Below are positions 1 to 64,000 of a DNA stretch of 64,000 bases, in pieces. The stretch is from Novosphingobium nitrogenifigens DSM 19370 (GTDB taxonomy: Bacteria; Pseudomonadota; Alphaproteobacteria; Sphingomonadales; Sphingomonadaceae), in contig NZ_GL876935.1 of the NCBI RefSeq assembly GCF_000192575.1, positions 428,033 to 492,032 on the forward strand, read 5' to 3'. The notes under the pieces were generated by a model that was not told where the DNA came from, did not search any database, and saw nothing but the letters and a program-made list of their open reading frames with translations. The number at the start of each line of letters is the position of its first letter. The stretch's first letter is position 1. The position numbers were made by a program, and so were the translations under genes.

Positions 1-240
1 CTAAGCTGACCTACCGAAGTGTCCGCCGGCTTGAATATAGGAGGAAGGGCTTAGCGACCCGACGAATGGCCGGTTCCAGCATAGGCGGACGTTCTCGTTT
101 GCAGCGCCGAACGTCATCTTTGTCCCAGTTCGCGTTTTTTCGGAGCAACGCAACCGAGGTCCAGCAACGACCGGCCATGCCCCGCTCTGGCATCGTGAGC
201 GTGAGCTATTGAGACGAAGGGTTCTGTTCAGAGGATTAGG
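1..240. other. Gene-free left edge
   Basis: I see no convincing gene here. A 60-codon minus-strand frame at 11-193 has no recognisable domain and an Arg/Pro-rich composition typical of a non-coding frame in GC-rich DNA. No RNA gene, terminator or clear promoter could be supported. Confidence 0.4.
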
Positions 241-588
241 CTAAGCGTCCTTTCCTGCATTCAGCCGATCGAGCCAGGCTTGTGCCTGCTTGGGTTCGCC
301 TACCGCATCCGACCTAACCGGCCCACGAGATGCGAGAAATTCCTGCTGAAGCTCGAAAGGAGGCATGAGGAGCTGCTCTCTCATTTCGTCGATCGCCTGA
401 CCGATTTCAGCCAAATTATCGATGATGGGAGCCACCGCTTTGCGCGACACCCGGTCCCCATTATGATCAAAGAGACCCCATTTGCCTGAGGCGGTAACGC
501 GCAAGGCATCAATCAGCGCCGCGGTATATTCCGTTTCAAGTTCTGCACGACGAACGTCGAGACGCTCCAACCTATCAGCCTTTGCCAT
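241..588 (-). CDS. Hypothetical protein, 115 aa
   Basis: Soluble, charged, probably helical protein of unknown role. I chose the ATG at 588 (reads MAKADRLERLDVRRAELE) because the preceding 12 codons, from 624, look non-coding. The N-terminal third is rich in Arg/Glu/Leu and could form a coiled coil; the middle carries a Gly-Lys-Trp-Gly-Leu-Phe-Asp stretch. There is no signal peptide, membrane segment or metal motif. It lies about 70 bp beyond the 3' end of the nitrate reductase gene, on the same strand, and may be read from that operon or be independent. I do not recognise the family. Confidence 0.5.
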   Translation of the reverse strand: MAKADRLERLDVRRAELETEYTAALIDALRVTASGKWGLFDHNGDRVSRKAVAPIIDNLAEIGQAIDEMREQLLMPPFELQQEFLASRGPVRSDAVGEPKQAQAWLDRLNAGKDA

Positions 589-657
589 ACCCCGATTGGT
601 ACATGGTTCCGCGGGTGTCTGCAATGTCGGCGGCTTTCGCCACCGGCCTGATCGGTC

Positions 658-3600
658 TCAATAGACGTCCCGGACGTACCGCTTGTCTTTTTGCATGGCG
701 GTCACAAAATCGCGGGCGGCGTCTTCGGTCATGTTGCCGTGGTCGGCGATGATGCGGTGGAGGGCGGTGTCGACGTCGCGGGCCATGCGGGAGGCGTCGC
801 CGCAGACGTAGAAGTGGGCGCCCTCGGCGAGCCAACGCCACAATTGGGCACCTTCCTCGATCATGCGGTGCTGGACGTAGACTTTCTGCGCCGTGTCGCG
901 AGAGAATGCGAGGCTCAGGCGATCGAGATGGCCGTCGCGGTGCCAGGCTTCGATTTCGTCGTGGTAATAGAAATCGCTGGCCGCGTGCTGTTCGCCAAAG
1001 AACAGCCAGTTGGCGCCACCGGCTCCTTGGGCCTGCCGGTCCTGCAGAAAGGCGCGGAAGGGGGCGATACCAGTGCCGGGGCCGACCATGATCGCGGGGC
1101 GATCCGTATCGGCGGGCGGGCGGAAATGGGGGGACGCCTGCAGGAAGATACGGCTTGCCTCTCCCCCGGCACGATCGGCGAGATAGCTCGAACAGACACC
1201 CTTGCGCAGGCGGCCTTCCTGCATCCAGCGCACGACCGAAACGGTCAGTTGCACTTCATCGGGACAGACGCGCGGACTGGACGAAATCGAATAGAGCCTC
1301 GGCTGCAAAGGCTTGAGCGCATCGACGAGATCCTGCCCCGACAAGACGAGCGGCGCGTGGTCGAGCACGTCGGGCACTTGCCGTCCGTAAGTCCAGTTTT
1401 CGCAATCGGCCTTGCGATCCTGGGCCAAAAGCGGCGCGAAGGGCGCGTCGGGACGGTGCTCGGCGACCATTTCGAGGAAGGATCGTGAGACGCGGGCAAT
1501 GTCGAGATGGCGGACGAGCGCTTCGTCGAGCGGCATTTCCCCTTGCCCCGGAACGACGACCGCCGCGTCGGGGGAAGCGCCGACCCGTGCGATCAGTTCG
1601 GCGGCAAGATCGGGGCAATTGCTCGGCCACACGCCCAGCGCATCGCCCGCCTCATAGGAAAAGTCGCTGTCGGCAAGATCGAAGCCGAACTGGCGGACTT
1701 CCTTTTGCGATCCGGCTCCGCTGAGCAGGCGATTGGTGACGAGCGCAGTCGAGAACGGCGTCTTTCGGCCGTATTTCGCTCCAGCGGGGGCCGCCTTGGC
1801 TTCTGCGACAACGGGCTCGGCCCCGGCAGGTGCCAGTGTTCCGGCCACCGCGTCGAGCCATGCCGCCGCCGCGTCTTCGTAGTCGGGCTCGCAATCAACC
1901 CGCGCGATGAGCCGCGTCCCGCCCAGTTCGGCAAGCCGGGCATCGAGCGCCTGCCCGAAGCCGCAGAAACGGTCGTAGCTCGAATCCCCGAAGGCCAGCA
2001 CGGCAAAAGCAAGATCAGGGCATTCCGGTGCGGTCGGGCTCGACAGTGCCTGCCAAAAGGTCGCGCCGTTGTCGGGCGGATCGCCGTCGCCAAACGTGCT
2101 GGCAAGGAACAGGGCCGGTCCGGCCAGATCGCCGGGCGTCACGTCATCCATCGGGCAAAGCCGCACCGCAAAGCCGCGCCGGGTCAATTCGGCGGCGCAG
2201 TGTTCGGCATAGCTTTCCGTCGTGCCGGTCTGCGAAGCCCAGATCACGCGGATTTCCGGGCCATGCGCCACTGTGCCGGGCATGGCCCGTGCGACCGGAA
2301 CCCGCGCCAGCATCCCCGCGAGCAGGCCGTTGACGTAATCGCGCCGTTCGCGGGCCAGCGGTGCATTGTCGGGCACGATCGGCATGGCATCGGCACAAGG
2401 CGCGGTGTCGAGCCGGAGCCCGGCGACGAACCCGGCGAGATATTGCTGTTCCTGTTCCGGGAATTCGGGCGGCCGCGAAGGCAGGCGCAGGAAACCGGCA
2501 AGGACATCGGCAATGTCGGGCATGGAGGCACTTTCCGGCAGGTGGGCAAGCGGCGCAGGAGCGGTGCCCGCAGTCTCGTCCTCGATCGGTCCGCCGACGC
2601 GCGTCAACGCAACGGCGGCGAACTTGAATTCAGGCTGCATCGATTGCGCGTCGATCGCATCGGACGTGACCGCGTTGATGCACAAGTCCTCTCCGAAGAC
2701 ATCGTTCCAGTGAAACGGCGCAAAGCAGGCGCCCGGCGCTACCCGGTCGGTCACGACGGCAGGCAGCACCGCTCGACCGCGCCGCGAGCGCACTTCGACG
2801 CGGTCGCGATCGGCAATCCCCAGTTCCTGTGCATCGTCGGGGTGCAGTTCGACGAAAGGACCGGGATTGAGCTTGTTGAGCGTGGGCACTTTTCCGGTCT
2901 TGGTCAGGGTGTGCCATTGATGCTGAAGACGCCCGGTGTTGAGCACCATCGGGAAATCCCCGTCGGGCATTTCGGCAGGCGCCATGTGCGGACGGGCCAG
3001 AAAGATCCCACGCCCCTGCGGGGTCGGGAATGCAACCGGCGGCACCGTTCCATCCTCGTCGCGGCGAAGCGTCTGACTGATCCCGTCGTTGAGATAACGG
3101 ATGGGATTGCGGTCGCTTTCCCCCTCGGGCGGGCAGGGCCATTGCAACGGCGTTTCGCGCAGGCGCTGGTGGCTGACTCCACGCACGTCATAACCGGTCG
3201 CGGGGTTCGAAAAGCGGCGGATCTCGTCAAAGACTTCGGCCGCGTTCGCGTACGTAAAGGCTTTGGCATAGCCCATGGCACAGGCGACGCGGGCGATGAT
3301 CTCCCAGTCGGCCATGGCTTCGCCCGGAGGCGCGACCGCCTGCCGTGCCAGCGTCATGTTGCGTTCGGAATTGATCATCACCCCGTCGGCCTCGGCCCAG
3401 AGCGCGCCGGGCAGGATGATGTCGGCAAACCGGTTGGTTTCGGTTTCGAGGAACGCGTCCTGGGTAATGACCAGCTCGGCCGCCTCGAGCCCGGCGATGA
3501 CTTTGGCGCGGTTGGAAACACTGGCAACCGGATTGGTACAAATGATCCAGCACGCCTTGATCTGTCCGGCGGCCATGTCGTCGAACATGGCAATCGTCCC

Positions 3601-4743
3601 TTGTCCGGCTTCCTTGCGCAAAGTGCCCGGCGCGATACCCCATTCGGCCTCGACAAAGGCGCGATCGGCCTCGCTCATCGTGCTGCGCTGTCCCGGCAGG
3701 CCCGGCCCCATATAGCCCATCTCACGCCCGCCCATCGCATTGGGCTGCCCGGTCAGGGAAAAGGGGCCGCTTCCCGGTTTCAGGATTGCGCCGGTCGCCA
3801 GATGCAGGTTGCAGATCGCATTGGTGTTCCAGGTGCCGTGAGTGCTCTGGTTGAGCCCCATGGTCCAGCAGCTCATCCACGCCCCGGCCGCGCCGATCCA
3901 TTGCGCTGCCTTGCGCAAGTCGTCGGGGGCAAGGCCTGTGATCCCGGCAACGGTATCCACGTCGTAATCGGCCAGGAACGCGGGCATCGCGTCCCATCCT
4001 TGAGTGTGGAGGTCGATGAAATCGCGATCGATCGCGTCGTTTTCGACCAGGAGGCGCAACAGGCCGTTGAGCAGCGCAAGATCGGTACCCGGGCGCACTT
4101 GCAGGAACAGGTCCGCCTTGTCCGCCGTCGCATTGCGGCGCGGATCAACGACGATCAGCTTTGCCCCCGCCTTCACCCGGTCCATCATCCGCAGGAACAG
4201 GATGGGATGGCAATCGGCCATGTTGGCGCCGATCACGAAGAAGAGGTCGGCCTTGTCGAAATCCTGATAGGAACCGGGCGGCGCATCCGCGCCCAGCGAC
4301 AGCTTGTACCCGGTCGCCGCGCTTGCCATGCACAGGCGCGAATTGCTTTCGATATTGTTGGTGCCGATGAAGCCCTTGCACAGCTTGTTGGCAAGGTATT
4401 GCGCCTCGATCGACATCTGGCCCGAGACATAGAACGATACGGCGTCCGGACCGTCGCGGTCGATGATCGTGCGCAACCCCTGCGCCGTGCGGGCAATCGC
4501 CTCGTCCATCGGCACCGCACCGTGGTCGCGGCCTTCGGAAAGGCGGACATAGGCGCGATCCGCGCGGCCCTCGGCAGTAACGGGCACATGGCACGAATTG
4601 CCCTTGGTGCACAGCCGCCCGAAATTGGCGGGGTGGCTCTTGTCCCCCGACACTTTGACGATGCGCCCTTCGGCAACGTCGAAAACGATGCCGCAGCCAA
4701 CGCCGCAATAGGGGCAGACGCTCTTTGCCTGCTTCGTGGTCAA
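658..4743 (-). CDS. nasA: Assimilatory nitrate reductase fused to a CysJ-like diflavin reductase
   Basis: Reduces nitrate to nitrite for assimilation, with electrons from NAD(P)H supplied in the same chain. The 1361-residue product begins with a [4Fe-4S] site (Cys10, Cys13, Cys17, Cys45), then molybdopterin-guanine-dinucleotide oxidoreductase and dinucleotide-binding domains to about residue 730. From about residue 830 there is a flavodoxin domain ([14 protein letters not shown]), then an FAD-binding domain with RLYSISSSP, and a C-terminal NADP-binding domain with [14 protein letters not shown] and the terminal VRDVY typical of CysJ/P450-reductase proteins. Plain NasA is 700-900 residues, so the fusion replaces a separate electron-donor subunit. 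The start is a TTG at 4743, 26 bp after cobA, preceded by GGGGG; no in-frame ATG fits. It is the last gene of nirB-nirD-cobA-nasA. Confidence 0.93.
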
Positions 4744-4769
4744 GGTATTGCCCCCGTGGAACGAAAGTC

Positions 4770-5567
4770 TCAGGCCTGCGTTTGCGATGCGACAACCGCG
4801 TGGTTGTCACCGCAACGGTTTCCCGCCAGCCGCGCCCCGGCAATCGGTGCCCCGATCAGGAGCAAGGCGGGACCATCCCCCAGCGCAGTGCGAGCGCCCA
4901 GTTCGAGCAAGTCGAGCCGCGTGGTGAAGACCCGTTCGTCGGGCAGGCTGGCATTTTCGACCATGGCGACGGGCGTTGCCGGATCGAGCCCCGCCCCCAT
5001 CAGGCCCCGCGCGATCGCCCCGGCAGCGGCCTTGCCCATATAGACGGCAAGGCTCGATCCCGGATCGGCGAGTGCAGCCCAGTCGAGTTCCAGGTCCTCG
5101 CCCGCCCGGGCATGGGCAGTGACGAAAGTCAGCCGCCGGGCCAGACCGCGCAAGGTCAGAGACGTGCCAAGGCTTGCCGCTGCCGCACTCGCCGCAGTGA
5201 TACCGGGGCAAATGGCGAAGGGCACGCCCGCATCGTGGCAAGCGGTCATTTCCTCGGCGCTGCGGCCGAAGATCGACGGATCGCCGCCTTTCAGTCGCAC
5301 GACGCGCAAGCCCGCCAAGGCAGCCTCGACGATCATCCGGTCGATCTCTTCCTGCGACTTCGAATGGCGACCCGACCGCTTGCCGACCGGAACCAGTTGC
5401 GCCTCTTCCCGGCAAAGCGCCAGTACGCCCGCCCCCACCAGTGCGTCGTGAAAGACCACATCGGCGCGCGCGATCAGGCGTTCGGCCTTGCGGGTGAGCA
5501 GGTCCGGATCACCCGGTCCTGCGCCCACCAGCCACACCATGCCACCCGGGAAGAGATCCTGCGCCAT
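4770..5567 (-). CDS. cobA: Uroporphyrinogen-III C-methyltransferase (SUMT)
   Basis: Uses two SAM to methylate uroporphyrinogen III at C2 and C7, giving precorrin-2, the branch point to siroheme and cobalamin. The 265-residue protein has the tetrapyrrole-methylase hallmarks: [15 protein letters not shown] at the N-terminus, [14 protein letters not shown] near residue 85 and a [11 protein letters not shown] loop near residue 120. It lacks the dehydrogenase/chelatase half of CysG. It is 3 bp from nirD, so it is translated with the nitrite reductase operon, where siroheme is needed. No other SUMT occurs in the two cobalamin operons downstream, so it probably feeds both pathways. Confidence 0.95.
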
Positions 5568-5570
5568 GAC

Positions 5571-5918
5571 TTATGCTCCGACTTTGGCTGCCGCCAGCAG
5601 GACGTCGCGCTTCAAATAGAGGCGCCCGGATTCGACCCGCATCGGGATCACCGGAACGCAGCCCTTGTCATCGCCTTGCGCTTCGCCGGTCTTGAGGCTG
5701 ATGTTCCACGAATGCAGCGGGCAGGTCACGACCGACCCGTGCACGATCCCTTCGCTCAAGGGCCCATGCTTGTGCGGGCACTTGTTGACGAGAGCGTGGA
5801 ATTCGCCGTCAAGCGTGTGGAACACCGCGATTTCCTCGCCGCCCACCACCGGCATGGTGCGCGCGGTCCCCGGAGCGATCTGCCCCACCGGACCGATGTC
5901 GAGCCATTCTCCGATCAT
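5571..5918 (-). CDS. nirD: Nitrite reductase small subunit, Rieske type
   Basis: Small subunit of NAD(P)H-dependent assimilatory nitrite reductase. The 115-residue product carries a complete Rieske [2Fe-2S] ligand set, CPHKH and CPLHSW (Cys-x-His and Cys-x2-His, 16 residues apart); some NirD proteins such as that of E. coli lack these ligands. The ATG at 5918 shares its A with the TAA stop of nirB, which gives tight translational coupling. The downstream gene cobA follows after 3 bp. Confidence 0.93.
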   Translation of the reverse strand: MIGEWLDIGPVGQIAPGTARTMPVVGGEEIAVFHTLDGEFHALVNKCPHKHGPLSEGIVHGSVVTCPLHSWNISLKTGEAQGDDKGCVPVIPMRVESGRLYLKRDVLLAAAKVGA

Positions 5919-8416
5919 TATGCTTTCTCCGTGACGAGGGGGCGGAACTGGGCAAGAGGCTGGTGCAGTTCGGCAAACTTGCCCGCCGCACGTTCGGCCC
6001 AGGGATCCTTCTGGCTGTAAAGCTGCGAATGGTGGAAGCGCGCAGCAAGAGCGCCGATGGCGTCGGGCGTGCCGAACAGGGCCTGCTTCACATAATCGAG
6101 GCCGACGCGTTCGATCCACGGTGCGGTGCGTTCGAGATACCAGGCTTCTTCGCGATAGAGCTGGATGAAGGCCGCGCAAACCGCCAGCGCCTCGTGCTCG
6201 GTCTCGACCTTGCACAAGAGTTCGGTGGCGCGGACGTGAATGCCGCCATTGCCCCCGACATGCAGTTCATAGCCGCTGTCGACGCAGATCACGCCAAAGT
6301 CCTTGATCGTCGCTTCGGCGCAATTGCGCGGACAGCCCGAAACCGCGATCTTGAACTTGTGCGGCATCCAGCTGCCCCAGGTCATCTTTTCGATGGTGAT
6401 GCCAAGGCCGGTCGAATCCTGAGTACCGAAACGGCACCATTCCGACCCGACGCAAGTCTTTACCGTGCGCAACGACTTGCCATAGGCGTGGCCCGAAACC
6501 ATTCCTGCCGCGTTGAGATCACCCCAGATCGCGGGCAAGTCTTCCTTGCGAATGCCGAAAAGGTCGATGCGCTGACCGCCGGTCACCTTGACCATGCGCG
6601 CGCCGAATTTGTCCGCCGCATCAGCGATCGCGCGCAGTTCGTCAGGCGTCGTGACGCCGCCCCACATGCGCGGGACGACCGAATAAGTGCCGTCCTTCTG
6701 GATATTGGCGTGGAGGCGTTCGTTGACGAAACGGCTCTTCTGATCGTCCTCGTATTCGCCGGGCCAGGCGCAGAGCAGGTAATAGTTGAGCGCCGGACGG
6801 CACGAGGCACAGCCGTCGGGCGTCTTCCAGCCCAGTTCCTGCATGACCTGCGGAATGACTTTCAGTTTCCGCTCGACGATCAGGCGGCGAACGTCGGCAT
6901 GGGTGAAGCTGGTGCACTTGCACATCGTCTTCGGCCCGGATTCCATGTCGGCGCCCAAACGCAGACGCAGCAGGTTTTCCACCAGCGACGTGCACGAACC
7001 GCAGCTGGCCGAAGCCTTGCACTGCGACCGCACCGCGTCGAGGCTGTGCGCCCCGCTGTCGATGCACGAGACGACCTGTCCTTTGGAAACACCGTTGCAG
7101 CCGCAGATTTCCGCATCGTCCGAAAGCGCCGCGACCGCCGCGCAAGGATCGGTGTTGCCCCCGCCCATGGCAAAGGCCTGTCCCAGGATCAGCGTGTCGC
7201 GGATCGGGGAGATATCTTCGGCCTTCTTGAGGAGGTCGAAATACCACGAACCGTCAGCGGTATCGCCATAGAGCACCGCGCCGATGACGCAGTTGTCGCG
7301 GACCACGACCCGCTTGTAGATGCCACGCGCGGCGTCGCGCAGGACAATGTCCTCGCACCCTTCCCCGCCCGAGAAATCCCCGGCGGAAAAGAGATCGATG
7401 CCCGACACCTTGAGCTTGGTCGAGGTGACCGAACCCTGATAGCCCTCGCCCGGACGGCCCACCGCCGCATCGGCGAGCGAGCGTGCCATGTCCCAGAGCG
7501 GCGCGACCAGGCCATAGCACTGCCCACGATGTTCGACGCATTCGCCGACCGCCATGATCGCCGGGTCCGACGTGACCATGTGATCGTCGACCAGAACGCC
7601 ACGACCGACTTCGAGCCCTGCGCCGCGTGCCAGAGTCGTGCTCGGACGGATGCCGACGGCCATGACGACGATGTCGGCGGGCAGTTCGCGCCCATCCTTC
7701 AACCGGACGCCCGCGACATGACCCTGCTTGCCGACGATTTCGGCGGTATCGCCGCCGGTGATGATCGTCTGCCCGCGCCGTTCCAGTTCATCGCGAAGCA
7801 GCCAGCCCGCCGCTTCGTCGAGCTGACGCTCCATCAGAGTGGGCATGAGATGGATCACGGTGACCTGCATGCCGCGCAACGCCAGCCCGTGCGCGGCTTC
7901 CAGCCCGAGCAGCCCCCCGCCGATGACCACGGCCGATCCGCCGCGATCGGCGGCGGCCAGCATCTTGTCCACGTCGTCGAGATCGCGGAACGTCACCACT
8001 CCGGCCAGATCGTGGCCGGGGACCGGAATGATAAAGGGATCCGAGCCCGTCGCGATCAGCAGGCGATCATAGGCGACCACTTTGCCCGAACGCGAGACCA
8101 CGCGGCGGTCGGCGCGGTCGATATCGACCACCGGATCGCCGCTGATGAGTTCGATGCCGTTGTCGGCATACCAGGCCGCATCGTTGATGACGATGTCGTC
8201 GAACGACTTTTCGCCTGCCAGAACCGGCGACAGCATGATGCGGTTGTAATTGACGCGCGGCTCGCTGCCGAAAATGGTCACGTTGAAACGCGCCGGATCG
8301 CGGGCAAGGATTTCTTCGACGGCGCGGCATCCGGCCATGCCGTTGCCGATCACCACGAGCCGCTCGCGCCCCGTGGGCAGACCGTCGGCCGGTTCGTTGG
8401 AGCTGTGCGCGTTCAC
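5918..8416 (-). CDS. nirB: Nitrite reductase [NAD(P)H] large subunit
   Basis: Six-electron reduction of nitrite to ammonium using FAD, [4Fe-4S] and siroheme. Order of domains: pyridine-nucleotide-disulphide oxidoreductase with VIGNGMAGCRAVEE near residue 20, a BFD-like [2Fe-2S] segment with CGCNGVSKGQVV, then a sulfite/nitrite reductase ferredoxin fold with the siroheme/cluster ligands CVGSEWC (C-x5-C) and CPRNC (C-x3-C). I set the start at GTG 8416 (832 aa). A longer frame reaches ATG 8548, but those 44 codons run through the leader hairpins and terminator and are not conserved-looking. The GTG lies 32 bp after the terminator T-tract, as expected for antitermination control. Confidence 0.93.
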   Translation of the reverse strand: MNAHSSNEPADGLPTGRERLVVIGNGMAGCRAVEEILARDPARFNVTIFGSEPRVNYNRIMLSPVLAGEKSFDDIVINDAAWYADNGIELISGDPVVDIDRADRRVVSRSGKVVAYDRLLIATGSDPFIIPVPGHDLAGVVTFRDLDDVDKMLAAADRGGSAVVIGGGLLGLEAAHGLALRGMQVTVIHLMPTLMERQLDEAAGWLLRDELERRGQTIITGGDTAEIVGKQGHVAGVRLKDGRELPADIVVMAVGIRPSTTLARGAGLEVGRGVLVDDHMVTSDPAIMAVGECVEHRGQCYGLVAPLWDMARSLADAAVGRPGEGYQGSVTSTKLKVSGIDLFSAGDFSGGEGCEDIVLRDAARGIYKRVVVRDNCVIGAVLYGDTADGSWYFDLLKKAEDISPIRDTLILGQAFAMGGGNTDPCAAVAALSDDAEICGCNGVSKGQVVSCIDSGAHSLDAVRSQCKASASCGSCTSLVENLLRLRLGADMESGPKTMCKCTSFTHADVRRLIVERKLKVIPQVMQELGWKTPDGCASCRPALNYYLLCAWPGEYEDDQKSRFVNERLHANIQKDGTYSVVPRMWGGVTTPDELRAIADAADKFGARMVKVTGGQRIDLFGIRKEDLPAIWGDLNAAGMVSGHAYGKSLRTVKTCVGSEWCRFGTQDSTGLGITIEKMTWGSWMPHKFKIAVSGCPRNCAEATIKDFGVICVDSGYELHVGGNGGIHVRATELLCKVETEHEALAVCAAFIQLYREEAWYLERTAPWIERVGLDYVKQALFGTPDAIGALAARFHHSQLYSQKDPWAERAAGKFAELHQPLAQFRPLVTEKA

Positions 8417-8448
8417 TGTACCCTGTTCCCCAAGTCCGTCGCGCACAC

Positions 8449-8494
8449 AAAAAAGCCGCCTCAACGCATCCCCTTCGGGACTTGTCCAGGCGGC
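8449..8494 (-). terminator. Leader terminator before nirB
   Basis: Stem GCCGCCT (8494-8488) with AGGCGGC (8461-8455), closed by an inner CCC-GAA-GGGG hairpin, followed by six T (8454-8449). It ends 32 bp before the nirB GTG and overlaps the second ANTAR hairpin. Confidence 0.85.
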
Positions 8495-8570
8495 GCCATT
8501 GCCACGCGATGTGTTGAAAGCGGTTCGGAGATTGTTCCCGTCCACCATTGGACGATCCCGAAACCTTGTT
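8449..8570 (-). promoter_or_regulatory. NasT (ANTAR) antitermination leader of nirB
   Basis: Two short hairpins each display a hexaloop with A at position 1 and G at position 4, the signature bound by ANTAR proteins. P1 is CGTCC-AATGGT-GGACG (8554-8539) and P2 is GTGGC-AATGGC-GCCGC (8505-8490). The 3' arm of P2 is also the 5' arm of the following terminator, so forming P1/P2 and the terminator are mutually exclusive. This is the architecture established for NasT- and NasR-controlled nas leaders. NasT, encoded at 14762-15343, is the expected ligand. Start of the leader is approximate. Confidence 0.85.
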
Positions 8571-8575
8571 TCATG

Positions 8576-8605
8576 AGGATAAGCGATTCGCCCAGGTCAC
8601 CGCAA
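8576..8605 (-). promoter_or_regulatory. nirB: Candidate sigma-70 promoter of nirB leader
   Basis: Reads TTGCGG (8605-8600), an 18-bp spacer, and TATCCT (8581-8576) on the minus strand, which would start transcription just before the first ANTAR hairpin. Chosen by position and partial consensus only; a nitrogen-responsive activator site was not identified. Confidence 0.35.
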
Positions 8606-8634
8606 GTCTTTTTGTATGAATAGCCCCTGGTTTT

Positions 8635-8825
8635 CTAGGCGCCTTCCGCTTTCAAAATCTGCTGCCGTTCGAACTGGGCGGGCGACAGCATCCCGTTCCT
8701 GACGGGGGTGCGCACAGGGTTGTCATGGCAGGTGCCGCGCCGGCTCATCGAATGCTCAAGATTGCGAGCCTTGGTCCGAATGGATAAGCACCCGCTGCTT
8801 GGGCTTACGCCGCCAGACCGCCAAG
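8635..8825 (-). pseudogene. IS3-family transposase (OrfB) remnant
   Basis: Two short stretches match the C-terminal end of IS3-family integrase-type transposases. On the minus strand, LAVWRRKPKQRVLIHSDQG then a stop; in another frame EHSMSRRGTCHDNPV runs straight into RNGMLSPAQFERQQ and ends in TAG at 8635. Intact transposases have about 15 residues between the DQGSQ and LEHSMSRRG segments and about 40 between DNAV and NGMLSP, so at least two internal deletions have occurred. No terminal inverted repeats or target duplication could be found. It is inert and lies between the nirB promoter and the porin gene. Confidence 0.8.
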
Positions 8826-8849
8826 CGCACAGCACCAGAACGGATCGCA

Positions 8850-8875
8850 CCCGGCCCTCCATAAGGAAGGCCGGG
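8850..8875 (-). terminator. Hairpin after porin gene
   Basis: Inverted repeat CCGGCCCTCC (8851-8860) and GGAAGGCCGG (8865-8874) with an ATAA loop and one mismatch, about 30 bp beyond the porin stop codon. There is no T-run, so it may act as a transcript-stabilising hairpin or a weak terminator. Confidence 0.5.
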
Positions 8876-8903
8876 CACGGTTGCGACCCCGAAGGGAAAG
8901 GGA

Positions 8904-10175
8904 TCAGAAGCTGTATTCAGCCTGCAACCAGTACTTGGTCGTGTCGACGAAGCCCGGTGCCGAGGCACTGAAGCTCGCGTACTTGGCCAAAAGGCCGACC
9001 TTGCCCAGACGGAACCCGACGCTCGCGTCCCATTCGTTGCCGTAGTGCAGGTTGCCGACATCACTGTCGAAGCGGTGCCAGACGAACCCGGCATTCAGGC
9101 CGGGCAGAGCCTTGAACTTGGGCAGGGCCTTCGACAATCCGACGTAGCTGTCCTGAAGGCCGTTGCCCGGCGTGGTCAGGAACACGTCCGCCCACCCGTC
9201 GAACTTGTGCAGGGTCGCCATCGGCGTTTGCAACGCATGACCCTTGCCGTCCGAGCCAAGCAGTTCGTACCCGCCATCGAGCGTCCAGCCCGCATAGCTG
9301 AGCGAGCCTTCGCCCGATATGTAGTCGACCCCGTAATTCGCAGGGTTCTGCTTGTAGTTCGACTGACGGGCAAAACTGCCGATAAGGTTCAGCTTCACTT
9401 TCCTGGTCAGCGACAGAGCCGCCGTCGCACGAACGCCATACGTCTGCGTATCGGCCAGCGAGGCCGCCAGCGCAGGCACCTGTTCCTCGGTGTTGTAATC
9501 GACGAGATAGGCAAAGCCCTTCACCGCGAAGGGGCCTTCCTTGACTGTTCCGCCCAGGAACCAGAAACGCCCGCCATAATTGCGGCGCGGTCCCGCATCG
9601 CTGCCGAACACCGTTTTCTGGTTGATCGCATAGGTCGCGTCGATCGACACCGGCCCCACCCCGGCTTCGACACGAGCCGCGTCGAACGTCTGCTCGTTCT
9701 GGCGCCAGCCCGAGGAACCGACCCAGCGCTGATCATCGAGATTGATCCGTTGGCGCCCGACCGTGACTCCCAGCGCCTTGGTCCGGAACTGGACCTGAAG
9801 CCGGTTGAGATCGATCGTCTCGGGATCGGCAACCGTCGCATAGCGCGCATTGGCCATGGCGGGAATGAACGAAAGACCGTTGTAGTCCCCATCGATCGAG
9901 GTCGTCCCCGATCCTTCGGCCAGGAATGCGAGATGCGAGGGCGCATTCTTCACTTCGAAACCGAACCGGGCCCGGAACGTCAGGGCATCGGCCCCCTTGG
10001 TCGGAGTATCAACATTTTCAAAACGCAAGCGGGCGTCGAGAATGGGGTCGATCGTGGTGCCGTCCGTGATCGTGATCGGATCGCCAAAGGACTTGGGCGC
10101 ATCCGCGGCCTGGGCCGTCCCCGCAAGGCAAACGGGTGCAAGCGTGGCGGCAAGTGCCTGCCAACGGTACTTCAT
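8904..10175 (-). CDS. Alginate-export-family outer-membrane porin
   Basis: Predicted outer-membrane beta-barrel. The 423-residue precursor has a Sec signal peptide (MKYRWQALAATLAPVCLAG, cleavage near AQA-AD), alternating polar/aromatic strands and a C-terminal AEYSF ending in Phe, as required for barrel insertion. The N-terminal part (DPILDARLRFENVDT, later GRQRINLDDQRWVG) is characteristic of the alginate_exp family. I start at ATG 10175, preceded by GAGGGA at the right distance; an ATG 15 bp upstream overlaps that site. It follows narK by about 115 bp on the same strand, which suggests it admits nitrate or nitrite across the outer membrane rather than alginate. That role is inferred from position only. 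Confidence 0.85.
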   Translation of the reverse strand: MKYRWQALAATLAPVCLAGTAQAADAPKSFGDPITITDGTTIDPILDARLRFENVDTPTKGADALTFRARFGFEVKNAPSHLAFLAEGSGTTSIDGDYNGLSFIPAMANARYATVADPETIDLNRLQVQFRTKALGVTVGRQRINLDDQRWVGSSGWRQNEQTFDAARVEAGVGPVSIDATYAINQKTVFGSDAGPRRNYGGRFWFLGGTVKEGPFAVKGFAYLVDYNTEEQVPALAASLADTQTYGVRATAALSLTRKVKLNLIGSFARQSNYKQNPANYGVDYISGEGSLSYAGWTLDGGYELLGSDGKGHALQTPMATLHKFDGWADVFLTTPGNGLQDSYVGLSKALPKFKALPGLNAGFVWHRFDSDVGNLHYGNEWDASVGFRLGKVGLLAKYASFSASAPGFVDTTKYWLQAEYSF

Positions 10176-10291
10176 CGCGATTTCCCTCATGTTGGCGGCG
10201 TCGGCAGTTGGTTGTGGTTTGGCGCCGACGCCGCTGAAGTAACTGTATTCGAACCGGAACCGAACTAAGATCGGTTATCGGAAGCGAATTT

Positions 10292-11548
10292 TCAGATGCG
10301 CGCTCCCTGAAGCGCGGCACCCCAGGTGGTGCGCCAGCGACGCTTGACCCCGGTCAGACCGGCGAGCGCGATCAGCGCAAGACCGGCGAAGACGAGGAAC
10401 CCGAGCGAGGCACTGCCGGTCCATTGCTTGGCAAGGCCGAGCGAGCTGGCGAGGTAGAACCCGCCGACGCCGCCGCCGAACCCGACAAGGCCGGTCATGA
10501 CGCCGATTTCCTTGCGGAAACGCTGCGGCACGAGCTGGAACACCGCGCCGTTGCCGACACCCAGAGTGCCGAGCGTGGCGATAAAGAGGGCAACCGTGAT
10601 CGGGAGCGACTTGGAGCCGAGCGCAATCACCACCAGAAGAGCCGCTGCAACCGCGTAAACGATGCTGAGCGTGCGGATACCGCCGAAACGGTCGGCCAGA
10701 GCGCCGCCGAGCGGGCGGACCAGCGACCCGGCGAATACGCCCGCCGCGGTGCAGTACCCGGCAATGACCGGCGTGATTCCGAAGCCGTCAGTGTAATACG
10801 TCGGCAGCGAGCTGGCGAGGCCGACGAAACCGCCGAACGTGACGCCGTAGAACAGCATGAACCACCAGCAGTCGCCTTCACCCATGACGCGGGCATAAGC
10901 GGCCATCGGCTGGGGTGCGGGCTGGTCGGGGCTGTCCTTGGCCGCGACGAGATAGACGAGGAAGGCGACGCCCAGCGGGATCAGCGCGAAGCCGAAGACA
11001 TTGGTCCAGCCCACGGCCTTGGCCAGCAGCGCGGCAAAGAGCGAAGCGAAGACGGTGCCCGAATTGCCCATCCCGGCAATGCCCATGGCCTTGCCCTGAT
11101 GCTCGGGCGGATACCAGCGGCTGGCAAGCGGCAGCGCGACGGCAAAGCTCGCCCCGGCAAAGCCCAGCACCACGCCCAGCGCCAGGGTTCCGGCGTAGCT
11201 GTGAATGCCGAACTGCCATGCGACGGCAAGCCCCGCCATGACGATGATCTGGCTGATCGTGCCGGTCTTCTTGGGACCGATGCGATCGACGAGGAAGCCG
11301 TTGACGAAACGCAGCACCGCCCCGGCCAGCGTCGGGATGGCGACCATCAGACCCTTTTGCGCGGGCGAAAGGCCCAGATCCTTCGAGATGATCGGCGCCA
11401 GCGGCCCAAGCAGGACCCAGACCATGAACGCGATATCGAAATAGAGAAAAGCGGCAAACAGGGTCGGGCGATGGCCCGACTGCCAAAATCCGGTTGCGGC
11501 ACCTGGGTTTGAAACCGAAGAGCCGCCAGACATCGAAACCGAAGCCAT
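10292..11548 (-). CDS. narK: MFS nitrate/nitrite transporter
   Basis: Inner-membrane permease of the nitrate/nitrite porter family, 418 residues with about twelve hydrophobic segments. Visible family features are the glycine-rich GFAGASFAVALPLASRWYP segment of helix 5 and its partner GTLGVGNGAVFQLVPQRF. The start at ATG 11548 is preceded by GGAAGG. The neighbouring kinase gene is divergent, with only 92 bp between the two start codons. The nearest NasT-type leader on the same strand lies 1.8 kb upstream, beyond the kinase gene, so narK could be read from that leader through DNA antisense to the kinase, or from a local promoter I could not identify. Confidence 0.9.
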   Translation of the reverse strand: MASVSMSGGSSVSNPGAATGFWQSGHRPTLFAAFLYFDIAFMVWVLLGPLAPIISKDLGLSPAQKGLMVAIPTLAGAVLRFVNGFLVDRIGPKKTGTISQIIVMAGLAVAWQFGIHSYAGTLALGVVLGFAGASFAVALPLASRWYPPEHQGKAMGIAGMGNSGTVFASLFAALLAKAVGWTNVFGFALIPLGVAFLVYLVAAKDSPDQPAPQPMAAYARVMGEGDCWWFMLFYGVTFGGFVGLASSLPTYYTDGFGITPVIAGYCTAAGVFAGSLVRPLGGALADRFGGIRTLSIVYAVAAALLVVIALGSKSLPITVALFIATLGTLGVGNGAVFQLVPQRFRKEIGVMTGLVGFGGGVGGFYLASSLGLAKQWTGSASLGFLVFAGLALIALAGLTGVKRRWRTTWGAALQGARI

Positions 11549-11640
11549 CAGCGTATCCTTCCAGCACTTGACGTTTGAAACAAGACCCCGATCCTTGCGT
11601 GTGCGGGCGACGTGCACGCACACGGGAGAGGGGGAAATCG

Positions 11641-13338
11641 ATGCGAACGAGCGGGGATCTCGCGATTGCGGCAGGGTTTGCCACGCGAACCGGTCCACGC
11701 TCGGATAATCAGGATTTCGGCGGGATCGTGCAGGCGAGCGCGACCGAACGCGCCAGCCACGGCGTGATCGCCGCGATTGCCGACGGCGTCAGCGGCGGCA
11801 ACGCGGGGCGCATGGCCTCCGAGCTCACTGTCCGCACGCTGATCGATGGGTACTACGCAAGCCCCCCGACGCTCGGCCCGGCACAGGCGATGGCGCGCCC
11901 CCTCGCCGCGTTCAACGACTGGCTGCACGGACAGGCGCGCGGCAATCCCGCACGTGCCAGTGCGACCACGTTGACCGCGCTTGCCCTCCACGGTCGCCGC
12001 GCCCATGTCGTCCATGTCGGCGACACTCGCGCCTGGCGCTTTGCCGAAGGTCGCCTGACCTGCCTGACGCAGGACCATGTCCGACCCGAAATCGACATGA
12101 GCCACGTCCTCATCCGCGCGATCGGTCTCGAAAGCGATCTGCGGCTCGATCACGGCGCGTTCGAACTGACCGAGCAGGACCGGCTCGTGCTGACCACTGA
12201 CGGGGTTCATGCCCCGCTCGGCGCGCGCAAGATTGCGGCCATTCTCGCCCAGAATGCGAGTGCCGAGGCGACGGCCGAACTGCTGGTCGAAAAGGCACTC
12301 GAAGCCGGCGGCGCCGACAATGCCACGGCCCTCGTCATCGACGTGGTGCGACTGCCCGCCCCCGACCACGACGGCATTCTTGCCGCGATGTCCGCACTGC
12401 CGTTCATTACCCCGCCGGTTCCGGGCGGAACGCTCGACGGCTTTGCCGTCGAACGCGTGTTGAGCGAAGGACGCCACGCTGTTTTGCTGGTCGCGACCGA
12501 CAGCGAAAACGGCGAAGAAGTCGTCCTGAAATTCCCCCGGCGCGAGATCCTGTCCGAACGCGCGCTGCGTCTCGCCTTTGCCCGCGAAATGCTGCTCGCC
12601 CAGCGCGTGAGCAGTCCGTTCCTGCTCTCCGCACGGCCCCAGCGCGACACGCGACAGAGCGGGCTTTACCTCGTGCAGCCCTTCCTCAAGGGCGAAACCA
12701 TGGAAAGCCGCCTTGCGCGCCGTCTGCCCTCGCTCGACGCGGCCCGGGAAGCTGCGGTCAGCCTGACCCGCGCGGTTGCCGCACTGCACCGACTTGACGT
12801 TGTGCATCGCGACATAAAACCCGACAACGTCATGCTCACCGAGGACGGCGGCCTGCGCCTGATCGATCTCGGCGTGGCGCGCCTGCCGCGTGTCGAGGAC
12901 TTTCCCGACAACGAGATTCCCGGAACGCCCGGCTACATGGCACCCGAACAGTTCGCCGGAAACGGCGGCGACGCGCTGACCGACCAGTTCGCGCTCGGCG
13001 TTACGCTCTACCGCTGGTTCACCGGCAAGTGGCCCTACGGTGAACAGGAAGCGTTCCAGCGCCCCCGCTTTGGCGAAGCACGAGCCCCGTCGGCCCATCG
13101 CCCGGAAATTCCGAGCTGGCTGGACGAAGCGATCCTGCGCGCCATCGCGGTTCGTCGCGAAGATCGCCACGGTGACGTCGTCGAACTGCTGCGTGCCTTG
13201 GAAGGCGGCATGATCGGGACGCAACGCACGATGGCCGGGCGCCCCCTGATGGAGCGCAATCCGGTGCTGTTCTGGAAAATGGTCAGCCTGCTGCTCGGCG
13301 CGGCGCTGATCGCCTCGCTCGTGCAGCACAGACTGTAA
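11641..13338 (+). CDS. Bifunctional PP2C phosphatase / Ser-Thr protein kinase, membrane-anchored
   Basis: The 565-residue protein joins a PP2C phosphatase (residues 1-235; SDNQD, IADGVSGG, HVGDTRAW, GGADNATAL) to a eukaryotic-like kinase (about 265-530; HRDIKPDNVML, DLG, GTPGYMAPEQFA) and ends in one transmembrane helix near residue 550, leaving the catalytic domains in the cytoplasm. Such fusions recur in alphaproteobacterial nitrate assimilation clusters, where targets are not settled. Start at ATG 11641 follows GGGAGAGGGGG. Unlike all surrounding nas genes it is on the plus strand, between narK and the second NasT leader, so transcription from that leader would be antisense to it. Confidence 0.9.
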   Translation: MRTSGDLAIAAGFATRTGPRSDNQDFGGIVQASATERASHGVIAAIADGVSGGNAGRMASELTVRTLIDGYYASPPTLGPAQAMARPLAAFNDWLHGQARGNPARASATTLTALALHGRRAHVVHVGDTRAWRFAEGRLTCLTQDHVRPEIDMSHVLIRAIGLESDLRLDHGAFELTEQDRLVLTTDGVHAPLGARKIAAILAQNASAEATAELLVEKALEAGGADNATALVIDVVRLPAPDHDGILAAMSALPFITPPVPGGTLDGFAVERVLSEGRHAVLLVATDSENGEEVVLKFPRREILSERALRLAFAREMLLAQRVSSPFLLSARPQRDTRQSGLYLVQPFLKGETMESRLARRLPSLDAAREAAVSLTRAVAALHRLDVVHRDIKPDNVMLTEDGGLRLIDLGVARLPRVEDFPDNEIPGTPGYMAPEQFAGNGGDALTDQFALGVTLYRWFTGKWPYGEQEAFQRPRFGEARAPSAHRPEIPSWLDEAILRAIAVRREDRHGDVVELLRALEGGMIGTQRTMAGRPLMERNPVLFWKMVSLLLGAALIASLVQHRL

Positions 13339-13381
13339 CCCACATCCACCCATCGGGTGCGCCCCCACGTTGTGCGCACGC

Positions 13382-13426
13382 AAAAAAACCGCCTCGATCC
13401 GGTCGATGAACGACCGGTTCGGGCGG
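13382..13426 (-). terminator. Terminator of the second NasT leader
   Basis: Stem CCGCC (13426-13422) with GGCGG (13393-13389) enclosing a strong inner hairpin CCGGTCG-TTCAT-CGACCGG, followed by seven T (13388-13382). It would also stop read-through from nasT-nasS unless NasT prevents it. Confidence 0.85.
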
Positions 13427-13507
13427 CTCCGTTGCCACGCAATGTTGCTGGAAAAGACCTCGTTCCCCCGGCCCTCCATTGGGCCGACGAGCTCTTTCGT
13501 GGATAAA
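13382..13507 (-). promoter_or_regulatory. Second NasT (ANTAR) leader, pointing into the antisense strand of the kinase gene
   Basis: Same architecture as the nirB leader. P1 is CGGCCC-AATGGA-GGGCCG (13486-13469) with an extra outer CTCGT/ACGAG stem; P2 is GTGGC-AACGGA-GCCGC (13438-13423). Both loops have A1 and G4. P2 overlaps the following terminator. The next gene in its direction is not adjacent: 1.7 kb of antisense DNA of the kinase gene separates it from narK. The sequence features are strong; the controlled gene is inferred. Confidence 0.82.
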
Positions 13508-13536
13508 AAATATGTGATTCGCAGGGCGCGAGTAAA
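13507..13536 (-). promoter_or_regulatory. Candidate promoter of second NasT leader
   Basis: Minus-strand TTTACT (13536-13531), 18-bp spacer, TATTTT (13512-13507) in an AT-rich patch just after the nasS stop codon. It would start RNA right before the first ANTAR hairpin. Confidence 0.4.
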
Positions 13537-13556
13537 GAACTTTTTTCAGGAAAAGA

Positions 13557-14765
13557 TCAGGGAGTGCGCGCCAGATAGCCCGTCAAGTCATGGGGATCGA
13601 AGATCTCATGATCGAAAAAGGTATTCTTTTCCAATGTCATGACGCCCTGCTGCGTGCCCACCGAAGTGCGCTGAAAAACGCTGCCTTCGACTTTGGAACT
13701 GGCCCCCGGCAGCGGTTCGTCCGACCCGATCAACGCCGAGCGATAGACGTCCGGGCGGAAAATCGTTGCAACTTCAGCCGCTTCGCCTGCGGAATAGGAC
13801 ACATCGTTCCACCGCACCATCTGCGTATAGAGCCACAGTGCCTGGCTGACCCATGGGAAATTGGCCGCCTCGCGATACTGGAACATGAAGTCGGGAAAAG
13901 TGACGATTTCGCCGTCTTTCTTCAATAAAAGCCGATCTGCGATCGCACGACTGATCAAAGTCTTGTTGCCGTCGAGATATTCGGGACGGGCAAGAATCGC
14001 GGCGCATTCCTCCATCGCCGCCGGATCGACGAAGTGGCGTGCCGCCTTGACCAGCGCGCGGATCAGGGCCTCTACTTCCCCCCTTCGCTCGTTCAGCACG
14101 GGCTCGCGCAGGGCCAGGACCTTTTCGACGCCACGGCGCCAGATCTGTGCGGTTGCAAGGACGATGACGCCCGCCCCGCGTTCCACGGCAACACTGTTCC
14201 AAGGCTCGCCGACGCAGATGGCATCGACTTCCCCGGCCTCGATCGCGTCGGCACAGAACGGCGGCGGCACGGTGATAATCTCGACATCATGGTCGGGATG
14301 AATGCCGCACCCCGCCAGCCAATAGCGCAGCATGTAATTGTGGCTGGAATAGCGATGGACCACCCCGAACCGCAGCGGTTTGCCCGCATTCTTGCGCTCC
14401 TGCGCCACCTGACGCAGGGCTGTGCCGACAGCGACAGGATCGCCCAGCCCCTCGCCCGGCGCGACCCGCGCGGCGATTTCGGGGCGAACTGTGATCGCGT
14501 TGCCGTTGAGGCCGAGGACGAAGGGAACCGACAGCGGCTGGGCCGGGCGACCGCGCCCGAGCGTTGCCGCGATTGCCAGCGGCGCGACGAGATGCGCCGC
14601 ATCGGTATGCCCGTAAAGCAGGCGGTCGAGCACCGTCGCCCAGCTGACGTCGCGGACGAGCCGCAACTCCAACCCTTCCTGTGCGGCAAAACCCAGTTCA
14701 TGCGCGAGAATCGGCAAGGCCGCATCGACAAGCGGCAGGAAGCCGATCGAGAATTTTGCGCTCAT
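13557..14765 (-). CDS. nasS: NasS, nitrate-binding sensor protein (NrtA-like)
   Basis: Cytoplasmic homologue of the NrtA/SsuA periplasmic nitrate-binding proteins, 402 residues. It has no signal peptide (starts MSAKFSIGFLPLVDAALPI), which separates sensors from transport proteins. Its fold features include GFAAQEGLELRLVRD and the GEVDAICVGEPWNS segment of the ligand cleft. By analogy with characterised NasS-NasT systems it holds NasT in an inactive complex until nitrate or nitrite binds. Its ATG overlaps the nasT stop (14762-14765), so stoichiometric synthesis is likely. Confidence 0.9.
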   Translation of the reverse strand: MSAKFSIGFLPLVDAALPILAHELGFAAQEGLELRLVRDVSWATVLDRLLYGHTDAAHLVAPLAIAATLGRGRPAQPLSVPFVLGLNGNAITVRPEIAARVAPGEGLGDPVAVGTALRQVAQERKNAGKPLRFGVVHRYSSHNYMLRYWLAGCGIHPDHDVEIITVPPPFCADAIEAGEVDAICVGEPWNSVAVERGAGVIVLATAQIWRRGVEKVLALREPVLNERRGEVEALIRALVKAARHFVDPAAMEECAAILARPEYLDGNKTLISRAIADRLLLKKDGEIVTFPDFMFQYREAANFPWVSQALWLYTQMVRWNDVSYSAGEAAEVATIFRPDVYRSALIGSDEPLPGASSKVEGSVFQRTSVGTQQGVMTLEKNTFFDHEIFDPHDLTGYLARTP

Positions 14766-15343
14766 GCGGCCCCTCCCATCAATTTGCTGGCCGTGACGAC
14801 CGCCTCGGCAATGTCGATGATCCGCCGCCCCTGATTCATCGCCGTCTTGCGCAATTCGCTATAGGCCTGCGGCTCGGTCAAGCCCCGGCTCTGCATCAGG
14901 ATGCGTTTGGCCGCATCGATCGCCTCGCGCTCGGCCAGCTTGTTGCGCGCTTCGGCCAGATCGGTCTGAAGCCGGGAAAAGGCGTGAAACCGCCGGATCG
15001 CCAGGTCGAGAATGGGGCGAATGCGATGCGCGGCCAGACCGTTGACGACATAGGACGACACCCCGGCATCGATGCTGGCGGCAATGGCGTTGTCATCCGA
15101 TTCATCGACGAACATCGCGATCGGCCGCGCCAGCGCGCGACTGACCGTGAAATACTCCTCCAGCACGTCGCGGCTTGGGTTACCCAGGTCCATCAGCACG
15201 ATGTCCGGATCGATCTCTGCAATCCGCGCGACCAGACCGCGCCGCTCGGTCACCACGAAAATCTCGCAGTCCTCGAGCACCTCAAGCCCTTCCTCGATCA
15301 CCGAGGCGCGCACCGCACTTTCATCGACAATCGCAACCCGCAT
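14762..15343 (-). CDS. nasT: NasT, ANTAR-domain antitermination regulator
   Basis: RNA-binding antiterminator of nas leaders. The 193-residue protein has a receiver-like domain (MRVAIVDESAVRASVIEEGL, DIVLMDLGNP; a pseudo-receiver, as the phosphorylation pocket is incomplete) and a C-terminal ANTAR domain (AKRILMQSRGLTEPQAYSELRK, then a helix ending RRIIDIAEAVV). Predicted targets are the two leaders at 8449-8570 and 13382-13507. It is co-transcribed with nasS. A perfect 10-bp inverted repeat lies directly before its start codon. Confidence 0.92.
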   Translation of the reverse strand: MRVAIVDESAVRASVIEEGLEVLEDCEIFVVTERRGLVARIAEIDPDIVLMDLGNPSRDVLEEYFTVSRALARPIAMFVDESDDNAIAASIDAGVSSYVVNGLAAHRIRPILDLAIRRFHAFSRLQTDLAEARNKLAEREAIDAAKRILMQSRGLTEPQAYSELRKTAMNQGRRIIDIAEAVVTASKLMGGAA

Positions 15344-15371
15344 GCCGCCATGGATAACGCCCCATGGCGGC
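15344..15371 (-). promoter_or_regulatory. nasT: Hairpin immediately upstream of nasT start
   Basis: Perfect inverted repeat GCCGCCATGG (15344-15353) and CCATGGCGGC (15362-15371) with an 8-nt spacer, abutting the nasT ATG. In RNA it would bury the ribosome-binding region; in DNA it could be an operator. Function not known. Confidence 0.45.
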
Positions 15372-15433
15372 GATGCAATGGCGGAACGGCCTCTTTGCAG
15401 CGGGTTGAGGTGATGCGAAGGCAGCGGAACCGC

Positions 15434-17374
15434 TTACGGCACCACCGGCAGGATCACCGCGCTCGGCGTCGCGCCGCCATAGCCCACGCGCATGGTCGCA
15501 GGCTTGTAGTCACCCGGCTTCGCGTTGAAGATGTTGGGCACGAATGTCTGCGGATTGCGGTCGTAGAGCGGGAACAGACTGGACTGCACTTCGACGGCAA
15601 TGCGGTGGCCGGGCAGGAAGACGTGATCGACATTGGGCAGAGTGAACCGGAACCGGTTGAACTTGCCCGGTGTCAGCGGCTCGGGATGGGCAAAGCTCTT
15701 AAGATAGCGACCGCGGAAGATCTCGATCCCGATCGGCAATTCATATCCCGCCATCGACGGCTTGGCGCCTTGCACCGCCGCTTCGGGAACGTCGTCGGGA
15801 TAGACGTCGATCAGCTTGACCACCACGTCGGCATCGGTGCCGCTGGTCGCGAGAAAGAGATCGACGGCGGGCGCGCCCATGATGTGAACGGGCTTGGCCA
15901 GCGTCGAGCCGGTGAAGCTGACGACGTCTGGCCGTCCGCTCACGAACCGCTGGTCGCGCACGAGCCAGGATTTCCATTGCGCGCCGTCCCCCATGTCGAT
16001 CGGGCGCGGCAGGAACGGCACCGGACTGGCCGGATCGGCGACCCACGACACTTCGCCCGCCTTGTCCGGCGCGGCAAACCCGGCGCCGTGATCAGGGCCC
16101 AGGTAATAAGGCTGGCCCGAACCCATCGGCCAGCGGGGCGATTGCTCCCACTTGTCGATGCCGGTCGCATAGGTAATCGCGGCGGGCAGCTTCGGATCGG
16201 GCGCATCGCGCAGCCAGTGGTCGAAGAACGGCTTCACCCAATCGCGCCGCCATTGTGCGGCGGTGTCCCCGGCAAAAGTCAGCGCGCCGAGATCATAACC
16301 GTAATGGTTTGCCCCCGAATGGCGCCAGGGCCCGATCACCAGCGTCAGCGGCGCGTGGCCGAGCTTGTCCTTGAGCGCGTTGTAGACGGCCGGGGCGCCA
16401 TAGCTGTCTTCCTGATCCCATTGCCCGACTTCCAGCATGGTCGGCACGGTCAGGGGCCGCGCGGCCAGCCACTTGTCGACCGCCTGCAACGACCAGAAAT
16501 CGGTATAGGCGGGATTTTCCATCAGCTTGCGGACAAAGGGAACGGTTTCGACCCCATATTTGCGGGCATAGTCACCCGCCGATCCGGCCCGGAGATAGCG
16601 CGTGTAATCGTCGCCCGCGCCATGCGGGATCGCGGCCCCGGCGTCAGCCTTCCCGGTGCTCTGCCCCAACGCATAGTCGAGCGCGCTGACGCGGAAAGCC
16701 CCATTGTGGAACCAGTCGTCGCCCATCCACCCGTCGACCATCGGGCTTTCCGGAACGGCGGCCTTGAGCGCGGGATGCGGCGCGATTTCGGCCATCAGGC
16801 TGGTAAAGCCGAGATAGGACGAACCGATGATGCCGACTTTGCCGTTCGATTCAGGGACGTTCTTCACCAGCCAGTCGATGGTGTCATAGGCGTCGGTCGC
16901 CTCATCGATCCCGGTCGGATTGAGCGGGCCGGACAGCGGCCGGTTCATCACGAACTGCCCTTCGGAGCGGTGAAGCCCGCGAATGTCCTGGTAGACGCGG
17001 ATATAGCCGGCCTCGACAAAGGGCGCGTCCATCGCCGGAACGATGTCGACCAGATGCAGGCTCTTGGTCCGGGTTGCATCGCCGTGCGCATCATAGGGCG
17101 AGCGCGACAGCAGCATCGGCCCGCCTTTCGTCCCCTTCTTCATCACGATCACGGTATAAAGCCGCGTCCCGTCACGCATCGGCACCATGACCTCGCGTCG
17201 GATGAAATCGGCTTCGGGCAGGACGGGATCGTATTTCTCGACCACGTCGGGCGTCATCGGCGTGACCGGAACGGTTTGTGCCTGAACGGCGATGGTGGAG
17301 GAACCAGCGAGGAGCAGGGCGGCGGCAAGCAAGCGGGAAGCGTGGATCATGGTTACATTCTTGACCAGATTCAC
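15434..17374 (-). CDS. CocE/NonD-family hydrolase, alpha-amino acid ester hydrolase-like
   Basis: Secreted or periplasmic serine hydrolase with an S15 peptidase core and a C-terminal jelly-roll. 646 residues, signal peptide to about AQA (residue 33). The nucleophile motif GSSYLGF gives Ser186; the spacing to Asp320 (VGQWDQED) and His352 (GPWRHSG), 134 and 32 residues, matches the catalytic triad spacing of alpha-amino acid ester hydrolases, which hydrolyse and synthesise alpha-amino beta-lactams. Other CocE-family activities (cocaine esterase, glutaryl acylase, peptidase) cannot be excluded. The start is ambiguous: GTG 17374 or ATG 17350. It follows the GlxA-type regulator gene by 18 bp and is probably co-transcribed. 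Confidence 0.85.
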   Translation of the reverse strand: MNLVKNVTMIHASRLLAAALLLAGSSTIAVQAQTVPVTPMTPDVVEKYDPVLPEADFIRREVMVPMRDGTRLYTVIVMKKGTKGGPMLLSRSPYDAHGDATRTKSLHLVDIVPAMDAPFVEAGYIRVYQDIRGLHRSEGQFVMNRPLSGPLNPTGIDEATDAYDTIDWLVKNVPESNGKVGIIGSSYLGFTSLMAEIAPHPALKAAVPESPMVDGWMGDDWFHNGAFRVSALDYALGQSTGKADAGAAIPHGAGDDYTRYLRAGSAGDYARKYGVETVPFVRKLMENPAYTDFWSLQAVDKWLAARPLTVPTMLEVGQWDQEDSYGAPAVYNALKDKLGHAPLTLVIGPWRHSGANHYGYDLGALTFAGDTAAQWRRDWVKPFFDHWLRDAPDPKLPAAITYATGIDKWEQSPRWPMGSGQPYYLGPDHGAGFAAPDKAGEVSWVADPASPVPFLPRPIDMGDGAQWKSWLVRDQRFVSGRPDVVSFTGSTLAKPVHIMGAPAVDLFLATSGTDADVVVKLIDVYPDDVPEAAVQGAKPSMAGYELPIGIEIFRGRYLKSFAHPEPLTPGKFNRFRFTLPNVDHVFLPGHRIAVEVQSSLFPLYDRNPQTFVPNIFNAKPGDYKPATMRVGYGGATPSAVILPVVP

Positions 17375-17392
17375 GGCGCGCTCAATCCCCTT

Positions 17393-18337
17393 TCACCCCC
17401 GTGCCAACCGCCGCATCGCCTGCGGCGGTTGACCGAAAGCGCGCATGAAGGCGCGGCGCATGCGTTCAGGGTCGTGGAAACCGGTGGCAAGCGCGATCTG
17501 TTCGACCGGGACGGGGGTGGTTTCGACCCGTTCGCGCGCCACGTCGAGCCGCAGGCGTTCGACCGCGCGGGCCGGGCTCATGCCCATGTCACGCGCAAAG
17601 GCCCGGGAGAAATTGCGGGGGCTCATCGCGCAACGCGCCGCCAGTGTCTCGACAGTCAGCCGCTCGTCGAGATGTCCCCGCATCCAGTCGAGCAAGTCGC
17701 CGAAACGGCTATGGTCGCCGCCCAGTTCGGACAGGGCGGAAAACTGGGACTGGCCGCCCGGACGCCGGTAATAGACGACCATGTCCTGAGCGACGGCCCG
17801 CGCCAGATCCTCGCCCAGATCCTGCGCGATAAGGGCAAGCGCCAGATCGATCCCCGCAGTGATCCCGGCGGATGTCCAGACATGCCCGTCGCGAATGTGA
17901 ATGCGGTCAGGTTCCACCGTGACTGCCGGGAACAGATCGGCAAGCAGGGCCGCGCGACGCCAGTGCGTCGTTGCCCGCTTGCCGTCGAGCGCGCCTGCGC
18001 CCGCGAGGAGGAACGCCCCCGAGCAGACACTGCACAGGCGCCGCACTTTGCCCGCCGCCATGCGCAGGAAATAGAGGTTGGCCTCGTCCCGCATGGCCTC
18101 GCGACTGCCGTTGCCCCCGACCACGATCAAGGTATCGGGCACCAAGGCTTCGGACGCCGCGAGCGTTTCGAGCGCCACGCCCGACGAACTGCGGATCGCA
18201 CCGCCCCGCGCGGACAACAGGACGATCGAATAAGCATCGCCCGCCATGCGGCTCGCGATCTCGAAACTGGTGATCGGGCCGCACGCATCGAGCAGTTGGA
18301 AATCGTCGTAAAGATAGAGACCGATCGTGCGAGACAT
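17393..18337 (-). CDS. GlxA-family transcriptional regulator (DJ-1/PfpI plus AraC HTH)
   Basis: 314 residues: a class I glutamine-amidotransferase-like DJ-1/PfpI domain (residues 1-190, with SVCSGAFLLAGAGAL carrying the nucleophile-elbow Cys) followed by an AraC/XylS helix-turn-helix (about 210-310; LAARCAMSPRNFSRAFARD, IALATGFHDPERMRRAF). Proteins of this type usually activate small catabolic operons. It is divergent from the isonitrile-hydratase-like gene across 80 bp, so it may control both that gene and the downstream hydrolase. Confidence 0.88.
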   Translation of the reverse strand: MSRTIGLYLYDDFQLLDACGPITSFEIASRMAGDAYSIVLLSARGGAIRSSSGVALETLAASEALVPDTLIVVGGNGSREAMRDEANLYFLRMAAGKVRRLCSVCSGAFLLAGAGALDGKRATTHWRRAALLADLFPAVTVEPDRIHIRDGHVWTSAGITAGIDLALALIAQDLGEDLARAVAQDMVVYYRRPGGQSQFSALSELGGDHSRFGDLLDWMRGHLDERLTVETLAARCAMSPRNFSRAFARDMGMSPARAVERLRLDVARERVETTPVPVEQIALATGFHDPERMRRAFMRAFGQPPQAMRRLARG

Positions 18338-18417
18338 GTCCCAAAATGAGGGATCACTGTCATTTCGTCAATCGACTTGCCGCGCGATGATGAAGCCGTT
18401 CCACCAAGGAGGCACCG

Positions 18418-19131
18418 ATGTCCGAGCACCCTTTCCGCATCGTTTTCGCGATCTTTCCCGGCATGACTCAACTCGACTTTACCGGCCCCCATCAATTCCT
18501 CAGCCGCCTTCCCGACAGCGAAACCGTAGTGGCCAGTCGCGACGGCGGCGACGTCCCCGCCGAAGGACTGGTCTTTGCCGGAACGCAACGATTGTCCGAT
18601 ATTCCCGCCTGCGACCTGCTGTGCGTTCCGGGTGGTATTCCGGCCATGACGGTGGCGCTCGACATCGAATTCACGGGACAAATTCGCCGCCTCGGTCTCG
18701 GCGCACGCTATATCACCTCGGTCTGCACCGGCTCTCTCATTCTGGGTGCGGCCGGATTGTTGCAAGGACGACGGGCTGCCTGTCATTGGGCTTATCGCCA
18801 TTTGCTGCCCTTGTTCGGCGCAGTGCCCGATGAGGGGCGGGTCGTGCGTGACGGATCGGTCATCACCGGCGGCGGGGTGACCGCAGGGATCGATTTTGCG
18901 CTGACCGTTCTGGCCGAAGTCGGTGGGGAAGCTCTTGCCCGGACGCTGCAACTCGGTCTCGAATATGCCCCTGCCCCGCCTTTCGACGGCGGAACCCCGA
19001 AAACCGCGCCTGCTCCGATTCTCGAAGCCTGGCAGAAACGGATGGCGCCGATGCTCGCCCTGCGCGAAGAGGAAGCCCGTCAGGCAGCAGCCCGCCTTTC
19101 CCGCGTCTCGCCCGAGGAGATTGCCCGATGA
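18418..19131 (+). CDS. DJ-1/PfpI protein, isonitrile hydratase-like
   Basis: 237 residues; the fold and motifs agree with isonitrile hydratase, which converts isonitriles to N-formamides. The candidate catalytic residues are Cys103 ([15 protein letters not shown]) and Asp20 ([12 protein letters not shown]), the same pair used by the characterised Pseudomonas putida enzyme. A PfpI-type chaperone or amidase role is the alternative. ATG 18418 follows AAGGAGG. Its stop overlaps the start of the NTF2-like gene (ATGA). Confidence 0.78.
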
Positions 19132-19592
19132 CCCGTCCTCCGCCTCCCCCCTTCACGGCCGAAAGTGCCGCGATCAGGGCCCGCATGGCTGAAAACGCAT
19201 GGAACGGACGCGATCCGGAAAAGGTCGCTCTGGCCTATACGCCCGACAGCCTATGGCGCAATCGATCCGACTTCATTCAGGGACGGGCCGAGATCGTCGC
19301 ATTCCTCACTCGCAAATGGGAACGGGAACACGAATATCGCCTGATCAAGGAAGTATGGACCCATGGCGCCGATCGCATCGCCGTGCGCTTTGCCTATGAA
19401 TGGCATGATGAAACCGGCGCCTGGTTTCGGTCCTATGGCAACGAAAACTGGGAATTCGATGACGCGGGCCTGATGCGGGAACGCCATGCCAGCATCAACG
19501 ACGTGGCCATCACCGCTGCGCAACGCCTGTTCCACTGGCCGCTCGGTCAACGCCCCGAGAACCATCCCGGCCTGTCGGATCTACGACTTTAG
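19128..19592 (+). CDS. NTF2-like protein (DUF1348)
   Basis: 154 residues, cytosolic, with a cone-shaped NTF2-like/SnoaL fold inferred from [18 protein letters not shown] and the [14 protein letters not shown] segment typical of DUF1348 proteins; the C-terminus ends in a HWPLGxRP motif. No catalytic role is established for the family. Four-base overlap with the preceding isonitrile-hydratase-like gene argues for a shared function. Confidence 0.82.
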
Positions 19593-19687
19593 CAGGCTTT
19601 TGGAGCGGTTTTTGCATCGTGATCGCTGGACGAGCCGCCTAGACCCCGCTACGCGGCAGGTTTCCGAATGCACGGGAAGGAATGACC

Positions 19688-19963
19688 ATGAATACCGCTG
19701 AACTCGCAGAAGCTGTTGCCTCGAGCCAGGGACTGACCAAGGCCGCAGCTCGCGAGCTTGTCGATGCCGTTTTCAACGCGATTGTCGAAGCCGCCACCAA
19801 GGGTGAAGAAATCTCGCTCAACGCTTTCGGCAAGTTCAAGGTGAAGGACACCCCCGCTCGCGAAGGTCGCAATCCTTCGACCGGCGCGGTGATCGCCATT
19901 GCCGCTTCGCGCAAGCTGACCTTCGCTCCGGCCAAGGCAGTCAAGGACAAGATCAACGGCTGA
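19688..19963 (+). CDS. hup: HU-family DNA-binding protein
   Basis: Histone-like nucleoid protein, 91 residues, the normal size. It has the HU signature (NAFGKFKVKDTPAREGRNPSTG) with the GRNPxTG beta-arm and a C-terminal helix KAVKDKING. I start at ATG 19688, which has GGAAGG seven bases upstream; the ATG at 19682 is too close to that site. No partner gene follows; the 3' side is occupied by a large palindrome cluster. Confidence 0.95.
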   Translation: MNTAELAEAVASSQGLTKAAARELVDAVFNAIVEAATKGEEISLNAFGKFKVKDTPAREGRNPSTGAVIAIAASRKLTFAPAKAVKDKING

Positions 19964-19979
19964 TCTGCCGGTTTGATCA

Positions 19980-20147
19980 GGGTGCGTTCAGGCCCTTTGT
20001 CCGCGAACTCCGCTTAACCGGAGTTCGCGGGAGCGGCACCGGCCCTCTCCCCCACCCGACCACCCATAGGGTACTGTCGTTGGGTGGGGGAGAGGGCCGG
20101 TGCCGCAGCCGAAACGTGAGTTTCGGCTCATATCCTCAACGCACCCG
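19980..20147. repeat. Palindrome cluster: three hairpins inside an outer stem
   Basis: Directly after the HU gene. Hairpin 1: CCGCGAACTCCG (20001-20012) with CGGAGTTCGCGG (20019-20030). Hairpin 2: a perfect 25-bp inverted repeat, 20033-20057 with 20082-20106 (C/G-rich, CCGGCCCTCTCCCCCACCC core). Hairpin 3: AGCCGAAAC (20107-20115) with GTTTCGGCT (20120-20128). An outer stem GGGTGCGTT (19980-19988) with AACGCACCC (20139-20147) encloses all three. It may be a terminator, a structured RNA or a mobile REP-type element; a partial copy of hairpin 2 lies at 22713-22731. Confidence 0.8.
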
Positions 20148-20172
20148 GTCCTCTGCCAACAAGGGGGCGTGC

Positions 20173-20430
20173 ATGGATTTCGACGACCAGTTACGCCGCT
20201 ATTTCGGCACTGCCGACCTCGACGCGCTGAACCCGTCCGCTCTTGAAAGCGGCAAGGAACGCCTCGCCGTCGAATTCGGCCTTGAAACAGATCCCGGACG
20301 CAAGTTCGCGATGTGGGCGCTGATGCACATTCTCGGCAATGCCCCGGACCTCGACGTTGCTTTCGAGGATCCCGACGACCGCAACCTCGCCCGTGACTTC
20401 ATGGACATGCTCGACAGCGGCATGGCCTGA
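20173..20430 (+). CDS. Hypothetical protein, 85 aa
   Basis: Small acidic cytosolic protein of unknown function, starting at ATG 20173 behind AAGGGGG. The sequence has no Cys or His cluster and no membrane segment; it looks all-helical (DQLRRYFG, RKFAMWALMHILG, LARDFMDMLDSGMA). It ends 19 bp before a REP-like inverted repeat. I recognise no named domain. Confidence 0.65.
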   Translation: MDFDDQLRRYFGTADLDALNPSALESGKERLAVEFGLETDPGRKFAMWALMHILGNAPDLDVAFEDPDDRNLARDFMDMLDSGMA

Positions 20431-20448
20431 CGATTCACCCTTTCTCCG

Positions 20449-20546
20449 TCACCCCGGACTTGATCCGGGGTCCCGCTGCCTTTGTGCGCGGAGGGGCCGT
20501 GCGTTTTGCCGGACCGCAAGCGAGACCCCGGATCAAGTCCGGGGTG
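20449..20546. repeat. 24-bp inverted repeat pair, REP-like
   Basis: Perfect inverted repeat: 20449-20472 (TCACCCCGGACTTGATCCGG then GGTC) and 20523-20546. Each arm is itself nearly palindromic (CCCCGGA-CTTGA-TCCGGGG). Similar CCGGACTTGATCCGG palindromes are familiar intergenic elements in alphaproteobacteria. Placed between two convergent genes, it can also serve as a bidirectional transcription stop. Confidence 0.85.
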
Positions 20547-20556
20547 ACGAGTTCGA

Positions 20557-22296
20557 TCAGAACACCGCGTGGGGTGCAGGCTCCTTCAGCATCTTCTGGC
20601 GAACCAGCGGGATCGGCGGGCCGCCGTACGACAGGAATTCGTCGTGGAAAGCGTGCCATGCGGCGCGGCCGCCACGTGACGCGGTCCAGTCGTCACGCAG
20701 GCGACGGATCATCAGCTTGCCCAGCGTGTAGTTGAGATAGGCCGGATCGTAAGTGCCGCGCGCGGCCTGCTGGTCGGCGTTGCCTTCGTCCTGAAAGCAC
20801 TGTTCGCGGAAAAGTGCCTTCGACTGGTCCACGGTCATGCCGCCGGTATGCAGGCCGATCGCGGAAAGCAGGCGGCAATCGCGCAAGAGAGCGTTCGACA
20901 ACTGCCCGATGTGAACTTTGGGATCGCCGTTCCCGAGCCCTGCTTCCCACATCATCTCTTCGGCATAATGGGCCCAGCCTTCGGCAAAAGCATAGCCGAC
21001 GAAGAGCCGCCCGACGGGGAAATCCGCGCGGTTGGAATGCAGGAACTGCACGAAGTGGCCGGGCATGACTTCATGGACGCTGGTGAACAGCAAGTCTGCC
21101 TTGCCGGGGATATAGGCGTCCTGCTTTTCCTTGGGCCAGGAAGGATCGGGCGGGCTGATGTAGAAGATCGAGGGCAGCCCCTTGTCCAGAGGCCCAGCCG
21201 GGTCGATGTAGGCGCTGTTCTGCGCATTATAGGGCGGGCTGGGGCGGACCAGTGCCTTTTCGGTGCCGGGGATCGTCACCAGATCATGGGCCCGCACGAA
21301 TGCTTCGAGATCGGGGATCTGCCGCGTCGCTTCGGCCACGGGGCCATCAGCGGGTTTGTCGGCATTCATCTTTTCGACGCAGGCGGGAACGGTCTCACCC
21401 GGCGCGAACGCGGTGCAGGCCTTGACCAGTTCGTCGCGATTGCGGGCAAGATCAGCCTTGCCCGCCGCCTCGATCGTCGGGATCGGCGCATCGACCGCCT
21501 CGGTCGCGGACAGCATCCGGGCAAAGCGTTCGGTGCCCAGGGCATAATCGCCGCCGGGCTTCTGCGCCTTGATCCAGTCGGCAACGCCCTTCATCGCGGC
21601 GCTCGCGCGTTGCGAGGCGGCCTTCAACTGCGCCTGCAACGCCGCATCCTTCACATCGGCAAAGGCACGGGGCGCGTCGTTGGCATAGGCATCGGCAAAA
21701 CCGCTGAACGCCGCACCGCCGAAATAGAGGAAGGTTGCGGGCATCGGGTGCGTCAGATTGGCGCGAATCTGCGCCGCCGCACGGGGCACCGCGTCGAAAA
21801 AGCGGATCAGCGCCCGCATACGCACCGGTGCGGGCGCATAGTCGCGGGACAAGTAGACATTGGGGTCGAGCCCGCCGTTCACATAAAAGGACGGATTGCG
21901 ATGCGGCTGATCCGCGTCGGTCAGCCAGAACAACTGCCCCTTGGCGACCTGCACCATGTAGTCGCGCTCGAACCGCTGCTTGTCGGTCAGCCCCTTGAAG
22001 CTTCCTGCGCGGGCAATGACCGAGCGCAGGAACGTGGCCTTGCGCTCCAGCCCCACTGCGCTCCAGTCGGGCAATTGCCCGTCATGCTCGTGCGCGCCCT
22101 GATAGACGGCCGTCGAGGGATCGATGACGAACCAGCGATCGAGCGTCTGCCGCACGAACCCGTCCCAGGCCGCCGCGCCGCCTGCGGCAACGGACTTTAC
22201 CGAAACCGGCCTGGCCGCGACAGGCGCGGAAAAGGCGAGCAAGGGGGCGGCAAGCAAGGCAAAAACGGACGTAGCGGATCGGCGCACGAAGGACAT
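20557..22296 (-). CDS. DUF885 family protein, putative secreted metallopeptidase
   Basis: 579 residues with a signal peptide (MSFVRRSATSVFALLAAPLL, cleavage near VAA-RP). The DUF885 hallmarks are HEVMPGHFVQ (zinc-site-like HExxxGH) and FAEGWAHYAEEMMWEAG near residues 430-470, plus a C-terminal region TLGKLMIRRLRDDW. Members are thought to be zinc-dependent peptidases or dipeptidases, but substrate is unknown. I chose ATG 22296 because the signal peptide begins there; in-frame ATGs at 22323 and 22350 are alternatives with no better ribosome-binding site. Confidence 0.85.
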   Translation of the reverse strand: MSFVRRSATSVFALLAAPLLAFSAPVAARPVSVKSVAAGGAAAWDGFVRQTLDRWFVIDPSTAVYQGAHEHDGQLPDWSAVGLERKATFLRSVIARAGSFKGLTDKQRFERDYMVQVAKGQLFWLTDADQPHRNPSFYVNGGLDPNVYLSRDYAPAPVRMRALIRFFDAVPRAAAQIRANLTHPMPATFLYFGGAAFSGFADAYANDAPRAFADVKDAALQAQLKAASQRASAAMKGVADWIKAQKPGGDYALGTERFARMLSATEAVDAPIPTIEAAGKADLARNRDELVKACTAFAPGETVPACVEKMNADKPADGPVAEATRQIPDLEAFVRAHDLVTIPGTEKALVRPSPPYNAQNSAYIDPAGPLDKGLPSIFYISPPDPSWPKEKQDAYIPGKADLLFTSVHEVMPGHFVQFLHSNRADFPVGRLFVGYAFAEGWAHYAEEMMWEAGLGNGDPKVHIGQLSNALLRDCRLLSAIGLHTGGMTVDQSKALFREQCFQDEGNADQQAARGTYDPAYLNYTLGKLMIRRLRDDWTASRGGRAAWHAFHDEFLSYGGPPIPLVRQKMLKEPAPHAVF

Positions 22297-22352
22297 CCCA
22301 AATTTCTGAAATCGCGCCACCATAGCCACGCCGACCGAAAGGTCCAGCATGA

Positions 22353-22408
22353 GGCCGCGCGCCGTCTGAGCGAAGCGACCTGCAATGAGTCCATCTCATC
22401 GCAGGTCC
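22353..22408 (+). repeat. Dispersed 56-bp repeat with hairpin, copy 1
   Basis: Contains the hairpin CCTGCAATGAG-TCCAT-CTCATCGCAGG. The whole 56-bp unit recurs almost exactly, in inverted orientation, at 38276-38331, and its hairpin core recurs at 40146-40172. Confidence 0.85.
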
Positions 22409-22411
22409 GTA

Positions 22412-22588
22412 TCAGTCGTCCCCGCGTTCCTTGCCGGGATAGATGTACATGTTGAACAGGATCATAAGGACCATCAAGACAAGGAAAATGCCGAACGAGG
22501 CGATCCAGTACTTGGGGTCATCCTGTGAAATAAAGCGCCCCGCGATCAGTGCCGGAATCAACAAGAGCAGGCGGGCAATCCAGACCAC
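22412..22588 (-). CDS. Small two-helix membrane protein, 58 aa
   Basis: Two hydrophobic segments, ARLLLLIPALIAG and ASFGIFLVLMVLMILFNMYI, joined by a short loop containing SQDDPKYW, and a charged C-terminus PGKERGDD. I place the start at GTG 22588 because a full GGAGGT ribosome-binding site (22599-22594) lies five bases upstream; upstream codons in the same frame are not hydrophobic and look non-coding. Function unknown. Confidence 0.65.
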   Translation of the reverse strand: MVWIARLLLLIPALIAGRFISQDDPKYWIASFGIFLVLMVLMILFNMYIYPGKERGDD

Positions 22589-22712
22589 AAACGACCTCCA
22601 TCCGTAACGCCATCGCCGTTCCGGTGCCCCCATCCCGGACGCATGCAACAAGTCCACGCAAACCGCTGGCATTTTGCAGGAATAAGGTGCTTAGTCCAGC
22701 ATACAACGAAAC

Positions 22713-22731
22713 GGGGAGAGGCCCGGTGCCG
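22713..22731 (+). repeat. Partial copy of the HU-downstream palindrome arm
   Basis: GGGGAGAGGCCCGGTGCCG differs by a single base from the right arm of the 25-bp palindrome at 20082-20106. The matching left arm is missing, so this looks like a decayed copy. Confidence 0.55.
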
Positions 22732-22784
22732 ATCCCACCCAACGCTCCCGCCCGGTTCGTTTCACTTTAAGGAGTGTACCGGCG

Positions 22785-23204
22785 ATGAAACCCTTTCTGA
22801 CATCCGCCCTGCTGCTGCTGGCGAGCATTCCGCTGGCCGCCTGTGCCGACGACTATGCCTATGGCGGCGGCGTCGCCTATGGTCCGGGACCATATGCCTA
22901 TGACGGCTGGTACGACGGCTATTACGGCCCGATCTATGACGGTTATTGGGGCAGCGACAATTACTTCTACTATCGTCGCGGCGCCGGGGATCGCGCGTAC
23001 ATGCGTGGGGATCGCGGGCATTTCATGCATGACGCGCCGCGTGGTCCGCACAATTACCAGCCATTCCGCGGCTCGATGACACCGGGACAGGGCATGCGCA
23101 TGCCCCATTTCCCGAGCGGTGGCTATAACGGCGGTGGGCATGGTGGCGGTCACGGCGGTGGTGGTGGTGGTGGTGGCGACCACGGCGGCGGTCACCCCCA
23201 CTGA
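22785..23204 (+). CDS. Gly/Tyr-rich lipoprotein
   Basis: 139-residue precursor with a lipoprotein signal (LLLLASIPLAAC; lipidated Cys20). The mature part is low-complexity: a Tyr/Gly/Asp-rich first half (YGGGVAYGPGPYAYDGWYDG), then a His/Gly C-terminal tail made of GHGGG and a run of glycines, encoded by GGT/GGC repeats. Outer-membrane anchoring is likely since position 2 is Ala, not Asp. The His-rich tail could bind metal, but nothing more specific can be said. ATG 22785 follows AAGGAG. Confidence 0.75.
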   Translation: MKPFLTSALLLLASIPLAACADDYAYGGGVAYGPGPYAYDGWYDGYYGPIYDGYWGSDNYFYYRRGAGDRAYMRGDRGHFMHDAPRGPHNYQPFRGSMTPGQGMRMPHFPSGGYNGGGHGGGHGGGGGGGGDHGGGHPH

Positions 23205-23236
23205 TCGAAGGTGCGGCTTCGAGGCCGCGCCCGACC

Positions 23237-24634
23237 CTATGATACCGAAGGACGTGTCATGCCGAGGGGATCGACCACAGCGTCGAATTCCTCCGCCGTG
23301 ACATAACCGAGATCAAGCGCAGCATCGCGCAGCGACAGATCATGAACCCGCGCATGGTGGGCGATTTCCGCCGACCGGTCATAGCCGATCACCGGGGCCA
23401 ATGCTGTCACCAGCATCAACGAACGCTCGACATAGGCGGCGATGCGCGCGCGATCAGGCTCGGTCCCTTCGATGCAGTACTTGCGGAAATTGGCGCTGCC
23501 TTGTGCCAGCAAAGTGATCGACTGCATCAGGTTGTGGATCATCAGCGGCTTGTAGGCGTTCATTTCCAGCATCCCGCCTGCCCCGCCCAGTCCCACGGCG
23601 ACATCGTTCGCCATGACTTGCGCACAGATCATGGTCAGCGCCTCGATCTGGGTCGGGTTCACCTTGCCCGGCATGATCGAGGAACCGGGCTCGTTTTCCG
23701 GCAGGATCAACTCGGCAATCCCCGCGCGCGGCCCACAGGCGAGAAAGCGGATGTCGTTGGCGATCTTGCCCAATGCCACGGCGAGCGTGCGCAAAGTCCC
23801 CGACAAGTGAACCAGCGCATCGTGTGAGCCTTGTGCGGCAAACTTGTTGGGGGCGCCCACGAAAGGCAATTCTGTGAACGCGGCAATTTCGGCAATCGCG
23901 GCTTCGGCAAATCCGGGTTCGGCATTGATCCCGGTCCCGACTGCCGTCCCGCCCAGCGCCAGTTCGCACACTTCGCCAAGGGCCCCTTCGATCCGGGCCA
24001 CGGCCTGGGTCAGCATCGCGGCATAGCCCGACCATTCCTGTCCCAGCGTCAATGGCGTTGCATCCTGTAGATGGGTGCGCCCGATCTTGACGATCCCGTC
24101 CCATTCGGCGGCCTTGCGCGTGATCGTGTCGCGCAAAGCGCAAACCTGCGGGACAAGATCGCGCACGATCCCCTGCGCCGCCGCGATCCCCATGGCGGTC
24201 GGAAAGCTGTCGTTCGAGCTTTGCGCCATGTTGACGTGATCGTTGGGATGGACCGGCGTCTTGGAGCCAAGCGGCATGCCCGCGATCTGGCTCGCACGGT
24301 TGGCGATCACTTCGTTGACGTTCATGTTGAACTGCGTGCCGCTGCCCGTCATCCACACATGCAGCGGGAACATGTCGGCGTGGCGCCCGTCGAGCAATTC
24401 GTCGCAGACTTTGACGATCAAGGCCTGTCGCTCGGGATCGAGCCGCCCGCTTGCACCGTTGGCGATCGCGGCGGCCCGCTTGATCACCGCATAGGCCCCG
24501 ATCAGCGCGGGCGGCATGCGTTCGGCCCCGATGCTGAAATGTTCAAGGCTGCGCTGCGTCTGCGCGCCCCACAGCTTGTCGGCGGGGACGGGCACGGCGC
24601 CCATGCTGTCATGTTCGATACGGACGTCGGTCAT
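23237..24634 (-). CDS. fumC: Class II fumarate hydratase
   Basis: Reversibly hydrates fumarate to L-malate in the TCA cycle. 465 residues, the usual length. The superfamily signature [13 protein letters not shown] is intact, as are [34 protein letters not shown] (substrate-binding and catalytic His) and [18 protein letters not shown]. Start at ATG 24634 with CGGAG upstream. Transcribed divergently from the riboswitch-controlled cobalamin operon; no functional link is evident. Confidence 0.96.
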
Positions 24635-24754
24635 GGGGGGACTCCGGGGCCAAGGGCACGCCGACGGTTCTATACCCATGTCCGGCCAAGACAAATGTCC
24701 GACCTTTCTTGTCCCGCGTTTGCTTGACAGGCGGGCGACCATGCCGCAATCGCA

Positions 24755-24985
24755 AGGGGCTGGTTCCCGGTTGCAGAGCGATTTGCAGCCGGGCGAAGAG
24801 GGAATGCAAGCGGGAAAGCCCATATGGGCGCGACCCGCAAAAGCAGCCGCCCCCGCGACCGTAACCGGACGAGACTGACCACGATGCCACTGGCCGCTTG
24901 CGGCATGGGAAGGCAGGTCCGTCGTCGGCGAACCGGGCTTTCCCGCCCGATCCGCCCCAGTCCGCAGCCGGGAGACCTGCCAGCA
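24755..24985 (+). promoter_or_regulatory. Cobalamin riboswitch 1 (corrin ring operon)
   Basis: Shows the conserved blocks in order: GAGGGAA and a GCGGG/CCCGC stem, CAGCCGCCCCCGCGACCGTA (equivalent to the CTGCCCCCGCAACTGTA core), GCCACTGG, GGGAAGGC, and the 3' B12 box AGCCGGGAGACCTGCC at 24966-24981. It precedes the DUF1636-cobW-cobN operon. Extent is approximate. I see no T-rich terminator after it, so translational control of the first gene is likelier. Confidence 0.92.
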
Positions 24986-25095
24986 GAACGAAAACCCGCA
25001 GCCGGGGTGTGCTGTGCGCGGTATCGGCAAGGACGACGGCGCGGCTGTCGGCCTGCGCCCGCCGTATGCCCCCCTGCACCGATGAAGGACGGTCA

Positions 25096-25473
25096 TTGGG
25101 CATTCAAGATCAGGGCACCACGGCCACGCTGCATGTCTGCGTCACCTGTCGCGCGGGTGATCCCGCCGCGACGTCGCAGGACTGTCCGGGCAAGAGCCTG
25201 GCCGCCGCACTGATGGCAGGCGATCCCCCGCCGGGGGTCGTGATCGAGCCGGTCGAATGCCTCTCTGCCTGCTCCAGCGGCTGTGCCATCGCCCTGTCCC
25301 GCCCCGGATCGTGGACTTATGTCTATGGCCGCATGACACAGGCCGACGTTCCCGAAATCCTGTCGGGCGCGGCACTCTATGCGCAAAGCGAGGACGGCAT
25401 CGTCCCCTGGCGCGAACGCCCCGGTATTTTCCGCAAGCAATCCATCGCCCGCGTCCCTCCGCAAAAGGTCTGA
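25096..25473 (+). CDS. DUF1636 metal-binding protein of cobalamin operon
   Basis: 125 residues with a ferredoxin-like/thioredoxin-like Cys pattern: CVTC near the N-terminus, CPGKSL, then CLSACSSGC, which suggests a [2Fe-2S] or cobalt site. DUF1636 genes regularly accompany cobW and cobN. I chose TTG 25096 because GAAGGA sits six bases upstream; ATG 25066, in frame, has no ribosome-binding site. The first gene after the riboswitch, two bases before cobW. Confidence 0.8.
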
Positions 25474-25475
25474 GC

Positions 25476-26543
25476 ATGATCCCGCAACAGCCGTCTCTGG
25501 AAAAGATCCCCGTCACGATCGTCACCGGCTTTCTCGGCGCGGGCAAGACCACGCTGATCCGTCATCTCTTGCAAAATCCGGGCGGGCGGCGGCTTGCCGT
25601 GCTGGTCAACGAATTCGGCACGGTCGGCGTGGACGGCGAAATCCTGCGCAGTTGCGCCGATACCGACTGCCCCGAGGAAGCGATCCTCGAACTCGCCAAC
25701 GGCTGCATCTGCTGCACCGTTGCCGACGATTTCATTCCCACTGTCGAAAAGCTGATGGCCCTGCCCCGGCGGCCCGATCACATCCTGATCGAGACCTCGG
25801 GCCTTGCCTTGCCCAAGCCGCTGCTGAAAGCTTTCGACTGGCCCTCGATCCGCAGCAGGATCACGGTCGACGGCGTCATCGCGCTTGCCGATGCCGAAGC
25901 GGTCGCAGCCGGGCGCTTTGCCCCCGACATTGCCGCCGTCGATGCCCAGCGCGCCGCCGACGACAGCCTTGACCATGACACGCCGCTTGCCGAAGTGTTC
26001 GAGGACCAGCTTGCCTGCGCCGATCTCGTCCTCTTGACCAAGGCGGATCTGGTCGATGCCGAAACGATCGCCGCCGCGCGTGCGGTGATCGAGGCCGAAG
26101 CCCCCCGCCCGCTGCCGATCCTGCCCGTCAGCGAAGGCGTGGTCGATGCCGCGATCGTGCTCGGGCTGGATGCGGCCGCCGAAGACGACCTTGCCGCACG
26201 TCCGAGCCATCACGACGGCGCGGACGATCACGAGCACGACGATTTCGACAGCGTGGTCGTCGATGTGCCCGAGGTGGACGATGTCGAGGCGCTGGTTGCC
26301 GCGATCCGGCACCTTGCCCGCGAACACGACATCCTGCGCGTCAAGGGCCACGTCGCGGTAAAGGGCAAGCCGATGCGCCTTCTGGTTCAGGGCGTGGGCG
26401 AGCGCGTCCGCCACCAGTACGACCGCCCGTGGGGAACGACCCCGCGTGCCGGACGGCTGGTCGCCATTGCCGAACACGACCATCTCGACCGCGACGCCGT
26501 GCGCGAGGCGCTATGTGCCGTGCTGCCGGGCGAGACGGCCTGA
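25476..26543 (+). CDS. cobW: CobW-type GTPase, cobalt chaperone
   Basis: G3E-family P-loop GTPase, 355 residues, thought to deliver Co(II) to the CobNST chelatase. Walker A GFLGAGKTTLIRHLL (residue 18 on), the metal-binding CICC motif (LANGCICCTV), GTPase motif TKAD, and a His/Asp-rich loop HHDGADDHEHDD near residue 245 before the CobW C-terminal domain. Lies two bases after the DUF1636 gene and five before cobN. Confidence 0.95.
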   Translation: MIPQQPSLEKIPVTIVTGFLGAGKTTLIRHLLQNPGGRRLAVLVNEFGTVGVDGEILRSCADTDCPEEAILELANGCICCTVADDFIPTVEKLMALPRRPDHILIETSGLALPKPLLKAFDWPSIRSRITVDGVIALADAEAVAAGRFAPDIAAVDAQRAADDSLDHDTPLAEVFEDQLACADLVLLTKADLVDAETIAAARAVIEAEAPRPLPILPVSEGVVDAAIVLGLDAAAEDDLAARPSHHDGADDHEHDDFDSVVVDVPEVDDVEALVAAIRHLAREHDILRVKGHVAVKGKPMRLLVQGVGERVRHQYDRPWGTTPRAGRLVAIAEHDHLDRDAVREALCAVLPGETA

Positions 26544-26547
26544 TCCC

Positions 26548-29500
26548 ATGCATGTCGTCTATCGCGAACGTCGCGGGCTTGAGGATACCGAGGTCGCCAC
26601 CGACCTCGGCCAGAGCCCCGCGCCGCTCGCGGTCCTGTCCTTTTCCGACAGCGATCTGGGCGCCTTCGCCGCCGGATGGCACGATGCGCGCGGGGGCCTG
26701 CCGCCCTTGCGGCTCGCCAATCTTGCCACGCTCAAGCATCCCTTGTCGGTCGATACTTATCTCGAACGCACGCTGTCGGGTGCGCGGGGCGTGCTTGTCC
26801 GTCTGATCGGCGGGGTCGGCTACTGGTCCTATGGACTGGGGCAAGTCCACGATCTGGCGCGCCGCACCGGCATGGCGCTGGCCGTCCTGCCCGGCGACGG
26901 GCGCGAAGACCCCGCGCTCGATGCGCTTTCGACCGTGCCGGTCACAACCCTGCGCCGCCTTTCCGCGCTCTGCGATGCAGGCGGCGCGATGGCCGCGCGC
27001 GCGGCTCTTGCCGAACTCGCGCGGGAGGCGGGACTTCCTGCCCCCGACCATGCCGGGGAAACCCGTGTCCCCGAATGTGGCTGGTATCGCCCCGGCGCAG
27101 GACCGGTCGATGCGCCAGTCGGCGGGCCCGGGCCGTTCGTCGCGGTCGCGTTCTATCGCTCGTACCTGACCAGCGGCGACACCGGGCCGGTCGATGCCCT
27201 GATTGCCGCGCTCGAAACGCGGGGCTTTCGCGCGGCGGGCTGGTTCGTCCCTTCGCTCAAGGCGCCTGCCGCCGCGGCAGCCACCCGCGCGGCGCTCGCC
27301 GCAACGGGCCCGGTCGGGATCGTCAATGCAACCGCCTTTGCCGCGCGCGACGAAACGGGCAGCTCTCCGCTCGACACGCCCGGATGCCCGGTGTTTCAGG
27401 TCGCCCTGTCGACCGCCCGGCGCGACGAATGGGCCGGGGCCGAACGCGGCCTGTCCCCCGCTGATCTCGCCATGCATGTGGTCCTGCCCGAAACCGACGG
27501 ACGGATCTTTGCCGGGGTCGCCTCGTTCAAGTCGGCAGGGGAGACCGATCCCGACCTGCAATTCGCGCGGGTCGTTCATGAAGCCGACGCCGAACGCATT
27601 GCCGCCATCGCCGACCGGGTTGCGGCCTGGCACGCGCTGGCCACGACGTCGCGCGAGGAACGCCGCCTGGCCTTCATCCTTTCCACTTATCCCGGCCGTG
27701 CGGACCAGATGGCCCATGCCGTCGGGCTCGATACTCTGGCAAGTGTGGAAGCAATCCTCTCAGCCTGCAGCGATGAAGGCTATGCCCTCGATCCGGGCGC
27801 GCCGCTTGCGCGGGCTTTGGCAGAGGCTGCGATCGACTGGCCGCTGGCATCCTATCGCGCCGCGCTCGCCGCCTTGCCAAAGGCATTGCAGGCCGACCTT
27901 GCCGCCGCATGGGGGGAACCGGACGCCGATCCCATGGTCGAAAACGGCGCGTTTCGCTTCACCGCGATCCGGCGCGGGCGGGCGCTCGTTGCCCTGCAAC
28001 CCGAACGCGGGACGTCTGCCGCGCGCGAAGACGACTACCACGATCTCTCGCGCACGCCCTGTCACGGCTATGTCGCGTTCTACCTGTGGCTGCGGGCCCA
28101 AGGCATCGACGCGCTGGTCCATGTCGGCGCGCACGGCACGATGGAATGGCTGCCCGGAAAGGCCGTCGCGCTGTCCGATACATGCTGGCCCGAGGCGCTG
28201 ACCGGACCGCTGCCGGTCGTCTATCCCTTCATCGTCAACGATCCGGGCGAAGCGGCCCAGGCCAAGCGACGGATCGGCGCGGTCACGCTCGGCCATGTGC
28301 CGCCGCCTTTGCGCAGCTCGGCCCTGCCCGACCGATTGCAGACGCTCGAACGCCTGCTCGACGAATATTCGACCGCCGAAGGGCTCGATCCGGCGCGGCG
28401 CGACCGCCTGATCGCGGCGATCCGCGCCGAAGCGCAGGCGAGCGGCGTCGAAGCCGATCTCGACCTTGCCGCCGATGCCGGGGCGGCCGAGGCCATGGTG
28501 CGGATCGATCGCTTCGTCTGCGACATCAAGGAAAGCCGGTTCGGCGACGGGCTCCATGTCTATGGCGCCGCGCCGGGGGAAATGGCGGGCCTTATTGCCG
28601 CGCTCGACGGGCGGCGGGTCGAACCCGGCCCTTCGGGATCGCCCGCAAGGGGACGCACCGATGTCCTTCCGACCGGGCGCAATCTCTATGCCGTCGATCC
28701 GCGTGCGGTGCCGAGCCGGGTCGCCCATGCACAGGGCGTCAAGCTCGCCGAGGAACTGCTGCGCCGTCACATGCAGGATCACGGCGACTGGCCGCGCGGG
28801 CTGGTGATCGACTTGTGGGGATCGGCAAGCATGCGCACGGCGGGCGAGGAATTCGCCATGGCGCTGCATCTGGCGGGCCTCGCCCCGCGCTGGGACGCGG
28901 GCAGCGAGCGGCTCTGCGGGTTCGAGATCCTGCCCCCCGCGCTGCTCGGACGCCCCCGCATCGATGTCACCTTGCGCGTGTCGGGGCTGTTCCGCGACGT
29001 CTTCCCGACGCTGGCGCAGATGTTCGAGGCCGCAACCGCCGCCTTGTCCGAACGGACCGACGAACCGGCGGACGAAAACCCCTATCTTGCGCGCGCGCCG
29101 CGTGTCTTCGGCCCGCGTCCGGGGCACTATGGGCTGGGCATGGCCGATCCTGCCGACCACTTGTCCGATGCGGACCGGATCGCGGCGGGCGAAGCCTGGC
29201 TCTCGGCCAGCGCATGGAGCATCGACGCACAAGGGGCCATCCGGCAGGACCGCGAAGGGCTCGAAGCGCGCATGGCGGGGGCCGACGCCTTTACCCATGT
29301 GCAGGACTTGCCCGAAACCGACGTCCTGATGGCGCGCGACTATGCCACCCACGAAGGCGGCTTCGCGGCGGCCAAGGCCCGGCTGGGGCAGGCTGAGCCC
29401 GCACTCTATCACCTCGACGCGACACGGCCCGAGCGTCCGGTCGCGCGCACGCAGGCCGAAGAAATCGCCCGCGTCGTCCGCACCCGCGCCGCCGATCCCG

Positions 29501-29787
29501 CCTGGGCCGACGGCATGATGCGCCACGGGTTTCGCGGAGCGGCCGAAATCGCGGCCACGCTCGACAACATGGCCGCTTTCTCACGGCTCGGCGACACGGT
29601 CGGCGCCCATCTCTTCGACCTCTATTTCGACGCAACGCTGGGCCGCGAAGACGTCGTCGCCTTCATGGCCCGCGAAAATCCGCAAGCCCTTGCGCAGATC
29701 GAGGCGCGGTTCGCCGCGCTCGCGGACGCGGGCCTATGGGTCACGCGGCGCAATTCGATCGTCGCCCGACTGGAACGCGGCGCATGA
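26548..29787 (+). CDS. cobN: Cobaltochelatase subunit CobN
   Basis: Large subunit of the ATP-dependent aerobic cobaltochelatase that inserts Co(II) into hydrogenobyrinate a,c-diamide. 1079 residues, somewhat short for the family (up to about 1270). Typical blocks include [29 protein letters not shown] and [17 protein letters not shown]. It needs CobS and CobT AAA+/VWA partners, which are not encoded in this window. ATG 26548; its stop overlaps the cobG start (ATGA at 29784). Confidence 0.96.
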
Positions 29788-30959
29788 GCGAGCCCCAGAT
29801 CAAGGGCTGGTGCCCCGGTGCCTTGCGTCCGATGGCCTCGGGCGATGGTCTGGTCGTGCGCGTCCGGGCCCGGGGCGGGCGCCTCGCCCCGGCGCAGGCT
29901 GTCGCGCTGGCCGACCTTGCCCGGCGGTGCGGCAACGGGCTGATCGACCTCAGCGCGCGGGCCAACCTGCAACTGCGCGGGATTGGCGAGGAGACTTATC
30001 CCGAAGTGCTGGCGGGCCTTGGCGCGCTCGGCCTGCTCGACCGCGATGCGCAGGCCGAAGCGCGGCGCAATGTGCTGGTCTCCCCCTTCGGCCCCGCCGA
30101 CGATGCCGCCCGCGTCTTGGCCGACGATCTTGCAAAGGCACTGGCGGACGCCACGGACTTGCCCTTGCCGGGGAAGTTCGGCTTTGCCGTCGATGGCGGT
30201 CCCGTGCCCCTCTTGCGCGGGATCTCCGCCGATGTGCGCCTCGAACGCGCCGGGCACGACCTCTGGCGCCTCCATGCCGAGGGCTCGGACCGGGCCCGGT
30301 GCGTGGCGAGCCCCGACGCAGTTGCCGCCGCGCTCGATCTCGCGCGCTGGTTCCTTGCGACCGGCGGCGTGCAGGAGGGACGCGGGCGCATGGCCGCCCA
30401 TATCGCGCGCGGGGCTGCCTTGCCCGACGGATTTGCCGAGCCGGTTCCCTTGGCGCCGCCGTTCCTGCCCCATCCCGGCCCGGTTGCGGAAGGGTATCTC
30501 GTCGCGTTCGAATTCGGGCAAGTCGATGCCGATACCCTGGCCCTGCTTGGGGAAATCGGGCCGATCCGCCTGACCCCCTGGCGCATGGTGCTGGTCGAGA
30601 CGCAGGGTACACTGCCCGACGCCGCCGCGCTTTTGACCCGTGCGGACGATCCGCGCCTGCGGGTGTCGGCCTGTACCGGGATGCCCGGCTGTCTTCAGGC
30701 ACAGGCGCCCGTGCGCGACCTTGCCCGCGCGCTCGCCCCCCATGTTCCGACGGGCCGCCATCTCCATGTCTCGGGCTGTGCCAAGGGATGCGCGCATCCC
30801 GGGCCTTCCGACATCGTCCTTTGTGCCGGTGAAGAGGGCTTTGGCCTTACCCACCGTGCAACGGCGGCCCGTGCCGCCGCCATGCCGCCCATCGCGCCCG
30901 CGCGACTGCTCGCCCACCCCGACTTGCTGGTGCAGGAAACCGATGCCCCACGACTATGA
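29784..30959 (+). CDS. cobG: Precorrin-3B synthase
   Basis: Oxygen-dependent oxidation of precorrin-3A to precorrin-3B, the step that marks the aerobic route. 391 residues, two nitrite/sulfite-reductase ferredoxin-like halves. The [4Fe-4S] ligands are visible as CTGMPGC (C-x5-C) and CAKGC (C-x3-C) near residues 295-340. Overlaps both neighbours: cobN by 4 bp and cobH by 17 bp. Confidence 0.94.
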
Positions 30960-31572
30960 AAAGGATGGCGCGGCCATCTATCGCCAATCTTTCGCGACGA
31001 TCCGGGCCGAAGCCGATCTCGCGCGGTTTTCCCCGACCGAGGAACAAGTCGTCGTGCGCATGATCCATGCCTCGGGGCTGGTCGGGCTGGAATCGCACGT
31101 CGCCTTCACGCCCGGCATGGCCGATGCGGCCCGCGCGGCCTTGCGTGCCGGGGCGCCGATCCTGTGCGACGCGCGCATGGTTTCCGAAGGGATCACCCGC
31201 ACGCGCCTGCCCGCCGACAACCCGGTGCTATGCACGTTGCATGATCCGCGCGTGCCGGACATGGCCCGCGCCATGGGCAATACCCGCTCGGCCGCCGCGC
31301 TCGAACTGTGGCGTCCGCATCTGGCGGGCAGCGTGGTCGCGATCGGCAATGCGCCGACCGCGCTGTTCCACTTGCTCGACATGCTCGAAGACCCCGCCTG
31401 TCCACGTCCGGCGGCGATCATCGGATGCCCGGTCGGGTTTGTCGGGGCGATGGAATCGAAGCAGGCGCTGATGGCCGCGCGCCCCTGCCCCGCCATGGCG
31501 ATCCATGGCCGTCTCGGCGGATCGGCGATGACCGTCGCCGCCGTCAATGCCCTCGCATCAGAGAAGGAATGA
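30943..31572 (+). CDS. cobH: Precorrin-8X methylmutase
   Basis: Moves the C11 methyl group to C12, converting precorrin-8X to hydrogenobyrinate. 209 residues. Catalytic His lies in [11 protein letters not shown] near residue 40; [10 protein letters not shown] and [17 protein letters not shown] are family blocks. The ATG at 30943 lies inside the 3' end of cobG. Confidence 0.95.
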
Positions 31573-32324
31573 TGGGCAAGATCATCTGCGTCGGGCTTGG
31601 CCCCGGCGATCCCGAACTGATGAGCGTGCGCGCCGACCGACTGGTGCGCGCGGCCCATAACGTCGCCTATTTTCGCAAGGCGGGACGATCGGGACAGGCC
31701 CGCCGCATCGTCGAGGGGATGCTCGCCCCGCAGGCGGTCGAATACCCGATGGAATATCCCGTCACGACCGAGATCGCGTTCGACAGCGCGACCTACAACG
31801 ACGTGCTCGCGCGGTTCTATGACGATTGGGCCGGCCGCCTCGCCGATCTTGCGCAAACCGGCGACATTGTCGTCCTGTGCGAAGGCGATCCCTTTTTCTA
31901 CGGCTCGTTCATGCATCTGCACGTCCGGCTGCAAGGGCGCTGCGACGTTGAAGTCGTGCCCGGCATCACCGGCATGACCGGATGTTGGCACGCGACCGGC
32001 GTGCCGATGACATGGGGCGACGATGTCCTCTCCGTGCTGATGGGCACTTTGAGCGAAGCCGAACTCGTCCGCCACATGACCGGGGCCGACGCACTCGCGA
32101 TCATGAAGACCGGACGCAACCTGCCCAAGGTCCGCCGCGCACTTGCCAGTGCAGGCCGGTTGCAGGACGCGTGGCTGGTCGAACGCGGAACCATGCCAGG
32201 ACAACGGGTCGCCCGCCTTACCGAAACCACGATCGACGATTGCCCCTATTTCGCGATCGTGCTCGTCCACGGGCGCGGGCGCCGTCCCGTCGCGGTTGAA
32301 GCCGCAGCAGGAGCGGCGGCATGA
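31572..32324 (+). CDS. cobI: Precorrin-2 C20-methyltransferase
   Basis: SAM-dependent methylation of precorrin-2 to precorrin-3A; 250 residues. N-terminal ICVGLGPGDPELMSVRA and central LCEGDPFFYGSFMHL are diagnostic for the tetrapyrrole methylase fold, followed by PGITGMTGCWHATG. Two adjacent ATGs (31569, 31572) overlap the cobH stop; I use the second because the GAGAAGGA site fits it better. Confidence 0.95.
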   Translation: MGKIICVGLGPGDPELMSVRADRLVRAAHNVAYFRKAGRSGQARRIVEGMLAPQAVEYPMEYPVTTEIAFDSATYNDVLARFYDDWAGRLADLAQTGDIVVLCEGDPFFYGSFMHLHVRLQGRCDVEVVPGITGMTGCWHATGVPMTWGDDVLSVLMGTLSEAELVRHMTGADALAIMKTGRNLPKVRRALASAGRLQDAWLVERGTMPGQRVARLTETTIDDCPYFAIVLVHGRGRRPVAVEAAAGAAA

Positions 32325-33067
32325 CCGGATCGGTGACGGTTGCAGGCCTCGGCCCCGGCGATGCGGCGCTCGTCACGCCCGAAGTGACGCAGGCCTTGTC
32401 CCGTGCGACTGACGTCCTTGGCTATGTCCCCTATGTCGCGCGGATCACCCCCCGCGACGGGCTGCGCCTCCACCCGTCCGACAATCGCGAGGAACTTGCC
32501 CGCGCGACCCACGCGCTCGAAATCGCGGCGGCAGGCGGTCATGCGGTGATCGTCTCGTCGGGCGACCCGGGCGTCTTTGCCATGGCCTCGGCTCTGTTCG
32601 AAGCGCTGGAGACGTGGCCCGGCGACCGCCATCCGGAAATCGCGATCCTGCCCGGCATCACTGCCATGCTGGCCGCTGCTGCCCGCGCGGGTGCGCCGCT
32701 CGGCCACGATTTCTGCGCCATCAACCTGTCGGACAATTTGAAACCCTTTGCGCTCGTCGAAAACCGCCTGCGGATGGCGGCGCGGGGCGATTTCGCAATG
32801 GCGTTCTACAACCCGCGCAGCAAGAGCCGCCCGCACCAGTTCGCCCGCGTGCTCGACATCCTGCGCGAGGAATGCGGGGGGGATCGCCTGATCCTTTTCG
32901 CTCGCGCTGTCACCACCCCGGACGAAGCCATCGCAGTCACGACACTGGCAGAGGCGACTCCCGAAATGGCCGACATGCGCACAGTCGTTCTTGTCGGCAA
33001 TTCCGCCACGCGCCGGGTCGGGCGCTGGGTCTATACGCCAAGGTCGGCGGAAAGCGCTGCGGGATGA
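32321..33067 (+). CDS. cobJ: Precorrin-3B C17-methyltransferase
   Basis: Methylates C17 with ring contraction, giving precorrin-4. 248 residues; VAGLGPGDAALVTPEV at the N-terminus, VSSGDPGVFAMASALFE and PGITAMLAAAARAGAPLGHDF blocks, and YNPRSKSR near residue 165. Starts within the cobI stop codon. Its last 37 bp overlap the end of the oppositely oriented cobK. Confidence 0.95.
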   Translation: MTGSVTVAGLGPGDAALVTPEVTQALSRATDVLGYVPYVARITPRDGLRLHPSDNREELARATHALEIAAAGGHAVIVSSGDPGVFAMASALFEALETWPGDRHPEIAILPGITAMLAAAARAGAPLGHDFCAINLSDNLKPFALVENRLRMAARGDFAMAFYNPRSKSRPHQFARVLDILREECGGDRLILFARAVTTPDEAIAVTTLAEATPEMADMRTVVLVGNSATRRVGRWVYTPRSAESAAG

Positions 33068-33825
33068 CCCGCGAGCCACTCCATCACCTGTTCGACCGTG
33101 CGGGCGATCCGCCGCGCGGGCACCAAGGGCCGCTCGATCAGAATGACGGGCAAGCCAAGCTGCCGCGCCGCCGCAAGCTTGGCCGCAGCGCCTGTCCCGC
33201 CCGCGTTCTTGGCTACGATATGGGTGATCGCGTGATCTCGCAGGAGGGCAAGATCGCCTGCCTCGCTGAACGGTCCGCGATCGATCACCGCCACCGCGTC
33301 GGGAAACGGCAAGGCCGCGCTCGGCGCATCGACCAGGCGCAGCAGGTAGAAATTGTCCGGCTTCCCCGCAAACAGGTCGAGGTTCTGCTTCCCGATGGCA
33401 AGGAACACCCGCGCCCCCCGATCCGGCAAGGCGGCAAGGGCGCTTTCCATGTCGGGAACCCCATGCCAATCATCACCCGGCCCTGCGCGCCAGCTTTCGC
33501 GTTCGAACCCCACCAGCGGCACGCCCATCTCGGCACAGGCGGCAACCGCATGACGGCTCATCTGTGCGGCAAAGGGATGGGTCGCGTCGATCACATGGGT
33601 GATCCCCTCGTCCCGCAGATAGGCGCCGAGCCCTTCGACGCCGCCAAAGCCCCCCACGCGCGTCGGCAAGGGTTGCGCCACGGGCGCCGCCGTGCGTCCG
33701 GCATAGGAAAAGACCGCATCAACCCCCGCCCCGGCCAAAGCGCGGGCCATCGCGCTTGCTTCGCTGGTGCCGCCGAGCAAAAGGACGCGGCGCGTGTCTG
33801 AAACGGAATGCTGGCTGTCGATCAT
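33031..33825 (-). CDS. cobK: Precorrin-6A reductase
   Basis: NADPH-dependent reduction of precorrin-6A to 6B; 264 residues. RVLLLGGTSEASAMARAL is the nucleotide-binding start and DATHPFAAQMSRHA and IAKNAGGTGAAAKLAAA-type segments are typical (here HIVAKNAGGTG). It is the only gene of the corrin operon on the minus strand. Its 3' end overlaps cobJ by 37 bp and its 5' end overlaps cobL by 32 bp, so it must have its own promoter inside cobL. Confidence 0.94.
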   Translation of the reverse strand: MIDSQHSVSDTRRVLLLGGTSEASAMARALAGAGVDAVFSYAGRTAAPVAQPLPTRVGGFGGVEGLGAYLRDEGITHVIDATHPFAAQMSRHAVAACAEMGVPLVGFERESWRAGPGDDWHGVPDMESALAALPDRGARVFLAIGKQNLDLFAGKPDNFYLLRLVDAPSAALPFPDAVAVIDRGPFSEAGDLALLRDHAITHIVAKNAGGTGAAAKLAAARQLGLPVILIERPLVPARRIARTVEQVMEWLAGHPAALSADLGV

Positions 33826-34999
33826 CGGTATCGGCGAGGATAGGCGCGAGGCCTTGCCCCCTGCAAGCCTTGCCGCGCTCGCCCATGCCGATCACGTCTT
33901 TGGCGCCCCCCGTCACCTTGCGCTGGCCGATCTCGACGAGGATCCCCGCGCGCAAGTTTGGCCCGTGCCGTTCTCGGTCAAACCGGTGCTGGCCTTGCGC
34001 GGAAAGCGAGTGGCCGTGCTCGCCTCGGGCGATCCCTTCTGGTTCGGCGCGGGGGCAAGCCTTGCCGTCCATCTCAGCCCAAGCGAATGGCGCGCCTTTC
34101 CCGCGCCCTCGACCTTTTCGCTGGCCGCCGCGCGGCTGGGCTGGCGGATCGAGGAAACCGCATGCCTTGGCCTGCACGCCGCGCCGTTCGAGCGACTGGT
34201 CCCGGTCATGGCCCAAGGCGCGCGGGCAATCTGCCTCTTGCGCGACGGGGCGGCGGCCGACGCCCTTGCCGACTGGCTGACGGCACAAGGATTCGGGGAC
34301 AGTACGTGTCATGTGCTCGAAGCTCTTGGCGGCCTCGATGAGCGCATACGCACCCGGCGCGCGGACGCGGCGCCCCTTGACGACGTGCGGGCGCCGGTCG
34401 CCATGGCCGTGGCCTTTGCCGGAAACGCCGGGCTTCCGCGTGCAAGCGGCCTTCCCGATACGCTCTTTACCCATGACGGACAGATCACCAAGCGCCCGGT
34501 CCGGGCACTGACCCTGTCGGCGCTGGCCCCGCGCGCGGGCGAAGTCCTGTGGGACCTGGGCGCCGGGTCCGGGTCGATCGCCATCGAATGGTGCCTTGCC
34601 GGGGGCCGCGCCATCGCGGTCGAGCGCCACCCGGAGCGTGTCGAGACCATCCGTGCCAATGCCGCCCGGTTCGGCCTGTCGCACAAAATCGAGGTCATCG
34701 CCGCCGATACCGCGCAATTGCCCGACCTTCCTTCACCCGCCCTTCCTTCCCCCGACGCAGTCTTCATCGGCGGCGGGGCCAACGAGGCGTTGATCGCGCG
34801 GCTCTGGGCCATGTTGCCCGCGGGAACGCGGATCGTCGTCAATGCCGTCACGCTCGAGACCGAGGCCGTGCTGATCGCCGCCCATGCCCGTCACGGCGGC
34901 GATCTCCTGCGGATCGACCTTGCCCATGCCCGCCCGCTTGGCCGGATGCAGGGGTGGGAACCGGTGCGCCCGGTCGTGCAATGGAGCGTCACACGATGA
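33794..34999 (+). CDS. cobL: Precorrin-6Y C5,15-methyltransferase (decarboxylating)
   Basis: Bifunctional: N-terminal CbiE-like half ([28 protein letters not shown]) methylates C5, C-terminal CbiT-like Rossmann half ([15 protein letters not shown] near residue 255) methylates C15 and decarboxylates. 401 residues from GTG 33794, with AAGGA upstream; an upstream in-frame ATG at 33767 lies deeper in cobK. The start region is shared with the start of cobK on the other strand. Confidence 0.93.
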
Positions 35000-35385
35000 C
35001 CGCCCCCTTGCCCCCCGTCTTGCCCCCCGTCTTGCCCGTCGCCGGATTGGGCTTCCGTCAGGCCGCGCCTGCCGCCTCGCTCCATGCCCTTGTCGCCGAG
35101 GCCGGCCCTTTGTCGGCGCTGGCGACGCTTGCGGCCAAGGCCCCTGCCTTGCAGCCCCTTGCCGACCGCATGGGGCTCCCCCTCATCGCGCTTTCCCCCG
35201 ACGATGTCGCCGGGATCGCCACGCCGACGCAAAGCCCGCGCATGATCGCCCGGTTCGGGACCGGTTCGCTGGCCGAGGCGCTGGCGCTGGCCGCTGCCGG
35301 CCCCGGCGCCCGCCTCATCGGCCCGCGCCGGGTGTCGCGCGACGGCACCGCGACGATCGCTCTTGCCCAAAGGCTTTCTCAATGA
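34996..35385 (+). CDS. cobE: CobE, cobalamin biosynthesis protein (CbiG C-terminal-like)
   Basis: 129 residues, matching the small CobE protein, homologous to the C-terminal domain of CbiG. It opens with a Pro-rich stretch containing the repeat [10 protein letters not shown], then [19 protein letters not shown], the family's best-conserved block. CobE binds pathway intermediates but its exact step is unsettled. Four-base overlaps with cobL and cobM. Confidence 0.88.
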
Positions 35386-36167
35386 CTGTCCATTTCATCG
35401 GCGCCGGTCCCGGCGCGCCCGACCTCCTCACTCTGCGCGCCGCACGGCTGATCGGGGAAAGCCCGGTATGCCTCTATGCCGGATCGCTCGTTCCCGAAGG
35501 CGTGCTGGCCCACTGTCCGCCCGGCGCGCGCATCGTCAACACCGCTCCCCTCTCGCTCGACCAGATCATTGCCGAAATCGTCACGGCCCACGAAGCCGGG
35601 CACGACGTCGCGCGGCTCCATTCGGGCGACCTGTCGGTATGGTCGGCGATGGGTGAACAATTGCGGCGCCTGCGCGCACTCGGCATCCCCTTCGACGTGA
35701 CGCCGGGGGTTCCCTCCTTCGCCGCCGCCGCCGCCGCGATCGAGGCCGAACTGACCCTGCCCGGCATTGCCCAGTCGCTGGTTCTGACCCGCACATCCGG
35801 TCGGGCGAGCGCCATGCCCGAAGGCGAAACACTGGCTGCTTTTGCCGCAACCGGGGCCACGCTCGCCATCCACCTCTCGATCCATGTGATCGACAAGGTC
35901 ATGGCCGAGCTGATCCCCCATTACGGCCCCGACTGCCCGGTGGCGGTGGTCTGGCGCGCAACCTGGCCCGACCAGAAGATCGTGCGGGCAACGCTTGGCA
36001 CCCTCGGCAGCGCGGTCGGCGCCGAGCTCGAACGCACGGCCCTGATCCTTGTCGGGCGCACCATCGGCGCCGACGACTTTGCCGAAAGCTGCCTCTATTC
36101 GGTCGATTACGACCGGCGCTATCGTCCAATGGGCACGGCGCCCCGGTTCCCGGACAGCACGCCGTGA
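35382..36167 (+). CDS. cobM: Precorrin-4 C11-methyltransferase
   Basis: SAM-dependent conversion of precorrin-4 to precorrin-5. 261 residues; [35 protein letters not shown] and [14 protein letters not shown] are the expected tetrapyrrole methylase motifs, with CLYAGSLVP near residue 30 as a CobM/CbiF signature. ATG 35382 overlaps the cobE stop. Confidence 0.96.
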
Positions 36168-37465
36168 AAGGGCTGCTCATCTCTGCCCCCTCGTCGGGCA
36201 CGGGCAAGACCATGGTCACGCTGGGCCTGCTGTCGGCCCTGCGCGAACGCGGCACCGTGGTGCAACCGTTCAAGAACGGCCCCGACTATATCGACCCCGC
36301 GTTCCATGCCGCCGCTGCCGGACGGGCCTCGTTCAATCTCGACAGCTGGGCGATGGATGAAACCATGCTCGCCGCGATTGCCGCCCATGGCGCGGACGCG
36401 GACATGGCCCTTGCCGAAGGGTCGATGGGCCTTTTCGACGGGGTCGCGGCACCCGGCGCCTGTGGCAACGGCGCCAGTGCCGAACTCGCCGCCCGGACCG
36501 GCTGGCCCGTCGTCCTCGTCCTCGATGTCTCGGGACAGGCCCAGTCGGCCGCCGCCGTGGCGCAAGGCTTTGCCCGCTTTTCCCCCGACGTGCGCATCGG
36601 CGGCGTGATCCTCAACAAAGTCGCCAGCCCCCGGCACGAAGCGCTCGTCCGTGCAGGCATGGAAGCGGTGGGGATCGCCGTTCTCGGCGCCCTGCCCCGT
36701 CGGACCGACCTTGTCCTGCCCGAACGCCATCTCGGTCTAGTTCAGGCCGAGGAACACAGCGATCTTTCCGAAATCCTTGCCTCACTCGGTCAGTTCATCG
36801 CCGCCCATGTCGATTGCGACCGGTTGCGTGATCTTGCCCAGGGCGGCTGGCCAGCCGGGGATCCGCCCGCAATCACGCCCCCGGGTCAGCGCATCGCCCT
36901 TGCCCGCGATGCCGCATTCTCGTTCATCTATCCCCACCTCCTTTCCGGCTGGCGCAAGGCGGGAGCACAAATCCTGCCCTTTTCGCCGCTCGCCGACGAA
37001 GCCCCCGCGCCCGAAGCCGATGTCTGCTGGCTGCCGGGCGGGTATCCCGAACTTCACGGGGGCAGGATTGCTGCCGCCGACCGCTTCCGCGAAGGCCTGC
37101 GCACCTTTGCGCAGGACAAGCCCGTTCACGGCGAATGCGGCGGCTATATGGTCATGGGCGAAAGCCTGATCGACGCGCAGGGGACCGCGCATCGCATGAC
37201 CGGGCTGCTGGGGCTCGAAACCTCGTTCGCGCGGCGGCGGATGCATCTGGGCTATCGTCTTGCCCGACTTGCAGCACCGATACCCGGCCATGCGGAGGGA
37301 ACCGCCTTGCGCGGCCACGAATTCCACTATGCCACGATCCTCGCCCAGCCCGACTCCCCCCTGGCCGAGGTCGTCGATGCCACCGGCACTGCCGTTGCCG
37401 AGACCGGATCGCGGCGCGGATGGGCCAGCGGCACGTTCTTTCACCTGATCGCGGAAAAAGCATGA
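36164..37465 (+). CDS. cobB: Cobyrinic/hydrogenobyrinic acid a,c-diamide synthase
   Basis: Glutamine- and ATP-dependent amidation of the a and c side chains, making hydrogenobyrinate a,c-diamide for the chelatase. 433 residues: an N-terminal dethiobiotin-synthetase-like ATPase ([17 protein letters not shown]) and a C-terminal class I amidotransferase with nucleophile Cys in [12 protein letters not shown] near residue 325. GTG start at 36164, overlapping the cobM stop. Confidence 0.95.
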
Positions 37466-38229
37466 CTGGCGCCCCGCCTCGCGAACTCGTCCTCATCGGT
37501 ATAGGCACCGGTTCGATCGAGCATCTGACCTTGCAGGCAGTGCGCGAGATCAATGCCGCCGACCTGATCCTCATTCCCCGCAAAGGCGCAGCCAAGGCCG
37601 ATCTTGCCCATTTGCGCCGCGCGATCTGCAACGAAGTGCTCAGCAATCCGGCAACGCGTATCGCCGAGTTCGACTTACCCGAACGCGATCCGGCAACGCC
37701 CGACTATCTGCGCCGGGTCGACGACTGGCACGATGCCATCGCGCAAGTCTGGGCCGCAACCATCGCCGCGCATCTGCTCGAGGGAACCGGGCGCATCGCT
37801 CTTCTGATCTGGGGCGATCCGGCGCTTTACGACAGCAGCCTGCGTATCGCGGCCCGGCTCGGCACCATGACCGTGCGGGTAGTGCCGGGGATCATGTCGA
37901 TCAACATGCTGACGGCGGCCCATGCCATCGCGCTCAACCGGATCGGCGCACCGTTCATCGTCACCACCGGCCGCCGCCTGCGCGAGGAAGGCTGGCCGCA
38001 AGGGACCGATACGGCCATCGTCATGCTCGACGGCGAATGCTCGTTCACCCATCTCGATCCGGGCGGCATGACCATCTGGTGGGGCGCCTATGTCGGCATG
38101 CCCGAACAGATCCTGATCGAAGGACCTCTGGCCGAAGTCCGCGACCGCATCCTCGCCACCCGCGCCCAAGCGCGCGCGCGCCATGGCTGGATCATGGACA
38201 TCTATCTCCTGCGCAAGGACGCCGCATAG
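37462..38229 (+). CDS. cobF: Precorrin-6A synthase (deacetylating)
   Basis: Methylates C1 of precorrin-5 with loss of the acetyl group, giving precorrin-6A; found only in the aerobic pathway. 255 residues; LVLIGIGTGSIEHLTLQA, LIWGDPALYDSSLRIA and VPGIMSINMLTAAHAIAL match CobF. Last gene of the operon; a dispersed repeat follows 46 bp later. Confidence 0.95.
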   Translation: MTGAPPRELVLIGIGTGSIEHLTLQAVREINAADLILIPRKGAAKADLAHLRRAICNEVLSNPATRIAEFDLPERDPATPDYLRRVDDWHDAIAQVWAATIAAHLLEGTGRIALLIWGDPALYDSSLRIAARLGTMTVRVVPGIMSINMLTAAHAIALNRIGAPFIVTTGRRLREEGWPQGTDTAIVMLDGECSFTHLDPGGMTIWWGAYVGMPEQILIEGPLAEVRDRILATRAQARARHGWIMDIYLLRKDAA

Positions 38230-38275
38230 GACGAATTCAACCGACGGGCGCCATCTTCGGATCATCGACTTCTGC

Positions 38276-38331
38276 GGACCTGCAATGAGATCAACGCATT
38301 GCAGGTCGTTTCGCTCAGACGGCGCGCGGCC
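38276..38331 (-). repeat. Dispersed 56-bp repeat with hairpin, copy 2
   Basis: Inverted copy of 22353-22408, with only a few mismatches. Hairpin core is CCTGCAATG...CATTGCAGG. It sits between cobF and the convergent nsrR gene, where the hairpin can double as a terminator. Confidence 0.85.
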
Positions 38332-38372
38332 TTATATCAATCCTGCATGTCGCAGGAATTCATCCAGGCCGC

Positions 38373-38798
38373 CTAAAGCGCAACCGCCAGGCGCTGCAAC
38401 AGCCGCTCGCCCCCCCGCCCGAGCACATCGGCCAGGGTATAGCGTTCGAGCACGGCAAAGAACGCGTTCAGCGCCTCGTTGAGCGGGTCGGGCAAGTCAC
38501 AGGCCCCGGCAAGCTTGCAGTCCTCGCACCCGACCAGATCGATGGTCCCCTCGGTGTGGCGGATCAGTTTGCCGATGTTGATTTCACCAGCCGGACGCCC
38601 CAGCCGAATGCCCCCGTTGCGCCCCCGCAAAGCCTGTACATAGCCATGCGCAGCCAGATCGCTGACCACTTTCATCAGATGGTTCTGCGAGATGTCATAG
38701 GCCCGCGCGATTTCCGCGATCGAGCACAGCCGGTCGGTATGCGCGCCCAGATAGATGATCACACGCACGGCATAGTCGGAAAATCGGGTCAGGCGCAT
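38373..38798 (-). CDS. nsrR: NsrR, Rrf2-family nitric-oxide-sensing repressor
   Basis: 141 residues: winged helix DNA-binding region (SQNHLMKVVSDLAAHGYV) and three Cys for an Fe-S cluster in CEDCKLAGAC near residue 90, the NsrR spacing. In NsrR proteins nitrosylation of the cluster relieves repression. Divergent from hmp across 165 bp that contains a matching operator. Confidence 0.92.
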   Translation of the reverse strand: MRLTRFSDYAVRVIIYLGAHTDRLCSIAEIARAYDISQNHLMKVVSDLAAHGYVQALRGRNGGIRLGRPAGEINIGKLIRHTEGTIDLVGCEDCKLAGACDLPDPLNEALNAFFAVLERYTLADVLGRGGERLLQRLAVAL

Positions 38799-38813
38799 CA
38801 GGCATCGCCCTTA

Positions 38814-38836
38814 AAGATGCATTTTGATTGCATATT
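38814..38836 (+). promoter_or_regulatory. NsrR operator upstream of hmp
   Basis: AAGATGCATTT-T-GATTGCATATT, an 11-1-11 imperfect palindrome; the left half is the NsrR consensus half-site. It overlaps the -35 region of the hmp promoter. A further half-site, AGATGCAT, lies at 38864-38871. Confidence 0.75.
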
Positions 38837-38856
38837 AATGGCTCCACCAATATATA
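38828..38856 (+). promoter_or_regulatory. hmp: hmp promoter
   Basis: TTGCAT (38828-38833), 17-bp spacer, TATATA (38851-38856): a good sigma-70 promoter. NsrR bound at 38814-38836 would cover its -35 element. Confidence 0.65.
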
Positions 38857-38963
38857 GCGTTCCAGATGCATGAATTCGAGTCAGTGCCGCATCTCCGCCC
38901 GGACCGGTCGCACGGCCCCCAGCCTGCAAAATCAGGCAGTCTGCAAGATCAGGATGCTTACCC

Positions 38964-40139
38964 ATGCTTACTCCCGAACAGAGCGCCATCATCAAGGCTA
39001 CCGTTCCCATTCTGGAAACCGGCGGCGAAGCTCTGACCACGCATTTCTACAAGATCATGCTCGGCGAATACGCTGAAGTACGCCCGCTCTTCAACCAGGC
39101 ACATCAAGCCCATGGCACTCAACCGCGTGCGCTCGCCAATGCTGTTCTGCAATACGCGCGCCATATTGACAACCTTGGCGCATTGGGTGCCCTGCCCGCG
39201 CAGATCATCCAGAAGCACGTCGCGCTCCAGATCCTGCCCGAACATTACCCGATCGTGGGCACTTGCCTCTTGCGCGCCATCCGCGAAGTTCTGGGCGAAG
39301 AGATCGCCACCGACGCAGTGATCGACGCATGGGCGGCCGCCTATGGTCAGCTCGCCGACATCCTGATCGCGGCCGAAGGCGCGCAATACGACCAGTTGGC
39401 CGCTGCTCCGGGTGGCTGGCGCGGGGCGCGATCCTTCCGCGTCGCGGACAAGCAGGTCGAAAGCGCGGAAATCACTTCGTTCCGTCTCGAACCCGTCGAT
39501 GGCCTGCCGGTGATCCGCTTTCAGCCGGGCCAATACCTCGGCCTGCGCCTTGCGATCGACGGACAGGAAGTGCGCCGCAACTATTCCCTGTCGCAAAAGG
39601 CCGATGGCCGTTCGCTGCGCATCAGCGTCAAGCGTGAACCCGGCGGGGTCGTGTCGAACCACCTTCACGACGCGGTCAAGGTCGGTGACACGCTCGACGT
39701 GTTCCCCCCGGCGGGCGAATTCACACTTGCCCAAGGCACTGCACCGCTCGCGCTCATTTCGGGCGGCGTCGGCATTACGCCTACGCTTGCCATGGCCGAA
39801 ACCGCGCTGGAAACGGGCGAGCGCGACGTGATCTTCATCCACTATGCCCGCAACGGCGACGTCCATGCTTTCGGCGACATGATCGACGCATGGGCGCACG
39901 ACTATCCCCGCTTTTCCGCCCATGTCGTCTATGAACAGGGCGGCCACGCGGATGCCCCTTCGGGTCGCCCCAGCCTCGATCAGTTGCGCGCATGGGTTCC
40001 GGCCGAGGCCGACGCCTATTTCCTCGGCCCCAAGCCGTTCATGGCCTTCGTCGACGCGGCGCTCGCCGAAATCGGCCTGTCCGACGATCGCCGCCATTAC
40101 GAGTTCTTCGGCCCCGCCGAAGCCTTGACCGCAGCGTAA
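38964..40139 (+). CDS. hmp: Flavohemoprotein, NO dioxygenase
   Basis: Converts nitric oxide plus O2 to nitrate with NAD(P)H. 391 residues: globin domain (1-140) with proximal His85 and distal Tyr29 and Gln53, at the positions known in E. coli Hmp; FAD-binding domain (about 155-260; RNYSLS) and NAD-binding domain (GGVGITPTLAMAE, YFLGPKPFM). Protects the cell from NO arising from nitrite metabolism, which fits the nitrate genes nearby. Confidence 0.96.
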   Translation: MLTPEQSAIIKATVPILETGGEALTTHFYKIMLGEYAEVRPLFNQAHQAHGTQPRALANAVLQYARHIDNLGALGALPAQIIQKHVALQILPEHYPIVGTCLLRAIREVLGEEIATDAVIDAWAAAYGQLADILIAAEGAQYDQLAAAPGGWRGARSFRVADKQVESAEITSFRLEPVDGLPVIRFQPGQYLGLRLAIDGQEVRRNYSLSQKADGRSLRISVKREPGGVVSNHLHDAVKVGDTLDVFPPAGEFTLAQGTAPLALISGGVGITPTLAMAETALETGERDVIFIHYARNGDVHAFGDMIDAWAHDYPRFSAHVVYEQGGHADAPSGRPSLDQLRAWVPAEADAYFLGPKPFMAFVDAALAEIGLSDDRRHYEFFGPAEALTAA

Positions 40140-40145
40140 TACCAA

Positions 40146-40172
40146 CCTGCAATGAGTTCGTCTCATTGCAGG
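40146..40172. repeat. Perfect 11-bp inverted repeat, third copy of dispersed hairpin
   Basis: CCTGCAATGAG-TTCGT-CTCATTGCAGG, seven bases after the hmp stop codon. The same core occurs at 22379-22405 and 38279-38305. Probably also the hmp transcript terminator or 3' stabiliser. Confidence 0.85.
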
Positions 40173-40203
40173 CCCGTATAAGGCCCCTCTTGGCGCCGAG
40201 CCT

Positions 40204-40234
40204 TTACCCCGCGTATTTCACGAGCGCGGGGTAA
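40204..40234 (-). terminator. Hairpin spanning the nikR stop codon
   Basis: TTACCCCGCG (40204-40213) and CGCGGGGTAA (40225-40234) with an 11-nt loop that holds the nikR TGA. No T-run follows. Faces the convergent hmp gene. Confidence 0.5.
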
Positions 40235-40688
40235 GGTGCAGGTGCCCGTGGTGATGGTGGTCGCCGGGATGTTCGTGTGCGTCGCCCGGCTCCACCTGCA
40301 CCATTTTCAACGAGGACAGGCGCACGCCGCGTTCGGCCTGAACATGGTCGGCAAAGTGCCGCACCGCCTGTGCCGATCCGCGCAGGATCACGGTTTCGAG
40401 CGTGTTGTCATGGTCGAGCCGGACCGCCGTCGTCGACACCACCAGATCGTGCGCGGCATGTTGCATGTCGGCAAGGCGCTGCGGCAACGAGCGGATGCGC
40501 CGGTCGAAGACATAAGAGAGGATCGCCACGCAATGGGCGGCCTCCACATGGTCGGCGCGCCAGCGTTCGAGCCCGTCACGGACAAGATCGCGCATGGCCT
40601 CGCTACGGCTGGTATAGGCGCGCGCCTCGGCCATGGCGTCGAGCGCATCGGCCAGCGGTTCGTCAATCGAGATGGTGATGCGCTGCAT
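40218..40688 (-). CDS. nikR: NikR-like regulator with substituted nickel site and His-rich tail
   Basis: 156 residues. Residues 1-45 form a ribbon-helix-helix (MQRITISIDEPLADALDAMA, YTSRSEAMRDLVRDGL); the rest aligns without gaps to the NikR ACT domain (HFADHVQAERGVR). The high-affinity nickel ligands of E. coli NikR, His87, His89 and Cys95, are replaced by Ala88, Arg90 and Thr96; only the His76 equivalent (His77) remains. The protein adds a C-terminal tail HEHPGDHHHHGHLHL. So DNA binding looks normal but metal sensing must differ. ATG 40688 follows AAGGAAG. Divergent from a TonB receptor gene, with a canonical NikR palindrome between them. Confidence 0.87.
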   Translation of the reverse strand: MQRITISIDEPLADALDAMAEARAYTSRSEAMRDLVRDGLERWRADHVEAAHCVAILSYVFDRRIRSLPQRLADMQHAAHDLVVSTTAVRLDHDNTLETVILRGSAQAVRHFADHVQAERGVRLSSLKMVQVEPGDAHEHPGDHHHHGHLHLTPRS

Positions 40689-40761
40689 GGTAACTTCCTT
40701 ACCACCAACGCCTTTCTGCCGTCGACCGGGCATTTTCCCATGACAAGCTCCCCTGCCAACC

Positions 40762-40789
40762 GTATGCGCTTTTTTAATTTAGTTCATAC
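40762..40789. promoter_or_regulatory. NikR operator
   Basis: GTATG (40762-40766), 18 bp, CATAC (40785-40789), i.e. the GTATGx-N16-xCATAC layout of the E. coli NikR site. It lies in the 113-bp region between divergent nikR and the TonB receptor gene, 12 bp before the receptor ATG, so it can repress both. Confidence 0.75.
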
Positions 40790-40801
40790 GCAAGGGCTGT
40801 C

Positions 40802-42850
40802 ATGCGGGGAATCCGCACAGAAACGATCCCCCTGACATTCTGGCTCGCGGGCGCGGCGCTCGCGGCCTTTCCGCTTTGCGCCCATGCCGACGAAACAAAA
40901 CGCGATGACACAAAGCCCGACGACACCCCCATCGTCGTCTATGGTCGCGGCCTGCAACAAGTCGGCAGCGCCACCAGCGGATCGCAAGGCGTCGTCGGCT
41001 ATGCCGATTTCGAAAACCGCCCGATCGGGCGCGTCGGCGAACTCGCTGAAAACGTCCCCGGCCTCATCGCCACCCAGCATTCGGGCGAAGGCAAGGCGAA
41101 CCAGTATTTCCTGCGCGGCTTCAATCTCGACCACGGCACCGACCTTGCCGGGTTCGTCGACGGCGCACCGGTCAACATGCGCACGCACGGCCATGGTCAG
41201 GGCTATCTCGATCTCAATTTCCTGATCCCCGAACTGGTCGAGCGCATCGACTATACCAAGGGCCCCTATCACGCCGATCTCGGCGATTTCGCCTCTGCCG
41301 GATCGCTGGCGTTCACGACCAAGGACCGCCTTGCCCGTCCCATGGTCGAAGTTTCGGGCGGCTCGTTCGGCTATGTCCGGGGCCTTGTCGCAGGGAGCGG
41401 ACAAGTCGCGGGCGGCACTCTGCTCGGCGCGTTCGAAGGGACGCGCGCGGATGGCCCATGGGTGTTGTCCGAGCAGCTCGCCAAGTTCAATGCGCTGATC
41501 AAATATTCCCGGTCGAACTGGTCGCTCGGGCTATCGGCCTATACCAATCACTGGCGCTCGACCGATCAGGTGCCCGAGCGGGCCGTGCAATCGGGGCTGA
41601 TCCCGCTCAACGGGTTCATCGATCCCAACGATGGCGGACGCGCGGGGCGCATCGCGCTCAATTTCAACGGCCATTTCGGGCGGACGACAGTTTCGGCCTA
41701 TGCCATCGGCAGCCGTCTGCAACTGACCAGCGATTTTACGTATTTCCTCGATGATCCGGTGAACGGTGACGGGTTCCGGCAAGTCGACCGACGCGGGGTC
41801 TTTGGTGGATCGATCCGCCACGAATGGGGCGACGGGCCGCTGATCTGGCGGATCGGCGCCGACACGCGCTGGGACCACATCGGACAAGTCGGCCTGTTCC
41901 GCACGAGCGCGGGGACGGTCACCGGCACTGTCCGCAACGATCGGGTCGATGAATATTCCGGCGGCTTCTATGGCGAAGGCGAATGGCATATCCGGCCGAC
42001 GCTGCGCCTTGTCCTGGGCCTGCGCGGCGATGTCATCGGCTATCGTGTCCGCTCCGACCTTGCCGCCAATTCGGGCACGGGATCAGCGGCACTGGCGAGC
42101 CCCAAGGTCGCTCTCGCCTGGCAGCCAAGCAAAGGCATCGAACTCTATGCCGATTACGGCGAAGGCTATCACTCCAACGACGTGCGCGGGGCAACGATCA
42201 CTATCGATCCGACCAGCCACGATGCCGTGGGACGCGTGCCGGTCATGGCCAAGTCGCGCGGCGCGGAACTGGGCGCGCGGATCGAGCGCAAGCGGATCAC
42301 CGCCTCTCTGGTGGGGTTCTGGCTCGACCTCGCTTCGGAACTGGTTTTCACAGGCGATGAAGGGACGACCGAGCCCAATGCGGCGACACGCCGGTTCGGC
42401 ACCGAACTGTCGATATTCTGGCGGCCGGTCGAAGGCGTGACCATCGACAGTTCACTTGCCTATACCCACGCCCGGTTTCGCGGTGTCACAGCCGATCAGA
42501 CCTATATCCCCAATGCGACGCCCTTCGTCCTTTCGGGCGGGATCAGCGGCAGGATCACCTCCCACCTCAATGCCACGCTGCGCCTGCGCCACTTTGCCGG
42601 GGCGCCGCTGATCGAGGACAGTTCCCAGCGGTCGGCGGCGACCACGCTGGTCAATGCCGGGCTATACTGGGACCGGGGTTCGTGGCGGGTCTCGGCCGAT
42701 CTCCTCAACCTCTTCAACGCCCACGATCCCGACATCAGCTATTGGTACACCTCGCGCCTGCCCGGCGAACCGGCCGAGGGCGTCGCCGACCGCCACATCC
42801 ACCCGGTCGAACCCCGACAAGTCCGCGTCACCTTGCGCTATTCGCTGTAA
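40802..42850 (+). CDS. TonB-dependent receptor, NikR-linked
   Basis: Outer-membrane, TonB-energised uptake receptor, 682 residues. Signal peptide to about AHA (residue 29), plug domain about residues 45-170 (TPIVVYGRGLQQVG is a TonB-box-like start; NQYFLRGFNLDHGTDLAGFVDG), then a 22-strand barrel ending LRYSL. It is related to the receptor at 45141-47267. The NikR box suggests nickel or cobalt, perhaps as a chelate, as substrate. AAGGG precedes the ATG. Confidence 0.88.
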   Translation: MRGIRTETIPLTFWLAGAALAAFPLCAHADETKRDDTKPDDTPIVVYGRGLQQVGSATSGSQGVVGYADFENRPIGRVGELAENVPGLIATQHSGEGKANQYFLRGFNLDHGTDLAGFVDGAPVNMRTHGHGQGYLDLNFLIPELVERIDYTKGPYHADLGDFASAGSLAFTTKDRLARPMVEVSGGSFGYVRGLVAGSGQVAGGTLLGAFEGTRADGPWVLSEQLAKFNALIKYSRSNWSLGLSAYTNHWRSTDQVPERAVQSGLIPLNGFIDPNDGGRAGRIALNFNGHFGRTTVSAYAIGSRLQLTSDFTYFLDDPVNGDGFRQVDRRGVFGGSIRHEWGDGPLIWRIGADTRWDHIGQVGLFRTSAGTVTGTVRNDRVDEYSGGFYGEGEWHIRPTLRLVLGLRGDVIGYRVRSDLAANSGTGSAALASPKVALAWQPSKGIELYADYGEGYHSNDVRGATITIDPTSHDAVGRVPVMAKSRGAELGARIERKRITASLVGFWLDLASELVFTGDEGTTEPNAATRRFGTELSIFWRPVEGVTIDSSLAYTHARFRGVTADQTYIPNATPFVLSGGISGRITSHLNATLRLRHFAGAPLIEDSSQRSAATTLVNAGLYWDRGSWRVSADLLNLFNAHDPDISYWYTSRLPGEPAEGVADRHIHPVEPRQVRVTLRYSL

Positions 42851-42857
42851 GACCCGC

Positions 42858-45026
42858 TCAACGAACCACCGGCGCCGCAATCCGGTTGACGATTTCCGGG
42901 GCGTCGTGGAGGCGGACGAAAAGCGGCGCACCGGTTGCGACACGGGGAACCGACAAAGTCGTGCCGGGATAGCCGTCGGGCACATTGGCGGCATTGTCGA
43001 ATTCACGGGTCGCTGCGACCGAAGCCATCAGATAGAGCGCTTCGCCCCGCAACAGGCACCGCGCCGCCGGATCGGCCGGGCAGTCGAGCCCACGGATGGT
43101 GGGCAGGCGCACGAGCGTTCCTACTCCCAGCCAGTCGCCCGCCACATCCCCGCGCATCAACCGCGCGCGCAAGGGGCCATAGGCCGAGGCCCCCAGCACT
43201 TGCGCGGGATTGAGGCTGGCGACGAGAACGGTCGGATCGACCAGCGTGAGCCCATTGCCGACAGTCAGGCGCACGGTCGCATCGCTGCCGGTGGTGCCGA
43301 TCTCGACCGCCTCGCGCCCGGTGAAGCGCGCGTCGGGGTCGGCTTTCAGCGTGAAACTGAGGCGCGCATTGGCCGCAATCTCGTCCGCTCCGTCAAGCTG
43401 GACCAGCAGGGGCGCGGCAGGATCGGGCGGCGGCAAGTCCGAAAACTTGGCCACGATCCGCGCCGCCGGGGGCAAGGCCCGGGCAGGCGGCGCCACCACC
43501 AGCACGGCAGGCGCGGTCCCGTCCGGGCCGTTCACACTGACCGTCAGGGCATCGTGCCGGTCGGCAGTCGCAGGCAGCGTGACCCCGATGGAATCGGTCC
43601 CGGTGACTTTCCACGCGACCGGCTGCGGCTTGCCCTTGGCCGGAGCCACCGTCACCGACGCCACGCAAGCCGACGCCGCCCCGGTCAGAACCAGAGGACC
43701 ATCGTCGCGACCACTTTCTTTTCGGTCCCAATGCCAATCCCCGGCCGTCTGCAACGTGACCTCGGGACCGGAAAAGGGCTCAAAACCCCACATTCCGCGA
43801 AGGACGCCCGAAATGGGGCCGGTCAGTTTGGCCGGAACCGCCGGATTGGCCCCGATCGCCAGACCGCCACGCACCGGATCGGGCGTCAGCGGCAATTCAA
43901 CGCCCGGTTCCCCGCGAAGCCGCAGTTTCAGGTCGTGGGCATAGCCCGTCGCATAGAACAGCGGACTGACAGCCAATGGCAGCACCGGGTCTTTCGCGCC
44001 GAGACCTTTCGCGCCGAGACAGGGCGCCACCGCCGCGGCAGGCATATGCGAAGTCGGGATCACCGACGGCTTGATTTCCGGCAAAGTCGCCATCAGCACC
44101 GACTTGGGATCGGCAAACGAAGGCGGCGTGTTGAGCACGAGGCCAAGCCGGTCCCCGTCGGGCACCCCGAGCGCCGGGATATACTGGTATCGCGCGGTGT
44201 GCATCGCCCCGAAAATGCCGACGATCTCGCGGATCGTGCTGATATAGGGGCTGTAATAGCCAAGCCCGCCTGCCGGTGTCGCGGCAAGGCTCATGGCAAG
44301 ATCGGTCGCCGCACCGGTCAGCGAGGTCGCATTCGCCGCCCCGTCACCGCCCAGCACCACCGATTGCTTGGTATCGAGCAGGCACGCGGCCTGAAACTCG
44401 CTCTGGCGTTGAAGGCATTCCTCGTTGATCTTGATCCGCAGGCTGCTTGCAATGATCGGCGCATCATGGGCCAGCGTTTCGGGACTGGTGGCCGAAACCT
44501 TGCGAATGGCGGCAAGATAGGCGTCGAACCGCCCGCGATCGAGCGAGGCCTGTTCCAGATCCTGTGCCGCACGGATGAAGGCACCGGGGCGAGCCATGAC
44601 CGCCTTGCGCAAGGTCACGAAATCGCCCCCGGTCGCCGGAGCCAGAAAGACTGCCAGATGCTGTGCCTCGGGCGGGACGGTGAGATCGAGCGGACCGCCG
44701 CCGCGCGCCGCCGGTCGCCACGTCTCCGACCGCGAAAACCACGCCTCGGGCGGCGGATTGGTCGGATCGCGCAGAAACGCCGCGACCATGAGGTAATGCG
44801 CGGTTTCGGTCGCGGGCAAGAGCACCTGGACATGCACCTTGTCGCCTGCCGACAACTGCGGAACCGCCGCGATCGGCAAAGTCGTCCCCCGTCGCGTCAC
44901 CGTGATCTGCAAGCTGGGCCCGGCAAGGTCGAACGGCGCGGGATCTGCCAGCGCCGGACGCCCGCCCACCACATCGGCCGCCATCACCCCCAGAACCATC
45001 GCGAACATTCGGGCAAGGCGCTTCAT
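42858..45026 (-). CDS. Unknown secreted protein, 722 aa, cobalt/nickel locus
   Basis: Predicted periplasmic or surface protein: signal peptide MKRLARMFAMVLGVMAADV with cleavage near ALA-DP, then no further membrane helix. I recognise no domain. The first half looks alpha/beta with four Cys (CLQRQSEFQAAC and two single ones), the second half is Pro/Ala/Val-rich with beta-rich, Ig-like character (LVQLDGADEIAANARLSFTL). It follows the riboswitch-controlled TonB receptor by 114 bp on the same strand and so is probably co-expressed for metal uptake. An exact 15-bp tandem repeat (43991-44020) duplicates five residues, LGAKG/LGAKD. Confidence 0.75.
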   Translation of the reverse strand: MKRLARMFAMVLGVMAADVVGGRPALADPAPFDLAGPSLQITVTRRGTTLPIAAVPQLSAGDKVHVQVLLPATETAHYLMVAAFLRDPTNPPPEAWFSRSETWRPAARGGGPLDLTVPPEAQHLAVFLAPATGGDFVTLRKAVMARPGAFIRAAQDLEQASLDRGRFDAYLAAIRKVSATSPETLAHDAPIIASSLRIKINEECLQRQSEFQAACLLDTKQSVVLGGDGAANATSLTGAATDLAMSLAATPAGGLGYYSPYISTIREIVGIFGAMHTARYQYIPALGVPDGDRLGLVLNTPPSFADPKSVLMATLPEIKPSVIPTSHMPAAAVAPCLGAKGLGAKDPVLPLAVSPLFYATGYAHDLKLRLRGEPGVELPLTPDPVRGGLAIGANPAVPAKLTGPISGVLRGMWGFEPFSGPEVTLQTAGDWHWDRKESGRDDGPLVLTGAASACVASVTVAPAKGKPQPVAWKVTGTDSIGVTLPATADRHDALTVSVNGPDGTAPAVLVVAPPARALPPAARIVAKFSDLPPPDPAAPLLVQLDGADEIAANARLSFTLKADPDARFTGREAVEIGTTGSDATVRLTVGNGLTLVDPTVLVASLNPAQVLGASAYGPLRARLMRGDVAGDWLGVGTLVRLPTIRGLDCPADPAARCLLRGEALYLMASVAATREFDNAANVPDGYPGTTLSVPRVATGAPLFVRLHDAPEIVNRIAAPVVR

Positions 45027-45140
45027 GGCGAACTCATCAGCAGTGAACACGGGGACAGCGGACACGGGGGCAGCGGATACGGGTCTCCTTTGCTAGCCAT
45101 GCCCATCCTTACGAACGATGAACGAGATGGAGTGGGAACC

Positions 45141-47267
45141 TCAGAACACCTTGGCCAGTGTGAAACGGGCCGAGCGCGGTTCGAGGGGGTGGGTCTGGAA
45201 CCCGGCCACGCCGTCGCTCGCTTCGCCGGGAAGGCGCGAGACATAGTAATAGTCGGCGGAGGCATCGCGGCTGTTGAACAGGTTGAAGATCCCCACCTGC
45301 ACTTTCCAGCCGCCGCGAAAGGCATAACCCGCTTCGAGATTCCATTCCGAATAGCCGCTGTCTTGCGGATAGAGATGCCCGTCATCAAGCGAATGGGTGC
45401 CCAGCCGCCGCCATTGCAGCGATCCCGACCACGACCCGAGCCCGTCGACCAGGACCCCCGCCGAATAGATGAAATTGGGCGCATCGGCGATATAGGGTTC
45501 GGCAAGGCCATAGGCAGCGAGATTGTCGGTGCGATAACGCGGGCGCGAAAAGGCAAGATCGGTGTTCAGCTCCAGCCAGCCGAACGGGTGATATTGCGCC
45601 GAAATCTCGATCCCCTGCCGCCGACTGGGCGCCCCGGCCTCGTCCTGTCCGGTGTCGGGGTTGTAGACCAGCTCCGACCCGAAATCCTGTTGGAACGCGG
45701 CGAACTGAAGCGACAGGTGCGGGACGATATTGGTCCGCATTCCCGCCTCGATCCCGGTCGTTGCCGACAGAAACGGCGTCGCGCCGCCTGTCCCGCCCCC
45801 TTCGTTCGGCACCGTGCCGAAAACCCCGCGCACGTCGTTGGAATGGAAACCCCGCCCCGCGCTGAAATAGAACTCGGTCCTGGCCCAAGGCCCGAGGATC
45901 AGGCTGCCCTTGGGCTGGGCCAGCCATTGTCCGCCGCTGCCGCGAATGCCGCTGACGTCGCTATGATCGCTTGCATGGGTATAGTCGGCCCGCAATCCCA
46001 GCACCGTGCGCAGCCACGGCGTCCAGCGCACCGTTTCCTGTACATAAGGCGACACCGTGACGATCCGGACATGGTCGGCCGTGCAATTGCCGCCGACCGC
46101 CGCATAGGCATAGGTCGGCCCGTCGTCCTGTTGCTGGTAACAGGTCGGCAGGATCGTGTCCCGGTGCCAGGTATGCTTGCGATCGACGAAGGCAGCGTCA
46201 TAGCGCAGCATGAGCCCGGCCACGGTCTCAAGACCGATGCCCGCCAGCGACGCCTTCACGGTGTAACTCGCCGCGCCACCCAGCGTGGTGCGCTGTTCGT
46301 CCTGTTCTTCCTGATCGCCGTAGACGGGATCGTCGAGATAGTGGGTAAAGTTGTTCCACAAAGTCATGGTCGAGCGGATGGCGTAAAGGCTGACGGCCAA
46401 TTGCCCCGGTCCGACAGGCTTTGCGAAACGGGCCGACAGACTATAGCGCTGCGACTTGCTCGTATCGGTGGGATCGAGCGTGCCGTAGCGGGAAATCAGG
46501 CCCTGTTCGATCGCACGCTCGGGCTGGTCGGTGATAAGCCGCCCCTGGCTGGCATAGGCCATCGCCGTCACCGTGAAACCGTCGTTCGCGGTTCCCTCGC
46601 CATAGCGCAGGACACCGTTGACCTTGCGAAAGTTCTGCCCCGGTTGCCACGGGCCGTCATAATGCGCCAGATCAAGCGCACCGAGCAGGCGACGACCGCC
46701 CGAGAGATGCAGCGTCCCGCCCGTGAACACGTCCTGATACCCGTCGGTGCCGACGGTCACGCTCGCCTGCGTCGGCACAGCGTCGACCAATCGGGTATGC
46801 GCAGCCGCAACCGAGCCGAAATCGCCGATCGCAGCACTGTAGGGCCCCTTGGTATAGTCGATCCCGGCCACAAGTTGCGGAATCAGGAAGCCAAGGTCGG
46901 AATAGCCCTGCCCATGGGCATTGGTCGGACGGTTGACCGGCATGTCATCGACGAAATTGGCAAAGTCGGTCCCGTGGTCGAGATTGTAGCCCCGGATCAG
47001 GTATTGCTGTGCCTTGCCTTCACCCGAATGGATCGTGACGACAAGGCCGGGAATGCTCTCGAACAACTGCCCCGGACGATAGATCGGGCGCAGGGCGATT
47101 TCCTCGCGACTGACCGAGCCCTGACTGGCGGTGCCGGCCTGTCCCAGCAAGTCGCGGCGGGATGCAGTTACGACGATCTGCGTCCCGTCCGCGCCATCGG
47201 TCGCATCGGCCGCAAAAGCGCATGTGGGAAGAGCAAGCAGGGAAAGACAAAGAGGGAAACGATGCAT
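45141..47267 (-). CDS. TonB-dependent receptor under cobalamin riboswitch
   Basis: Outer-membrane receptor, 708 residues. Signal peptide MHRFPLCLSLLALPTCAFA, TonB-box-like TQIVVTASRRDLLG, plug with QQYLIRGYNLDHGTDFANFVDD, barrel ending TLAKVF. A clear paralogue of the receptor at 40802-42850, sharing the HSGEGKA-(N/Q)QY block. It is preceded by a cobalamin riboswitch, which represses it when B12 is sufficient; the adjacent NiCoT permease under the same kind of switch suggests cobalt rather than cobalamin as cargo, though corrinoid uptake (BtuB role) is possible. ATG 47267 chosen for the signal peptide. Confidence 0.88.
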   Translation of the reverse strand: MHRFPLCLSLLALPTCAFAADATDGADGTQIVVTASRRDLLGQAGTASQGSVSREEIALRPIYRPGQLFESIPGLVVTIHSGEGKAQQYLIRGYNLDHGTDFANFVDDMPVNRPTNAHGQGYSDLGFLIPQLVAGIDYTKGPYSAAIGDFGSVAAAHTRLVDAVPTQASVTVGTDGYQDVFTGGTLHLSGGRRLLGALDLAHYDGPWQPGQNFRKVNGVLRYGEGTANDGFTVTAMAYASQGRLITDQPERAIEQGLISRYGTLDPTDTSKSQRYSLSARFAKPVGPGQLAVSLYAIRSTMTLWNNFTHYLDDPVYGDQEEQDEQRTTLGGAASYTVKASLAGIGLETVAGLMLRYDAAFVDRKHTWHRDTILPTCYQQQDDGPTYAYAAVGGNCTADHVRIVTVSPYVQETVRWTPWLRTVLGLRADYTHASDHSDVSGIRGSGGQWLAQPKGSLILGPWARTEFYFSAGRGFHSNDVRGVFGTVPNEGGGTGGATPFLSATTGIEAGMRTNIVPHLSLQFAAFQQDFGSELVYNPDTGQDEAGAPSRRQGIEISAQYHPFGWLELNTDLAFSRPRYRTDNLAAYGLAEPYIADAPNFIYSAGVLVDGLGSWSGSLQWRRLGTHSLDDGHLYPQDSGYSEWNLEAGYAFRGGWKVQVGIFNLFNSRDASADYYYVSRLPGEASDGVAGFQTHPLEPRSARFTLAKVF

Positions 47268-47399
47268 GGATCGAAGTCCGTAAGCAGGAGACATCGGACC
47301 GCATGGGACAAGCCCCACGCGGCAGGTGGCATCGTCGCTCGGACGGAGAGCAACCGTGTCGGGACCATCCCCTGGATCGCGACAAGAGCGACCACGTGA

Positions 47400-47605
47400 C
47401 CGGCAGGTCTCCTGGCTCGCGGGTCATCACGCGATGCAAAGCCTTCCCGGACCCCGCATGATTGAGCGTCTGGTCCAGTGGCCGCTTCCTGCCGGCTGGC
47501 GGAAGCACCATACATCACACTCACCGCTTACAGTTGCAGGGACAGCCCGGGATTTGCACCCATGTTCCCTTTCAAGCCCTCTCGGGCACCGGCACGCGTT
47601 GGTAA
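47400..47605 (-). promoter_or_regulatory. Cobalamin riboswitch 2 (TonB receptor)
   Basis: On the minus strand: GGTGCCCGAGAGGGCTTGAA, GGGAAC, CGGGCTGTCCCTGCAACTGT, GCCACTGG, GGGAAGGC, and AGCCAGGAGACCTGCCGG at 47420-47403. About 130 nt lie between it and the receptor ATG. Very similar to riboswitch 3. Confidence 0.95.
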
Positions 47606-47624
47606 TCGGTTGAAAATGCCCTGG

Positions 47625-48671
47625 TCAGGGCTGGACGACTTCGACCAGGTCGAGGCGTTTCAGGCGATAGACGATCCAGGACAAAGCCCAGCTCGCAATG
47701 AAAAGCCCGACGATGGCAAAGCCCAGAAGATTGAATCGCCCCGCCAGATCGCGGAAGAAATCCCACAAGGGCCCGGTCAGGCGCATCTGTTGCGCGATCA
47801 GGGCCAAAGTCTCGATCCCGCCGATCAGGATCGCGACAAGGGCGGCCACCAGCGTGATCGTCATGTTGTAATAGAGCTTGCGGATCGGCTTGACGAAAGC
47901 CCATTCGTAAGCGCCCAGCATGAGAATGCCGTCGGTCGTGTCGACCAGCGTCATTCCCGCCGCAAAGAGCGAGGGGAACAGGAACACGACGCCCATCGAC
48001 ACCCCTTGCGCGGCCTGCGCGGCAGCAAGACCCATCAGCCCGACCTCGGTCGCGGTATCGAACCCCAGGCCGAACAGGAACCCCAGCGGCGCCATGTGCC
48101 AGCTGTGGCGGACAAACCGGAACAGCGGCCGCAACAACCGTGCCATGATCCCGCGTCCGGCCAGCAGCATGTCGAGATCTTCCTCGACATAGACCCCGCC
48201 CGCAACGACCCGGCGATACGTGCGATAGACCGAGCGCAGGATCATCAGGTTCATCGCCGCGATCGTGAAGAGGAAGAACGCGGAGATGCAGGTGGAAACG
48301 AGGCCCCCGGTCGCCTTGAACGCCTCGATCCCGCTGGCCGCCGTCGCCGTCAGCGCGATCAGCATGGTAACGATGAGCACGACCGCCGAATGGCCGAGCG
48401 CAAAGAACAGGCCGGTGCCGATCGGGCGTTGCCCGTCATGCATCAACTTGCGCGTGACATTGTCGATGGCAGCGATGTGGTCGGCATCGACCGCGTGGCG
48501 CAACCCGAAGGAATAGGCCAGAAAGGCCGAGCCGATCAGCGCCGGACGGCCATGGAGCGCAACCCAGGCCCAGATCCAGACACCCAGATTGGCCGCGATC
48601 AGCACCGCATAAAGCGCAACGACCCGGCGTGCATGCGGAAAACCGGCGGGAAAGCCAGGAGGAAACTTCAT
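47625..48671 (-). CDS. NiCoT-family nickel/cobalt permease
   Basis: Inner-membrane Ni/Co transporter, 348 residues, eight predicted helices. The family metal motif RHAVDADHIAAIDN (H-x4-D-H) lies near residue 60, with ALGHSAVV in helix III and GLGFDTATEVGLM. Selectivity cannot be read from sequence, but its cobalamin riboswitch argues for cobalt. ATG 48671 (a GTG is directly upstream). The stop lies 20 bp before the next riboswitch, so the two units are tandem on the minus strand. Confidence 0.93.
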   Translation of the reverse strand: MKFPPGFPAGFPHARRVVALYAVLIAANLGVWIWAWVALHGRPALIGSAFLAYSFGLRHAVDADHIAAIDNVTRKLMHDGQRPIGTGLFFALGHSAVVLIVTMLIALTATAASGIEAFKATGGLVSTCISAFFLFTIAAMNLMILRSVYRTYRRVVAGGVYVEEDLDMLLAGRGIMARLLRPLFRFVRHSWHMAPLGFLFGLGFDTATEVGLMGLAAAQAAQGVSMGVVFLFPSLFAAGMTLVDTTDGILMLGAYEWAFVKPIRKLYYNMTITLVAALVAILIGGIETLALIAQQMRLTGPLWDFFRDLAGRFNLLGFAIVGLFIASWALSWIVYRLKRLDLVEVVQP

Positions 48672-48851
48672 CACGGTATTCCAGCAGACGGCAAGCAGCC
48701 TGACGGAACATAGGGCGCAAACACCCCGGCCCCGCCCGCAACGCCCCGTCTGTAGCGCCCGAACGGCTCCTGTCGTTCCATCGATGAATGCCGCTCAAGC
48801 GGAATACCGTGCCGAGACCATCCCCTGGATCGCAGCAAGAGCGACCATGCA

Positions 48852-49055
48852 CCGGCAGGTCTCCTGGCTCACGGGTCATCGCGTGCTGCAAAGCCTTCCC
48901 GGACCCCGCACGATTTAGCGTCTGGTCCAGTGGCCGCCCCCCTGCCGTCTAGGCGGAAGCACCATACAATACGCTCACCGCTTACAGTTGCAGGGACAGC
49001 CCGGGATTTGAACCCGTGTTCCCTTTCAAGCCCTTGCGGGCACCGGCGCACGTCA
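48852..49055 (-). promoter_or_regulatory. Cobalamin riboswitch 3 (NiCoT)
   Basis: Same blocks as riboswitch 2, reading GGTGCCCGCAAGGGCTTGAA, GAACACGGG, CGGGCTGTCCCTGCAACTGT, GCCACTGG, GGGAAGGC, AGCCAGGAGACCTGCCGG. Similarity to riboswitch 2 continues about 50 nt past the 3' end (GATCCAGGGGATGGTC), indicating duplication. About 180 nt separate it from the permease gene. Confidence 0.95.
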
Positions 49056-49209
49056 CGCGACCTCATCGATCGCGCAGGCGCATTGCTATGATACTTTTCC
49101 GCCGCTGCCAAGTTCCGACGAAAGTAACGGCAAGACCGCCCCGCAAAAGTCCATGGCGGATTTCGGCAAAGGCATTACACGAACCGCCCCCAAGCACGGA
49201 GATCCCCCC

Positions 49210-49815
49210 ATGGTCGAGCGGACCGACGAACAGCACAACGCCAAGATGAAGAAGAAGCAGGCCGCCCATGAAAAGATCATGGAGAACAAGACGGTCGAAA
49301 AGGGCTTGCTGATCGTCCATACCGGCAAGGGCAAGGGCAAGACCACCGCTGCACTGGGCATGGTCGTACGCGCGATCGGCCATGGCAAGAAAGTGGGCGT
49401 GGTCCAGTTCGTCAAAGGCGCGATGACGACCGGCGAAAAGGCCGTGTTCGACGCCTTTCCCGACAATGTCGAATTCAAGCCGATGGGCGAAGGCTTTACC
49501 TGGAACACTCAGGACCGCAGCCGCGACATCGCCGTCGCGCGCGAGGCATGGGACGAAGTGCGCCGGATGATCGCGGACCCGGCCTATGACATGGTTCTGG
49601 CCGACGAACTCAACATCGTCCTGCGCTACGACTACCTGCCGCTCGACGAAGTGCTCGAGGCCGTGACCGCCCGCGCGCCGATGAAGCATGTCGTCATCAC
49701 CGGTCGCAATGCCCCCGACGCGCTGATCGAGGCGGCCGATCTCGTCACCGAGATGACGCAGGTCAAGCATCCCTTCCGCCAAGGGGTCAAGGCACAGGCG
49801 GGTATCGAGTTCTGA
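49210..49815 (+). CDS. cobO: Corrinoid adenosyltransferase CobO
   Basis: ATP:cob(I)yrinic acid a,c-diamide adenosyltransferase; attaches the 5'-deoxyadenosyl ligand. 201 residues. P-loop VHTGKGKGKTTAALGM, MVLADELNIVLRYDY, and the family N-terminus MVERTDEQHNAKMKKKQ. I start at ATG 49210, with GGAG nine bases upstream, over an ATG at 49153 that adds 19 poorly conserved residues. Divergent from riboswitch 3; not itself behind a riboswitch. Confidence 0.94.
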   Translation: MVERTDEQHNAKMKKKQAAHEKIMENKTVEKGLLIVHTGKGKGKTTAALGMVVRAIGHGKKVGVVQFVKGAMTTGEKAVFDAFPDNVEFKPMGEGFTWNTQDRSRDIAVAREAWDEVRRMIADPAYDMVLADELNIVLRYDYLPLDEVLEAVTARAPMKHVVITGRNAPDALIEAADLVTEMTQVKHPFRQGVKAQAGIEF

Positions 49816-49884
49816 TCGGGTGGGGAGTCCTGATCGGGCTGGCGCGTCCGGGGCGGCTCGATTGACGCCGCCAATTCATCGGCT

Positions 49885-50067
49885 TATGGCACCCGGCAAC
49901 GTGGAAGGTTCCCCGGAGACGGGGATGAAAACGGGAACGGGGTGCAAGACCCCGGCTGCCCCTGCAACTGTGAGCGGATAGCCGCATGCCATGAGGCCAT
50001 TGGGATCGCCCGCCGATCCTGAGAAGGCGGCATGACCGGCCTTGACCCGCGAGCCAGGAGACCTGCC
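49885..50067 (+). promoter_or_regulatory. Cobalamin riboswitch 4 (late cobalamin operon)
   Basis: Blocks: GGAAGGTTCCC, AACGGGAACGGGGTGCAAGA, CGGCTGCCCCTGCAACTGTG, GCCATTGGGA (one change from GCCACTGG), GAAGGCGGCA and AGCCAGGAGACCTGCC at 50051-50066. About 170 nt before cobT. Its loop sequences differ from riboswitches 2 and 3. Confidence 0.95.
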
Positions 50068-50235
50068 TTTCGCCGTCGTCTTTCGTGCGGACAGGGTGTT
50101 CCGGGCGAACGGGGGTGAACCCGCACGGCGACAGTGTTGGACCTTGCGCACGGCGCGCAGGGGACCGGATCGTCGCGCGTCGGCGCCCGGCCCTGCCTGC
50201 CTTGCGGACTGTCCCGTCATGGAAGGTATCGCCAG

Positions 50236-51303
50236 GTGTCGTTGCAATCCCTCGTTTCCCCGCTTCCCCACGACAAGGGAGCCGATCTCCGCCCCTTTGC
50301 CACCCGCGCCGATTTCGAAGCGGCCCTCGCCGCCCCTTGCGCCCCCGATGCAGAGGCACGCGAAGCGGCCCGCGCCCGTCAGGCTGAACTCACCAAGCCG
50401 CTCGGATCGCTTGGGCAACTCGAAGACATGGCGGTGTTCTTCGCCGGGTGGCAGAGCCATGCCCGCCCTGCCCTCACTCGCGCCCGTGCAGTCGTCTTTG
50501 CCGGGAACCACGGCTTTGCCGTCCACGGGGTCAGCGCCTATCCGACCAGCGTGACCGCGCAGATGGTCGCCAATTTCCGGGCTGGCGGCGCGGGCGTCAA
50601 TGCACTGTCGGGCGCGGCGGGCATGGAACTTGCCGTTGTCGAACTCGATCTCGACACCCCGACGCACGACTTCACCACGGCGCCCGCGATGAGCGAGGCC
50701 GAATGCCTTGCTGCACTCAATGCAGGCGCGGCGAGCGTCGACCCGGACCTCGATCTTTTCGCGCCCGGTGAAATGGGCATCGGCAACACCACGGCCGCCG
50801 CCGCGATCAGCGCCCATGTCTTTGGCGGCACCGGCGCGGACTGGATCGGTCCGGGCACCGGACTCGACAACGACGGCATGGCGCGCAAGCTGGCGGTGAT
50901 CGACCGCGCGCTCGCGTTCCACGCCGATGCGCCGCGCACCGCCTTCGAAACCCTGCGCCGCCTCGGCGGGCGCGAAATCGCAGCCATGGCCGGTGCCATT
51001 CTTCAGGCGCGGCGCCTGCGCATTCCGATCATGCTCGACGGCTTCATCTGCTGTTCCGCGCTCGCGGCCCTGACCCAGGATGGGGCGGGGATCACCGATC
51101 ACTGCCTTGCCGGGCATTGCTCGGCGGAACCCGGGCATATGCGCCTGCTCGGCCATCTGGGCCTCGAACCGCTGCTGCGTCTCAGCCTGCGCCTCGGCGA
51201 AGCGAGCGGCGCCTGCGTTGCGGTGCCGCTGGTCCGCTCGGCCCTTGCCGCGCACAACGAAATGGCGACATTCGCGCAAGCGGGGGTCTCGGCCGGACAG
51301 TGA
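50236..51303 (+). CDS. cobT: Nicotinate-nucleotide--DMB phosphoribosyltransferase
   Basis: Makes alpha-ribazole phosphate from nicotinate mononucleotide and dimethylbenzimidazole (named cobU in Pseudomonas nomenclature). 355 residues. ELTKPLGSLGQLEDMA, FAGNHGFAVHGVSAYP, GEMGIGNTTAAAA and the catalytic Glu region near LCSAEPGHM-type motif (HCSAEPGHMRLLGHL) are visible. GTG 50236 follows GGAAGG. No bluB or other DMB synthase gene is in the window. Confidence 0.95.
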   Translation: MSLQSLVSPLPHDKGADLRPFATRADFEAALAAPCAPDAEAREAARARQAELTKPLGSLGQLEDMAVFFAGWQSHARPALTRARAVVFAGNHGFAVHGVSAYPTSVTAQMVANFRAGGAGVNALSGAAGMELAVVELDLDTPTHDFTTAPAMSEAECLAALNAGAASVDPDLDLFAPGEMGIGNTTAAAAISAHVFGGTGADWIGPGTGLDNDGMARKLAVIDRALAFHADAPRTAFETLRRLGGREIAAMAGAILQARRLRIPIMLDGFICCSALAALTQDGAGITDHCLAGHCSAEPGHMRLLGHLGLEPLLRLSLRLGEASGACVAVPLVRSALAAHNEMATFAQAGVSAGQ

Positions 51304-51869
51304 GCGGGTTCCGGCTCCATCTCCTGCGTCATGGGGCCCCGGTCATCCCCGGACTGATGCTCGGGCGAACGGACATGGCCTCGACACCCGAGGGCATCGC
51401 GCTGTGCGTCCGTCGCGCACGGGAAGCGGCCTTCGAGACGGTCCTGGCCTCGGACCTGATCCGCGCGTCGGCCGCTGCCGAAGCGATCGCCGCGCCGCGC
51501 GGTCTTGTGCCGACGATCTCGCCGCGTTGGCGCGAACTCGATTTCGGCCTGTGGGACGGTGTCGCCCCGGCCGAGATCGATGCCGATGCCCTGCAACGCT
51601 TTCGCGACGATCCCGACAGGGCCCCGCCGCCAAACGGCGAATGCTGGTCGGATCTGGTCGCGCGCGTTTCGGCCGGGATCACGGCCCTTGCCCCCCGCGA
51701 CACATTGATCGTCACCCATGGCGGCACCATCCGGGCGGCCCTTGCCACCCTGTGCGGGTTCGACATGCATCAGGTCTGGGCCTTCGACTTGCCCTACGCG
51801 GCGCTGGTCTCGCTCCGGGTCTGGCCCGGATCGGCGCCCTTTGCCCAGATCACGGGGATCGAGACATGA
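51300..51869 (+). CDS. cobC: Histidine phosphatase, alpha-ribazole phosphatase-like
   Basis: 189 residues, phosphoglycerate-mutase-type phosphatase. LHLLRHGAPV carries the phosphorylated His near residue 11; RELDFGLWDG and VTHGGTIRAAL complete the active site. Within this operon it most likely dephosphorylates alpha-ribazole phosphate or the cobalamin phosphate product. GTG start overlaps the cobT stop. Confidence 0.9.
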   Translation: MSGFRLHLLRHGAPVIPGLMLGRTDMASTPEGIALCVRRAREAAFETVLASDLIRASAAAEAIAAPRGLVPTISPRWRELDFGLWDGVAPAEIDADALQRFRDDPDRAPPPNGECWSDLVARVSAGITALAPRDTLIVTHGGTIRAALATLCGFDMHQVWAFDLPYAALVSLRVWPGSAPFAQITGIET

Positions 51870-52585
51870 AAGGGCTGGTGATCGCGATCCAGTTCCTGAC
51901 GCGCATCCCGCTTCCCCGCGTCAGTGTCAGCAATGCCGAATTTGCCGCCTCGATCCGCTGGTTCCCGACGGTCGGCGCGATCATCGGCGCGCTGGTTGCT
52001 CTCGCAGGGCTTGCCGGACTGCACCTCGACGACTGGTGCGCGGCGCTTGCCGGGCTGGCGATCTGGGTCTGGGTCACCGGCGCGCTCCATCTCGACGGCC
52101 TTGGCGATGTCGCCGATGCGGCAGGCGCCGCGCACAAGGATCGCGAACGCCTGCTGCGCGTCCTCGCCGATCCCCACATGGGCAGCTTCGGCGTCGCTGC
52201 CATCGGCCTGCAATTGCTGGCCAAGCTGGTGCTGCTCCACCGCCTGTTCGCGCTCGGCCTTGCCCCGGCGCTCCCCGCCGTCGGCGCAGCCGCGCGACTG
52301 GGGCCGCTCGTCTGGTCGCGTTGGCTCACCCCTTTGCACGAAGGGCTCGGATCGCGGTTCCGCACAGCCGTCCGCCCGGTCGACCTTGTGGCCTGGACGG
52401 TGGTTCTGGTCGCCGCGAGCGTAGTTTATCCCCCGTTGTGGATAGTTGTCCCCGGCATTGCGGGTTGGGGACTGTGGCTGCGGCACCGCCTCGGCGGCAT
52501 ATCGGGCGACGGGCACGGCGCAGGTATCGAGATCCTCGAAACCACGCTCCTCCTCGCCCTTGTCGCTGGAGTATTGCGGACATGA
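51866..52585 (+). CDS. cobS: Cobalamin synthase (adenosylcobinamide-GDP ribazoletransferase)
   Basis: Membrane enzyme joining the nucleotide loop, 239 residues with six or so hydrophobic segments. Conserved blocks: AIQFLTRIPLPR, HLDGLGDVADA with the Asp residues near residue 80, DPHMGSFGVAA, and GGISGDGHGA near the C-terminus. ATGA overlap with the phosphatase gene. Confidence 0.94.
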   Translation: MKGLVIAIQFLTRIPLPRVSVSNAEFAASIRWFPTVGAIIGALVALAGLAGLHLDDWCAALAGLAIWVWVTGALHLDGLGDVADAAGAAHKDRERLLRVLADPHMGSFGVAAIGLQLLAKLVLLHRLFALGLAPALPAVGAAARLGPLVWSRWLTPLHEGLGSRFRTAVRPVDLVAWTVVLVAASVVYPPLWIVVPGIAGWGLWLRHRLGGISGDGHGAGIEILETTLLLALVAGVLRT

Positions 52586-53598
52586 CTCAAGGTTTCACCC
52601 AGCCTTTTACCGGCCACGGCGGCAGCCTCGACGCGGCACGGGCATGGTTTGGTGCGCGCCCCGATCATGGCCCGGAATGCTGGATCGACCTTTCGACCGG
52701 GATCAATCCCCATGCCTGGCCCAGCCCCTGGCGCGAGGCGGAGCCGCTCGAGATCGACTGGCGGCGTCTGCCCGAAGAATCCGAGCTGCGCGCGCTCGAA
52801 ACCGTGGCGGCGGCGCATTTCGGGCTCTCCCCCGATCACGTCTGCGCGGTTCCGGGCACGGAACTGGGCATGCGCATGGTCGGCGAAATGATTGCGGCCC
52901 CGGCGTTCCACCTCGCACCGGCCTATCGCACCCATGGCGAAATGATTGCCGACAGCCGCCCGCTGGCCCGCGAAGCCATCGACGAAGCGGACGGGGCGAG
53001 CTTGATCCTTGCCAATCCCAACAACCCGGACGGCCACCTCTTCGACAGCGAAACGCTGTTCGGTCTGCTCGCCCGGCGCGGCGAAGGCTGGCTCATCGTC
53101 GATGAGGCCTTTGCCGACACGCACCCGCGCCAGAGCGTCGCCCGGGCCATTGCCGACGACTGCCCCTTGATCGTCTTGCGCTCGTTCGGGAAATTCTTCG
53201 GCCTTGCGGGCGCGCGCGTCGGCTTCGTGCTCGGCCCGCGTCCGCTGCTTGCCCGCCTGCGCCGACGCATGGGGGCCTGGCCGATTTCGGCAGGCGCCCT
53301 GACACTCGCCCGCGCCGCCTATGCCGATACCGACTGGATCGCGGACATGCGCGACCGGCTGGCCGACGATGCCGACCGGCTCGATGCCGTCCTGCGCACC
53401 CACGGATTGAGCCCGCGCGGCGCCTGCCCGCTGTTCCGCCTTGTCGAAACGCCACAGGCCGGGGTACTGTTCGAACGCCTCGCGCGGCAGGGTATCCTCA
53501 CCCGCCCCTTTGCCGAACATCCCGACCGCCTGCGCTTTGGCCTTGCCGCCGATGAAAGCGAACTGGCCCGACTGGATCGCGCGCTGCGCCATGGCTGA
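52582..53598 (+). CDS. cobD: L-threonine-O-3-phosphate decarboxylase-like aminotransferase
   Basis: PLP-dependent class I/II fold, 338 residues (cobC in Pseudomonas naming, cobD in Salmonella). It supplies (R)-1-amino-2-propanol phosphate for the nucleotide-loop linker. LSTGINPHAWP is typical, followed by LANPNNPDGHLF and the PLP-Lys segment LRSFGKFFGLAGARVGF near residue 210. Overlaps cobS by 4 bp and the next gene by 8 bp. Confidence 0.9.
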   Translation: MTQGFTQPFTGHGGSLDAARAWFGARPDHGPECWIDLSTGINPHAWPSPWREAEPLEIDWRRLPEESELRALETVAAAHFGLSPDHVCAVPGTELGMRMVGEMIAAPAFHLAPAYRTHGEMIADSRPLAREAIDEADGASLILANPNNPDGHLFDSETLFGLLARRGEGWLIVDEAFADTHPRQSVARAIADDCPLIVLRSFGKFFGLAGARVGFVLGPRPLLARLRRRMGAWPISAGALTLARAAYADTDWIADMRDRLADDADRLDAVLRTHGLSPRGACPLFRLVETPQAGVLFERLARQGILTRPFAEHPDRLRFGLAADESELARLDRALRHG

Positions 53599-54529
53599 AC
53601 CGGTCGCCCTTGCCGGACTTGCGCTCGACGCCCTGCTGGGCTGGCCGCGCGGTCTTTATGCAAGGGTCGGCCACCCCGTGGGCTTTTTTGCCCGCGTGAT
53701 CGAGGGATGCGAACGGCGTTGGAACCGCCCGGACAGCGCGCCCACACCACGACGCGTGAAAGGCGTCGCGACCGTCGCCCTGCTGCTCGCCGCATCGGCG
53801 GGTCCGGCATGGGTGATCGAACGCGCGATCCGGGCCGCGGCGGGCCCCGCCGCATGGCTTCCGCTCGGCCTGCTGGCCTGGCCCGCGCTCGCCCAACGCA
53901 GCCTTTACGATCACGTCCGCCCGATTGCCCGTGCCCTGCACCGGGGCGACCTTGACGCCGCGCGACAGGCTCTGGGCATGATCGTCGGGCGCGACACCGC
54001 CGCACTCGACCGCCACGGCATCGCCCGCGCCGCTATCGAAAGCCTTTCGGAAAGCTTTTGCGACGGCATCGCTGCACCGCTGTTCTGGCTGCTCGTCGGC
54101 GGATTGCCGGGCGTCTGGGCGTACAAGGCAATCAATACCGCCGACAGCCTGATCGGCCATCGCGAGGAACGCTGGCGCGCCTTTGGCTGGGCCGCCGCGC
54201 GCACCGACGACGTCATGAACCTGTTGCCCGCCCGCATCGGCGGGGCGATCCTGTGCCTTGCCGGACGCGGCGGATGGCGAACCATGGCGCGCGACGCCCA
54301 CCGCCACGCGTCGCCCAATGCCGGATGGACCGAGGCCGCCATGTCCGGGGCACTCGGCCTCAGCCTTGCCGGGCCTGTCTCCTATGACGGCGTGCGCCAC
54401 GAAAAGGCATGGATCGGCGACGGACGCCGCGACGCCGAAGCCGACGACATCGACAAGGCGCTCGCGATCTATCTGCGCGCGTGCCTTGTCCTCTGGGCTA
54501 TTTCAGGAGGAGTGGCATGGTTGCGCTGA
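53591..54529 (+). CDS. cbiB: Adenosylcobinamide-phosphate synthase (CobD/CbiB)
   Basis: Integral membrane enzyme that attaches aminopropanol phosphate to adenosylcobyric acid. 312 residues with several hydrophobic helices. [38 protein letters not shown] and [13 protein letters not shown] are diagnostic. Named cobD in Pseudomonas nomenclature. Confidence 0.94.
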
Positions 54530-55977
54530 TGCTGCAGGGAACCGGGTCGGACGTCGGCAAGTCGGTCCTTGTCGCGGGGCTCTGCCGCGCCTTCGTGCGG
54601 CGCGGCCTGTCCGTGCGCCCGTTCAAGCCGCAGAACATGTCGAACAATGCCGCCGTTACCATCGACGGTGGCGAAATCGGACGCGCGCAGGCGTTGCAGG
54701 CACTGGCCTGTGGCGTGGCGCCTCATACCGACATGAACCCCGTCCTCCTGAAACCGCAAGCCGACCGCACCTCGCAACTGATCGTCCACGGGCGCGTCGC
54801 GGGTACGCTGGGCGGAGGCAATTACCGCCGGAAACGCGGAGAACTCCTGCCGCAGGTGCTCGAGAGTTTCGACCGGCTGCGCGCGCAATGCGATCTCGTC
54901 GTGGTCGAAGGCGCCGGTTCGCCCGCCGAAATCAACCTGCGCGCGGGTGACATCGCCAACATGGGCTTTGCCCGCGCGGCGCATGTGCCCGTGGTTCTGG
55001 TCGGAGACATCGACCGGGGCGGCGTGATCGCGTCGATCGTTGGGACAAGGGCTGTGCTCGATCCCGATGACGCGGCAATGATCCGCGGCTTTATCATCAA
55101 CAAGTTTCGGGGCGACCCCACTCTCTTCGCCGACGGCTATCGCCAGATCGAGAACTTGTCGGGATGGCGCGGGTTCGGCCTCGTCCCGTGGCTTGCCGAC
55201 ACCGTGCGGCTGCCGTCCGAAGACGCGGTGGTACTCGAACGCGCGAACCGTTCGGATGGCGGGCAAGTCAGGGTCGCCTGTCCCATCCTGCCGCGCATTG
55301 CCAATTTCGACGACCTCGATCCCTTGCGCGCCGAACCGGGGGTGGATCTGGTCATGGTTCCGCCCGGAACGCCGATCCCGGCGGACACGGCCGCCATTGT
55401 CCTCCCCGGATCGAAAGCCACCATCGCCGATCTTGCCTTTTTGCGGGCGCAAGGGTGGGACATCGACATTCTCGCCCATCACCGGCGCGGCGGTGCGATT
55501 CTGGGGATTTGCGGCGGCTACCAGATGCTGGGCCGCACGATCGCCGACCCGCTCGGGATCGAAGGACATGCCGACGAAGTCGCCGGACTCGGCCTGCTCG
55601 ACATCGAAACCCGGCTCGAATCCGACAAAGCACTGGAACACGTCGGCGGCAGCGCACTCGGCGCGCGTTTCAGCGGCTATGAAATGCACATGGGGCGCAC
55701 CACAGGCCCCGATTGCACGCGTCCTTTCGCCCTGCTCGACAATGGCTGTACCGACGGCGCGATCACCCCGGACGGGCGGGTCATCGGCACTTATGTCCAT
55801 GGCGCGCTCGGCGATACGCCCTTGCGCGCGGCGCTGCTCGAACGCTGGGGCGGGCACTCGGACGGCCACGACCACGCCGCTGCCGTCAATGCCGCGCTCG
55901 ACGCGATTGCGGTGGAACTCGAAACCCATCTCGACATCGACGCACTGCTCGCCATAGCGCAGGAGGCGCGACGGTGA
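54517..55977 (+). CDS. cobQ: Cobyric acid synthase
   Basis: Glutamine-dependent amidation of the b, d, e and g side chains of adenosylcobyrinate a,c-diamide. 486 residues: ATPase half ([30 protein letters not shown]) and amidotransferase half with nucleophile Cys in [12 protein letters not shown] near residue 330. A full AGGAGG ribosome-binding site lies inside the end of cbiB. Confidence 0.96.
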
Positions 55978-56480
55978 ACCACCTCTTCGTCATCGGCGGC
56001 GCCCGCTCGGGCAAGAGCGGCTATGCCCAGCAACGCGCCGAGACATGCGGCCTGTCGCCCGTCTTCGTCGCCACCGCGCAAGCCTTCGACGCCGAAATGA
56101 CCGACCGCATCGCCCGCCACCGCGCCGATCGTGGCCCGGAATGGCAAACGGTCGAAGCCCCGCTCGCCTTGCCCGAAACCATCGCCGCCCATGCGACCCC
56201 CGACCGCGTCCTGCTGGTCGATTGCCTGACGCTGTGGGTCACCAATCTCCTGATGGCCGAACGCCCCATCCCCGCCGCCTGCGACGCGCTGACCCAGGCG
56301 ATCGAACAGGCACAGGGCCCGGTCATCCTCGTCAGCAACGAAGTGGGCTGGGGCATCGTCCCCGACAATGCCCTCGCCCGCCGTTTCCGCGACGAAGCCG
56401 GTTTCCTCCACCAGCGCGTCGCGAAGACAGTCCCCGAAGTCCAGCTTGTCGTTGTCGGACTTCCCATGCGGCTGAAGTAG
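55974..56480 (+). CDS. cobP: Adenosylcobinamide kinase / guanylyltransferase
   Basis: Bifunctional enzyme (CobU/CobP), 168 residues. Walker [13 protein letters not shown] at the N-terminus, then [18 protein letters not shown] with the guanylylated His, [13 protein letters not shown], and [12 protein letters not shown] near residue 120. GTG start overlaps the cobQ stop; ends the late cobalamin operon. Confidence 0.95.
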
Positions 56481-56485
56481 CAAGC

Positions 56486-56561
56486 TGGTCAGACCAATTT
56501 CCTTGCCATAAGACCAATTCGTCCTATATGAGCAACCAATTCGATAATTGGTAGGTCCAAT
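56486..56561 (+). promoter_or_regulatory. FadR-type operator array before lldR
   Basis: Three inverted repeats: TGGT-CAG-ACCA (56486-56496), CCAATT-CGAT-AATTGG (56536-56551) and ATTGG-TAGGT-CCAAT (56547-56561). They bracket the lldR promoter, consistent with autoregulation by the GntR protein encoded next. Confidence 0.65.
56503..56530 (+). promoter_or_regulatory. lldR-lldD promoter
   Basis: TTGCCA (56503-56508), 16-bp spacer, TATATG (56525-56530), between two putative LldR operators. Confidence 0.55.
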
Positions 56562-56586
56562 CTGGACCGCGCAGGAATGGTGGTCG

Positions 56587-57354
56587 ATGAGCGAGGACAG
56601 GCTCGATCTGCAGGGAAAGATTCGCGATCTGATCGCATCGCGCGGGCTTGGCGCCGGTGACCGGCTGCCTGCCGAACGGGCGCTGGCGGTGGAATTCGGC
56701 GTGTCGCGGTCGCGGCTGCGCGAAGACATCCAGCAATTGGTGAGCCAGGGCCATCTGGTCAGCCGTCGTGGCGGCGGGCATTTCGTGGCGGTGCCCGAGC
56801 CGGGCGAGCCGGTTCGGGCCGCCTTGTTGCCGCTGGCCTCGCTCGCGCGCAGCGAGGCGGGTTATTGGCACGACGTCATGGAAATCCGCCTCTCGCTCGA
56901 AGGGGATACCGCGGCCCATGCCGCCTTGCGCGCGAGCGAGGAAGACAAGGCGCGGCTCACCAAGCTGGCCGATGCGTTCCATGCGGCCTCGGCAGACCCC
57001 GCCGCGCTGGCCCATGCCGACGCCGCCTTTCACCTGGGCGTGGCACAGGCCGCGCACAACGTCGTACTCGTGCAGGTCATGGACGGGCTGCAAAGCCTGC
57101 TCGAAGCGAGCATTTCGGAAAGCCTGCTGCGGCTCTACCACTTGCCGGGCATGATCGACGAACTCGACGCACAGCATCGCGCCATTCTCGACGCCATTCT
57201 CGGCGGCGAAGCCGAAACCGCCCGCGCGGCAGCTACCCGGCATCTGGCCTTCGTCACCGATCGCCTGCGCATGGTCGAAGAGACCGAGGCCCGGCAACGC
57301 CGCGCCGCTCGCGCACACCTTCACATGACAGCCGGGAAAGGACCTTCGGCATGA
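56587..57354 (+). CDS. lldR: LldR-like FadR-family regulator
   Basis: GntR-type winged helix ([22 protein letters not shown], residues 27-48) and a C-terminal FCD helical domain with the metal/ligand residues expected in FadR-subfamily regulators ([22 protein letters not shown]). 255 residues. Probably represses lldD until L-lactate binds; lldD follows with a 4-bp overlap. ATG 56587 chosen over an upstream ATG at 56548 that lies in the operator region. Confidence 0.88.
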
Positions 57355-58487
57355 TCATTTCCTCCACGCTCGATTATCGCAAGGCCGCGCAAAAGCGGCT
57401 GCCCCCGTTCCTGTTCCACTACATCGACGGCGGCGCCTATGCCGAACAGACGCTGGAGCGGAACCAGAGCGACCTGCACGCGATCGGCCTGCGCCAACGC
57501 GTGCTCAAGGAAGTAGGTGAAGTCGATCTTTCGACCAAGCTCTTTGGCGAGGACCTCGCCATGCCGGTCGCACTGGCGCCGGTCGGCTTGACCGGCATGT
57601 ATGCGCGGCGCGGCGAAGTACAGGCGGCGCAGGCAGCCGAAGCCAGGGGCATTCCCTTTACCCTGTCGTCGGTCTCGGTCTGCTCGATCGAGGAAGTGGC
57701 GCGGCAGACCACGCGCCCGATCTGGTTCCAGCTCTATGTGCTGCGCGATCGCGGGTTCATGCGCAATGTGCTCGACCGGGCATGGGCGGCGGGCGTGCGC
57801 ACGCTGGTGTTCACCGTCGACATGCCGGTCCCCGGCGCGCGCTATCGCGACGCCCATTCGGGCATGTCCGGCCCTCGCGCGGCTTCGCGCCGCATTCTTC
57901 AGGCCATGCTCCATCCGCACTGGGCGTGGAATGTCGGGGTCATGGGTCGCCCCCACGATCTGGGCAACGTTTCAGCCTATCTGCAGAAAAAGACCGGGCT
58001 CGAAGACTATGTCGGGTGGCTCGGCGCGAATTTCGACCCCGGCATCGGGTGGAAAGACCTGCAATGGATCCGCGACACATGGAAAGGGGCGATGGTGCTC
58101 AAGGGCATTCTCGACCCCGAAGACGCACGCGAAGCGGTCCGGTTCGGCGCCGACGGCATCGTCGTGTCGAACCACGGCGGGCGTCAGCTCGACGGGGTGC
58201 TCTCGACCGCCCGTGCGCTGCCTCCGATTGCCAACGCGGTAAAAGGCGATATCCGCCTGCTCGCCGATTCCGGCATCCGCTCGGGCCTCGATGTCGTGCG
58301 CATGGTGGCCTTGGGCGCGGATTGCGTCCTGCTCGGGCGGGCCTTTGCCTATGCCCTGGCCGCGGCGGGCGGCGCAGGGGTCGCCAACCTCCTCAACCTG
58401 ATCGACAAGGAAATGCGGGTGGCCATGACCCTGACCGGCGCGCGCCGAATTTCGGACCTGTCGCCAGACAGTCTGGTTTCAGCGTAA
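57351..58487 (+). CDS. lldD: L-lactate dehydrogenase (FMN, quinone-linked)
   Basis: Membrane-associated FMN enzyme oxidising L-lactate to pyruvate. 378 residues, alpha-hydroxy-acid oxidase fold; catalytic His in [12 protein letters not shown] near residue 275, [13 protein letters not shown] and the N-terminal [11 protein letters not shown]. The long loop segment with [20 protein letters not shown] is typical of LldD. No lactate permease gene is adjacent. Confidence 0.94.
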
Positions 58488-58529
58488 ATTGACGATGACC
58501 CCGACGGCTGACTGCGGCACCATGCAGCC

Positions 58530-59081
58530 ATGACACCCGACACCGACCCGATCGTTCCCATCACCGATGGCAGCCCCGGCGCCGATCATCGTCTGGACAG
58601 GGCCCGCGACATCGCTTTCGTGGCGCGCTGTTCGGCGGCGGCGACGATCGCTTATCTGATCGCCAATGCCGTCGGGCTCGGCCATCCGGTCTGGGCCTCG
58701 GTCTCGGGCATCATCGTGTCGCAGGAACGGCTCGACGAAACCCGGACCGCCGTGCTCTGGCGCCTTGCCGGGACGATCGTGGGCGTGATCGCCGCGATCG
58801 GCAGCGGGCTTGCCACCGCCATGTTCGGCGGCGGCACCGCATCGCAAGTCGCCGTGAGCGTCGCGGTCAGCGCCATGGTCGTGCGCCGCTGGCCCTTGCT
58901 CAAAGTGGCGATGTGGACCGGCCCCATCGTGTTCATGACCCGGCCGCCAGGTTCTACCCTGCTTGAAGCCGGGCTGTCACGCGGCGGCGAAGTCCTCATC
59001 GGCGGAGTGGTTGGCGCCTGCCTTCATGTGCTCGCCGAAATCGCGATCGATATTCTGGAAAAGCGCAACGCGTCACGCTGA
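58530..59081 (+). CDS. FUSC-family membrane protein
   Basis: 183 residues with about five hydrophobic segments (ATIAYLIANAVGL, LAGTIVGVIAAIGSGLATAMF, QVAVSVAVSAMVV). Resembles the membrane half of FUSC/aromatic-acid-exporter proteins (GHPVWASVSGIIVSQ). No soluble domain, so it is a minimal member with unknown substrate. The last 9 bp overlap the end of the convergent GGDEF-EAL gene. Confidence 0.75.
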   Translation: MTPDTDPIVPITDGSPGADHRLDRARDIAFVARCSAAATIAYLIANAVGLGHPVWASVSGIIVSQERLDETRTAVLWRLAGTIVGVIAAIGSGLATAMFGGGTASQVAVSVAVSAMVVRRWPLLKVAMWTGPIVFMTRPPGSTLLEAGLSRGGEVLIGGVVGACLHVLAEIAIDILEKRNASR

Positions 59082-61142
59082 CACCACGCCCTTTCCCTGC
59101 AACAGGCGACGCGTGAACGCCTCTGCGGGCATCGGTCGCCCGAACCAGTAGCCTTGCCCGAAATGGCATCCTGCTGCGGCCAGCAGGTCGCGCTGCTGCT
59201 CGGTTTCGATCCCTTCGGCAATGACCTTGATGCCGAGCTTCTCGGCCATGACGATCATCGCCTCGCACAGCGCCAGATCCTCCGACCCCGGCGCGAGGCC
59301 TTGCACGAACGAGCGGTCGATCTTGAGGAAATCGACATCGAACTTGCGCAGATAGGAGAGGGAGGAATAGCCCGTCCCGAAATCGTCGAGCGCCAGACCG
59401 CTGCCGATCCGGCCCAATTGTTCAAGCTGCCCACGCACGACCGGGGTCTGTTCAACCAGCAGTCCCTCGGTGATCTCAACGACGAAACGGCTGCCGCACA
59501 GCCCCAGTTGCGCAAGCTGCGTCGTCCAGGCATCGAGCGCGTTATCGGGACGCCGGAATTCCACCGGTGAGCGGTTGATGCCGAGCTGGATCGGCGGACA
59601 CCCGGCGCGGTCCCACCTCGCGACCTGATTGGCAGCCTCTTCGAAAACCCATTGCCCGATCGCATGGATGCTTCCCGCCTGTTCGGCGACAGGAATGAAA
59701 TCGCCCCCGCCGATCAGGCCGAGCCGGGGATGTTCCCACCGCAACAGGGCCTCGGCCTTGAGCACTTCGCCGCTGTCGAGTGCCACGATCGGCTGGTAAT
59801 AGAGCCGAAACTGCTTCTCGACGAGCGCATGACGCAATTCCATCGCCATGCGCGACCGGTGGCTCGCCTCCTCCTGAAGCTCGCGATGGAAATGGCTGAA
59901 ACGCCCCTGCCCTTGCGCCTTTGCTTCGTACATCGCCTGATCGGCATGACGGATAAGCTCGTCGGCGGCGGCCCCGTCGTCGGGATAGACCGCGATCCCG
60001 ACGCTGGCCGAAGCGTGGAGGATGTCCGCGCCGAATCGATACGGCTCGCTCAGCGTCGCCAGCAGGCGCTGCACGACATTGTCAATTTCCTGATCGTCGC
60101 GGAACGAACGGAGGATCAGCGTGAATTCGTCCCCGCTCAGTCGCCCGATGACATCACTTTCGCGCAAATGGCTTTTCAACCGCCGCGCCGCTTCCCGCAA
60201 GACTTCATCGCCCTTGTCGTGACCGAAGGCGTCGTTGATTTCCTTGAAATTGTCGAAATCGAGGAAAATCACCGCCAGACGCCGCTCTTCGACGGCAGAG
60301 CTCAGAATATCCCGTTCGAGCCGTTCATAGAACATGCGCCGGTTGGGCAATCCGGTCATCATGTCGAAATTGGCGTGGCGCCAGATCGCTTCCTGCGATT
60401 TGCGCTGCTCGGTGACGTCCTCGATGATCGACCAGATATAGGACTTGCCGTCGCTACCTTGCAGAAGGACACCAGTCAGCCGCAAGGGAACGCAACAACC
60501 GTCCTTGCGGATATATTCTTTTTCATAAGGGCCATAGTGCCCGAATTCGAGCAAGCTTCGGAGCTGGATCTGCTCGGCCTCGGCATATTTGCGGGGCGTC
60601 AGCGCCCAGTAATCAAGCTTGCGGATCTCGTCTGGGCTGTAACCACAGATTCGGCAGAACGCCTCGTTGAATTCAAGGTATGCGCCGTCCATCGTGGTGA
60701 GCGCAATGCCGAGCGGGCACAGTTCGAACAGACCGCGCAACTTCTTTTCGCTGTCGCGCAGTTCCAGTTCCAGCCGCTTGCTCTCGGTAATATCGACCGA
60801 GGCATTGAGCATATGGCGCAATTGCCCGTGTTCATCGAAAATTGCCCGGCGCAAGGTACGCAAAGTGCGGCACGCCTGCCGCTCGTCATCCCAGATGACG
60901 TCCTCGCGTTCGCCGCAGCAATCGTCCCCGGCGGCACAATCGCAAGGCTGGACCGAACGCAGCGGGATGGCCCGCGCGGCAAGATCGCGCAGGGCGGCGG
61001 GACCGGCTTCTCCCCAGAGCGCTTCCGACTCCCGGTTGAGGGAAACGCGCCGACCGTTCCCATCCTCAAGCGAAAGGGCAACTGGTATAGTATCGAGCAA
61101 CAGCCGCACACGGTCATCGGCCAGGTTGAACATTTCCATCAT
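59073..61142 (-). CDS. PAS-PAS-GGDEF-EAL cyclic-di-GMP protein
   Basis: 689 residues from ATG 61142; a TTG at 61154 is an alternative. Two PAS domains (about 10-130 and 140-260), then GGDEF (LTGLPNRRMFYERL; active-site SGDEF) and EAL (KAEALLRWEHP, DDFGTGYSSLSYL). EAL residues look complete, so it is likely a phosphodiesterase; SGDEF may still be active or act as a GTP sensor. The first PAS has five Cys within about 25 residues (67, 69, 75, 76, 91), pointing to metal or redox sensing. No transmembrane helix. The 190-bp region upstream is unusually AT-rich. Confidence 0.9.
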   Translation of the reverse strand: MMEMFNLADDRVRLLLDTIPVALSLEDGNGRRVSLNRESEALWGEAGPAALRDLAARAIPLRSVQPCDCAAGDDCCGEREDVIWDDERQACRTLRTLRRAIFDEHGQLRHMLNASVDITESKRLELELRDSEKKLRGLFELCPLGIALTTMDGAYLEFNEAFCRICGYSPDEIRKLDYWALTPRKYAEAEQIQLRSLLEFGHYGPYEKEYIRKDGCCVPLRLTGVLLQGSDGKSYIWSIIEDVTEQRKSQEAIWRHANFDMMTGLPNRRMFYERLERDILSSAVEERRLAVIFLDFDNFKEINDAFGHDKGDEVLREAARRLKSHLRESDVIGRLSGDEFTLILRSFRDDQEIDNVVQRLLATLSEPYRFGADILHASASVGIAVYPDDGAAADELIRHADQAMYEAKAQGQGRFSHFHRELQEEASHRSRMAMELRHALVEKQFRLYYQPIVALDSGEVLKAEALLRWEHPRLGLIGGGDFIPVAEQAGSIHAIGQWVFEEAANQVARWDRAGCPPIQLGINRSPVEFRRPDNALDAWTTQLAQLGLCGSRFVVEITEGLLVEQTPVVRGQLEQLGRIGSGLALDDFGTGYSSLSYLRKFDVDFLKIDRSFVQGLAPGSEDLALCEAMIVMAEKLGIKVIAEGIETEQQRDLLAAAGCHFGQGYWFGRPMPAEAFTRRLLQGKGVVSA

Positions 61143-61345
61143 CCATTCGGACAAGAGCCAAGGAATGCCGATGGCAAATCCACTTTATCATCGCCCCCAA
61201 TGCCCCCGATCACTGTGATGTTGGGCAACCTTATCTCGAATTTAATACATCATAATTTAATTTATATGGATAACATAACCTTAACCGTTAATCTGTTCGC
61301 AATGAATATCTTCGGAAGGCAAACGATATTCACAGATCAAGACAT

Positions 61346-62290
61346 TCAAAATCCATAGACAAGGGTAAACCTGGTCAAGGTATCGGTGGTCCGATAGGTA
61401 TCCGTAGGCTGGCTGTTATAGGTCAGCTGGTAGGCGGCGCGTACGGATATGGTGCTGTTGATTTTTAACGTCAGTGCGCTGAGCGAGGTCAGGCTGGTAT
61501 TGGTATTGCCGCTCAACATGGTCGCATCTTCATTGAACGACAATGTCTTGGAAATCTTCCACAGGCTGTTGAGCTGAGCCAGTCCGGTCACTTCGTTCGC
61601 ATTCGGCTCGTCGAGGTAATCGGTGCGCCGCCATGCCGGAGCAAGCTTGAGATCGACCGAGAAATCGTGTGCCGCGATGACGCGATAGCCGATGCCCCCC
61701 GACAGCGACACACGTGAATTGTAGCCCGAAAAGCGGTTCCGTTCGTAAAGCGCAGAACCGAAGACAAAAACCCGGTCGCTGAACTTGTAGTCGGATTCGA
61801 GCCCGAATTGCAGTTGGTTGCGGTCGGTCACGCCACTCGACCGCTCGTAATCGACCAGAGCGTTGAAATTGTGCCGCCAGTGCAGCCCTTCCTTCTTGAG
61901 CTTGAGCCCGACGGTCACACCCACGGTATCGGTATTGCCCGAGGATTGCGAGGCGCCGATCTGGCCTTCACCCTTCCACCCCTGAAAGAACCGCTCATTG
62001 CGCAGCTTGTCCTCTTTGACAGAAGCAACCTGGGCCCGGCGATGGGCAACGATCCCGTCGATCTCAGCCGCATTTTCGGGCGCGGCCTTTTTCAGGTACT
62101 TGGCCACCGTATCGATGTCGGCATCGTTCCCGCTCGCGATCGCCGCATCCAGCGCCGCCCGCAACGGCGGCGCCAGAGCTGTGTGGTCCTGCCCCGGATG
62201 ATCCGGCGCAACCTGTTCCTCTGCACCATGGGCCGGAAAGCCGCCCAAGACGGTTCCCGCGACGAAACAGGGTAGGACACGCAAATGCAA
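61346..62290 (-). CDS. DUF481 outer-membrane protein
   Basis: 314-residue precursor: signal peptide (to about AHG-AE), a helical region about residues 40-95 (AKYLKKAAPENAAEIDGIVA), then a DUF481 beta-barrel (GEGQIGASQSSGNTDTVGV; terminal TLVYGF). DUF481 members are thought to be salt-induced outer-membrane barrels of unknown transport role. Start: TTG 62290, with GAGAGG five bases upstream; GTG 62296 is an alternative. Separated from the GGDEF-EAL gene by 200 bp of AT-rich DNA. Confidence 0.85.
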   Translation of the reverse strand: MHLRVLPCFVAGTVLGGFPAHGAEEQVAPDHPGQDHTALAPPLRAALDAAIASGNDADIDTVAKYLKKAAPENAAEIDGIVAHRRAQVASVKEDKLRNERFFQGWKGEGQIGASQSSGNTDTVGVTVGLKLKKEGLHWRHNFNALVDYERSSGVTDRNQLQFGLESDYKFSDRVFVFGSALYERNRFSGYNSRVSLSGGIGYRVIAAHDFSVDLKLAPAWRRTDYLDEPNANEVTGLAQLNSLWKISKTLSFNEDATMLSGNTNTSLTSLSALTLKINSTISVRAAYQLTYNSQPTDTYRTTDTLTRFTLVYGF

Positions 62291-62345
62291 CGGCACCTCT
62301 CGAAAACGGCTTTCGCCCTTGTTCTAGGCCGTAAATCGCAAGGCG

Positions 62346-63929
62346 TCACCCGGGCGCGAGGCGCGTTACCCCCCCTTGCGCATGACACGGCTTGCCCGTG
62401 CAATCGGGATAGACCGTGTCCCACCCGCCGCCGAGCGCGCGGTAAAGGCGCGTCGAGGCCGAGGCGATGTCCGCGCCCGCTTCGGTCAGAGTGATCTCGT
62501 TCGTCTGCAAGGTCGCCTGCATGGTCAGGACGCGCAAGAAGTCGCCCGAGCCCGCTTCGTATTGCCGTTGCGCCATATCGAGCGCGACGCGGTTGGCTTC
62601 CACTTCGTCAGCAAGGCGCCCGCGCCGGGTCTGCGCGGCGCTGAGGTCGGCCATGGCGTCGTCGATTTCCTGCCACGCCTTGAGCATCGTGCGTTGCAGG
62701 GCAATCGCGGCTTCGCGCTGTTCGGCACGGCGCAGGCGGACCTGACCTTTAAGCTTGCCGCCTTCGAACAGGGGCAGCGTCATCGTCGGGCCGAACCCAT
62801 ACTGGCGCGAGGCCCATGTGCCGAGATTGCCGAACTGCAAGGCCTGAATATCAAGGCTGCCCGACAGAGTGAGGCGCGGGAAGAATTCCGAAATCGCAAC
62901 ACCGATGCTGGCCGTCGCGGCGTGGAGCTTTTCCTCGGCCATGCGCACGTCGGGGCGCCGTTCGGCCAGTTGCGAGGGCAGCCCGACGGGCAGATCTTTG
63001 GGCACCGGCGGCACGGCTTTGACTTTGCCGAGTTCAGCCGTCAGCGCGCCGGGTTCGCGCCCGACCAGAAAGCTCAATGCGTTGAGCAGATGCGCTTCCT
63101 GACTGCGTAGCGCAGGCAGGCGCGCTTCGAAATCGTGCATCTGGCCATTGGCGGCGGCCGTCTCGAACCGGGCCGAGGCCCCTTCCCTTTCGCGCAGGCG
63201 GGTGAGGTCGACCAGACGTTTCGCGGTGTCGAGATTCTGCCCGGTCAGCGCGATCTGCGCCTGCACGCTGCGCAAGGCGATATAGTCGCTGGCGGTTTCG
63301 GCCATCAACGAGACGAGAATGTCGCGCCGCTGGTCCTGCGCTGCCTGCAAGGTTGCATTCGCGACTTCGATCTGGCGGCGGACATGGCCCCAAAGATCGA
63401 CTTCCCACGAGGCGCTGACGCCATATTGTGGCAAGTCGAAATCGCTCGATCCCGACGAACCCGACGCCGCAGCAGGTCCGAACCCCTGCTGGCCGCTGGC
63501 AATCGTGCCGGTGCTCTGGTTCACGCCGGTGCCGAGCAGGCTCATCACCCCATTGGGGCTCGCGCGTTCGCGGGCATAGGAGGCCGCGCCATCGACATGC
63601 GGCAACCGCGCCGCGCGAGCGATATTGCGCTCGGCAAGGCTCTGGTCGAGCCGCGAGGAGGCAATCCGCAAGTCGAGATTGCCCGCCACGACCTGTTCCT
63701 CGAGCGAGGTCAGTTCGGGATCGCCGTAAAGCTCCCACCACCGCGCCGTGATCGGCTGGGTGGTCACATGGCTGTCGGCGGCAGGCAGGCTTTCATGCCA
63801 TTGCGCCGGGGCGGGCTGAACCGTGTGGTGATAGTTCGGCCCGACCGTGCAACCGCCCAGAACCGCGAGCGAAAGCGTGGCGGAAAGCAGGCGCCGCAGG
63901 CGCGCACGCGTGCCGTCAGTGCCAGGCAT
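62346..63929 (-). CDS. NodT-family outer-membrane efflux lipoprotein
   Basis: TolC/OprM-type channel of an efflux or secretion system, 527 residues. Lipobox LAVLGGC gives lipidated Cys near residue 27; two OEP repeats contain long heptad-rich helices (IASSRLDQSLAERNIARAAR; VEANRVALDMAQRQYEAG). An Ala/Ser/Gly-rich insert (GPAAASGSSGSS) lies near residue 155. ATG 63929 has GGAG upstream and lies 14 bp within the adaptor gene, so the two are coupled. Confidence 0.9.
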   Translation of the reverse strand: MPGTDGTRARLRRLLSATLSLAVLGGCTVGPNYHHTVQPAPAQWHESLPAADSHVTTQPITARWWELYGDPELTSLEEQVVAGNLDLRIASSRLDQSLAERNIARAARLPHVDGAASYARERASPNGVMSLLGTGVNQSTGTIASGQQGFGPAAASGSSGSSDFDLPQYGVSASWEVDLWGHVRRQIEVANATLQAAQDQRRDILVSLMAETASDYIALRSVQAQIALTGQNLDTAKRLVDLTRLREREGASARFETAAANGQMHDFEARLPALRSQEAHLLNALSFLVGREPGALTAELGKVKAVPPVPKDLPVGLPSQLAERRPDVRMAEEKLHAATASIGVAISEFFPRLTLSGSLDIQALQFGNLGTWASRQYGFGPTMTLPLFEGGKLKGQVRLRRAEQREAAIALQRTMLKAWQEIDDAMADLSAAQTRRGRLADEVEANRVALDMAQRQYEAGSGDFLRVLTMQATLQTNEITLTEAGADIASASTRLYRALGGGWDTVYPDCTGKPCHAQGGVTRLAPG

Positions 63930-64000
63930 AGCGTTCGTCTCCGGCATGGGCGCCATTGGCGGGGGCAGCCGTGTCGATCTTCGCCTCGACCGACATGCCC
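63916..64000 (-). CDS. Membrane fusion (HlyD/EmrA-like) adaptor, C-terminal end only
   Basis: Only the last 28 codons are in the window: GMSVEAKIDTAAPANGAHAG then DERYAWH and TGA at 63918-63916. The GMSVxxxIDT ending is typical of EmrA/HlyD-type adaptors, and the overlap with a NodT-family channel gene supports that. The rest of the gene lies beyond the right edge. Confidence 0.7.
   Translation of the reverse strand, partial: GMSVEAKIDTAAPANGAHAGDERYAWH

Follow-up and report, generated by a model that had tools for sequence, protein, structure and literature searches.

A putative nitrate-controlled noncontiguous operon in which an open antisense frame through a kinase gene joins an ANTAR leader to narK

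How might an attenuator leader govern a gene when another gene lies reversed between the two? The question is raised by a nitrate locus in the window, a stretch of 64,000 nucleotides from Novosphingobium nitrogenifigens DSM 19370. The minus strand carries nasT, encoding an ANTAR antiterminator (14762–15343; ANTAR 3.9e-17, the single ANTAR match in a genome search), then nasS, named from its gene context as the nitrate sensor protein (13557–14765; NMT1_2 5.6e-65), and then a NasT-type ANTAR attenuator leader (13379–13490), the adjacency of nasTS and leader being a matter of co-occurrence. This leader has nasTS on one side and, on the other, the 3' end of a gene for a PP2C phosphatase–Ser/Thr kinase fusion on the plus strand (11641–13338, start codon assumed; Pkinase 8.1e-29, PP2C_2 1.6e-13), and is aimed through the kinase gene toward narK (10292–11548, minus strand; MFS_1 4.7e-46), an MFS transporter gene assigned to nitrate/nitrite by context. 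The kinase gene and narK are divergent, with a gap of 92 nt between them. On the minus strand, 3' of narK, lie an outer-membrane porin-like gene named by reading alone (8904–10190) and a second ANTAR leader, located 5' of nirB (8446–8558). The gene order, with narK starting at 11548, is as the original prediction described it, but its statement that no same-strand gene follows the leader did not hold, as an open reading frame of 601 codons (asORF; 11548–13353, minus strand) runs from an ATG at 13353, preceded by a GGGGG motif and just after the leader, to a TGA that overlaps the narK ATG in the sequence TGATG. The chance is roughly three in four that nitrate controls a noncontiguous operon here, and that ribosomes reach narK across the kinase gene on an antisense bridge that is selected and translated.

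The leader of the window was correctly recognised in the original prediction as a minus-strand ANTAR leader with its own terminator. It has two hexaloop hairpins, each loop having A as its first and G as its fourth base, namely P1 with the loop AATGGA and P2 with the sequence GTGGC-AACGGA-GCCGC. The 3' arm of P2 is at the same time the 5' arm of an intrinsic terminator (GCCGCC...GGCGG-T7), with which it overlaps and which it excludes, as expected of an ANTAR/NasT attenuator. Rfam gave no match at either leader at gathering thresholds, and so a separate leader model was built from 32 rows, including 16 kinase-side and 4 narK-side leaders that match by construction. Applied to the whole genome, this model returned two strong matches, 77.4 bits at 13379–13490 and 85.3 bits at the nirB leader, the third-best match reaching 20.8 bits. 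In the 32 aligned leaders P1 and P2 are paired in 93.1% of cells against 79.6% in shuffles, with a covariation score of 0.450 against 0.198 (sd 0.019). For the competing terminator stem the share of paired cells is 98.1% against 97.2% in shuffles, a figure that reflects presence rather than covariation because its columns hardly vary. The P1 loops of some relatives start with G (L004, L013, L014, L015, L018). A generic terminator scan found no excess over chance (5 against 8.0 expected), the leader terminator being among the five.

The same leader–kinase–narK layout is found in 39 loci from the family of the window and from named, mostly sphingomonad, relatives, Novosphingobium capsulatum (L085) among them. 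The 95 genomes with a NasT match were covered in part, by 80 stretches. In a separate set of 80 loci 18 share the layout (L082–L098 and L139) and the other 62 served as controls for stop counts; L094 and L098 were judged to be the same contigs as L010 and L014, and were dropped from the stop, leader-pattern, motif, start-codon and junction counts. All 38 loci that reach narK combine it with the leader and the antisense kinase, the remaining locus (L020) ending before it, which upholds the predicted tie between the leader and narK via the antisense strand of the kinase gene. The leader also keeps its place beside the 3' end of the kinase gene in loci whose nasTS lie elsewhere (L008, L012, L015, L020) or are reversed (L095, L139, L171, L172). 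In all 18 fetched nasTS–narK loci that have no kinase gene, a leader stands directly 5' of narK, the adjacency for which a synteny search had been proposed. A recent inversion or insertion of the kinase gene next to a decayed leader, the alternative offered originally, was rejected since the arrangement is common to kinases that are 48–100% identical to that of the window and the leader is conserved.

It is improbable that the leader is a vestige, or a plain terminator of the nasTS operon, with narK being transcribed from a promoter within the 92-nt gap. Such a gap could indeed hold a promoter, and the terminator is found downstream of nasS in 15 of 20 family loci, but the persistence of the leader where nasTS have moved or turned argues against this reading, as does the conservation of P1, for which a terminator alone has no need. 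Moreover, a GTCAA[GC] motif is conserved in the gap: 33 of 38 loci have it at most 70 nt from the asORF stop, against 1.0 in shuffles. It may belong to the kinase promoter as its −35 element; in the window it appears on the plus strand as CTTGACG (11567–11573), just upstream of the opposite-strand narK. A weak narK promoter may nonetheless lie in the gap.

On the leader side, a promoter-like site, CTTTACT-N16-CATATT, can be read in the interval between nasS and the leader (13509–13537, minus strand). The predicted candidate promoter is thus seen by reading but not by computation, since a generic sigma-70 scan, which gave no excess (1 promoter against 1.2 expected), does not list it. Stretches resembling CTTTAC...GAATC...TTA lie upstream of many relatives' leaders, but a strict form of the pattern occurs in only 11 of 38 loci against 0.4 in shuffles, so that the site is only partly conserved.

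The kinase gene itself shows what distinguishes its antisense strand. Across the 39 loci only 2 of 21,571 kinase codons are of the kind (TTA, CTA or TCA) that would place a stop in the asORF frame, against 56.2 expected, and 37 loci have none at all; the exceptions are one internal stop in L089 and one in L020, where it falls at a kinase/transposon-like junction. The other two antisense frames of the kinase hold 474 and 499 stops. This statistic treats the loci as independent; restriction to 25 representatives below 80% identity, which eases their kinship only partly, leaves 1 stop against 31.7 expected. In 19 loci no other kinase codon is depleted as strongly as CTA, TCA and TTA (0 against 25 expected), the next-lowest codon standing at 0.52 of its expectation.

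That the open frame is a mere by-product of the codon usage of G+C-rich genomes is hardly credible, even if the genome of the window taken alone would make it unremarkable, with 0.52 stops expected and nirB and the porin gene also free of stops in the corresponding frame. Kinase orthologs from loci without narK are likewise poor in stops (23 in 10,425 codons, 8 of 19 stop-free), these being genes with a GC content of at least 0.615, many of them from Brevundimonas. Against this, eight neighbouring genes lie near expectation, ranging from narK (37 against 50.1) to nirB (78 against 65.2), and orthologs that are co-directional with narK do hold stops (94 in 18,136 codons, 4 of 33 stop-free), as do the class B kinases, co-directional in the operon (14 in 7160 codons, 5 of 13 stop-free). 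An artefact of codon bias was rejected on these grounds. The pattern suggests that the antisense strand of the kinase gene is kept free of stops as far as narK, and that narK is switched on by ribosomes passing along this strand.

Both ends of the frame are consistent with such passage. After the leader a start codon in the asORF frame is found in 39 of 39 loci, with a Shine–Dalgarno-like (SD-like) site in 34, compared with 17 and 11, and 5 and 1, in the other frames, which are handicapped as controls by holding more stops. For 21 of the 39 the best candidate is a GTG or TTG codon, and in five no SD-like site reaches the threshold used. In L004, L005 and L086 a porin homolog stands between the leader and asORF, and in L004 and L005 the ATG of asORF overlaps the porin stop, giving the order leader–porin–asORF–narK. 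The frame encodes 592–625 amino acids in 35 of 39 loci, and in 36 of 38 the distance from its stop to the nearest narK-frame start lies between −11 and +6 nt, with ATGA in 23, the narK start being here the nearest candidate rather than an annotated one. In L010 the frame extends into narK by 140 nt. The original prediction had a long 5' UTR crossing the kinase gene, and a plain excludon or noncontiguous operon with an untranslated antisense RNA would agree with the conserved geometry of leader, antisense kinase and narK; this is nevertheless a poor prospect, for it treats the open frame as irrelevant and leaves unexplained both the absence of stops from a single frame and the stop at the narK start.

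A frame that is open, has a start codon and SD-like sites, avoids stops strictly and is of near-constant length could also be a genuine overlapping gene, its expression maintained by selection for a functional antisense protein. This is unlikely, since the asORF products of relatives are only 28–44% identical to that of the window whereas their kinases are 48–70% identical. Four-fold degenerate sites of the kinase determine first bases of antisense codons, and their conservation (0.548) does not exceed that of such sites in narK (0.564) or nirB (0.580), in a comparison that excluded L016, L020, L094 and L098 and could miss weak constraint. An AlphaFold prediction for the asORF product from 26 rows gave a mean pLDDT of 29.3 and a pTM of 0.13, the product had no Pfam match, and by eye no conservation was seen at its N and C termini, where it extends beyond the kinase. 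The start signals and openness of an overlapping gene are thus present without a sign of purifying selection on its protein; selection has apparently kept the frame open but not its amino-acid sequence, and the product is probably unimportant. It is reasonably likely, if somewhat less so than the operon as a whole, that asORF is an ‘escort ORF’, the complete antisense frame of a conserved gene selected for openness alone, by which passage is gained from a leader to the next gene while the reversed gene is silenced. If so, the codon choice of the kinase is dictated by an opposite-strand frame that makes no needed protein.

The translated antisense bridge is envisaged to work as follows. RNA polymerase would start between nasS and the leader and, in the absence of nitrate, would terminate in the leader, as in the ANTAR paradigm. 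With nitrate, NasT would be freed from NasS and bind P1 and P2, preventing the terminator, and transcription would then proceed against the kinase gene for 1.8 kb. Loading on asORF right after the leader, ribosomes would accompany the polymerase over the full antisense length of the kinase gene, stop at the TGATG/ATGA junction and re-initiate on narK by translational coupling. As the frame is kept open and its amino acids apparently are not, asORF would be a carrier that avoids Rho-type polarity, Rho being assumed to take part, and couples narK translation. The same event would repress the divergent kinase through transcriptional interference and sense–antisense RNA, and from the geometry it follows that nitrate import would go up and the kinase down together, in the manner of an excludon. 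Reversed genes within operons have been explained by untranslated antisense RNA, which active Rho should terminate early; the present locus suggests an evolutionary solution, in which the antisense strand is kept readable.

The leader takes a second form in some loci. It stands at the kinase 3' side with a terminator in 33 of the 39 (L170 is counted here, its match falling on L164, the same place) and without one in six, where the folds pair the start-codon/SD region with P2-side sequence (z of −4.3, −3.1 and −3.0 in the three clearest cases; weak folds in L139, L171 and L172). The regulatory step in these six must differ and is predicted to be translational, and ANTAR RNAs acting on translation are also predicted in the account of PMC3369931. 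That account covers ANTAR attenuator leaders of eut, nas and amiR, which share with the present ones the two hexaloop hairpins bearing A1 and G4 and the exclusion of an intrinsic terminator by P2; unlike the cases it presents, the first open reading frame after the leader is here antisense to another gene. NasS–NasT systems as described in PMC6759348 and PMC3795266 likewise combine nasTS with leaders of nitrate genes, nitrate freeing NasT to prevent the terminator, but here a reversed kinase gene separates the leader from its target. In Bradyrhizobium diazoefficiens, hairpins recognisable by NasT are predicted before narK, but deletion of nasT raised the level of narK RNA, according to PMC6759348, so that a leader is no guarantee of positive control by NasT; confidence in the operon was lowered on this account from 0.76 to 0.74.

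The nearest counterpart is the noncontiguous operon menE-menC-MW1733-ytkD-MW1731 of Staphylococcus aureus (Saenz-Lahoya et al. 2019, as reviewed in PMC7154746), which also has a gene of opposite orientation inside the operon and two overlapping mRNAs expected to be reciprocally regulated. In the review's account its antisense stretch is an internal untranslated region, whereas here sequence evidence points to a translated frame of some 600 codons, selected and joined to the next gene, in a unit led by an ANTAR leader and conserved across many species. Long antisense overlapping genes, as treated in PMC9927249 and PMC7457138, are also ORFs antisense to annotated genes, but those are proposed to encode functional proteins, whereas here it is openness that is conserved and the protein sequence apparently not, and the ORF ends at the start of the next gene. 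A long conserved antisense ORF need not, this suggests, mean a functional protein. Depletion of stops from a single antisense frame ending at a downstream start is a signature that could find noncontiguous operons without RNA data, and the locus suggests a connection of nitrate sensing to a Ser/Thr kinase-phosphatase that can be put to the test.

T-runs of at least four number 40 on the antisense strand of the kinase and 58 on its sense strand (65,859 nt), from which no conclusion is drawn; this search, like those for the GTCAA[GC] motif and the strict promoter pattern, left out L016, L094 and L098. In the gaps of seven of the eight other divergent kinase–narK loci, all but L142, no clear leader was seen, although the gap of L155 contains one strong hexaloop hairpin.

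The nitrate locus runs along the minus strand of the window from nasT (15343-14762) and nasS (14765-13557) through an ANTAR-type leader with hairpins P1 and P2 and a terminator (13490-13379) to narK (11548-10292), and the PP2C-kinase gene (11641-13338) lies between leader and narK on the plus strand. A porin-like gene follows narK on the minus strand and, past a second ANTAR leader (8558-8446, minus), come nirB, nirD, a SUMT-like gene and nasA, in that order and on the same strand. The Pfam scan covered five window proteins, namely the kinase, NasS, NasT, NarK and the product of the antisense reading frame described below, and the remaining genes were named by reading. In the first leader P1 carries the hexaloop AATGGA and P2 is GTGGC-AACGGA-GCCGC, with one arm common to P2 and the terminator. 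Among 32 aligned leaders P1 and P2 covary: both sides of the pair have changed in 48 cells, compared with 14.5 in shuffles. The terminator stem is paired in 98.1% of cells (97.2 in shuffles), its columns hardly varying. Genome-wide, the ANTAR protein family is matched once, and the genome's two strong leaders are both inside the window. Between porin and nirB there is broken sequence (8689-8821, minus) that by eye resembles an IS3-type transposase remnant and for two short pieces of which Pfam gave no match.

An antisense ORF (asORF) of 601 codons (13353-11548, minus) runs through the kinase gene on the narK strand, in register with the kinase codons and uninterrupted by stops. Kinase TTA, CTA and TCA codons would close it, and across 39 loci of the window layout these number 2 in 21,571 codons against 56.2 expected, a figure that takes the kinase amino acids as given and draws codon usage from eight neighbouring nitrate genes. 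Of the 39 kinases, 37 are free of antisense stops in this frame; in the other two antisense frames the stops number 474 and 499. For the neighbouring genes, observed and expected stops are 20 vs 17.4 (nasT), 39 vs 36.2 (nasS), 37 vs 50.1 (narK), 31 vs 33.4 (porin), 78 vs 65.2 (nirB), 5 vs 7.9 (nirD), 13 vs 12.3 (cobA) and 40 vs 40.0 (nasA). Keeping a single representative at 80% identity reduces the set to 25 loci, with 1 stop against 31.7 expected. The Poisson figures for both sets treat loci as independent. The window genome by itself has an expectation of 0.52 antisense stops, and its open asORF alone would not be remarkable. On codon bias as a rival explanation, a 19-locus set has 0 TTA, CTA and TCA codons against 25 expected; in that count TTG and CTT show no depletion, and the next most depleted kinase codon reaches 0.52 of its expected number.

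Stop depletion goes with the leader-antisense kinase-narK arrangement. Among kinase orthologs that point the same way as narK there are 94 stops in 18,136 codons (none in 4 of 33), and their GC-rich subset (kinase GC at least 0.615) has 70 in 15,920 (none in 4 of 29). Divergent orthologs outside the window group have 53 in 4420 (none in 1 of 8), or 11 in 2751 when GC-rich (none in 1 of 5), and orthologs whose locus lacks narK have 45 in 11,484 (none in 8 of 21), or 23 in 10,425 when GC-rich (none in 8 of 19). A further kinase type, distant at about 27-35% identity and co-directional in the operon of other relatives, has 14 in 7160 (none in 5 of 13). Kinase orthologs of 48-51% identity are also present at L099-L103, L105-L110 and L112-L114, mostly Brevundimonas, where none of the nitrate genes searched for was found within the fetched stretch, which reached up to 7 kb to either side.

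All 39 loci have an in-frame start between the leader and the kinase stop (+30 nt) with at least 60 open codons after it, and the best SD-like match at the asORF start reaches at least 4 of 6 in 34. In the other two frames, which have more stops, the same start test succeeds at 17 and 5 loci, and SD-like sites number 11 and 1. Of the 39 best-scoring starts, 18 are ATG and 21 GTG or TTG; that of the window is the ATG at 13353, after GTGGGGGCGCACCCG. At the other end, 38 loci have narK (L094 and L098 left out), and in 36 of them the asORF stop falls within -11 to +6 nt of the closest start codon in the narK frame. The junction is ATGA in 23 loci and TGATG in the window, the exceptions being L010, where the frame continues 140 nt into narK, and L089, which has an internal stop. 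In L020 (11100-11355) kinase homology ends around residue 86, not far from the end of the contig and beside sequence that reads as transposon-like, and the sole antisense stop of this locus is at that junction.

Kinase third positions set the first positions of asORF codons, and kinase four-fold sites are no more conserved than those of neighbours, mean identity over 108 overlapping pairs being 0.548 for the kinase, 0.564 for narK, 0.580 for nirB and 0.498 for nasS. The asORF products are 28-44% identical to that of the window (26 rows), the kinases 48-70% (19 rows). The window product had no match in the Pfam scan and no confident predicted fold (pLDDT 29.3, pTM 0.13). Hence it is the openness of the asORF that is under selection, and apparently not its protein sequence, although the product could still be a weakly constrained protein.

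The leader-kinase-narK layout is old. Within the family, 33 of 298 genomes have a kinase match at E<=1e-60, and 20 of these, the window counted, carry the window type (48-100% identity). At 18 of the 20 loci a leader on the narK strand adjoins the kinase 3' end, without its terminator in L012 and L020, and nasTS is directly upstream of the leader in 15 of the 20; it is elsewhere in L008, L012, L015 and L020, and the L016 contig starts at that place. L004 and L005, the two loci outside the 18, have a porin gene between leader and kinase, and since the ATG of the asORF overlaps with the stop codon of this porin gene, their order is apparently leader-porin-asORF-narK. L086 has the same order, so that in all three the porin lies between leader and asORF instead of past narK (L004, 3814-7070). 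A scan of named genomes gave 18 loci of window type, from Novosphingobium, Sphingomonas, Porphyrobacter and MAGs, some labelled just Pseudomonadota, and an order-level search at E<=1e-120 matched 8 of 296 genomes and gave 3 new loci; the total is 39 after removal of two same-contig duplicates. In 33 of these the asORF is preceded, on the same strand as narK, by a leader with terminator; L004, L005 and L086 are among them, as is L016, whose leader is partial because the contig ends there. At the remaining 6, P1/P2-like hairpins stand with no terminator and score low against the leader model (9.7-20.8 bits), and in L095, L139, L171 and L172 nasTS is turned round, with the hairpins divergent from it. 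Relatives without this kinase have nasTS-leader-narK directly, with a model match in the nasS-narK gap at 18 of 18 fetched loci (narK of at least 60% identity behind nasS), 4 of which had been used to build the leader model. In genome G098 the two kinase types occur together: L008 has the antisense type, as part of a leader-kinase-narK-nirB unit separate from nasTS, and L024 the distant co-directional type, next to nasTS.

The best explanation is a NasT-controlled noncontiguous operon with a translated antisense bridge. NasS parts from NasT on sensing nitrate, and NasT then disturbs formation of the terminator in the nosR leader (PMC6759348); ANTAR proteins bind the two hexaloops and thereby exclude the terminator (PMC3369931). 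Here, nitrate would allow polymerase to pass the leader, ribosomes would enter the asORF and shield the 1.8-kb antisense RNA from premature termination, and their arrival at the ATGA or TGATG junction would start narK translation. The kinase, read against this transcription, should be repressed. A simple nitrate/NasT reading of narK control is weakened by Bradyrhizobium, in which deletion of nasT raised narK RNA despite NasT-recognisable hairpins predicted before narK (PMC6759348). The kinase-narK gap in the window is 92 nt and the motif GTCAA[GC] is found in this gap in 33 of 38 loci, against 1.0 in shuffles, which leaves little room for a narK promoter, though one is possible. Read as CTTGAC on the kinase strand, the motif may be a kinase -35 element.

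Translational control is predicted for some ANTAR RNAs (PMC3369931). The terminator-less hairpins lie at L012 8630-8775 (+), L020 9575-9725 (+), L095 8690-8815 (-), L139 8699-8820 (-), L171 12170-12300 (-) and L172 11510-11640 (+), with P2 36-67 nt upstream of the asORF start. Minimum-energy folds (71-96 nt) of all six have P2-side sequence paired with the region of the start codon or SD site; the fold is strong in L095 (z -4.3), L012 (z -3.1) and L020 (z -3.0) and weak in L171 (z -1.8), L139 (z -1.4) and L172 (z -0.5). These folds suggest that the switch works here on translation of the asORF itself.

Among known concepts the noncontiguous operon comes closest; there, pairing is along an internal untranslated region (PMC7154746), whereas the antisense region here has the features of a reading frame. 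Antisense overlapping genes are proposed to be protein-coding (PMC9927249; PMC7457138), whereas the protein of the asORF seems unimportant. Titles and abstract beginnings among the matches listed, with the subscription literature mostly outside them, include no antisense ORF in a nitrate operon or kept as a carrier. The principle behind the system may prove new. Elsewhere in the window, four cobalamin riboswitch matches score above the Rfam gathering score, at 24744-24998 (+), 47384-47608 (-), 48837-49062 (-) and 49889-50084 (+).
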